IMG/VR virus record: IMGVR_UViG_3300044991_000781
Location: 1 to 32,058 of that record
Origin: a virus
Length of the DNA stretch: 32,058 nt
Strand: one strand, 5' to 3'
The position numbers and the translations under genes were made by a program. Shown piece by piece: positions 1-32,058 of the stretch. How positions within the stretch are numbered: position 1 is the first letter of the stretch; the number at the start of each line of letters is the position of its first letter. The notes beneath the pieces are model-generated. The model saw only the letters and a program-made list of their open reading frames with translations, searched no databases and was not told where the DNA came from.

Positions 1-127
1 TGCTATCGTGCTGCCGTTCCATGTATTCGTTCCGCCAACTGTAAGAGTTCCGCTAACTTTTGCGCTTCCAGTCACATCGAGAGCTTCGGCCGCGCTTGTG
101 CCTCCGATAGTAACCTTAGCAGCATCG
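1..127. repeat. Direct terminal repeat, left copy (circle junction)
   Basis: These 127 bases are identical, base for base, to the last 127 bases of the window (31932-32058). The repeat lies inside an open tail-fibre reading frame that continues across the junction without a stop. The simplest reading is a circular molecule, or circularly permuted ends, whose assembly repeats one overlap. 127 is a common maximum k-mer length in short-read assemblers, so this is more likely an assembly overlap than a biological terminal repeat. Confidence 0.95.
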
Positions 128-2190
128 ACACCAGTGCCGCCTAGTGCTATCGTATTAGATGCTGAAAAATTTGATTTGTAACCAATCGCAGTCGAGTTGG
201 TTGCTGTTGCAAGTGACGATCTTCCAGCAAAATACCCAATGATTGTGTTATTTGTTCCAGATGTGATGGATACTCCAGATTCTCCGCCAATACTGGTGTT
301 ACCGCTGCCAGTATCATTGCCTAAAGTATTACTTCCAATCCCTATGTTTTGGGTGAATCCTGCACTATCGGTGATATTTCTCAGCGAGTTGTATCCAATT
401 CCTATGTTATCGCTGCCAACTTGTATTGGATAACCTGTTGCATCTCCAATCAGCATATTTCGAGAGCCAGTTGTGATCGTTCCGCCAGCGTATTGACCGA
501 GAGCTACGTTTCTAGATCCAGTCGAAACAATGCTTAAAGTGTTAGTTCCTACTGCGAAATTAGATGTTCCTGTTGTGGTAAGAGATCCAGAATTTGTTCC
601 AAGAAACATACTTGCAGACCCTGTTTCGTGATAAAATCGACTTCCGCCGCGATATATTTTCGTAGTGCTGCCAGTTAGTAAGTCGCTACTAACACTTAAA
701 TCTCCACTAAACGTCTTGTTGCCAGCTACTGTCTGGTTGCCCGTCAAAGCCACGTAGAGCGTATCTAGGTAGGTTTTGAGAAACGCCTTGAGATTTGTCC
801 CCGTAACGCGCTTGGCTGCGTTAGAATCGGCTGAATCAACGATGTTAAACGAATCGGCATCAATCGGTGTTGTCTTGCTCGATGCGCCTGCGAACTTGCT
901 TTGTATCCACGTCCAGATCGCCGTCAGCGTTGAGTGCTTGGGTGCGTCTGATGCTGCCGAGTCGAGGATAGCCACCTTGTCAGCGTCAACTGGAGTTGCT
1001 TTTGCCGTGGTGAAACCAAGATTGGTCACGGCTTGCAACTTGTTCGGTGCGGTCAGCGTTTGCGCTGCGTCATATCGAACGTATCTTGCCTCAGCGACCG
1101 ATTCGAGAATGTAGACAGGGCCAGCGGTCTGGGAGGCTGGAGAATTGCTGATGATATCTTCGCGCAGGATCGCTGGGGATTGGAGCGTGGTCCATGTGTC
1201 ACCTGTAACTGTATCGACAACTTGAACTTCGATGGTGACGTCGGCGCGGGTTGCTCCTGAGAGAATCTCAACGACGCCTGTGGTATTGAGTGAGATCGAA
1301 CCTTTTTTTCCTGTTGGAACGATCAGAGAATCAGCCGCCACAGTTAGCAGCGACACGTTGGCATAAGTCGAAAGGAAGGTGATGGTGAAGGTCGGGAATG
1401 AACCCGTGACACTGATGCCGGTTGTGTCCACATCGGTCAGCGCGATCAAGGCAGCTTGGATTTCCTCCGCTGTTGAATCCCAAGCGAGGTCGGTGGTCTC
1501 TTCGCCATCATAGGCGAGAGTATAAACGCCATCGTAAGGAATCGGATCGAAGGTCAATTTCTGGATTTCAGAAACCCCAACCGATCCAGCCCGAACGGTG
1601 GTGACGGCGGCGGCTGCAACGGGCAGATCATCGGTCAACTCGACATAAGCCGCTGGTTGGGTCTCCATGCGGATCACGACGACTTCCTGCACGGACGCCG
1701 ATCCTGTTTGAGCGACGGCGATGAATGAGGTCGATGTCGGGTATAGTGCTGTGCTGTTCGTGGTGATTGCCGTCCGAACTCCAACAGCGGTGAACACGAT
1801 GCGATAAGATCCACCTGCTGCGGATGTCACGGAGACGCCACCTGCTGAGATGATACTGGCAAGAAGATTTAGAGCTGCCGAGACTGTGGCAGCAGAAGCA
1901 TCGAAAGCCAGAGCGGTTGTGGTGTTCGCGCCATAGGTCAGTGTGAATGTGCCAGCGGTCGGGTAACTGCCAGGAGTGCCGATTGCAACGTGAACTTCTT
2001 GGTTGGTCAGATCAATGTCTGCCCAAGGTCTTTCAGCAGATCCGCTCGGCTGAACAAGTCGGCAAGTGATCGGAGTCAGGTCGCCGAATACGAAGCTCGG
2101 TGTGTTTCCGTTCTGGGTTGTGGAGTTGAAACCCGATAGGAGCTGTCCCGTCTGGGTGTTAATGATTAGATCTAAGGAACGCGCCGCCAT
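1..2190 (-). CDS. Tail fibre / receptor-binding protein, N-terminal 730 codons (gene continues at 31931-31164)
   Basis: I translated this frame by eye from the ATG at 2190 down to base 1 and found no stop. It is in register with the frame that ends at 31164 once the 127-bp overlap is collapsed, giving one 985-aa protein. Residues about 74-137 and 218-285 are two copies of a beta-rich domain of the type 'FTLTYG...TTALAFDA'. Residues about 390-480 carry 'DADKVAILDSA'-type linkers and a KTYLDTLYVALTGNQTVAG segment common in phage fibres. Residues about 520-700 are short repeats such as NVALGQYAG, NIGIGYNSL and NTIIGYFAG, which resemble the head repeats of trimeric YadA-type adhesins. The protein probably forms a trimeric fibre at the tail tip that contacts the host surface. 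It follows two distal tail genes after a 52-bp gap and has a TTGAAA element 13 nt before the ATG. The fibre call is strong; the receptor is unknown. Confidence 0.85.
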   Translation of the reverse strand, partial: MAARSLDLIINTQTGQLLSGFNSTTQNGNTPSFVFGDLTPITCRLVQPSGSAERPWADIDLTNQEVHVAIGTPGSYPTAGTFTLTYGANTTTALAFDASAATVSAALNLLASIISAGGVSVTSAAGGSYRIVFTAVGVRTAITTNSTALYPTSTSFIAVAQTGSASVQEVVVIRMETQPAAYVELTDDLPVAAAAVTTVRAGSVGVSEIQKLTFDPIPYDGVYTLAYDGEETTDLAWDSTAEEIQAALIALTDVDTTGISVTGSFPTFTITFLSTYANVSLLTVAADSLIVPTGKKGSISLNTTGVVEILSGATRADVTIEVQVVDTVTGDTWTTLQSPAILREDIISNSPASQTAGPVYILESVAEARYVRYDAAQTLTAPNKLQAVTNLGFTTAKATPVDADKVAILDSAASDAPKHSTLTAIWTWIQSKFAGASSKTTPIDADSFNIVDSADSNAAKRVTGTNLKAFLKTYLDTLYVALTGNQTVAGNKTFSGDLSVSSDLLTGSTTKIYRGGSRFYHETGSASMFLGTNSGSLTTTGTSNFAVGTNTLSIVSTGSRNVALGQYAGGTITTGSRNMLIGDATGYPIQVGSDNIGIGYNSLRNITDSAGFTQNIGIGSNTLGNDTGSGNTSIGGESGVSITSGTNNTIIGYFAGRSSLATATNSTAIGYKSNFSASNTIALGGTGVDAAKVTIGGTSAAEALDVTGSAKVSGTLTVGGTNTWNGSTIA

Positions 2191-2242
2191 ACAAAGACGA
2201 GCGTTTCAACTTTGATCTTATTGTCCATCAACGAGATAAATA

Positions 2243-2893
2243 TCAAGGAGTAGGCTCGTAAGTGGCACTTCCGCCAACTGGCCATATATCATCAACTATG
2301 TATTGTTTTAATACAGAAGCAATGTTTTCTACTGAGTCCCAACCAACGCTTGCCAATGGTATGGCGAAATTACGGGCGGTTGGGGTATTATTTTGGGGGG
2401 AATAAACTGATGGTGCATCAGTCGAAAAAATAACTTCTGGAGTTCCGCTAAAACCATCTCTTTCGCTCCAAAATGGAATACCAGATGCGCCTGTATCATT
2501 CAAAACTAATATTTGTGCAATGTCACAAAGAGCATACACGTAACCCGTAGCTGTAATTGTTAAATCATCAACCCCATCAAACTCTAATGGGAAAGCGGTA
2601 TAATTAAGAGGATCGCCAGCGTAGCCCGTGCCATTGTTGCGATAAGTCCACATATTTCCGCTCAATACCGTAATCGTATTGCCTCCATTAGCTATACATT
2701 TCCACGGGTGAGTTGGGATGGGTGGGATGGTTACAGTTTTATTTTTTTGAAGATTGATCAATGTCCCGCTGTGGGTGTGGGTGATCTGCATGTTCGGACC
2801 GCGAACCATCTGGCGATGGAGTTGATCGAGCAAGCGAGGATCACCGGGGACGCCAGCTTGAGGGAATGCGTTGCCTTTGCGGTGCGGGTTCAT
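2243..2893 (-). CDS. Hypothetical distal tail protein (216 aa)
   Basis: I do not recognise this 216-aa protein. It is rich in Thr, Asn, Gly and aromatic residues, with an apparent beta-strand pattern and no membrane segment or known catalytic motif. It sits between another unknown tail gene and the fibre, downstream of the tape measure, where siphoviruses encode distal tail, hub or fibre-adaptor proteins. The ATG at 2893 lies 3 nt after the stop of the upstream gene. A tail-tip or fibre-adaptor role is inferred from position only. Confidence 0.6.
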   Translation of the reverse strand: MNPHRKGNAFPQAGVPGDPRLLDQLHRQMVRGPNMQITHTHSGTLINLQKNKTVTIPPIPTHPWKCIANGGNTITVLSGNMWTYRNNGTGYAGDPLNYTAFPLEFDGVDDLTITATGYVYALCDIAQILVLNDTGASGIPFWSERDGFSGTPEVIFSTDAPSVYSPQNNTPTARNFAIPLASVGWDSVENIASVLKQYIVDDIWPVGGSATYEPTP

Positions 2894-2896
2894 GGT

Positions 2897-3568
2897 TTAA
2901 GGATAGAGAATGGTTGAGAATCCGTTCGGGCCGCTGCCCATGATCTGCTCGGTGACTTGGTAAAAGTTCCCGATTTGCCGGTATGGATAATCGAGAATCA
3001 AGAACTCCTTGCAATCGGATGGTTTCCTAAACCCCGGAATTGTGGTGATGCGCTTCATCCTCTTGTTGAGCAATGGCACAGTCTTCGTCCAATAAGTCCT
3101 AGAAAGTAAAGTGGCAGGTGTGAGGTAATACATCACGCCAAAAAGGTTTTTTATGGCTGGATCGAAGAATCCAAGGAATTCCCCAGTGTCCTCGTCAAAG
3201 GTCGCACCGTTGGATGGATTTTCAGATGTCCCTGCAAACGATTCAAATTGCGGATGAGATGTGATCGGTTCTTGGTTTGTGTTCGGGGTGTAACTGATGA
3301 TTGCCTCGGTTGTGTTTGCAACGAGTCCGAAATAAGAACCCGTCATCTGGATACGATCCAGAGTCAGATAGGTGATCTCGCGGTTGTAGAGTTCGCAGCG
3401 ATAATCCGTTGGGTGTGCGCTGCCCATTTGTGGGAGGTTACTAAGCCCACTGCTGTCACAAATGAAAACAACCTGACCCTCGATCGTGCCATCGTTTTTT
3501 TCAGTGAGTGAGAAACCCGGTTGGATAGCGTAACTACTGCCGAGACTGCCTTTGATTTTGATTGCCAT
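2897..3568 (-). CDS. Hypothetical distal tail / baseplate-like protein (223 aa)
   Basis: This 223-aa protein has no family I recognise. Its N-terminus (MAIKIKGSLG...) and mixed beta-type sequence fit a virion protein. It follows the tape-measure gene with a 3-nt gap, the usual position of the distal tail protein (Dit) or an equivalent hub component. There is no signal peptide and no transmembrane helix. The start at 3568 is an ATG after an AT-rich leader without a Shine-Dalgarno tract. A structural role is likely from context; the Dit assignment is a guess. Confidence 0.6.
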   Translation of the reverse strand: MAIKIKGSLGSSYAIQPGFSLTEKNDGTIEGQVVFICDSSGLSNLPQMGSAHPTDYRCELYNREITYLTLDRIQMTGSYFGLVANTTEAIISYTPNTNQEPITSHPQFESFAGTSENPSNGATFDEDTGEFLGFFDPAIKNLFGVMYYLTPATLLSRTYWTKTVPLLNKRMKRITTIPGFRKPSDCKEFLILDYPYRQIGNFYQVTEQIMGSGPNGFSTILYP

Positions 3569-3571
3569 GAT

Positions 3572-5263
3572 TTAGATTGGGTCAGGGATTTTTATGCCGC
3601 CACCTTCTGCGCGTGCAGTGTTGCGAGCGATAACTTCAAGGAGGGAGATTTGACGGTCGATTTTCTGAGTTCCTGCTGCGAGGATGTTTGCGCTGCCGCC
3701 ACCACCGATAGATGCGAGTGAGCTTGTCGAAAGTGTTGGGAGGACGTTTTCTTTTTGGTCCGCCAAAATGCCAGCAATCTCTGATCCCTTGTCACGAGCC
3801 TCCATTCGAAGGTTGATCTTGTCCTCTTCGGTTTTTGCTTTCTGGGCTTTTTTCAAAAGGTCTGACTGCTCTTTTGCGAGCATCGCGACCTTTTCCTCAT
3901 CTGTCTTGAGTCCTTCAAATTTAACGTCACGGATCTGCTTTTCCTCATCCTTGCGTAGTTCGGCGAGTTCTTCCGTTTTCTTTGCTTCCTTCTCCTTGGC
4001 TTTTTCTGCAAGGTCTTTGGCTTTTTTATTTGCTGTCTCTTGAGTTTTTTCTTGATCCTCGCGAAGTTTTTTTAGCTCCTTCTCAGTTTCAAGCATTTCC
4101 TTTTGAGCCTCTAAGGATTGGTTGCCGACTGTCTTGTAAGCCTTTTTGCGCATCTCTTCGCTTTTTGTTTCCAAAGCGAGGATTTTCTCGGCGAGTTTGA
4201 GTTCATTGAAAGCTGCGTCCTCTTTGAGTTTTGCGATTTCCTCTGCGAGTTTCTTTCTGTCTTCTTCTGTTTTTTCTGCAATTTTGGAACGCTCTTCCTC
4301 TTGCTGCGCCATTTCAGCAAGCATTTCAACATCGGCAGATGATCCCTTTTCCCCAGTCTTGCCGCCAGCCAGCGCGTAGTCCAAATCTGACACAAAACCA
4401 TAAGCGTTCTCAACAATCTGATCGAATGAGGTTTTAAAATTCTTTTTTAGATTGTTGATTCCTTGTGCTGCTCCTTGAAAATCGCCAGTAAAAAGTTTTT
4501 TCATAATTGAAGCGCTTTCCATTGAGCTATCGGCTAACAGGGAAAATGCCTCCATCCATCCGCGAATGCTGAAATTGAGCAATGCGCCAATTCCTTTTCC
4601 TAACATATCAAAGAACTGGAAAATATATCCACCAAGCACCATTGATTTTTGCTTCAAATCATCCATGCCATCACCGAATTGCTCGATGGTAGCAACTGTT
4701 GATTCTGAAAGAACGCTGGTGTTCTTCATCTGCTCTTGAAGCTCTTCAAATCCCTGAGATAAAAGAGGTATCATTTCAGCGCCAGATTTACCAAGGACCT
4801 GCATCATCTGCGCGAGGTTTTGTCCGCTGCCTTTGCCGTTATCCATCGCTTTTGCGAGGGTGAGAAGTTTGTCTTCGATCGGCATGTTCACGAAGCTAGA
4901 AACATCGATGCCGAGGGCCGCGAATGCTTCAGCCATAGATCCGCCCTGTGATGCTGCTGTGTTGGCGTTTTTTGTGACGATTGTCATCGCCTTGGCAACT
5001 CCTTCCAGATCAGAGCCGGCTTGTTGGGCGGCGGCCCCTACGCGCTGGATCGATTCAGCGGATTCACCAAAGCGAGTCGCGAGATCTGAGATGCGGCTGA
5101 AATACTCAACAACAGTTTTAAGTCCTGTGAGAATAGTTCCAACGCCAATCGCGCCGGCAAGCATTCCTTTCACGCTGCCAGCAAAAGCCTTGGTCTGTGT
5201 GCGCATGTCATCCAGCCCTTTGCGGAATGGTGTCGTGTCTGCTCCAAATACCCATTTCATCAT
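3572..5263 (-). CDS. Tail tape measure protein (563 aa)
   Basis: The N-terminal 60 residues (FGADTTPFRKGLDDM, then a Gly/Ala-rich hydrophobic stretch GMLAGAIGVGTILTGLK) are typical of phage tape-measure proteins, as is the following ARFGESAESIQ-type helical region. Residues about 200-250 are hydrophobic and may be membrane-active. Residues about 310-480 form a very long charged coiled coil rich in Lys, Glu and Ala. The protein sets tail length during assembly and is ejected with the DNA. At 563 aa it predicts a fairly short siphovirus tail. The first of two tandem ATGs (5263) overlaps the upstream TGA as ATGA, which suggests coupling to the chaperone-position gene. Confidence 0.88.
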   Translation of the reverse strand: MMKWVFGADTTPFRKGLDDMRTQTKAFAGSVKGMLAGAIGVGTILTGLKTVVEYFSRISDLATRFGESAESIQRVGAAAQQAGSDLEGVAKAMTIVTKNANTAASQGGSMAEAFAALGIDVSSFVNMPIEDKLLTLAKAMDNGKGSGQNLAQMMQVLGKSGAEMIPLLSQGFEELQEQMKNTSVLSESTVATIEQFGDGMDDLKQKSMVLGGYIFQFFDMLGKGIGALLNFSIRGWMEAFSLLADSSMESASIMKKLFTGDFQGAAQGINNLKKNFKTSFDQIVENAYGFVSDLDYALAGGKTGEKGSSADVEMLAEMAQQEEERSKIAEKTEEDRKKLAEEIAKLKEDAAFNELKLAEKILALETKSEEMRKKAYKTVGNQSLEAQKEMLETEKELKKLREDQEKTQETANKKAKDLAEKAKEKEAKKTEELAELRKDEEKQIRDVKFEGLKTDEEKVAMLAKEQSDLLKKAQKAKTEEDKINLRMEARDKGSEIAGILADQKENVLPTLSTSSLASIGGGGSANILAAGTQKIDRQISLLEVIARNTARAEGGGIKIPDPI

Positions 5264-5925
5264 ATCGAGTTTGCCTTTCCTTTAATGTTCGTTTTCCAGT
5301 GATCGAATGAGCCTTGGACAAATTCCTCTGGAAGATCTGCTTTGAAAATTTCCATTGCCTCTTCGTCGGTGAGTTCTGAGAGATCGATTTCGGAATCGTC
5401 GAGATCCGCGTCGTCCAAGAATCGGAGTTGGATGCCCTCAAGCTGGGCGAATTGAACATCCATCCAAAGAGCTTTACCGAGCGAACTATTCCACGCGTCA
5501 TGCTCATTGACGCCGCCACGATACATGAGAGAGCAAGCGAGACCAAGGCAGCGCGGACCGCTTTCGATTCCTTTGGTGACGCCCCCGGTGTTTCCTCCTC
5601 GATAGAATCGCGGTGGGCTGCATTGCATCGACATCCAAGCATAGAACTTTGATGCCTCTTCCCTGAATCTCTTTTTGTTGCGAGTTAGCTTTAGGCGCCA
5701 GAATACGTCTTTGATCGTCGGCTTGATTTGTTGCTCACCATATTTCAAGCCACAAACCCGAACCGCCAGAAGCAGATCGGGAATGCTGATGTTTGGTCCG
5801 CCAAGTGCGACAGGTGAATTGATCGACGATAAGACTAGATGATGCCAGAGAGTGAAGGTTTGCAGATTGCGGCCACAAACCTTTACTTCTGGAGCAAGAT
5901 ACGAGTGATAGAATCGATCATCCAC
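5260..5925 (-). CDS. Hypothetical protein in tail-chaperone position (221 aa)
   Basis: This 221-aa protein lies between the putative tail tube gene and the tape measure, the place usually held by tail assembly chaperones. I do not see a slippery sequence or an overlapping extension ORF that would indicate the classic programmed frameshift. The N-terminal half is basic and aromatic; the C-terminal third (about 165-200) is strongly acidic (DDADLDDSEIDLSELTDEE). The codon at 5925 is GTG, 4 nt after the preceding stop, and no better in-frame ATG is nearby. A chaperone role is inferred from position. Confidence 0.6.
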   Translation of the reverse strand: MDDRFYHSYLAPEVKVCGRNLQTFTLWHHLVLSSINSPVALGGPNISIPDLLLAVRVCGLKYGEQQIKPTIKDVFWRLKLTRNKKRFREEASKFYAWMSMQCSPPRFYRGGNTGGVTKGIESGPRCLGLACSLMYRGGVNEHDAWNSSLGKALWMDVQFAQLEGIQLRFLDDADLDDSEIDLSELTDEEAMEIFKADLPEEFVQGSFDHWKTNIKGKANSI

Positions 5926-5929
5926 TTGG

Positions 5930-6280
5930 TTAAGCGTAGCTTACGTATTCGGATTTTTTGATTGCGTAGGTCAGAGTGACAAAACCTTGGTTTTGCTCTT
6001 CGCGACCTTCTGAAATGATTTCGAATGCGACGCTGTTGTAGGTGTAGTTGGCACCGGGAACGAGAGCAGTGAATCCAGAACGGGGACGGATGGTCAATGT
6101 GCCTTCTGCGTGAAGGTCATCATATCTGCGCTCGATCTCGTTGCCGATTTCGTTTGCAGTTTCTGCGACGTTCTTGTTCGAAGAATTGAGCGACCAAGAG
6201 ATGACGGTTGCGTTGGCGACGATAGCTACGCCGCCGACGATTCCGTATAAGTGAGCTGTGCCTTTAGTGGTGAGTGCCAT
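5930..6280 (-). CDS. Putative major tail (tube) protein (116 aa)
   Basis: This 116-aa protein begins MALTTKGTAHLYG and contains a central 'EIERRYDDLHAEGTLTIRP' segment followed by beta-type sequence ending in GFVTLTYAIKKSEYV. Small beta-rich proteins between the tail-completion genes and the tape measure are usually tail tube subunits. It is short for a lambda-V-like tube but within range for small siphoviruses. The ATG at 6280 follows an AT-rich leader without a purine tract, 6 nt after the previous stop. Confidence 0.55.
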   Translation of the reverse strand: MALTTKGTAHLYGIVGGVAIVANATVISWSLNSSNKNVAETANEIGNEIERRYDDLHAEGTLTIRPRSGFTALVPGANYTYNSVAFEIISEGREEQNQGFVTLTYAIKKSEYVSYA

Positions 6281-6286
6281 AATTTT

Positions 6287-6484
6287 TTATTGTTTAGATT
6301 TGGAGACTTTTGCGGGTTGATAACCATCGATCACGACACAACCGTCCTTCGGTTCGGCTGATACAGGCACATCTTTGAAAACGAGTTTTCCATCGTCGTC
6401 GTGAAGATCTGCTTTGCCGTCTTTAGGCTCCACGTTGCGAAAGTGATGCTTGTGACCTGCTGGGTGAAAATAGACTGCGTCCAT
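6287..6484 (-). CDS. Small hypothetical virion-region protein (65 aa)
   Basis: This 65-aa hydrophilic protein is rich in His, Asp and Lys (FHPAGHKHHF near the start). I do not recognise it. It is flanked by tail genes in the same direction. The ATG at 6484 is preceded by TTGAAA 13 nt upstream, and the surrounding bases closely resemble those before the fibre gene at 2190 (both have CGTCTT(T)GTATGG over the start). That supports it as a real, separately controlled gene. Function unknown. Confidence 0.6.
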   Translation of the reverse strand: MDAVYFHPAGHKHHFRNVEPKDGKADLHDDDGKLVFKDVPVSAEPKDGCVVIDGYQPAKVSKSKQ

Positions 6485-6503
6485 ACAAGACGCTGGATTT
6501 CAA

Positions 6504-6977
6504 CTAGGCGGATCGTGAATCCAGTGGCTGGCAGACAACGCCAACAACGACATCCTCAACCCAGTCGGCTCGGTCGAACTCTGTTGGCTCAGTCCCGGCT
6601 ATGATGTCGTAGAAATAAAGGTCGGTGATAGTGCGGTTGTCTTGTCCTTGTGCGGGTGGATTAAGCGCTGCCAATATCGTTGGGACAGATCCTAGCGTGT
6701 CCTCGATAGTTTTTCTCCAGGTATCAAGTGACGTTCTGGCACTAGCGACTTCGGAATCAACACGAATCTGGAATCGAGTGGTGACAATGCGGATGCCGGT
6801 GAAGGTCGGCATGTCTGGATGTGGAACGCAATCCTCAGAATAAACGATGATGTGCGGGACACTAACGACCGATGCCTTGTCGTGTCCGGGATAGATCGTG
6901 ATGCCAGTTGTGATGATCGTCTGGAGATAAGCGGTCAGGGCTTTTTCAACTTTGCGGTGTAGGGATAAATTACTCAT
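6504..6977 (-). CDS. Putative tail terminator / minor tail protein (157 aa)
   Basis: This 157-aa protein starts with an amphipathic helix (LHRKVEKALTAYLQTII) followed by alternating strands, and contains the ordered phrase RFQIRVDSEVASARTSLDTWRKTI. That helix-then-strand layout and its place between a tail-completion-like gene and the tail tube gene fit a tail terminator (gpU-like). Identity is by context and general pattern, not a recognised motif. Its ATG overlaps the upstream TGA as ATGA at 6974-6977. Confidence 0.55.
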   Translation of the reverse strand: MSNLSLHRKVEKALTAYLQTIITTGITIYPGHDKASVVSVPHIIVYSEDCVPHPDMPTFTGIRIVTTRFQIRVDSEVASARTSLDTWRKTIEDTLGSVPTILAALNPPAQGQDNRTITDLYFYDIIAGTEPTEFDRADWVEDVVVGVVCQPLDSRSA

Positions 6978-7741
6978 CGTCTCATTAGTTTTTTGATTTT
7001 GTTGGTCTGGATTCGATCCAGTAGAGTGGTCACGTTTTTCTGGCGATTACTGACGGCGATTGACTCATCCCCTTTTTTCAGCGCGCCTGCGCCAAGATAG
7101 TTGACAAGGTTGGTCATCGTGACGGTTAGTGTTCTGCCATCACCTGTCACCGTTCCCGTGCCTGGCGCTTTCTGACGAGTTGCCCAGCCGGGTATGCCAC
7201 GAACTCCGCCGAGTTGCCGAGCTGCGGTGGCGAATCCTCCTTTTGCAAATCCAGACTTTCGAACGGTTTTGTTTGCGTAAGCTTCGACGCGGGAATAACT
7301 AGTGACAAGCAACCGACGGCTGACGTTCTTTTGTTCGGATTGTTCCTTATGAAGCTTGCCTCCGTCGAACGTGCCGATTGAGATGTGCATGTTTGGGAGG
7401 TGCTGATCGAGTATTTGCCGCGCCTTTTGATAAGCTTTGTTATTGAATGCAAAAGCGAACGGCTTGGTCATTTTCGAATCTTTGTATCTCAGCAGCGTAT
7501 AAATGACTTGAATGCTTGGATAAACCTGCGCGATCCTCGATCTGATCTTCTTCATGTGGTCCGCGTTGTCACCTGATCCCTTCCCTTTGGGATATGTGAC
7601 GTACGCAAGATCAGTGGCGAGCAAGCGCATCTGTGAAGGTAGTACTTCTTTGAGCGTCTTGCCTGTGCTTTCTGCAAGTCGATTCAACGCAAGATTGAGT
7701 TCGCGCATGGATCGCTCGTCGGCTCTTAGGTTGATGTTCAT
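6974..7741 (-). CDS. Putative minor tail / head-tail completion protein (255 aa)
   Basis: This 255-aa basic protein begins MNINLRADERSMRELNLALNRLAEST, a start resembling HK97 gp10-like tail-completion proteins (short N-terminal strand, then a helix). The central part is rich in Lys and Ser and the C-terminal part is Gly-rich. It is coupled by ATGA overlaps to both neighbours (7738-7741 and 6974-6977), so the three small genes between the capsid terminator and 6504 form one translational unit. A role in joining head and tail is likely from order. Confidence 0.55.
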   Translation of the reverse strand: MNINLRADERSMRELNLALNRLAESTGKTLKEVLPSQMRLLATDLAYVTYPKGKGSGDNADHMKKIRSRIAQVYPSIQVIYTLLRYKDSKMTKPFAFAFNNKAYQKARQILDQHLPNMHISIGTFDGGKLHKEQSEQKNVSRRLLVTSYSRVEAYANKTVRKSGFAKGGFATAARQLGGVRGIPGWATRQKAPGTGTVTGDGRTLTVTMTNLVNYLGAGALKKGDESIAVSNRQKNVTTLLDRIQTNKIKKLMRR

Positions 7742-8052
7742 CGTCCTCTTGCTTCTGGTTCTTCCACTTCGATGGTGAGTGATCCGGGGCCGTTATCGAC
7801 GCGAGTGATCTGCCATGTCAGAGATCGGCAAGTCACAGTTGCACGTCGAGCTGGGGTGGTGGTGAACGCTGCACCGGGAAAAGTGATGCGGAGACCTCGG
7901 CGGACCTCATCGCCACCCTCACCCAACATTAGCTCGGTTCCAATGTCCTCAATGACTCCCTTTTTCGTCTGCGCGCCGATGGTCACGTCCTCAGCGGAAA
8001 GCGTGGTGAGTGACGAGTTGAAAGCGGTTTTGACGAATGCGGCGATGCTCAT
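7738..8052 (-). CDS. Putative head-tail connector / head completion protein (104 aa)
   Basis: This 104-aa protein is the first gene after the capsid-region terminator. Its sequence (TTLSAEDVTIGAQTKKGVIED, then WQITRVDNGPGSLTIEVEEPEARGR) has the beta-barrel look of lambda gpFII-like head-tail connectors, and the position agrees. The ATG at 8052 is preceded by TTGAAA 13 nt upstream, like 2190, 6484 and 12173. It overlaps the next gene as ATGA. The family call is tentative. Confidence 0.55.
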   Translation of the reverse strand: MSIAAFVKTAFNSSLTTLSAEDVTIGAQTKKGVIEDIGTELMLGEGGDEVRRGLRITFPGAAFTTTPARRATVTCRSLTWQITRVDNGPGSLTIEVEEPEARGR

Positions 8053-8078
8053 ATAATTTGGCTGGTTTCAACACATAG

Positions 8079-8110
8079 AAAAAGCCAGCCACCCTTTCGA
8101 GCAGCTGGCT
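8079..8110 (-). terminator. Rho-independent terminator between capsid and tail genes
   Basis: On the minus strand the sequence reads AGCCAGC, a 14-nt loop, GCTGGCT, then a run of T (plus-strand A run at 8079-8083). A perfect 7-bp GC-rich stem followed directly by T residues is a typical intrinsic terminator. It sits downstream of the 71-aa gene that follows the capsid and 27 bp before the next start. It probably limits read-through into the tail genes and keeps capsid mRNA abundant. Confidence 0.75.
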
Positions 8111-8137
8111 TCACTATGAACAACGAACCAGAGAAAA

Positions 8138-8353
8138 TTATTTCTTCTTTCCTTTGGGCTTAATCGGTTTTTGCGCAGAGTCTTTTACGGGTTCCTTTTT
8201 CTTAGGATAGATCACCTCTTCGATCACGCTTGGTAACCGGTAGATGTAAGATTTTCCCCCAGACTTGTTGGCAAGTTCGACAGCGATTTGGCGGGCTGCG
8301 GAGGTTGTCTCCGCAGCTTTCATTTCGCCGCCGTTTTTAACCATTAAGCTCAT
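8138..8353 (-). CDS. Small basic protein next to the capsid gene (71 aa)
   Basis: This 71-aa protein follows the major capsid gene by 5 bp and ends just before the terminator at 8079-8110, so it is co-transcribed with capsid. Its C-terminus is a Lys/Pro-rich tail (YPKKKEPVKDSAQKPIKPKGKKK in part), which could bind DNA or the capsid interior. Position and size would suit a decoration, head-completion or accessory head protein. I do not recognise a family. Confidence 0.6.
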   Translation of the reverse strand: MSLMVKNGGEMKAAETTSAARQIAVELANKSGGKSYIYRLPSVIEEVIYPKKKEPVKDSAQKPIKPKGKKK

Positions 8354-8358
8354 TCAGA

Positions 8359-9222
8359 TTAAGGAGTGAGTTTGATGATTTTGAGTGCGTTTGGATCGCC
8401 TTTTGCAGCACCGAACATGACATCGTAAGATGCCCAGACGGCGCGAGTTGCGCGAGAAACCCACATGTTCATTTGGACCGTGAGACCAAGATCAGGGATC
8501 TCGATGTTCTCAACTGCCATCATATCGCTTCCAGCGATGTCGTTAGAAGGAAGACCCGATGCAACTGCAATCGCTTGAGGAGAGCAAGCAAAGCCTTTGA
8601 CGGTTGCTTCTGCGCCATCCCAACGGTTGTTGTAGGAGAAGAAGTCGAAACCATACATGCCGACGTTCTTGCCACCAGATGCAAGTTGGAATGCGTCCAA
8701 GTTAGCTGGGAGGAATTGAGCGTAGATGCTGCCATCAACGATCAGGTTGCGGGAATCGCCATCTTTAATGGCTGCCCACAATGTTTTCAGGCTGGTTGCG
8801 GTAACGTCGCCAGCGGTGTCAACGTCGATGGTTGCTGCACCGAAGTTAGCTGCGGTGACAGGAGCCAAAGCCACATCGATGATTTTGTTGGCAAGCTGAT
8901 GAAGGTTGATCTTGGCGATTTTCTCAAGGCGATGACCGCCGTTGATTTGATCGTTAGTCAGGTGAAAGCTGTTGGAATACTGAGAAACCGAAACGGCTAC
9001 GTTGTCGAGCGTGCTGTCGCCGCTTTCAAAGTTGGTTGCGTTGGTTTGAGTGGTTCCGCCGGCTGTTGCGATCGGCACTTGAACAGTGGCGCGAGGCTTG
9101 AGAGGATCGGCGGAGAAGTCTTGCGAAAACGCGTTAAGCGGAGCAAGGCGGGATTGAAGGACAGTGATCGCTACGTCGCGAAGGCTGTCCGTCACTAATG
9201 CTGAGTCAAAGGTGTTAGCCAT
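8359..9222 (-). CDS. Major capsid protein (287 aa)
   Basis: This 287-aa protein lies directly after the portal and the ClpP-type protease/scaffold gene, the standard position for the major head protein. The sequence has the expected character: N-terminal helix (DSLRDVAITVLQSRLAPLNAFS), many short strands, AFQLASGGKNVGMYGFDFF, and a C-terminal segment MNMWVSRATRAVWASYDVMFGAAKGDP. It is probably HK97-fold, forming the icosahedral shell after maturation. The leader is A/T-rich with two copies of ACCTCTAAT and no Shine-Dalgarno tract. A long plus-strand ORF lies opposite it and is a codon-bias shadow. Confidence 0.85.
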   Translation of the reverse strand: MANTFDSALVTDSLRDVAITVLQSRLAPLNAFSQDFSADPLKPRATVQVPIATAGGTTQTNATNFESGDSTLDNVAVSVSQYSNSFHLTNDQINGGHRLEKIAKINLHQLANKIIDVALAPVTAANFGAATIDVDTAGDVTATSLKTLWAAIKDGDSRNLIVDGSIYAQFLPANLDAFQLASGGKNVGMYGFDFFSYNNRWDGAEATVKGFACSPQAIAVASGLPSNDIAGSDMMAVENIEIPDLGLTVQMNMWVSRATRAVWASYDVMFGAAKGDPNALKIIKLTP

Positions 9223-9249
9223 GATATTTTTTTATTAGAGGTTAGGAGA

Positions 9250-10380
9250 TTAGAGGTTTTTCCAGTTTTTCAATCGCGCCTCCTGGCGCTTTTTCGCATC
9301 TGGAATTGCGTTGATCTGTTCGCGGGTCGAGAGAGTAGCTCCAACTTCGCTGGATGCTTCTGGAATTGATCCAGTAAATCCAAGTGATGCAATCTGGAGT
9401 TGGGCTTTGCTCGCGACTTCTTCATCGAATGAAGCAAGTTTTTCGTTGGCAGTTTCGATGATTGCTTCTTGGTCTTGAATTACCAATTCAGCAGCGGCGA
9501 TTGCTTCGGCTTTTTCGGCAAGTTCAGCGGAGATGGCTGAAACCTTTTCGGAAAGCTCGGCGGAAAGAGCGACGATCTTCTCGTCACGCTCTGCGATTGC
9601 TTCGGATGCGGTTACTTGTTCAGCCTTGAGAGCTTCGACCTCGGCAGCGTGTGCGGAGATTTCGGCTTCCAATTCTGCGGTCCGTGCTTCCAGTCCAGAG
9701 ATTTTCTCGACTGCGGCTTTGTTGGTGAGGAAGATCATGTCAGTTTCTGAGTTTGAATTTTGCGTATCTGTATTGAGAGTGATTTCAACCAAGGCGTTTG
9801 CTTTGCTGACAACTTCATCGGCGAATCCGTTCTCAACTGTGGTTTTTGAGTCCATCCAAGTTTCCTTTTTCATCATGGCGCGGATCTCGGCGACTTCCTT
9901 GCCGGTCCGAGCTGAGTAGATGTTGGCAATGTCTGCGCTGATCCCATCAAGAAGGTCGGCTTGTTTTCTCATCTGTTCAGCATTGCCAGAGAATCCGCTG
10001 GATGCGTCATGGATCATCATGCGGCCATGCGGGACGATTGAGACTTTATCGCATGCCATGCAGATGACCGACGCCATCGATGCCGCCATGCCGGTGATGG
10101 TTGCGTTGACCACAACGCCGCGATCCTTGAGGCTTTGAATCTCATGATATACTGTGTAGCCATCGAACACGCTGCCACCCGGGGAATTGATCTCGATCTC
10201 AAGAACATCCACTGCGTTTTCCGCTGCGTTCATGATCTCTCCAAAGTCTGCACCTGATGCTGATGCGGTTGCGCCGAATAGCTTGCCGATCTCATCAATC
10301 ATTTTGCCGATGGATTCACGGGTGACTACTTCGTTGAGCTTTACTTTTCCGCTCTTGTTTTCGATTAAAATGGTTTTCAT
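9250..10380 (-). CDS. ClpP-type head maturation protease with C-terminal scaffold-like coiled coil (376 aa)
   Basis: Residues about 1-190 form a ClpP/S14-like serine peptidase: INSPGGSVFDG (65-74), the nucleophile Ser near 101 in TGMAASMAS, and the active-site His near 124 in MIHDASSG. Residues about 215-330 are an Ala/Glu-rich coiled coil of scaffold character, so the gene looks like a protease-scaffold fusion that cleaves itself and the capsid during prohead maturation. It lies between portal and capsid, and its ATG overlaps the portal stop as ATGA. Internal starts near the coiled coil could also produce a separate scaffold, but none is proven here. Confidence 0.88.
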   Translation of the reverse strand: MKTILIENKSGKVKLNEVVTRESIGKMIDEIGKLFGATASASGADFGEIMNAAENAVDVLEIEINSPGGSVFDGYTVYHEIQSLKDRGVVVNATITGMAASMASVICMACDKVSIVPHGRMMIHDASSGFSGNAEQMRKQADLLDGISADIANIYSARTGKEVAEIRAMMKKETWMDSKTTVENGFADEVVSKANALVEITLNTDTQNSNSETDMIFLTNKAAVEKISGLEARTAELEAEISAHAAEVEALKAEQVTASEAIAERDEKIVALSAELSEKVSAISAELAEKAEAIAAAELVIQDQEAIIETANEKLASFDEEVASKAQLQIASLGFTGSIPEASSEVGATLSTREQINAIPDAKKRQEARLKNWKNL

Positions 10381-11891
10381 TCTTCTTCTTTTTTGGGTGT
10401 GTTTTCCTGATCGATGTTTTCATCTTCGCTCGATGGCGCCGCAATCGGGATTTCATTCGGTGTCATCATTTCAAACTTGCGACGATCCACGGTGAATCCC
10501 TCCAGTTGCTCACGTTCACGGATCTTCTTCTCATAACGGAACACGGCTTCGATGCGGTCATCTTCCATGACCTCTTCGTTGCCACCTTCTTCGGTGATGA
10601 TCTGACCGCGGTTCTTAAACCCGATCTTGAAATCTTCGCGGCGTTGTGCTGCGTCTCTGCCAGCATCAATGCTGAACTTGCGTGGCATGATGAAATCCCA
10701 CTTCCACCAATCGCTTTGATTCTTAGGTTGTGGAAGGATTCCTTCTTTGATGGCTTTTGCAATTGCCCAGCGAACCTGACGAATGGCGCCAACCTTCAAG
10801 GTGTCTTGGCGATCCTCGACGCTCATCCGCGCTTGATCTTGGATCGAGCGGACAAGTGCTGCGTTGATCTCGTTGGCTTTCCATGCCAGCTCATACGGCC
10901 ACTTCAACGATTTACACATCATCCGAATCACGCGATCTTGGAAGCGATCCCACATGTCGCCAGGGCGATCATGTTTGACCTGCTCGATCTTGCCGCCTGA
11001 ATTGCTGCGGAAATAGCGAATCGTGCCGTTCTGTAAAAGCTCGGTTGTCGGAGTCGTTGTGGAATCGGTCGGGCTTGTATAGCCGGGGTCGTCGATGTCC
11101 GGTCCGCCAGTTTCGTTGTATTCAACCAATCCGATCGATGAGACCATGAGCTGCGCCATCTGCTCCCATTCGTGGGAGAGCAAAGATGATCTCACAAATT
11201 TCAATGCTCCCGAAAGGCTTGGCAGTCCGCGAGTTTGGTCGTGCCAGTTTGGATCACTTGAAAACACGCAATCGACCGCGTTGATTTGAATATCCTCTTC
11301 GGGTGTGTCGCCGAGGATGTTATAGGCTAAAGGAACGCCGCGACGATCAATGATGACCCCGTGCCTCATCTTCGCTCCTTTGTATGCACCCACTAAAATC
11401 TTGTCGTCGAATGACGATCTTTGACCGATGCGGTTTGCTGGGATGCGGCGAGTCATGGGCCATCCGCTTTCGGTCGGTTCGAATACAGTTAAGAAATCCC
11501 CGTCGCGATCCAGAGCAACGCAATCCAGCCAGATCAAGGATTTGAAGTCGTTTCCTTTGATGTCGCACATTCCATACCATTGAAGATTCAGCCAATCGGC
11601 TGCGAGCTTGCCCCATTCCTTATCTTCGCCGTTGAACTTTGCGTCCCATGCTCTGCCGACTACGTTGTCAGCTTTCTGCGTGATCGCTCCTTCTGCTGGC
11701 GGAAAGTTTTGAAACATTTTCCGAGATCCAGAAACCAAAGTCTTGCGATCCCAATCGGGAACAAGCGCGTCGAAGTCCTGCGTGAAAAGAGGCTCAACTG
11801 GTTGTGATCTGTCATAGCGAGTCGCTGCGTTGGCAAATCTTCCGCCGCTGCCGCTAGTCACTGGGTTTCCGTATGAATCAAGGATTGGCAT
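10377..11891 (-). CDS. Portal protein, lambda gpB-type (504 aa)
   Basis: This 504-aa protein has the features of lambda-type portals: an early TRYDRSQPVEPLF region, SRKMFQNFPPAEGAITQKADNVVG, 'LDCVALDRDGDFLTVFEP', and the conserved wing/stem region ending in LKWPYELAWKANEINAALVRSIQDQARM. The portal dodecamer sits at one head vertex, binds terminase and serves as the DNA channel. The C-terminus is acidic and ends EEE. It follows the 92-aa gpW-position gene with a 3-bp gap and is coupled to the protease gene. Confidence 0.9.
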   Translation of the reverse strand: MPILDSYGNPVTSGSGGRFANAATRYDRSQPVEPLFTQDFDALVPDWDRKTLVSGSRKMFQNFPPAEGAITQKADNVVGRAWDAKFNGEDKEWGKLAADWLNLQWYGMCDIKGNDFKSLIWLDCVALDRDGDFLTVFEPTESGWPMTRRIPANRIGQRSSFDDKILVGAYKGAKMRHGVIIDRRGVPLAYNILGDTPEEDIQINAVDCVFSSDPNWHDQTRGLPSLSGALKFVRSSLLSHEWEQMAQLMVSSIGLVEYNETGGPDIDDPGYTSPTDSTTTPTTELLQNGTIRYFRSNSGGKIEQVKHDRPGDMWDRFQDRVIRMMCKSLKWPYELAWKANEINAALVRSIQDQARMSVEDRQDTLKVGAIRQVRWAIAKAIKEGILPQPKNQSDWWKWDFIMPRKFSIDAGRDAAQRREDFKIGFKNRGQIITEEGGNEEVMEDDRIEAVFRYEKKIREREQLEGFTVDRRKFEMMTPNEIPIAAPSSEDENIDQENTPKKEEE

Positions 11892-11894
11892 AAC

Positions 11895-12173
11895 TTAAAA
11901 GAGGCGAGCGATGGTTCGTGATTGTGGCAGTGTGCCTCTGTCAATATGTTCTAAAACTTCACCTAGCACTTCAACCCATTCATAGTTGGTCATTGATGTC
12001 ATCTTGGTGAACGCGCTTCCGTTGGTTGATCCGCTGACTAAATCGCCACCCTTTTGCGCTGCGATTTCAACAATGGCTTCTGTTTGCCATGTTTGAAGGT
12101 TGGTCAGGTTCCCCGCAGACGCATTCCCGTATCGGATCAATGCTTTCAAAAAAGAGTTGGAAGGTCGCGCCAT
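11895..12173 (-). CDS. Small head protein in gpW position (92 aa)
   Basis: This 92-aa protein is encoded between the GpA-type large terminase and the portal. In lambda-like phages the same slot holds gpW, a small head-tail joining protein. It is somewhat longer than gpW and the sequence match is not clear to me; it has a helical N-terminus (SFLKALIRYGNASAGNLTNLQTWQ in part) and a helical C-terminus (EVLGEVLEHIDRGTLPQS). Its ATG is preceded by TTGAAA 14 nt upstream. Confidence 0.55.
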   Translation of the reverse strand: MARPSNSFLKALIRYGNASAGNLTNLQTWQTEAIVEIAAQKGGDLVSGSTNGSAFTKMTSMTNYEWVEVLGEVLEHIDRGTLPQSRTIARLF

Positions 12174-12199
12174 TTAAAAAGCGTGCGTTTCAATCCATG

Positions 12200-13975
12200 T
12201 CATTCATCGACTAACTCAATCTTGAGAACTCCCCGAATCGCACAAGCAACAATGCCCATGACCTCAGTGTCCCACATGTGGTTATGGTAATGAGATTTGA
12301 TCTTGTCCCACTTCCAAACACCCGGTTTCATCTCGCGTTTGGATTCCGATTGCATTTGTGAAATGTAGTTGGGCGAAGCATCGACTGGCACACCGAACGC
12401 ACCATCGCCAATTTCAATCAATCCAGCCAATGCGTCTTTAGCTCGTAAGTTTGAAAAGCTGATCGTGCGATATTGCTGACCTCGGCTCGTCACCCCGCGT
12501 TGAAACTTTGAATAGATCTTCCAAACCTTTCGGGGACGCTTTGATGTCCCAACGTCAAAAGCATAGCCCTTTGAATTATCCTGACCAATCAAGATATTCC
12601 AATGGTTTTCAACTGAATTGCCACAATGAATGTAAATCTGCCGCACAACCTCGTCGATCCCATACCGACCATCGACAAACACATCGCGGTTTTCCAAACT
12701 AAAGCGAGATTGTAATTCAAACAGTGTTTGGTAAGTGTCAACTTTCCCCTCCCAAAGCAATCTGGATTTCGTCTCGCCAATTCTCCAGCAGCGGATCGTC
12801 ACCCAGAATCCTTGCTTCTGAACGTCAATAGACATGAACCTGGCATGTTCGTTCTCCCACTTCTCCCCGTTGTTGTAAGCCGATTTCAAATAAGGATCAT
12901 GGCGGGTGTCGAGGTTGGGCGTGTCTTTGGGTTGCTCCCAGAATTGACCCATCTCTTTGTTGATGAATTGCTTGAGCGGTTCGTAGTTTCCGTTCTTCAC
13001 CGAGTCATTCGCCGTGATCCAGAGTTTGACAATCTCGGACCATGTCTTTGTCCATACAGTGAGGAATGTCCATGAGTAGGTGATGCGATCTGGAAAGTGA
13101 GCGTTGCCATTCCATACCGGCATGCACTTCGCCCACTTCCTGCGGTTGCCGTCGGAATCTTCGAACTCGGTTTCACAAGTCGGACAAACAAGTCTGACTG
13201 ATTGATTGATTTTGACCCAATCATATTCCCCATTCCCGTCCTTGGTTTTTTCATATTTCAGCATCTTCATCGACACTGGCTGAAATTGTTTGCACTCAGG
13301 GCAGAGATGATGGCCGTCATGCCACTTGCCATTTCTCGCAAACTCTTCCCATTCCGTTCCTTCGTCTCCACCTTGGGATTGTAAAAGCATCTTGCGGTTG
13401 AGTCGGTTATGGTGACGTCTCAAGAACTCGCCGATCATTCCGTGTTTCCATTTCCAAGGCTCATCACCGAAGCAATACCTCATCGACTTCTCTTGCGTGT
13501 TCGCTTCGTTGGCTCCACCCGTGAAAAGGCTCATGTGCTTGAAAATGATCTGCGTCTTTTTCGTGTCGTTGCGCTGCGCCCCAGTCGGGATGAAGTCTCT
13601 GGTCCAAGGTGATTTCCGAAGCACTTTCAAGAATCGTGACTCCATCCAATCTTGGATCAGTTTGTCGTTCTGTCCGAGGATGAGCATGTCGCCAGGATCT
13701 TGCGCGACCGCATACGAACCGCAGACTTCGAAGATGGTCGTCTTGCCAAACCCCGTCGGCGCCACGTTCGCGATCTCTTTCACGGCTGGATCTTTGAACG
13801 AATTGAAAATGAAATCATGCGCCGGCACGACCGAGAGATCATATTTGGAACCGTATTGAGACCCAGACAAGAACACGTTCTGACTCGCCATCTCTGCCAA
13901 TGGTAAGCGGTCGGGCGGTTTAAGTCCCGATGACAAGCCCCAAACATAAGGCGATTTGTTACGTTGATCTATCAT
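12200..13975 (-). CDS. Terminase large subunit, GpA family (591 aa)
   Basis: This is the packaging motor and nuclease. The ATPase domain has Walker A APTGFGKTT (about 72-80) and a Walker B-type FGDEPW (about 169-174). A zinc-ribbon pair follows (CPEC about 225-228, CPTC about 264-267). The nuclease-like C-terminal half includes SIDVQKQGFWVTIRCWR and VFVDGRYGIDEVVR. I start at the ATG at 13975 (MIDQRNK) rather than an upstream ATG at 14032, because 13975 gives a 17-nt overlap with the small subunit rather than 74 nt. GpA-type terminases usually cut at cos sites, which bears on the palindromes upstream at 14624-14656. Confidence 0.92.
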   Translation of the reverse strand: MIDQRNKSPYVWGLSSGLKPPDRLPLAEMASQNVFLSGSQYGSKYDLSVVPAHDFIFNSFKDPAVKEIANVAPTGFGKTTIFEVCGSYAVAQDPGDMLILGQNDKLIQDWMESRFLKVLRKSPWTRDFIPTGAQRNDTKKTQIIFKHMSLFTGGANEANTQEKSMRYCFGDEPWKWKHGMIGEFLRRHHNRLNRKMLLQSQGGDEGTEWEEFARNGKWHDGHHLCPECKQFQPVSMKMLKYEKTKDGNGEYDWVKINQSVRLVCPTCETEFEDSDGNRRKWAKCMPVWNGNAHFPDRITYSWTFLTVWTKTWSEIVKLWITANDSVKNGNYEPLKQFINKEMGQFWEQPKDTPNLDTRHDPYLKSAYNNGEKWENEHARFMSIDVQKQGFWVTIRCWRIGETKSRLLWEGKVDTYQTLFELQSRFSLENRDVFVDGRYGIDEVVRQIYIHCGNSVENHWNILIGQDNSKGYAFDVGTSKRPRKVWKIYSKFQRGVTSRGQQYRTISFSNLRAKDALAGLIEIGDGAFGVPVDASPNYISQMQSESKREMKPGVWKWDKIKSHYHNHMWDTEVMGIVACAIRGVLKIELVDE

Positions 13976-14549
13976 CGAGAAGTTTGCCGAGTTCGGACAT
14001 TTCCAAAAGCATCGAATGGGCGAAGTCATCACACTTCTTTACCGCGTCTGGGTATTCTAACCCAACCAAGGCCTGTGGAATTTCGGATGGAATCCGCATG
14101 ATCATTTGTTTGATGACTTGCCCAGCATGAAGTCCTTCGCGTTCTTGGGATTCGCGGGTGACGTATTGACCCATTTCAACATGCAGACGGAATGCGTTCT
14201 TTAACCCGGTGAGCTGCGTGGAAATGGTCCGCGCTTCTTCGTAATCCTTCGCCGCGATCAGTTTGCTTTCCAGCTTCTTGATCTCGTCGGGGATTTGGTC
14301 GGCAAGGATGTCGGGGAAATCTTGGTTTGAATCGTCGTCGTCGGGATCTTGGTCATCGATTGGTGGCTTGATCTTTTTTGGCATCCGTTTTTGATTCCGA
14401 AGTTTTGCCATCAGCGCGTTAGTGTCGTGCAAGTCCAATCCTTTTTTCCGCCATTGACGAACGCAGTCCGAGGTCACATTTCGACCGAGAGCAAGCGTCA
14501 ATCTCGCCGCTGCTTGTGCTATGGTTTCTTTTTTGGATTCAGTTTTCAT
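13959..14549 (-). CDS. Putative terminase small subunit (196 aa)
   Basis: This 196-aa protein precedes and overlaps the large terminase. Its N-terminus has a Nu1-like helix-turn-helix pattern (KETIAQAAARLTLALGRNVTSDCVRQWRKKG), followed by an acidic linker (about 65-80, DDQDPDDDDSNQD) and a helical C-terminal half. Small terminases bind the packaging site with an N-terminal HTH and recruit the large subunit with the C-terminus. The call rests on the HTH plus gene order. The gap upstream of its start holds the candidate packaging site. Confidence 0.75.
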   Translation of the reverse strand: MKTESKKETIAQAAARLTLALGRNVTSDCVRQWRKKGLDLHDTNALMAKLRNQKRMPKKIKPPIDDQDPDDDDSNQDFPDILADQIPDEIKKLESKLIAAKDYEEARTISTQLTGLKNAFRLHVEMGQYVTRESQEREGLHAGQVIKQMIMRIPSEIPQALVGLEYPDAVKKCDDFAHSMLLEMSELGKLLDDRST

Positions 14550-14695
14550 TCTGGTTGATACTCAGCCCCCGTCGGTGTAATGATTTTTGCAAAAGTCGTG
14601 GTTTTTCACCAAGAGGGCAGCAACCCAAGTTGGGCTGGCGGCGTAGGGGTCCCCTAACCGGGGTGTGGTGGGTGTAAATGATAACAAGAACCTCG
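14550..14695. promoter_or_regulatory. Intergenic gap before terminase; candidate cos/packaging region
   Basis: No gene is supported in these 146 bases. The gap contains two perfect short palindromes 9 bp apart: CCCAAGTTGGG at 14624-14634 and TAGGGGTCCCCTA at 14644-14656, in a G/C-rich stretch. This is immediately upstream of the small terminase, the usual position of cos in GpA-type phages. A cut site or a regulatory operator are both possible; no cohesive end can be read from the sequence alone. Confidence 0.4.
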
Positions 14696-15289
14696 TTATT
14701 GTGCATTTTTACGGTTAAGTTGCTTGTGACCTTTAAAGAAAATTTTGCCTTTGTATGTTGGAAGGTCGTCCTCATCAATTAATCCAGATTCACGGAGAGA
14801 TTGAACCTCGAACTTTGACCAATACTTGTGCGTGCCAACTTTAGCCTTCGCAGACTCGCAGGCCAGCTTCACAGACTCAGCATGTGAGAGCCTTGGTGGA
14901 GATTTTGGAACGCTGGACTTATTGAGTTGCCCTTTTCTTCGATTCTGCCTGCCTTGCTCGCTCTGATGATTCGCTCCTTCGATGCCTAGCTTCCTTGCCA
15001 TCTGGTAGGATAGCTTGGAGACGTTGGCTGAACTGCAATTCAAAGCCTCACCAATCTTGATTTGCGATAAGCCTCGCATGAGGTCTGGGCGCACAAGCCC
15101 GGTGATCGCAACGAATCGCCTGAAAGCAATCTGGAAATAGGTTTCACTTCCGTGATGTTTAAAGTCGAAGATGACATCAAATAACTTTTGGCAGAATTCC
15201 AATGCGTCATATCTATTTCGGATGTCTTCTAGCTGCTCTATGTATTCCATAGGATGCCTCTGATTTGGATCTTCGGTGTTTTCGTGCAT
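14696..15289 (-). CDS. Putative HTH regulatory protein (197 aa)
   Basis: This 197-aa protein contains a helix-turn-helix-like segment at about residues 78-102 (SQIKIGEALNCSSANVSKLS), preceded by a helical N-terminal region and followed by a basic Arg/Lys/Gln-rich linker (QGRQNRRKGQLNKS). It lies just upstream of the candidate packaging region and terminase, so it might be a late-gene activator or a second packaging-site binder. No specific family is recognised. The ATG at 15289 follows the interrupted gene at 15297-15485 by 7 bp. Confidence 0.6.
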   Translation of the reverse strand: MHENTEDPNQRHPMEYIEQLEDIRNRYDALEFCQKLFDVIFDFKHHGSETYFQIAFRRFVAITGLVRPDLMRGLSQIKIGEALNCSSANVSKLSYQMARKLGIEGANHQSEQGRQNRRKGQLNKSSVPKSPPRLSHAESVKLACESAKAKVGTHKYWSKFEVQSLRESGLIDEDDLPTYKGKIFFKGHKQLNRKNAQ

Positions 15290-15296
15290 TGCTTTG

Positions 15297-15485
15297 TTAT
15301 GTGAGTTTGCTGGATTTTTTTGTGAGTTGCTTAGTCATCGGATTGATCTGGTTGCCTTTGAGGTCGTAGGATTTCAGCCCCTTGCGTGCAAAGTAGCGGT
15401 CACAAGCGGCTGAGACGATCCTAGCGTTCCTCCAATGGAACCTGTAATGCTTTTAGTCCAGCGCATCTTTTGATTCTAGGTTCAT
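15297..15485 (-). pseudogene. Small gene interrupted by an in-frame TAA (10 + 51 residues)
   Basis: An ATG at 15485 overlaps the stop of the HTH gene as ATGA. It opens MNLESKDALD, hits TAA at 15453-15455, and the same frame then continues 51 codons to a TAA at 15297-15299. The downstream part reads like protein (RIVSAACDRYFARKGLKSYD) but has no usable ATG, GTG or TTG before a late internal ATG (NPMTKQ). The coupling at the start and the good coding look after the stop suggest one gene with a nonsense mutation, read-through, or a sequence error. I have no function for it. Confidence 0.5.
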
Positions 15486-15667
15486 GGTGTTACATTGTTT
15501 CGGATCTCGTCGATGTATGTGGCTTGGATCCACTTAGGTGGCTGGCGTCTGCCTGATCTCCAGTCATAGGCCGTCGCCAGGCTGCAACCGATCGCGGCTG
15601 CGATCTGCTTCGCTGAATAGCCGGCGATGGCTGACTGAAATGATTTTGCTTTCATCTTTGCGATCAT
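15482..15667 (-). CDS. Small helix-turn-helix DNA-binding protein (61 aa)
   Basis: This 61-aa protein is almost entirely an HTH domain: GYSAKQIAAAIGCSLATAYDWRSGRRQPP at about residues 16-44 has the Ala-x-x-x-Gly core and the 'W-R-x-G-R-R-x-P' pattern of small phage Cro-like regulators. It probably binds operators in this phage, with the origin-like repeats or early promoters as possible targets. It is in a regulatory block between early and late genes. No integrase accompanies it, so it does not by itself indicate lysogeny. Confidence 0.7.
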   Translation of the reverse strand: MIAKMKAKSFQSAIAGYSAKQIAAAIGCSLATAYDWRSGRRQPPKWIQATYIDEIRNNVTP

Positions 15668-15713
15668 CTAAACTATTCTTAATTATTTGTTATGGTTTGG
15701 CAATAGCAAAGTT

Positions 15714-15926
15714 TCACGCTGTTGTCCCTTTCCTAATGTTGATCCGCTCGACGACTAGGTTGCGCTCGGATGTATGCTTATAGGCGTGAGCCAAAGCTCC
15801 TCGGCGTGTCGGTGCGGCGACTAGGTAAGGCTCGCCTGACTCGCCGACGAACGCGACCGCGTGCCATTGCAGTCGGCTCTGCTTGTTGTATATCCCAGTG
15901 GGTGATGGTTCGAGTTTTGTTTTCAT
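15714..15926 (-). CDS. Hypothetical protein (70 aa)
   Basis: This 70-aa protein is not recognised. It is compact, with LQWHAVAFVGESGEPYLVAAPTRRGALAHAYKH in the middle (a strand-turn-strand then helix look). Its ATG overlaps the stop of the upstream 72-aa gene as ATGA, so both are translated together. It lies between the origin-like region and the HTH gene. Confidence 0.6.
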   Translation of the reverse strand: MKTKLEPSPTGIYNKQSRLQWHAVAFVGESGEPYLVAAPTRRGALAHAYKHTSERNLVVERINIRKGTTA

Positions 15927-16141
15927 GATTTCTGAATACCAGTTTCTTGGTCGGTGAGGTTGTCGGATGCTTCGTTGAAGAGATCGACGATCTCCTCGAT
16001 GGAGTATTGATAGTGGTATGGATTCGGCGCCATGCTCTCGACGTATCGGATGATCTGTGAGAGGAGGTATGTCGGAGGCTCGGGTATCGAGTCGGGCGGT
16101 GCGGTGTATCTGGTGAGGTCTTCGTATTGTGGGTTGATCAT
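15923..16141 (-). CDS. Hypothetical protein (72 aa)
   Basis: This 72-aa protein, acidic and rich in Pro, Tyr and Ile, has a C-terminal helix (SIEEIVDLFNEASDNLTDQ). I do not recognise it. It is the first gene after the repeat-rich region at 16170-16403, with a CA-rich leader (ACAACCAACAAAACACTACC before the ATG) like other early genes here. It is coupled to the next gene by ATGA. Confidence 0.6.
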   Translation of the reverse strand: MINPQYEDLTRYTAPPDSIPEPPTYLLSQIIRYVESMAPNPYHYQYSIEEIVDLFNEASDNLTDQETGIQKS

Positions 16142-16182
16142 GGTAGTGTTTTGTTGGTTGTGGATTTAGCAGTGTTCAAAAA

Positions 16183-16196
16183 AACACTGTTCAAAT
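16183..16196 (+). repeat. 14-bp direct repeat, copy 1 (AACACTGTTCAAAT)
   Basis: This 14-mer recurs exactly at 16390-16403. The two copies bracket the inverted repeat and G-rich tract. A related TGTTCAAA is present at 16173-16180, partly overlapping a 7-bp hairpin stem. The core TGAACA/TGTTCA is dyad-symmetric, so each copy could bind a dimeric protein. Confidence 0.8.
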
Positions 16197-16227
16197 TTAG
16201 TGAGATTGCATCCCATCGTCCCCCAAT

Positions 16228-16264
16228 CCCACACGTTCACCCTAATTTCCTACATAGCTACCCA
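16228..16264 (+). repeat. Left arm of 37-bp imperfect inverted repeat
   Basis: This arm pairs with 16296-16332. By hand alignment 28 of 37 positions match, with two perfectly matched blocks, GTTCACC and GCTACCCA, separated by 15 nt in both arms. The 31-bp segment between the arms is AT-rich. Equal spacing of the two matched blocks suggests a protein-binding dyad rather than chance. Confidence 0.75.
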
Positions 16265-16295
16265 ACTTATGTTTTTTCGTTGATTTTGTGAAAAG

Positions 16296-16332
16296 TGGGT
16301 AGCCATTCTAGATAATAAGGTGAACGGGTGGG
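16296..16332 (-). repeat. Right arm of 37-bp imperfect inverted repeat
   Basis: This is the reverse-complement partner of 16228-16264. It runs from TGGGTAGC through AGGTGAACG into the GGGTGGG tract, so the arm overlaps the start of the G-rich tandem repeat. Confidence 0.75.
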
Positions 16333-16355
16333 ATGGGTGGGATGGTGGGATTGGG
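16326..16355 (+). repeat. G-rich tandem repeat, potential G-quadruplex
   Basis: The plus strand has GGG runs at 16326-16328, 16330-16332, 16335-16337, 16339-16341, 16347-16349 and 16353-16355 with loops of 1-5 nt, built on the unit GGGTGGGAT. The first four runs alone satisfy the common G-quadruplex pattern. It abuts the primase stop codon (16357-16359). The C-rich sequence at 16209-16231 partly mirrors it. Confidence 0.7.
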
Positions 16356-16356
16356 T

Positions 16357-18939
16357 TCAGAGCAAAACTGGGTTTTTTTCCTCGTTTTGAACACTGTTCA
16401 AATGGTGTTCACTTGTAAAAATGAGGTATTGTTTCCGCTCTCGATGCTCCTTGCGGACAGGATCATAATCATGCGAAATGACCCTTGTAATGCGCATGCC
16501 GTCGACGCTGATCGTGTCGCCTTCGTGGTCTTTGAATAACTTACCCAGCAACCTACCTACGCGCATGTCGATTGACTCGCTGAATGTTTTCGCACCTGGT
16601 AGTGGGAGATCATGATCTTCAGAAGCCTCTCCGAAATCTGCTGCTGTGAGAGGCTGACCATCGTATCCAGCATTGATGATTGCTCTGGCGATGTCGCGGA
16701 GCCATTGTAGGCGCGGGTTAGCGGTGCGCATCTGCTCCTCGCGGTGTCCGTCAAGTAGCGGCGGCAGCCCGAAGATGTTCTGAACAATCCAGTCCATTGA
16801 TTGGCACCATCGGCGAAAGTCATGCCTGCGTTCAGTTGTAAGCGGTCGACCTTGTGATGCCCATTCACGGATGACCGCATGGACCGCTCCAAGGTATTTG
16901 GGTTGATGAGCTTTGATATGAGAAACGATGTCGCCTTCTGGGTAAGTCTTGAAATAATGGTTGTCCGAGCGTTTTCGGATTCTTGTGATGACTGCTCGGT
17001 TGGCAAGGTCACGGGTCAGTTCGGCGCCGTTAGTAGAAAGCTGCCATAGAAACGGGGTCACGTCGATGTCGGCCTCGGCACGTAGGGCGCGCGCGGCGAC
17101 CTTGCCAAGCCCTCGGATGGCGGTTTCCATAATCTGCGAGTCCATGCGACCGCGGAAGTTGTCGAAGCTGATGAAAGGTCGTCCTGTGATGAGTGCGCGT
17201 GAAACTCTTTCATCGAGGCTTCCGACTCCACCGGCTGCCTGTGTTATAGCGCTTGGATGTTCGCAATAAATGGCATGGATCATTTTGAAGCGAAAGCTCT
17301 TGCCAGATTGTGACTGGTCAGCCTCGGCAAGGTCAAGCGGGAAGTCGTCATCAATCCATCCGCCCATCTTCATAGCTGGTGAGATCAGCGAAGCCATTGC
17401 TCGGCTTGCATCACCTCCATCGGGAAAGTCGAAGTCAACAAGAGCATCAGACAGTATCTCAATAGCCTCGTTTAAAACGACCGTTTGAACTTCATCACCT
17501 CCGGTCACAAACGTCCCTCCAGCGTGCGGATAATAGCCTTTGCCGATGACCGCTGTCCCACGATCGCCGTCAGGAATAAGGACGGGTGATGAAACCATCT
17601 GCCGGATTCGAGGAAGATACTCCCGTGCGCCATCTGATGACAATGCCACGTCTGCGGATGAAGCTGGGAAAGTTGCTGACCTCCAGCGCATCGTGCCGTC
17701 CTCTCGTGCCTCTCTGCGCATCACCTTCGCGCCGAAGGTCTCGATAAGTGACACAAGACGTTTTGCGGCCACTGGCACCATTGCAAAAGCGTCGGTATCA
17801 TCTGCCGCGACCTCGTGAACCATCGTCCCACGCATGAAAAGTCGGTTGGTCGGACCGATGACCGCGAAGATGTGACGTGCCGCTAAGTCATGACCGATCT
17901 CACCAGCAGGGACTGGGAAGACGTGTTCAGGGATACATGTCGGGTTTTCCTCTGCCTCCTCGACAGTGCGGGGAGTGGCTGCATTTTTGCGTGGCGATGA
18001 GGTCATGGATACTGGTGGAGGTGGACTCCATCCATGTTCTTTTGCCAGCATTACCAAGGTAGCTGCGTGGACATCGGTCAGGCGGTTTTGATATTTCGAC
18101 GCATACTCTCCTGGTTGTTCTTCTGGTGACCAGTCGCAGAGAGCTGCGGTGCCTTCGGACTCACCTATGGCATCCCAAACAGCGGACGCGATCTTGATCC
18201 ATTGTTCATATGTCGGGCGCGATGGGATGACCGCAAGCATCTCGCGAGCAATGTCCGGAGTGATCTCAGTAAATGCCCTTCCACCTTTGATGACCATGCC
18301 TTTTTTCTTGGAATCTTTGGCAGCCTTTGGTAACTCAGGTGTCACAGCCAGCGGCTCGAATACTGCGGTGCGCTCAAGGTCGATCCATGCGCCGGGGTCG
18401 TGGCTGACGAACATGAGGCGGACTGGATCCTTGCAAGCCTCGTCGATCGTGAGGTTGTGGGATCGGAAGTGATTGCGAGCGGCGACAAACGCAGCGACGT
18501 GCTGCTCCTTGGTCGTGCAGATCGGGATCCGAGCGATGCCCTTGACGCCTGCACCGGATGGCGAGACAAAGGCAGCGACGATCCTTGGCTCGGCTTTGAG
18601 GATCTCGACGATCTCCTCGACCTCCCAGCCGACATTGTCGGCAGCGTCGAAGTCAAGTTGTAGCAGCCCGGAGTGATGGAATCGCCCCTCATCGATCGCC
18701 TTAGCCCGGCGGCCTTCGCAGGTGCCCGAGATGCTGACCGCTTGCAGGTCTTTCTTGGCGACTGCGTAGCCGTCATCATCACCGGCTGCGAGCGTGCTGC
18801 GCAGCTTGGCGATCTTGCTTGCGAACTCGTCGGACCGGATCGCCTCGATGAGGTCAGTGAGCGTGGTTGTATCCATCGCGGTAGACGCTGTCGCGGATGA
18901 GTAAAAGTCGATTTCGGGATGTTGCATGATTGTTTTCAT
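16357..18939 (-). CDS. Primase-helicase, VirE/BT4734-type N-domain with P-loop ATPase (860 aa)
   Basis: This is the main replication protein. Residues about 25-195 resemble the primase-like VirE N-terminal/BT4734 domain, with GLLQLDFDAAD (acidic residues near 96 and 98), SPSGAGVKGIARIP and DPVRLMFVSHDP. Residues about 225-300 match a PriCT-2-type module (TYEQWIKIASAVWDAIGE...WSPEE). Residues about 500-760 form an ATPase with a P-loop QSQSGKS (542-548) and a hydrophobic strand PFISFDN (588-594). It would prime and unwind DNA at the origin. The ATG at 18939 immediately follows the HNH gene stop; a second ATG four codons later is possible. Its 3' end contains the palindrome at 16386-16402. Confidence 0.85.
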   Translation of the reverse strand: MKTIMQHPEIDFYSSATASTAMDTTTLTDLIEAIRSDEFASKIAKLRSTLAAGDDDGYAVAKKDLQAVSISGTCEGRRAKAIDEGRFHHSGLLQLDFDAADNVGWEVEEIVEILKAEPRIVAAFVSPSGAGVKGIARIPICTTKEQHVAAFVAARNHFRSHNLTIDEACKDPVRLMFVSHDPGAWIDLERTAVFEPLAVTPELPKAAKDSKKKGMVIKGGRAFTEITPDIAREMLAVIPSRPTYEQWIKIASAVWDAIGESEGTAALCDWSPEEQPGEYASKYQNRLTDVHAATLVMLAKEHGWSPPPPVSMTSSPRKNAATPRTVEEAEENPTCIPEHVFPVPAGEIGHDLAARHIFAVIGPTNRLFMRGTMVHEVAADDTDAFAMVPVAAKRLVSLIETFGAKVMRREAREDGTMRWRSATFPASSADVALSSDGAREYLPRIRQMVSSPVLIPDGDRGTAVIGKGYYPHAGGTFVTGGDEVQTVVLNEAIEILSDALVDFDFPDGGDASRAMASLISPAMKMGGWIDDDFPLDLAEADQSQSGKSFRFKMIHAIYCEHPSAITQAAGGVGSLDERVSRALITGRPFISFDNFRGRMDSQIMETAIRGLGKVAARALRAEADIDVTPFLWQLSTNGAELTRDLANRAVITRIRKRSDNHYFKTYPEGDIVSHIKAHQPKYLGAVHAVIREWASQGRPLTTERRHDFRRWCQSMDWIVQNIFGLPPLLDGHREEQMRTANPRLQWLRDIARAIINAGYDGQPLTAADFGEASEDHDLPLPGAKTFSESIDMRVGRLLGKLFKDHEGDTISVDGMRITRVISHDYDPVRKEHRERKQYLIFTSEHHLNSVQNEEKNPVLL
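16386..16402 (+). promoter_or_regulatory. 17-bp perfect palindrome inside the primase 3' end
   Basis: TTTGAACA, one central C, TGTTCAAA: a perfect 8+1+8 dyad. It contains most of the second copy of the 14-bp element (16390-16403). A perfect dyad of this size in coding sequence suggests a binding site for a dimeric regulator or initiator. Confidence 0.65.
16390..16403 (+). repeat. 14-bp direct repeat, copy 2 (AACACTGTTCAAAT)
   Basis: Exact copy of 16183-16196, located within the last codons of the primase-helicase gene. It is followed by a further partial copy, GTGTTCAC, at 16405-16412. Confidence 0.8.
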
Positions 18940-19335
18940 TTAATATGGAAGGTGCATTAGTGGAGTAACTTTACGATGCCATTCTGTGTGGCATTTTTTA
19001 CAAAGATATGATGTAGGCCAGTTGTCAGCATCTGTTGGGAATAAATGACGTGGCGCCCAATGATGAAGTTCCGCCCCTTTTTGCAAACATTTTACGCATG
19101 TCTCTTGTTCGTCTTCAAAACAAGGAAAATCAGAATCTCCTACAATTTTAGCAAAATGATCTTTTTTGATTGAATCTATCCAATGGCAATCAGGACATAC
19201 TTTGCCATATTGTAATGCGCCGCTCCTTATTCTGCGTGCGCCCCAAACTAAAATAACGGTCTTGTTACCACCGTAATTTGACGCACATCTTTTGCATTGC
19301 GTCTGTATATTTCTCCAATATGATAAATCATTCAT
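18940..19335 (-). CDS. HNH-like zinc-binding protein (131 aa)
   Basis: The C-terminal half carries CVKC, then ELHHWAPRHLF, DNW, LCKKCHTEWH: two CxxC pairs with the His-Asn-His order expected of an HNH nuclease. The N-terminal half has two further Cys pairs (CKRC and CPDC), suggesting a second zinc site. It could be a homing-type or repair-type endonuclease. The gene is clearly more AT-rich than the primase and helicase genes around it, a sign of recent acquisition. Its ATG overlaps the TGA of the small ORF 19332-19493, and its stop abuts the primase start. Confidence 0.7.
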   Translation of the reverse strand: MNDLSYWRNIQTQCKRCASNYGGNKTVILVWGARRIRSGALQYGKVCPDCHWIDSIKKDHFAKIVGDSDFPCFEDEQETCVKCLQKGAELHHWAPRHLFPTDADNWPTSYLCKKCHTEWHRKVTPLMHLPY

Positions 19336-19493
19336 AATTTAAACAGGCGCGCCCCGAGGCAAGAGCGTCTGACTCCCAGCATTGCCGGGACACTCTCGCG
19401 CAACGGGGCGCATTTTGTTATCGTGATTTGCATCGGGTCAGATCCAATGGCCGCAAGCGCGACGAAATAAGAATACGTGGCTTTTTTAATCAT
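19332..19493 (-). CDS. Small ORF coupled at both ends, spanning a strong hairpin (53 aa)
   Basis: This 53-aa frame starts at an ATG overlapping the DUF3310 stop (ATGA at 19490-19493) and ends with a TGA overlapping the HNH start (ATGA at 19332-19335). It begins MIKKATYSYFVALAAIGSD; the second half is basic and Cys-containing (LGVRRSCLGARLFKL). Perfect coupling to both neighbours argues it is translated. However, codons 28-49 are also a near-perfect RNA hairpin, so selection may act on RNA and not protein. No family recognised. Confidence 0.5.
   Translation of the reverse strand: MIKKATYSYFVALAAIGSDPMQITITKCAPLRESVPAMLGVRRSCLGARLFKL
19349..19411 (-). ncRNA. Long GC-rich hairpin upstream of the HNH gene
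   Basis: On the minus strand an 8-bp outer stem (GCGCCCCG / CGGGGCGC) encloses a middle stem (GCGAGAG / CTCTTGC, one G-T pair) and an inner stem (TCCCGGC / GCTGGGA, one G-T pair) with a 3-nt loop. The three stems stack into one rod. It is too regular to be chance but lacks tRNA D- and T-arm features, and no T run follows directly. It could be an attenuator, an RNase target or a roadblock controlling HNH/primase expression. Confidence 0.55.
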
Positions 19494-19804
19494 GCAAGGT
19501 TTTTCTTTGTCCTGAGTTCTTTCTCAAGCTCGCCTGGCTGATACATATCAGCGATCCCGACGCCGTTGTGGATGAGTTGTGGATGAGTTTTCTTGATGGA
19601 TTCCTCCATCCGTTCGATCTCGCGTTGGATATACCAAGCGGCCTTTTTGAGATCTTTGATCTCGCAGTCCTTCTCGCCGGCGCGCCAGATGTATTTGATG
19701 GCGTTGCCACGGCAGAAGTTGAAATGCTCGGTGATTGTGATACACTCGACGCCGCTAGGGTGGCTCTTGTAGTGCGGCGGATGGTTGACTAGGTCTGTGT
19801 TCAT
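19490..19804 (-). CDS. DUF3310-family protein (104 aa)
   Basis: The sequence NHPPHYKSHPSGVECITITEHFNFCRGNAIKYIWRAGEK...DLKKAAWYIQREIER is the hallmark of the phage DUF3310 family, whose members are often annotated as nucleotide-kinase-like but whose activity is not established to my knowledge. It is a common early gene of dsDNA phages. The start at 19804 overlaps the preceding coiled-coil gene's stop through the shared GAACTATGA module. Confidence 0.85.
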   Translation of the reverse strand: MNTDLVNHPPHYKSHPSGVECITITEHFNFCRGNAIKYIWRAGEKDCEIKDLKKAAWYIQREIERMEESIKKTHPQLIHNGVGIADMYQPGELEKELRTKKNLA

Positions 19805-20154
19805 AGTTCGTTCGTGGTTAAATTTGTTGCCGATTGACTACAAATTACAATGTCGCCGCTCGACCTCATCTGCCTCATCGCCTCCGCCAGCCTGTCCCGC
19901 TGCTCGGTGACTGCAGTTAGTTCTTCATCTAGGTTTTGAGCGTAATGGATTCTCGTTTGCTGCCCTTTGATAAAATCGTTGATAATTTCTGGAGTACCGC
20001 CCCAGCCGTTTAAGATACTCCATTCAGATAGTTCCTCCCTTGCTGCGGTTAGTTCGCGTTCAAGTGTTCGGGCGTGTTCTGCTGCTTCAAATGGTTCATC
20101 ATGAAAATCCCATGTAGAAGTAAATTTATCTGTTCTCGGTGTGTCTGTGTTCAT
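19801..20154 (-). CDS. Coiled-coil cassette protein E, TPRTD family (117 aa)
   Basis: One of five related short genes. It starts MNTDTPRTDKF, has LERELTAAREEL in the middle and VTEQRDRLAEAM before the end, and ends TTNEL. The heptad pattern of Leu, Glu and Arg predicts a coiled coil, with no catalytic motif. The final NEL and stop are encoded by the intergenic module that also starts the next gene. Proteins with a TPRTD start are common, uncharacterised phage early proteins. Function unknown. Confidence 0.7.
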   Translation of the reverse strand: MNTDTPRTDKFTSTWDFHDEPFEAAEHARTLERELTAAREELSEWSILNGWGGTPEIINDFIKGQQTRIHYAQNLDEELTAVTEQRDRLAEAMRQMRSSGDIVICSQSATNLTTNEL

Positions 20155-20492
20155 AGTTCGTTCGTGGTTAGGGATTGGAGTGCTTCGTCAATCTCTTTAT
20201 CAGCGGCATCTAATTCATCATGGCTGAAATCCCAGCCTGACGGGTATCTAGATACAATCGGCTTCGCTTTTTCCAAAGCCTCCGCCAGCCTGTCGCGCTG
20301 ATTTCTTGCGATGAATATTTCAAGATACATATTGCCGTTTTCGCTCACCATGTGGCAAATCTCGGCACGGGCGGCGGTTAGTTCGCTTTCAAGACTTTCG
20401 CATAGGGCAAGCCATTCGTCTTGATTTGGGATACATTCGCCATCGGCAAATGAGGCGTAAAATCTATTTGTTCTCGGTGTGTCTGTTTTCAT
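20151..20492 (-). CDS. Coiled-coil cassette protein D, TPRTD family (113 aa)
   Basis: Starts MKTDTPRTNRFYASFADGE, continues with CESLESELTAARAEI and NQRDRLAEALEKAKP, and ends TTNEL. I start at the ATG at 20492 and not at the upstream in-frame ATG at 20555, because 20492 lies exactly at the shared GAACGAACTATG module and gives the family N-terminus. It overlaps the next gene by ATGA. Function unknown; it probably self-associates as a coiled coil. Confidence 0.7.
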   Translation of the reverse strand: MKTDTPRTNRFYASFADGECIPNQDEWLALCESLESELTAARAEICHMVSENGNMYLEIFIARNQRDRLAEALEKAKPIVSRYPSGWDFSHDELDAADKEIDEALQSLTTNEL

Positions 20493-20511
20493 AGTTCGTT
20501 CGGGTTGGTTG

Positions 20512-20955
20512 TTACGGAGCGATTCCTTTATCATGCGTCCAGTGCATTTCAACATCTTTAGCTATGTCAGCGTTTATTAGTTTTAATACTTCGTTGAGAT
20601 ACCATTGCTTGTGATGTGATCCATCTGTTTGCAATCCGTCTTTTAATAATTCAATAACTCTGTTGTTGTTTGCCGCCAGCCTGTCGCGCTGCTCGGTGAC
20701 GGATGCCAATAAATCGCTTGCACAATCGACCGCTTGCTTTAATCCATCACGCTGCTCGGTGACTTCCTGCATATTGTTGGCATGGTGCATCTCGGCGGCA
20801 GCGTATCGAATGCCAAGCATTTCGATTTCCTCCCGTGCGGCGGCTAGCTCGCGTTCAAGCTCTCTGCATAGCTCAGGTCTGACGACTTTGCGCTTATGCA
20901 CTCCTAGCCTCACTGTGTATTCTGCTTTATCTGTTCTCGGCGTGTCTGTGTTCAT
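20512..20955 (-). CDS. Coiled-coil cassette protein C, TPRTD family (147 aa)
   Basis: The longest member. It starts MNTDTPRTDKAEYTVRLG, has CRELERELAAAREEIEMLG, and carries two copies of the VTEQRD unit (VTEQRDGLKQAVD and VTEQRDRLAANNN), consistent with internal duplication of the 27-bp repeat. Its upstream sequence lacks the GAACGAACT module but the N-terminus is conserved. Its ATG overlaps the previous gene's stop as ATGA. Confidence 0.7.
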   Translation of the reverse strand: MNTDTPRTDKAEYTVRLGVHKRKVVRPELCRELERELAAAREEIEMLGIRYAAAEMHHANNMQEVTEQRDGLKQAVDCASDLLASVTEQRDRLAANNNRVIELLKDGLQTDGSHHKQWYLNEVLKLINADIAKDVEMHWTHDKGIAP

Positions 20956-21158
20956 ATTATCATGGCGGTTGGCATTGTTGCTAGTGAGATCAAATTTTGG
21001 AAAAGATCTTCTGTAAGAACGCGCACTTGCGTTCCGTTTGGGTGTTTGTTTTCGGATTGCCAGTTGGTCAGATAATCCTTTGGTGATTCAAACAAGTTTG
21101 GAGTTTTCTCAACAAAGATCTGCCCATCTAAGATGACAAGTTTTGGTCTGTCGTTCAT
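20952..21158 (-). CDS. Hypothetical protein within the cassette array (68 aa)
   Basis: This 68-aa protein starts MNDRPKLVILDGQIFVEKTP and is not a coiled-coil family member, but it has the same start module (CCAACCAGAACGAACTATG). The upstream in-frame ATG at 21191 is rejected for that reason. A small mixed alpha/beta protein of unknown role, inserted between cassettes. Confidence 0.6.
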   Translation of the reverse strand: MNDRPKLVILDGQIFVEKTPNLFESPKDYLTNWQSENKHPNGTQVRVLTEDLFQNLISLATMPTAMII

Positions 21159-21391
21159 AGTTCGTTCTGGTTGGTTGTCCTGAAATTGCAAGCTGGTGAA
21201 AAACTAGGCATCCAACACCCGTTTTTCTCCTCAATCGCATATTTAAAAATCCCTGTTGTGGTTTTAACGTAAGCCCAAGCAAAATCATTATTTGTCATCT
21301 TTATTTTAACTTTTCCTTCGGGAAATCCAGACAAGGGAAGTAAGGTTTTAACTCCAAAAATGATATTTTGTTTTGTTGTGATTATTGTCAT
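21155..21391 (-). CDS. Hypothetical protein within the cassette array (78 aa)
   Basis: A 78-aa protein starting MTIITTKQNIIFGVKTLLPL and ending NQNEL. It is AT-richer and beta-type compared with the coiled-coil members. The start at 21391 is set by the GAACGAACTATG module and an ATGA overlap with the preceding gene; an in-frame ATG at 21418 is rejected. I do not recognise a family. Confidence 0.6.
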   Translation of the reverse strand: MTIITTKQNIIFGVKTLLPLSGFPEGKVKIKMTNNDFAWAYVKTTTGIFKYAIEEKNGCWMPSFSPACNFRTTNQNEL

Positions 21392-21771
21392 AGTTCGTTC
21401 GGGTTGGTTATTTCCCAAGGCAATAGCGTTTCATCTGCTTCATCTTGGCTGTCGCATGATAGGTTGCGGTATTTCTCAGCTAATCTACGGGCTTCGTCGC
21501 GCTGCTCGGTTACTTTGTGTAGCTGGTCGCTTGCGTAATCAATACATGATCGCAAGCCGTCCCGCTGTTCGGCGGCTGCATCGTAAATGCTTGATGCTTG
21601 TTTTAGTGCAAAGTTAAGCCCCTCTATCTCGGCACGGGCGGAGTTGAGTTCGATTTCAAATTTCTCGCATTGAATATGCATGATCGCAGCCTTATCTCCT
21701 GTGTCTTGATAGGGGTCTTGCATGTAATCCATGTATATCTTATCCGTTCTCGGCGTTTCTGATTTACTCAT
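21388..21771 (-). CDS. Coiled-coil cassette protein B, TPRTD family (127 aa)
   Basis: Starts MSKSETPRTDKIYMDYM, has CEKFEIELNSARAEIEGL, then AAEQRDGLRSCIDYASDQL and VTEQRDEARRLAEKY, and ends NPNEL. It combines the family N-terminus with duplicated QRD units like protein C. Its ATG overlaps the upstream gene by 8 nt. Function unknown. Confidence 0.7.
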   Translation of the reverse strand: MSKSETPRTDKIYMDYMQDPYQDTGDKAAIMHIQCEKFEIELNSARAEIEGLNFALKQASSIYDAAAEQRDGLRSCIDYASDQLHKVTEQRDEARRLAEKYRNLSCDSQDEADETLLPWEITNPNEL

Positions 21772-22111
21772 GGTCTTTAGGGGTTAGGGATTTGAGGGCT
21801 TCGCGGGCGATAGTCCTTACAGCATCCATCCTGTCATGGGGTGTTATAACCCAATCACAATCAGCTAGTTTTTGCAAAGCCACCGCCAGCCTGTCCCGCT
21901 GCTCGGTCAGCATCTTGTTTTCCCTCCTCAATACGCAAGTCCACCGTTGGCATTTGTCATGGCAGGTATGGATTCCTGACAAATCTATGCGCTCGATCTT
22001 GGCGCGAGCAGCGGTTAGTTCGGTGGTGAGTGAGTTAATTCTGTAAGTGAGGAGATTGATTGACTCCTGATGCGGATCCTCCGCCATTAAGTTTCCTAGT
22101 TCTTGTTTCAT
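21764..22111 (-). CDS. Coiled-coil cassette protein A (115 aa)
   Basis: The first gene of the array. It lacks the TPRTD start but shares LTTELTAARAKIERI and LTEQRDRLAVALQKLA with the others, so it is a divergent member or a fusion of a new N-terminus to the conserved body. A Cys/His cluster (HTCHDKCQRWTC) near residues 48-59 could bind zinc. The leader is CA-rich (TCTCCAAACCAAAAAAC) without a Shine-Dalgarno tract. Confidence 0.65.
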   Translation of the reverse strand: MKQELGNLMAEDPHQESINLLTYRINSLTTELTAARAKIERIDLSGIHTCHDKCQRWTCVLRRENKMLTEQRDRLAVALQKLADCDWVITPHDRMDAVRTIAREALKSLTPKDHE

Positions 22112-22131
22112 GTTTTTTGGTTTGGAGATAG

Positions 22132-23487
22132 TTAATTCATGCGCTGGAGAGCGCGGACGGCGTGTAGCATTCCGCTTTGCGTGTCGGATTTATCGCGGAG
22201 AGCCTCGGCGACGGCGTCGTCGATGGTTCCTGCGCAGATCAGTCGATAGATCAGAGTCTCGGCAGTTTGTCCAGTTCTAATGAGCCGAGCGTTGGTCTGA
22301 ACGTAAGTTTCATGCGAATAGGTGAGACTGACCCAGATCGCTATCCGGCAGGAGACTTGCAGACCGTCGATGCCGTGGCTGAGAGATCGAGGGTCAGCGA
22401 CCCAGACTGGGATCTTGCCAGCCTTCCAGTCGTCGAGGTTGCGCTCGTCGAACATCCTCGCACCTCGGATCGCATCGAGGACTCTGGCGGACTCGTGCTT
22501 GAATGCGCAGAGGACGAGGACAGGCTCGCCTTGGTGCCTGTCGAGGACGCTACGGAGTGCGGAGATCTTGGCGGTATGAACTGGCAGGACGTTGCGGTCG
22601 GCATCGTAGACGGCGCCGCTGGTGAGTTGCAGGAGCTTGTTGACCAGCACGCCGGCGGATGGTGCGGTGATCTCGCCATCCTCGATCTCGGCGAGCATCT
22701 CTTTCTCAAGCGTCTTGTATTGCTTGCGAGCCTCGGCTGGCATGACTGCCGGGATGTCGATGACGCTGGAGGCTGGCAGGTCGGTCGGGTCGCCGACCAT
22801 GACGAGCGCGAGGTCAGCGAGCTTGCCATCGATCGCCTCCTTTGATCCTGTGACCAGTTTGTAGGTATAGCCCATGTAGTCGGCAGGGTAGAAGTAGGCG
22901 TCGCGGTAGCCGGTGAACGTGCGACCGAGGCGGTTGCCGTCGTCGAGCATCTTGACCTGCATGAAGAGATCGAGGTAGTTGTTCGGGATCGGTGTCCCGG
23001 TCAGTCCCCAGCGGCGCTCGATCGCGGCGAGGTGCTTGTGCAGCGCCTTGAACCGCTTCGACTGTGGATTTTTGGCGAGGCTGAGTTCGTCGATGACCAG
23101 CGTGCAGACCGGACAGGTGAAGTCTTTGCGCTTAGGGAACATGAGAGGCAGCCGGTTGGGTAGGAGTTCGGAGTTGATGAGGTAGATGTCGGCGGCTTGC
23201 TCATGCCATGCTTTCAGCCCTGCTGCGGTCCGCAGGTTAGCGACGCGCATCCATCGGGTATGCGCCCAGCGCTCGACCTGCGCTGGCCATGTGATCGAGC
23301 AGACGCGCAGCGGTGCGACGATGAGCGCAGCCTTGAAGTCGCCGATGGTTGCCAGCGCGTCGAGCGCGGTGAGCGTGACGACCGTCTTGCCTTTCCCCGG
23401 GCTGACGAACAGCGCAGCCCTGTCGTTGTCGAGCAGGTGATCGATCATCGGCAGTTGGCTAGGGAAAGGCTGGAAGGTTTCGGTCAT
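22132..23487 (-). CDS. SNF2-type superfamily 2 DNA helicase (451 aa)
   Basis: A compact SF2 helicase with motif I SPGKGKT (29-35), motif II DELS in place of DEAH (133-136), motif III GLTGTP (161-166), and C-terminal motifs VWVADPRSLSHGIDGLQ and NARLIRTGQTAETLIYRLI typical of SNF2 proteins. It would translocate on or remodel dsDNA during replication or recombination. Phages often pair such helicases with VRR-NUC nucleases. Here both are in one run with a methyltransferase between them. The start overlaps the methyltransferase stop as ATGA. Confidence 0.88.
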   Translation of the reverse strand: MTETFQPFPSQLPMIDHLLDNDRAALFVSPGKGKTVVTLTALDALATIGDFKAALIVAPLRVCSITWPAQVERWAHTRWMRVANLRTAAGLKAWHEQAADIYLINSELLPNRLPLMFPKRKDFTCPVCTLVIDELSLAKNPQSKRFKALHKHLAAIERRWGLTGTPIPNNYLDLFMQVKMLDDGNRLGRTFTGYRDAYFYPADYMGYTYKLVTGSKEAIDGKLADLALVMVGDPTDLPASSVIDIPAVMPAEARKQYKTLEKEMLAEIEDGEITAPSAGVLVNKLLQLTSGAVYDADRNVLPVHTAKISALRSVLDRHQGEPVLVLCAFKHESARVLDAIRGARMFDERNLDDWKAGKIPVWVADPRSLSHGIDGLQVSCRIAIWVSLTYSHETYVQTNARLIRTGQTAETLIYRLICAGTIDDAVAEALRDKSDTQSGMLHAVRALQRMN

Positions 23488-24755
23488 AGTAGCGTTTTAT
23501 TGTCTTGTGCTGCTTGTATGCGAGAGGTCGCGATTTCCAGATACTCAGCATCGCGCTCGATGCCGATGAACTCGAATCCTTCAAGTATTGCAGCCTTGCC
23601 GGTGGAGCCGCTGCCCATGAACGGGTCAAGCACCACGCCGCCGGGCTGGGTGACGAGGCGGCAGAGATAGCGCATCAGGGCGGTAGGCTTGACGGTGGGG
23701 TGGTGGTTGCGACGAGGGCGGTTTTCTCTAACTCCCGTGCCGTCACCCTTGCTTGTGTTTATGTCGCCTCGTCCGTGCCCTTCAGTGATACAAATAATTC
23801 GCTCCTCCATCCCCTCGCACCCCTCATCCCGATCCTTCTTGCTTGCCTTGGCGCAGTAAAAGAAGCGGGCGGCGGAGCCTGAATCTTTCATTTCGATACG
23901 AGATTCGCGTTCCTCTGGTGATACAAAGCCACTAGAGCCATGCTTCTTTGGAAACGCACCGCCTGATGAGGCGGGAAACAGCCCCACCACCTCGTCGCTG
24001 CCGTCGTGGATGAAGTTGGCTGGCCAGCGGCCTTGCAACTGCGTCTCAACATCTTGCCCGCCGCTGCCAGTGTTAAAAATTTTGGCGTTTCTGCGAGTAG
24101 GGAATGTGGGGCTTGGCTCCGTCCCCACCCGACACCCATCCACATTGATCGCCCCCGTCCCATGCTCCAGCACGTTCGCCGCCACGGTCTTCTCACCGAG
24201 TGGCTTGCGGGCTACGGTGATCGGCTCCAGCGCGGGCTTTAGCGCGGTTCCCCAGCCTTGCCATTGATGAGCGGCGGAGGTTGCGGGGGCGGTGATGGTG
24301 CGGATTCCTTCACCTTCCGTTGTCAGCCCTCCGCTATATCCGCTCACACTGTCGCCGCTGTTTCGTTGCACGTGGCCTTCTCCATAGATCGCCGCACCTA
24401 CCGCTTCCCGCTCAACCCCCGCCGCCTTGTCAATAGCCTTGCTCACATCCAGACTTTTCGGAAATCCGCTGCCATATACCCAAGCAATCATGTCGCGTAT
24501 CTCAAACCCGGCATCCTCAATCCTCACCGCCATCCGATGCTGCGTCCTCGTACCGGCGAACGCCAGCAAGTGACCGCCCGGCTTCAGCACGCGCAAGCAT
24601 TCCTCCCACACTTCCACGCTTGGCACATCGTAATCCCACTTTTTGCCCATGAAGCTCAGACCATACGGCGGGTCTGTCACAATCGAATCCACGCTGCAAT
24701 CAGGCATTGCCCGCAGCACATCTAAACAATCTCCAAGTTTTAGTTCGTATTTCAT
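23484..24755 (-). CDS. DNA methyltransferase, DPPY type (423 aa)
   Basis: Motif IV TDPPYGLSFMGKKWDYDVP (about 37-55) comes first and the AdoMet-binding motif I DPFMGSGSTGKAA is near the C-terminus, after HPTVKP, so this is a beta-class amino-methyltransferase (N6-adenine or N4-cytosine). The long middle region (about 100-340) would hold the target-recognition part. No restriction enzyme is obvious, so it may shield phage DNA from host nucleases or regulate it. The ATG at 24755 overlaps the nuclease stop as ATGA, and an upstream in-frame start at 24845 is rejected. Confidence 0.9.
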   Translation of the reverse strand: MKYELKLGDCLDVLRAMPDCSVDSIVTDPPYGLSFMGKKWDYDVPSVEVWEECLRVLKPGGHLLAFAGTRTQHRMAVRIEDAGFEIRDMIAWVYGSGFPKSLDVSKAIDKAAGVEREAVGAAIYGEGHVQRNSGDSVSGYSGGLTTEGEGIRTITAPATSAAHQWQGWGTALKPALEPITVARKPLGEKTVAANVLEHGTGAINVDGCRVGTEPSPTFPTRRNAKIFNTGSGGQDVETQLQGRWPANFIHDGSDEVVGLFPASSGGAFPKKHGSSGFVSPEERESRIEMKDSGSAARFFYCAKASKKDRDEGCEGMEERIICITEGHGRGDINTSKGDGTGVRENRPRRNHHPTVKPTALMRYLCRLVTQPGGVVLDPFMGSGSTGKAAILEGFEFIGIERDAEYLEIATSRIQAAQDNKTLL

Positions 24756-25027
24756 ATAAATATCCTGTCGATGAGTTTCTTGCCGTCGGGGATCGAGTCG
24801 CACCACATGGCGATCATGCCTTGGTTGGTGAGGTCGATGAGCCACTTAATCTGGAGCGCGGTCGGCTTCTTGCCTTGAGACTTGAACTCAAGGAAGAGGT
24901 GCTTGCCGTCGCGAATGAATAGCCGGTCTGGCTGACCGCGCTGATTCATCCCGGCGAGCTTGAGCGTGATGCAGCCCTTGGTCTTCGCATACGCGCAGAC
25001 TGCCTTCTCAATCGTGGACTCTCTCAT
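24752..25027 (-). CDS. VRR-NUC domain nuclease (91 aa)
   Basis: The whole protein is a minimal VRR-NUC (PD-D/E-XK) fold: E7, the RGQPDRLFIRDG segment with D34, LEFKS with E47 and K49, and Q59 in the following helix. Stand-alone VRR-NUC proteins of phages are predicted junction-resolving or structure-specific nucleases. It is coupled by ATGA overlaps to the gene before and the methyltransferase after, indicating joint action or regulation. Confidence 0.88.
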   Translation of the reverse strand: MRESTIEKAVCAYAKTKGCITLKLAGMNQRGQPDRLFIRDGKHLFLEFKSQGKKPTALQIKWLIDLTNQGMIAMWCDSIPDGKKLIDRIFI

Positions 25028-25284
25028 AGTTTGTCCTTGTAGTTGCAGATTTTAGCGTAGAACTGAGTGCGCAGGCTTGCCATTACATAGGCGTTGACTC
25101 CGTCGGTGTTGTCGATGTCGGCAGCAGCCTCGCAAGCGTCGATCTCACGACCTGTCATAAGGTGGCGAACGGTTGCCAGCAGTGCGATAGCGTCTGATTG
25201 CAGATCATCACCGATTTTTTTGTATTTCTGATCCTCTTCCGAAGTCGGCATGTTGATCGTCTCTTCTGTGTCTGTGAGTGTCAT
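25024..25284 (-). CDS. Hypothetical early protein (86 aa)
   Basis: An 86-aa protein starting MTLTDTEETINMPTSEEDQKYKKIGDDL, largely helical and acidic. I take the ATG at 25284, which has an ACAAAACTATG context like other starts, in preference to the longer frame from 25419 that would overlap the coiled-coil gene by 124 bp. The family is not recognised. It is coupled to the nuclease gene by ATGA. Confidence 0.65.
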   Translation of the reverse strand: MTLTDTEETINMPTSEEDQKYKKIGDDLQSDAIALLATVRHLMTGREIDACEAAADIDNTDGVNAYVMASLRTQFYAKICNYKDKL

Positions 25285-25295
25285 AGTTTTGTATG

Positions 25296-25997
25296 TTAGC
25301 GGCTCGAGACGATTGGTTTTTTGAATGCGCGGATGCCGGGCATAGCTACAGCAAATCCGTTGGATTCCAACTCTTTGAGAGCTGTAAGGATTGCTGCGCG
25401 TTTGAGTGTTATTTCGCAAAGATCTGGCTCGGCAGCATAAAATGCCTCAATCCTCACGACCTCGAAGTCCCACGCGAACCGGATGCCGTCGGAGAGTTTG
25501 GTCGCGGCGACCTCGTTGCTCGCTTGGAGCTTGTCGGCGAGAGCCTTCTTTGCGGCGATGACTGCGGCGATCCCGCCGTTCTCAGCCTCCTCCTTCGCTG
25601 CCCGAGCAGCGTCGAACGCCTTGCGCTCTTCCGCCTCCTTCGCTGCCTTGATGCGCAGGACCTCCTCGGCATGGTCGCCGACGAGCTTCTTGATGCGGTT
25701 CTCCTCGGCGGTAATCTCTTCGAGGAAGTCAGCAGCGGCGGCGTCGATCATCTTGCCGATGCGGTTGACTGGCTCTTTTACGAGCTTGCGGCTCTTCTCG
25801 ACCTCGATCCGCATGGCAGCGAGTGAGCGTGTCTGGAACTGAGCGCGACCGCTCTCGTCGTTGCTTGTGACGGTCGTGATCGAGGATGCCTTCTCAATGA
25901 GCGCTGCCTTGCGAGCCTCGGCCTCTGGCGAGATGGTCAGTTGATACCCATCCCCAGCGAGGATGAGCGGAGTTATTTCGGATAGTTCGGATGTCAT
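25296..25997 (-). CDS. Recombination-associated coiled-coil protein, DUF1351-like (233 aa)
   Basis: Residues about 60-180 are a long Ala/Glu/Lys coiled coil (ENRIKKLVGDHAEEVLRIKAAKEAEE in part). The C-terminal region KLSDGIRFAWDFEVVRIEAFYAAEPDLCEITLKRAAIL is typical of phage proteins of this type, found near ssDNA-annealing and ssDNA-binding genes. It may be an accessory factor in phage recombination or replication. The start at 25997 has a CA-rich leader (CTCCAAACAATAACACAA) with no Shine-Dalgarno tract. Confidence 0.65.
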   Translation of the reverse strand: MTSELSEITPLILAGDGYQLTISPEAEARKAALIEKASSITTVTSNDESGRAQFQTRSLAAMRIEVEKSRKLVKEPVNRIGKMIDAAAADFLEEITAEENRIKKLVGDHAEEVLRIKAAKEAEERKAFDAARAAKEEAENGGIAAVIAAKKALADKLQASNEVAATKLSDGIRFAWDFEVVRIEAFYAAEPDLCEITLKRAAILTALKELESNGFAVAMPGIRAFKKPIVSSR

Positions 25998-26002
25998 TTG
26001 TG

Positions 26003-26320
26003 TTATTGTTTGGAGAATGGTCTAGGTGGTGAGAGGTCGATGTGTCCGGTGCAGACGCAGCAGTCGATGAGCAGCGCTCGGTAGTGCTTGTGGAAGCAGG
26101 TTGGGCAATGATTGGGTTGGCAGACTCTCGCTCTGGCTTTGTGAGCGCGTTCGGCGAGTGCCTGCTTAATGGTTAGAAAGGTTGGCTGTCGGTCGGCTGG
26201 CGAGGATAGTCCCACAGAAGCCACGGCAGGCGATGCAGCAGGATCGGAGGCATTCCGTCGCGGTAGGGTCGGATTGCCAGCCAGACCGCTTCCGAATCCG
26301 TTGGATCGCGCATCACGCAC
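26003..26320 (-). CDS. Small zinc-ribbon-like protein, start uncertain (up to 105 aa)
   Basis: The C-terminal 45 residues carry CQPNHCPTCFHKHY followed by CCVCTG, a possible zinc ribbon with Cys and His ligands. The ATG at 26320 overlaps the preceding gene by 148 bp, and its first 50 residues look like an out-of-frame reading. A GTG at 26215 would reduce the overlap to 43 bp and give 70 aa, which I think is more likely. It lies 5 bp before the coiled-coil gene. Function unknown. Confidence 0.5.
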   Translation of the reverse strand: MRDARSNGFGSGLAGNPTLPRRNASDPAASPAVASVGLSSPADRQPTFLTIKQALAERAHKARARVCQPNHCPTCFHKHYRALLIDCCVCTGHIDLSPPRPFSKQ

Positions 26321-26643
26321 AGCTCTGTCTCGAATGCGTTCGAGGCTGCGTGCCAGGTTGTCTGCTCTGGATCCGCGTTGACTGGCGTCATCGGGATCGC
26401 CTCGCCGTTCGTCCGCGACAAGCTGCGGTTCTCCTTGTGTGCTGCCTTCTCCGCGATGACTGCCGGCTGGAGTGGCGTCTTGTTGCTCACGACCAGACCG
26501 GCGCGGCGCTTTCCCGGCGGGTCGATGCGGTTGATGGCTGCTTCCAACATAGGGTCGTCAACTCCTACATAGGGTTTGCATAGGGTTTGCGTAGGTTTTG
26601 CTGCGGCTTTCTTGGCGGCGATGATTTCGGCGATGGTTGGCAT
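26173..26643 (-). CDS. Hypothetical early protein (156 aa)
   Basis: A 156-aa protein starting MPTIAEIIAAKKAAAKPTQ. The C-terminal half is better ordered (ETELCVMRDPTDSEAVWLAIRPYRDGMPPILLHRLPWLLWDYP), while the first 60 residues are Ala/Pro-rich and may be disordered. I use the ATG at 26643, preceded by CTACCAACAAGACACACC, over in-frame ATGs at 26709 and 26718. It follows the ssDNA-binding-like gene. No family recognised. Confidence 0.6.
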   Translation of the reverse strand: MPTIAEIIAAKKAAAKPTQTLCKPYVGVDDPMLEAAINRIDPPGKRRAGLVVSNKTPLQPAVIAEKAAHKENRSLSRTNGEAIPMTPVNADPEQTTWHAASNAFETELCVMRDPTDSEAVWLAIRPYRDGMPPILLHRLPWLLWDYPRQPTDSQPF

Positions 26644-26734
26644 GGTGTGTCTTGTTGGTAGTTTCGCCCAGAATGCCCCACCCCGCGTGAGCAGGATGAG
26701 GCGTGCCATGCAATGCACTATTTATCCAGAGAGA

Positions 26735-27424
26735 TCAATAGTCGTCCCCGATTAGGATCGCTGAGAGTTCGGTCAGAGCGGCGATGAGCGCCTTGTCCTC
26801 TGGCTTCTTGTCAGCGACCGCCTTCGGCAGCCATTTCTCGATGAGTGTCGAGACGCCTGCCTCGTCGACTTCACCGAGCTTCTTCCCCTTGTATTTGCCG
26901 ACGTGGATCTCGACCGACTCCCAGCCTTGCTCTTCGGACTTCTCCTCGGAGTCGCCAGCAGCGGCGCCATCGATCTCACGGTCGCGGATGCGCGTATATT
27001 TGCCCGACGGCTTCAGCGTGGTCTTGTCGCGGTCAGGTGCCATGAACGAGATGTTGGCGTAGGTCTTGTCGTCCTTCGTCTCGTGCTGGATGATGAGCTT
27101 GACGCCGTGACCGATGAGCGCCTCAAGGTCAAACTCGTTGAGTTCGTTGCTGGTCAGATCGCGACCCATGAGCTTCTTCAGATCCCTGCGGAGTGCTGCC
27201 TTCTCGTTGAGGCTCGGCGTGTATCCGCGTGACCAGATGCAGAAGCGGCGGTCGTTCTCTTCGTCCATGACCTCGGTCTCGAAGACGAGCCGGAACTCAT
27301 CCTTCTCGCCGTATTGTGTCATGCGTTTTTTCAGCTCCGTAACGTCCACCAGCACGGCCTTGATCGGTCCTTCGGTTTCGGGGTGCGGGGTGAAGTTGCT
27401 GTTTTTCTTTTCGCTTAGTTTCAT
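26735..27424 (-). CDS. Putative ssDNA-binding protein (229 aa)
   Basis: The N-terminal two-thirds (AVLVDVTELKKRMTQYGEKDEFRLVFETE, 'CIWSRGYTPSLNEKAALRRDLKKLMGR', 'FDLEALIGHGVKLIIQHE', YANISFMAPD) follow a pattern frequent in phage proteins annotated as ssDNA-binding or replication accessory factors, with an OB-fold-like succession of strands. An acidic linker follows at about 150-170, and the protein ends in GDDY, an acidic tip as in many SSBs. It is near the start of the early operon. The role is likely but not certain. Confidence 0.6.
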   Translation of the reverse strand: MKLSEKKNSNFTPHPETEGPIKAVLVDVTELKKRMTQYGEKDEFRLVFETEVMDEENDRRFCIWSRGYTPSLNEKAALRRDLKKLMGRDLTSNELNEFDLEALIGHGVKLIIQHETKDDKTYANISFMAPDRDKTTLKPSGKYTRIRDREIDGAAAGDSEEKSEEQGWESVEIHVGKYKGKKLGEVDEAGVSTLIEKWLPKAVADKKPEDKALIAALTELSAILIGDDY

Positions 27425-27462
27425 GTATTTTACTTGGTTTGGTTTGTTGTTATTTGGGGAGA

Positions 27463-27672
27463 TTAGTTCGGAAGCAGTCCGAGGCAGTAAGCGGCTATGA
27501 TGCCGATAATGAATCCGGTGATCGTCGCTGTGACGATGACTGGAGTGAGAGTGCGGTCAACATTTATTGACTTGCGCTGATTCATCTCGTTTAGCGTGAG
27601 CTTAGAGAGATCGTCGATGTGGAGGCGGAGGAACTTGTCTGTGCCGGGCTGGATGTCGTAGTTTTGTTTCAT
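27463..27672 (-). CDS. Small membrane protein (69 aa)
   Basis: A 69-aa protein with a hydrophilic N-terminal half and one transmembrane helix near the C-terminus (PVIVTATITGFIIGIIAAYCLGLLPN). It is the first gene after the AT-rich regulatory stretch, so is probably among the earliest expressed. Such proteins may act in host takeover or superinfection exclusion, but nothing here proves it. The leader AACAAACCAACAAGAACACC is CA-rich. Confidence 0.65.
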   Translation of the reverse strand: MKQNYDIQPGTDKFLRLHIDDLSKLTLNEMNQRKSINVDRTLTPVIVTATITGFIIGIIAAYCLGLLPN

Positions 27673-27873
27673 GGTGTTCTTGTTGGTTTGTTAAATCGCG
27701 TTGGCGATGAGAGGAAACTAGGCATTGCCCACCAAAAAGAAAAGAACTATTTTCGTATAAATGAAAATAATTTATTTTATGGTAGAACTAAAACATCCAA
27801 AACGGATGTTTTAATGAGTATCTACCTGCGTTTTGTAACGGGTTGGTTGCGTTTTATGCAACTATCTCGCGAC
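27673..27873 (-). promoter_or_regulatory. AT-rich intergenic region upstream of the early genes
   Basis: This 201-bp gap is visibly more AT-rich than its surroundings, with long A/T runs at 27735-27785. It separates the end of the lysis/accessory block from the first early gene and holds the hairpin at 27790-27812. A promoter for the early operon most probably lies downstream of the hairpin (27690-27790 in minus-strand terms), but I cannot fix -35 and -10 boxes. The plus-strand ORF crossing it is not supported. Confidence 0.5.
27790..27812 (-). terminator. Hairpin AAAACATCC/GGATGTTTT, putative terminator
   Basis: A perfect 9-bp inverted repeat with a 5-nt loop; on the minus strand the stem's last bases are TTTT, followed by AGTTC. 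It follows the last lysis-block gene by about 60 bp and precedes the early genes. The stem is AT-rich at its base, so it may terminate weakly. The plus strand also reads into TTTT, so it could work in both directions, or it may be an operator. Confidence 0.55.
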
Positions 27874-28155
27874 CTAAACGAATCGGAAAATCTTTGACTG
27901 GCGACCATTAACCGAAGCCTTACGCATCGTAACAACCCCATCCGTCAGTAGTTGATTCATTTTGCGATTCAACGCGCTCTCGCCTAGCTTTTTGCCCTTA
28001 CTAGCCAGTTGCTCGCTAATCTGAGCGGTAGTAAATTCATCCGGCTGGATTGGTTGAGAATTAGTGAACTGCTGCTCGATTAGTTTGTCTAGTGCGCTTA
28101 GATGATTCCTTGTGGACTGATCCAAGTCTCGCCGCCCTCTTTGGTTACTTGCCAT
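27874..28155 (-). CDS. Winged-helix-like DNA-binding protein (93 aa)
   Basis: Residues about 38-93 look like a winged helix: DEFTTAQISEQLASKGKKLGESALNRKMNQLLTDGVVTMRKASVNGRQSKIFRFV, with a recognition-helix-type stretch and a C-terminal beta hairpin wing. It may control the neighbouring early promoter region. The ATG at 28155 makes it overlap the metallophosphoesterase gene by 58 nt; no better start is visible except a TTG at 28125. It is the last gene of its block. Confidence 0.6.
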   Translation of the reverse strand: MASNQRGRRDLDQSTRNHLSALDKLIEQQFTNSQPIQPDEFTTAQISEQLASKGKKLGESALNRKMNQLLTDGVVTMRKASVNGRQSKIFRFV

Positions 28156-28832
28156 AATTTAGTGTCTCCTGTTTTTGTGTTGATAATGCCGTATGCAAAA
28201 CCTTGCCGCCAGCCGAGCTTCGCTGTGTAGCGGTCGGCGTATTCCATCTGATCGATGTCTCCGATGCAGCCGATTGAATGACCTTCGCCTTGATCGATGT
28301 GCCTGCCTGTGTATTGGTTCGGAGTATGAACGTGTCCATGGACGCAAGGACCATATCGCTCGAAGTGCATCTTTGCTGGATTGACTCCGCTGTGAAATCC
28401 GTGGATGAACTTCGGTCCGCCCTCTGGTAAGCGCAGGTAGTTGCCGACCTTGTAATGGATCCACTTGATCTTGCGCTTATCGAACTGTCGCTCTGCGGCT
28501 TCGGCAAGTCCCTGGCAATGTTCTCGCAGGACGCCGTTGGTAGTTGTTTGAGCCATCTGAAAAATTCGATCGTCGTGATTGCCAAGTGTTAGGTAGTTTG
28601 GCTTAAAGTCATCCAGAAAAGCGATCCCAGCGGCGAAGTCCTCAGACAATCCACCGGCTTTTTCATCTGGGCTGGCGCCTCCTCGGAGCGGTGCAAAATC
28701 CCAGTTGTCGCCGAGGTGGATGGTGTAGTGAGGTTTCCAGTCGGCTTTGAATTTCAACAGAATCCTCAATGATTCCCGATGAATTAAGCTCCCATGATTG
28801 TCAGCAGCGACGATGAATTTCTTGAAGATCAT
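28098..28832 (-). CDS. Calcineurin-like metallophosphoesterase (244 aa)
   Basis: All family motifs are in order: D-x-H as ADNHG (D11, H13), GDNWD (D42), GNHDD (N85, H86), GFHSG (H147) and GHVH (H167, H169). The protein should bind two metal ions and hydrolyse phosphate esters. Phage members are thought to act in nucleic-acid metabolism or repair, with substrate unknown here. It overlaps the gene before it as ATGA and lies in the lysis/accessory block, not with replication genes. Confidence 0.9.
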   Translation of the reverse strand: MIFKKFIVAADNHGSLIHRESLRILLKFKADWKPHYTIHLGDNWDFAPLRGGASPDEKAGGLSEDFAAGIAFLDDFKPNYLTLGNHDDRIFQMAQTTTNGVLREHCQGLAEAAERQFDKRKIKWIHYKVGNYLRLPEGGPKFIHGFHSGVNPAKMHFERYGPCVHGHVHTPNQYTGRHIDQGEGHSIGCIGDIDQMEYADRYTAKLGWRQGFAYGIINTKTGDTKLWQVTKEGGETWISPQGII

Positions 28833-29152
28833 ATTGGATTAAGTCTTTTGATTTTTTTCTCGAGCCGATTGATAGCCGGTTGATAGATCTCGTCCTTACA
28901 TCTCACGATCTGCTCCTGTTGGTATTTCTTGCCCCAGCCGACTCCGCTCAACAAAAGACAAGCCTCGAAGATCTCATGCCTCATCGTCTCGATGAATAGC
29001 TTTTTGTTCGCGGCGACTTTGACGTCAAGATCTATGGTCTTTTTGTCGAAATGAAACTGGCCGTAGAGTTCGCCATCGAACTGTCTGACTACGATTTTGA
29101 TCTTCTGACCAGCTATCGATAATGAAGTTGGGATCTTGAAGGTTCGTTTCAT
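28829..29152 (-). CDS. Small peptidase-like protein with an HE motif (107 aa)
   Basis: The segment FIETMRHEIFEACLLLSGV (about 55-73) resembles the zinc-site helix of small phage ImmA/SprT-like peptidases, preceded by a beta-rich region ending in KKTIDLDVKVA. But the site reads H-E-I-F-E where the usual pattern is H-E-x-x-H, so activity is uncertain. The C-terminus is strongly basic (RLEKKIKRLNPI). It overlaps the metallophosphoesterase start as ATGA. Confidence 0.5.
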   Translation of the reverse strand: MKRTFKIPTSLSIAGQKIKIVVRQFDGELYGQFHFDKKTIDLDVKVAANKKLFIETMRHEIFEACLLLSGVGWGKKYQQEQIVRCKDEIYQPAINRLEKKIKRLNPI

Positions 29153-29167
29153 GGCTTTTGATTGGCG

Positions 29168-29758
29168 CTAGGCGACTGCTTCATCGGTGAGGATGTATTC
29201 GATCCGGCGGTCGCCGATGATCTCGGCAAGGGTCTTGTCGAAGTCGATCCATTGCGATGGTGGGATCGTCTGGCAGCCCTCGGATGAGGTGCCGATGTTG
29301 CCGCCTCGATGCAGGTTGATGCCGAAGACTCCTGTCTCGGTTACAGCTACGCTGCCGTCCTGCTTGATCCGCTCGACCGTGACAGGTGCCGATCCTTGCC
29401 CGAACGCCATGTAGCCGCGCGGCGAGTTCATCTTGTGCTTGAGCCTGCGGAATGACCAGATGCCCGGCTTGAGTCGTGCCATGAACTTCCCAGCGGCTGC
29501 GTTCCATCCGTAGCGGCTCGGATCCGTGTTGGCGTTCCACGCGCTGAAATGGTCGGGGGTGACGATGAAGATCGCGTCATCGTAGATGCCGGTGTCGTTG
29601 ACGCCAGGCTTGCCCATCGTGTCTCGATAGTAGGCGCGACTGGCAAAGATATAGGTCGTCGGGAACTCCTCAGCTTTTCGTCCGGATTCCTTCCATTTTC
29701 TCAGCGCAGCGACTTCTATACGCTGACGGCTGGCTTTTGGCTTAGAGTTTGGTGTCAT
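29168..29758 (-). CDS. YkuD / L,D-transpeptidase-like protein, candidate endolysin (196 aa)
   Basis: The motif FGINLHRGG...SSEGCQTIP (H150, C162) matches the His-x-Gly ... Ser-x-Gly-Cys signature of L,D-transpeptidase-type cysteine enzymes that act on peptidoglycan. The spacing is short and the residue after Cys is Gln, not Ile/Val-Arg as in housekeeping transpeptidases. There is no signal peptide. It is encoded just after a spanin-like lipoprotein and two holin candidates and no other lysin is visible, so I infer it is the endolysin. Confidence 0.7.
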   Translation of the reverse strand: MTPNSKPKASRQRIEVAALRKWKESGRKAEEFPTTYIFASRAYYRDTMGKPGVNDTGIYDDAIFIVTPDHFSAWNANTDPSRYGWNAAAGKFMARLKPGIWSFRRLKHKMNSPRGYMAFGQGSAPVTVERIKQDGSVAVTETGVFGINLHRGGNIGTSSEGCQTIPPSQWIDFDKTLAEIIGDRRIEYILTDEAVA

Positions 29759-29761
29759 GGA

Positions 29762-29893
29762 TTACTTGGTTGCGTAGACGACGATCGCCTTGGCTGCTTC
29801 TCCGCTGAAAGACCAGTTGCGAGTGCCGTCTGGATCCACGGTCAGGTTGCAGCTCGGCAGGAGGAGGATCAATAAAAGTAATAAAGTTTTCAT
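29762..29893 (-). CDS. Short lipoprotein, outer-spanin (Rz1-like) candidate (43 aa)
   Basis: The 43-aa frame starts MKTLLLLLILLLPSCN: a Lys, a long Leu-rich core and the lipobox LPSC with Cys at residue 15, so signal peptidase II should process it to a 29-residue lipoprotein. Small lipoproteins in lysis cassettes of Gram-negative phages are usually outer-membrane spanins. There is no obvious partner inner-membrane spanin with a coiled coil. It starts 3 bp before the end of the hydrolase gene region and is followed closely by the YkuD-like gene. Confidence 0.7.
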   Translation of the reverse strand: MKTLLLLLILLLPSCNLTVDPDGTRNWSFSGEAAKAIVVYATK

Positions 29894-30498
29894 TCTGGTA
29901 TCAAGATTGCCTTCGGTGGGTTCGCCCAGATGCTCAGCTCGTCCTTGACGACCTGCCAGAACTCTGGCGACTCGTCGATCTCGCTGTGACCGTAGGTGTG
30001 AAAGACGCCAGCCAGCTCGACGATCTGCGCCGGCGAGGTTGGGACGAGGTCGTGACCGTTGGGTCGATCGCGCTCTTGGCGGACGTAGACGGTCCGAGCG
30101 ATCCCCTTCGGGATCTTGATGGTGCCGCGCTTGAGCATGGCGCGGACTGAGACGGCTTGTGCGAGCGTGCAGCGAGGCAGCCATGTAGGACGATAGACTG
30201 GGTCACAGGCGATCCATAGATCGATGTCGAGTCCGATCTCGTATGCGTAGCGAGCGAAGGCCGTGGTCGCTGCTTGCCCGTGCGAGTAGCTGAGGACTGC
30301 GACGCTGCTCAGCCGCTGCCTGCGGAGTTGATCGGCAAGAGCTTTGACGTTCGACTTCCAAGTCCGCGGTGCGTAGACGTAGATCTCGCCCGGCTTTGCG
30401 AAGGAGGAGACGACGCGGAAGAATCCGTCCTCGAAGCCGTTGCGGTTGTCCTCGGACTCTTGGAAGCCGGAGAACGATATGATCGCTCTCTTGTTCAT
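29890..30498 (-). CDS. Alpha/beta-hydrolase-like protein in the lysis block (202 aa)
   Basis: The N-terminus IISFSGFQE, a following YVYAPRTW strand, the nucleophile elbow SYSHG (S72), an Asp in IACDP (D99) and a late His in VFHTYGHSE fit the strand order of an alpha/beta hydrolase (lipase/esterase). The ATG at 30498 overlaps the upstream TGA; a GTG one codon earlier is not needed. Phages with lipid-acting lysis enzymes (LysB) are known, mainly in mycobacterial phages. A similar envelope role is inferred from the neighbours only. Confidence 0.6.
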   Translation of the reverse strand: MNKRAIISFSGFQESEDNRNGFEDGFFRVVSSFAKPGEIYVYAPRTWKSNVKALADQLRRQRLSSVAVLSYSHGQAATTAFARYAYEIGLDIDLWIACDPVYRPTWLPRCTLAQAVSVRAMLKRGTIKIPKGIARTVYVRQERDRPNGHDLVPTSPAQIVELAGVFHTYGHSEIDESPEFWQVVKDELSIWANPPKAILIPE

Positions 30499-30680
30499 CA
30501 CTTCCGTTTCCTTGCGAAATTGTAGAGCGTCACCAGCCCGATCGCGATACCGATCAGTCCGCCAGTAATCCGGACGCTAAATTCGAGTTGCTCTTGGAAC
30601 GTGCTGATGACGCCGAGTAGGGATCCGACAGTTCCTATGGCGCCGTTGACTAGATTGTAAAGGTGGGAATGTTCGTGCAT
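30498..30680 (-). CDS. Small two-helix membrane protein, holin candidate (60 aa)
   Basis: This 60-aa protein has two hydrophobic segments (LVNGAIGTVGSLLGVISTF, about 10-28, and ITGGLIGIAIGLVTLYNF, about 39-56), a short polar turn between them, and a basic tail RKRK. That is the layout of class II holins. It directly precedes the hydrolase gene (ATGA overlap) and follows the 35-aa membrane protein by 3 bp. Confidence 0.6.
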   Translation of the reverse strand: MHEHSHLYNLVNGAIGTVGSLLGVISTFQEQLEFSVRITGGLIGIAIGLVTLYNFARKRK

Positions 30681-30683
30681 GGC

Positions 30684-30791
30684 TTATTGGAAGTTATAGA
30701 AGATGATTAAAATAGCGAGTATTACAAGCGCGATCGATAGGGAAATCATTGAGTCTGATTGCGGTGGTCGGTATGGATACATTGGTTTCAT
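30684..30791 (-). CDS. Very small single-helix membrane protein (35 aa)
   Basis: An ATG at 30791 opens a 35-aa frame: polar Pro/Tyr-rich MKPMYPYRPPQSDS followed by one transmembrane helix (SLSIALVILAILIIFYNF). It fits precisely between its neighbours (12 bp after one stop, 3 bp before the next start) and would otherwise leave an unexplained gap. It may be a holin modulator or a pinholin-like protein. Evidence is the hydrophobic profile and the spacing. Confidence 0.6.
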   Translation of the reverse strand: MKPMYPYRPPQSDSMISLSIALVILAILIIFYNFQ

Positions 30792-30803
30792 CGTCTGGAT
30801 CGA

Positions 30804-31154
30804 TCATGGTTGCGGTGCTGGCGGATTGTCAGTTATGTCTGGAATAGGCGGGGCTGTATAGACAAACCCAGCCTGCCCTAATTCCCAGCCGCTCGGCATG
30901 GTGATTGGAACTCTGACGGTAAAACGATCATCATTGACTAGATCGAGGATAGCATTGATTGCTGTTGCTATCTGTGCGTTGAGTTGGAAGATTGCGCCTG
31001 ACTTTACAAGGTCGGAGTTAAGCTCGGCTGCGACGATCTCAGGTGCGCGATTCCATACCTGCTCCCATCCCGCTTTGAGCGTGACTGCTAAATGATGAGC
31101 TGCTTCAGCCCCTTGGATTGTTACTTGATCGATTGTTGTGAGTTTTGGTATCAT
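30804..31154 (-). CDS. Hypothetical protein after the tail fibre (116 aa)
   Basis: A 116-aa protein with a helical N-terminal half and a Pro-rich acidic end (PPIPDITDNPPAPQP). I do not recognise it. It follows the fibre gene by 9 bp, so it could be a fibre assembly chaperone or a small virion protein, or the first gene of the lysis block. The start context ACAAAACTATG matches other starts in this genome. Confidence 0.55.
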   Translation of the reverse strand: MIPKLTTIDQVTIQGAEAAHHLAVTLKAGWEQVWNRAPEIVAAELNSDLVKSGAIFQLNAQIATAINAILDLVNDDRFTVRVPITMPSGWELGQAGFVYTAPPIPDITDNPPAPQP

Positions 31155-31163
31155 AGTTTTGTA

Positions 31164-32058
31164 TTAAAATTGCATTATCTTAGCATCTGATATTTGCGTT
31201 ATGAATCCCGTTGGACTCCCTGACGCATTATTTACAGCAACCAGCGCGACTGCGGCATTTGCACCTGAGGCTGTTCCGCTCAAACTTGTTGATAGAGTTG
31301 CTGTATAAAAAGAAGCCGCGCCGTTTTCTTGGCTTATGTAGCCTGTTATATTGCCTGATCCATCAGTTTCAACGCTTACCATGCGATTGTATAAACTGGC
31401 GTTTCCATCTCCAAAACTAACCCAAGAACTAGCAGAGAACGTGCTGCCATCGTGTGCAAATACTCGGAAAACATGATTAGTTCCGTTACTTGTTATTTCC
31501 ATTCCGAAGCCTTTTGCTGTTAATGCGTTTGAGTCAGCATTAGGATATGTATATCCCCATCCATAAAATAACCTAACCACTCCTAGAGGGTCGGATACGG
31601 TTGTCTTAAAATATTGAAGATTTACAGATACGCCGCAACGCCTGTCATATCTGATATAATAAGCCCCGCCGATTGGTTCGTATGAAATAGTTTGGTGTGC
31701 GTATCCTGCATTAGTTGTTCCTGCATTAACTCTTAAGCCAGATGATTGTGTTACTGATGAACCAGCCCCTGAATTTGCTGAATTTCTCGATTGATAGATT
31801 GGAGAGTAAATCTTACCAATGCCGTAAAAGTCATCTGATAGTTTATCACTTGCGGTTATCAAGCTATTACTCGCAGGCGTTCCAGTTCCGCTGCTTGTAG
31901 GTCGGGTTGTGGACGAAAATGCTTGCGCTCCTGCTATCGTGCTGCCGTTCCATGTATTCGTTCCGCCAACTGTAAGAGTTCCGCTAACTTTTGCGCTTCC
32001 AGTCACATCGAGAGCTTCGGCCGCGCTTGTGCCTCCGATAGTAACCTTAGCAGCATCG
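31164..32058 (-). CDS. Tail fibre / receptor-binding protein, C-terminal part (continues from 1-2190)
   Basis: This is the C-terminal part of the 985-aa fibre. Bases 31932-32058 duplicate 1-127, so the unique part is 31164-31931. The frame is open to the window end; an apparent start at 32006 is an internal GTG within the protein. Residues about 705-750 repeat a 'VSGTLTVGGTNTW' linker, and the last ~230 residues form a compact Gly/Ser/Tyr-rich domain (GGAYYIRYDRRCGVSVNLQYF..., FYGWGYTYPNADSNAL...) probably of jelly-roll type, the most likely receptor-contact region. It stops at TAA 31164-31166. Confidence 0.85.
   Translation of the reverse strand, partial: DAAKVTIGGTSAAEALDVTGSAKVSGTLTVGGTNTWNGSTIAGAQAFSSTTRPTSSGTGTPASNSLITASDKLSDDFYGIGKIYSPIYQSRNSANSGAGSSVTQSSGLRVNAGTTNAGYAHQTISYEPIGGAYYIRYDRRCGVSVNLQYFKTTVSDPLGVVRLFYGWGYTYPNADSNALTAKGFGMEITSNGTNHVFRVFAHDGSTFSASSWVSFGDGNASLYNRMVSVETDGSGNITGYISQENGAASFYTATLSTSLSGTASGANAAVALVAVNNASGSPTGFITQISDAKIMQF
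31932..32058. repeat. Direct terminal repeat, right copy (circle junction)
   Basis: Exact copy of bases 1-127. Joining the two copies restores one continuous tail-fibre reading frame and gives a circular length of 31,931 bp. Confidence 0.95.

Follow-up and report, generated by a model that had tools for sequence, protein, structure and literature searches.

The window, that is, the whole 32,058-nt virus record analysed here, carries a 127-nt direct terminal repeat (positions 1-127 and 31932-32058), and because of this repeat the record is probably a circularly closed, complete genome of 31,931 bp (~31.9 kb). Nearly all of its convincing genes lie on the minus strand, and a terminase large subunit and head- and tail-like genes are encoded. 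Between 19801 and 22111, a row of small minus-strand ORFs has the appearance of tandem paralogues, with products that start with MNTDTPRTD or MSKSETPRTDK and end with TTNEL or NPNEL. The gene of interest encodes an 860-aa primase-helicase whose N-terminal domain is BT4734-like (PF08800, 58 bits), followed by a PriCT_2-like segment scoring just below the cutoff (PF08707, 21 bits) and a helicase part in which the SQSGK motif is invariant; the match to PrimPol_Db was weak, at 48 bits and far below the cutoff. The features at the 3' end of this gene are collected in the table.

Features at the 3' end of the primase-helicase gene (positions in the window)
Feature	Position	Strand	Details
Degenerate palindrome copies (two), far side	16164..16195		16164-16180 and 16179-16195; equivalent site in L003, L004, L023
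Iteron array A, inverted, pairs with array B	16209..16241	-	units 16209-16216, 16217-16225, 16226-16234 and CGTTCACC 16234-16241
A+T-rich core	16244..16318		inner stem TAGCTACCCA / TGGGTAGC (~16255-16264 / 16296-16303) and TCTAGAAT-like blocks
Iteron array B, adjoins primase stop codon	16319..16355	+	GGTGAACG, GGTGGGATG (16327-16335), GGTGGGATG (16336-16344), GTGGGATTG (16345-16353)
Primase-helicase gene, proposed initiator	16357..18939	-	BT4734/PrimPol-like N-terminal domain, PriCT_2-like segment, helicase
Perfect palindrome TTTGAACACTGTTCAAA	16386..16402		8+1+8, odd centre; in 3' end of primase gene

Directly after the primase-helicase stop codon lies the strongest inverted repeat of the window, and the sole strong local one in 32 kb, with arms at 16220-16264 and 16296-16340. 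A preliminary description had reported a 37-bp imperfect inverted repeat here (28/37 matching); the repeat is real, but that measure was too short, as the arms extend over 45 nt and are 76% complementary. Compared with dinucleotide shuffles, its predicted folding reached z-scores of -8.3 with RNA parameters and -6.5 with DNA parameters, and none of 200 shuffles equalled it. The two conserved blocks formerly seen at equal 15-nt spacing do recur, but they belong to a tandem 9-bp repeat present in both arms (16327, 16336 and 16344/16345). Each arm is built from three units of the word GGTGGGATG, in opposite orientation in the two arms, with a fourth unit, GGTGAACG, on the inner side. Between the arrays, which have 61% GC, the core falls to about 34% (16244-16320); it is the probable melting and priming region. 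A DNA search of the window placed the repeats in this one region, apart from an 18-bp match in a coding region. The six GGG runs at 16326-16355 arise because the GGTGGGATG-type word is read on one strand. Their earlier interpretation as a G-quadruplex motif was not borne out, since such motifs occur in 3 of 51 non-redundant regions against 2.9% of controls, and L006, L007 and L023 possess the element without such GGG runs.

Outside both iteron arrays stand TTTGAACAnTGTTCAAA sites. The 17-mer palindrome is unique to this region of the window, with three matches at no more than three mismatches against 0.11 expected. The remaining landmarks of the preliminary description could likewise be located, namely the 7-bp hairpin CAGTGTT/AACACTG (16170-16176/16183-16189) and the two exact 14-mers (16183-16196 and 16390-16403). 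Its placement of everything downstream of the primase-helicase holds for the inverted repeat; the second 14-mer and the perfect palindrome fall within the last ~50 nt of the ORF itself. In the window, L003, L004 and L005, ~46 nt separate this palindrome from the end of the primase gene, and a weaker version occurs in L006 (-45). In several relatives, the outer palindromes flank the element on both sides at a constant distance; other relatives have lost them or carry a replacement, which suggests an auxiliary role. In L022, direct repeats of GCAAATTGTTCCACAGA flank the hairpin in their place (8562-8580 and past the hairpin).

Conservation was assessed in nine viral relatives with readable 3' regions obtained from primase scans, leaving out L001, which is identical to the window; more distant relatives of the primase number in the dozens and reside mostly in Verrucomicrobiota MAGs. 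The element immediately follows the primase stop codon in eight of the nine, whose primases show best-segment identities of 54-99%, and was not found within ~900 nt downstream of the primase of L009 (51% identical). The preliminary description had named lack of a skew switch or coverage peak, together with loss of the repeats beside conserved flanking genes, as grounds for abandoning its proposal; as the element is conserved in relatives together with the adjoining primase gene, the proposal survives that comparison. The repeat word itself is replaced wholesale from phage to phage (GGTGGGATG; GTGGGACG; GGTGCGCA; GGTGTGATG; ACAGGGGG; GGTCGCAC; GGGGTGCAC in L110), with variants including GTGCGCA, GGTGTGAT, GGTCGCAC and GGGGTGCAC, and the two arms agree within each phage. 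The inner stem CTACCCA...TGGGTAG hardly varies among the relatives, and the Verrucomicrobiota genome L110 has the same core with another word behind its primase stop codon. Across nine sequences, the window included, the 17 pairs of the outer stem are 97.4% paired, with 12 pairs doubly changed and no one-sided change; none of 500 shuffles matched this covariation, and slid registers dropped to 32-48% paired. Extra repeat copies can be confined to one arm, as in L007 (four versus two) and L030 (three versus two). The lack of one-sided intermediates and these one-arm repeats speak for DNA words bound by a protein rather than for an RNA helix. When 2.9 million viral contigs were searched with the core pattern, seven matched, all previously known to carry this primase.

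Two further observations concern the variability of the element. In L003, whose primase is 99% identical, the arm version ACTAGAATCTTACCCCCAACG (~7685-7710) replaces the GTAGGAAATTAGGGTGAACG of the window (~16230-16255) and resembles the arms of L004, L006 and L023; these sequences suggest that the patch exists in two circulating alleles, and one of them locally breaks the stem. Moreover, the core beside the arrays in L030, L032, L033, L034, L110 and the window (16300-16320) often contains TTTTCTAGAA-like and TACCCC blocks despite unrelated iteron words, and these blocks are possibly a shared melting or priming signal.

For a wider comparison, the 260-350 nt that follow 51 primase-helicase genes were analysed, with other gene ends of those loci serving as controls. 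The inverted-repeat score exceeded the 99th percentile of 427 controls in 15 of the 51 loci. For a count of repeat lags, 71 loci, including P4, the pRN plasmids and phages fetched later, were collapsed by similarity into 51 groups and set against 512 control gene ends. Direct repeats 6 nt or longer with a 9-bp lag were present in 49% of the groups versus 15.6% of the controls (p = 1.9e-7, an optimistic value because the lag had been noticed in part of the same loci before counting). Runs of at least 8 nt at this lag were present in 17/51 groups versus 19/512 controls, a lag of 18 bp in 31% versus 13%, and lag 8 was mildly raised; about half of the 51 groups lack the 9-bp signal. Loci fetched after the lag had been noticed agree with it (L110, L111, L118, L119, Acinetobacter phage 4316, P4 and pHEN7), and the repeat words are unrelated between groups. 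A few loci behind primase or replication genes display an 11-bp period instead (L049, L050, L064, L112 and L140) and are perhaps a second class. In the Bacteroidota loci L072, L074, L075, L076 and L079, arrays of TTTGCA (TTCCTCA in L072) come after the primase-helicase gene, and in several of them a gene resembling an XRE-type regulator follows.

Three other readings of the element were weighed. Its position directly past a stop codon, in the transcribed direction, and its very stable predicted RNA fold are what a structured RNA would show, be it a 3' UTR hairpin, a small RNA or a terminator formed by transcription through the primase gene. However, no terminator-like site was found and an Rfam search returned no match. 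The concerted change of 12 outer pairs without G-U or one-sided steps would be unusual for an RNA helix and is expected if both arms need the same DNA word, and a helix has no need of the additional one-arm repeats in L007 and L030. We therefore consider an RNA element extremely unlikely. An operator region, in which iterons and palindromes are bound by a repressor or copy-number regulator, draws on the operator-like TTTGAACAnTGTTCAAA sites, the small HTH genes nearby and a promoter-like match in the core. Promoter-like matches are nevertheless at chance level (2 found versus 1.2 expected), and two inverted arrays phased at 9 bp around an AT-rich core behind an initiator gene reproduce the layout of tested PICI origins. 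The HTH protein encoded at 15482-15667, which had been offered as a possible binder, is present in L003-L005 and was not found in L006, L007, L022 and L023; since both L006 and L023 keep a palindrome and no such gene was detected close to their elements, it is an improbable candidate, and the operator reading as a whole appears very unlikely.

A packaging site (cos or pac) recognised by the terminase small subunit is the least probable of the three. Packaging genes do follow replication genes, and in the window the terminase genes begin ~2 kb beyond the element; in Acinetobacter phage 4316, the hairpin is followed by one short gene and then by an annotated terminase small subunit, and the next ORF in L006 looks like a terminase small subunit by reading of its sequence. 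Yet the element goes with the primase stop codon, irrespective of what comes next, replicons that lack a packaging module (pRN1-type plasmids) carry it behind such genes as well, and the crr repeats of P4 are annotated as ori repeats.

The element is best interpreted as a phage replication origin of the iteron type, situated where the gene for its own initiator ends, a reading to which we assign a probability of about 0.83 on the basis of sequence comparison and analogy. It had been proposed in the preliminary description, with the primase-helicase as a possible initiator, and is supported by the location at the gene end, the concerted change of the arms, the conserved architecture, the 9-bp enrichment and the tested precedents of pRN1, PICIs and P4. 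Cumulative GC skew, which had been suggested as a check, gave a detrended minimum at 14,288 of tiny amplitude and is uninformative because all main genes lie on one strand. In the proposed mechanism, the primase-helicase, probably by way of its C-terminal domain, would bind the 9-bp iterons in both arrays. As the arrays face each other, the A+T-rich core could be flanked by two helicase rings, one loaded on each side. The core would then melt, perhaps aided by the inner hairpin, and the PrimPol-type N-terminal domain would prime the exposed single strands, giving rise to two forks. The outer TTTGAACAnTGTTCAAA sites may serve as auxiliary sites for the primase-helicase itself or for a regulator. 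A separate iteron word for each phage lineage could keep co-resident replicons from firing each other's origin.

Modeling of the putative initiator yielded a helix-helix-helix-strand-strand-strand topology for its C-terminal 140 aa (pLDDT 78), which is compatible with a winged helix; a fold search of the PDB with this model gave no match at E<=0.001, and a sequence search against solved structures retrieved no relative. The full-length AlphaFold2 model, built from 6 sequences, was poor (pLDDT 47). Comparing the repeat word with the C-terminal residues of the primase in 8 sequences singled out no residue pattern.

These findings provide a group of uncultivated phages linked to Verrucomicrobiota with a testable replication origin, and because the word turns over quickly while its spacing stays fixed, initiator-origin specificity and incompatibility can be tested directly. 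They also lead to a tentative generalisation, which we rate at slightly less than even odds: that origins behind PrimPol/D5-type primase-helicase genes in phages, satellites and plasmids of bacteria and archaea follow one geometric rule, with two inverted arrays of a lineage-specific word every 9 bp, in which the 9-bp period and the core are retained even as the word is completely exchanged. Were this rule to hold, the spacing would fit a hexameric initiator whose successive sites are turned by about -50 degrees, although this is speculative. Inverted 9-bp iterons at the 3' end of a primase-helicase gene would offer a simple signature for origins in environmental phages, plasmids and satellites.

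Among known systems, the best reading by analogy assigns the element to the pri-rep-ori kind of origin already known from P4, PICIs and pRN1. PICI origins, which consist of two sets of iterons on either side of an AT-rich stretch downstream of pri-rep, can drive the replication of plasmids (PMC6092414), and Cch2 of SCCmec uses its C-terminal domain to bind iterons located downstream of its own gene (PMC7581432). Judged from these two reports (the latter citing Ubeda 2007), the element shares with PICI/SaPI origins its layout and its position directly 3' of the primase/initiator-helicase gene. It differs in that the window represents a tailed phage, which encodes terminase and head proteins itself, rather than a satellite island, and in that its arrays are near-perfect inverted repeats with a conserved inner stem, to which initiator binding is predicted. 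In P4 (NC_001609), crr immediately follows alpha and contains annotated 8-bp type-1 repeats in opposite orientation, with spacings of 9 and 18 bp, and inverted short repeats in multiples of 9 bp behind a primase-helicase gene are likewise found in the window. However, P4 alpha carries a TOPRIM-type primase (PMC4234260), whereas the primase domain in the window is PrimPol-like, and P4 has a second repeat region (ori) ~5 kb from crr, whereas the window shows one region. RSF1010 oriV, compared by description, similarly offers inverted-repeat hairpins (ssiA/ssiB) to a primase, but there the iterons stand apart from the hairpins and three proteins do the work (PMC4234260).

Replication of the Sulfolobus plasmid pRN1 requires a 100-nt stem-loop that immediately follows the PrimPol-helicase gene, and the integrity of the stem matters; the authors of that work extended this stem-loop origin to Bordetella phage BIP-1/BPP-1 (PMC4234260, PMC3869888). 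In BPP-1 we found a weak stem behind the primase and no clear 9-bp array. The pRN1 family resembles the window in having a stem-loop of ~100-150 nt directly 3' of a PrimPol-type primase-helicase gene, with the stem kept and its sequence not, although in the window the arms consist of clear tandem 9-bp iterons and are flanked by additional sites. The pRN proteins were not retrieved by the window primase in a translated search of a plasmid collection. While pRN1 has been stated to have no iterons (PMC4234260), its arms (L093, 3' of orf904) hold TGTCCA twice, 9 bp apart, and inverted in the other arm; those of pRN2 (L138) and pHEN7 (L137) also hold words 9 bp apart (GGAC and TGTCACCAC/TGTCACAAC, respectively). 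Judging by this sequence pattern, the archaeal pRN1 stem-loop and P4 crr may be elements of one kind. A 9-bp rule that holds for words unrelated to each other, and that extends to the pRN stem-loops, appears to be unreported in the papers searched. If the rule is true, the pRN1 stem-loops, P4 crr and the phage hairpins described here would represent one kind of origin.
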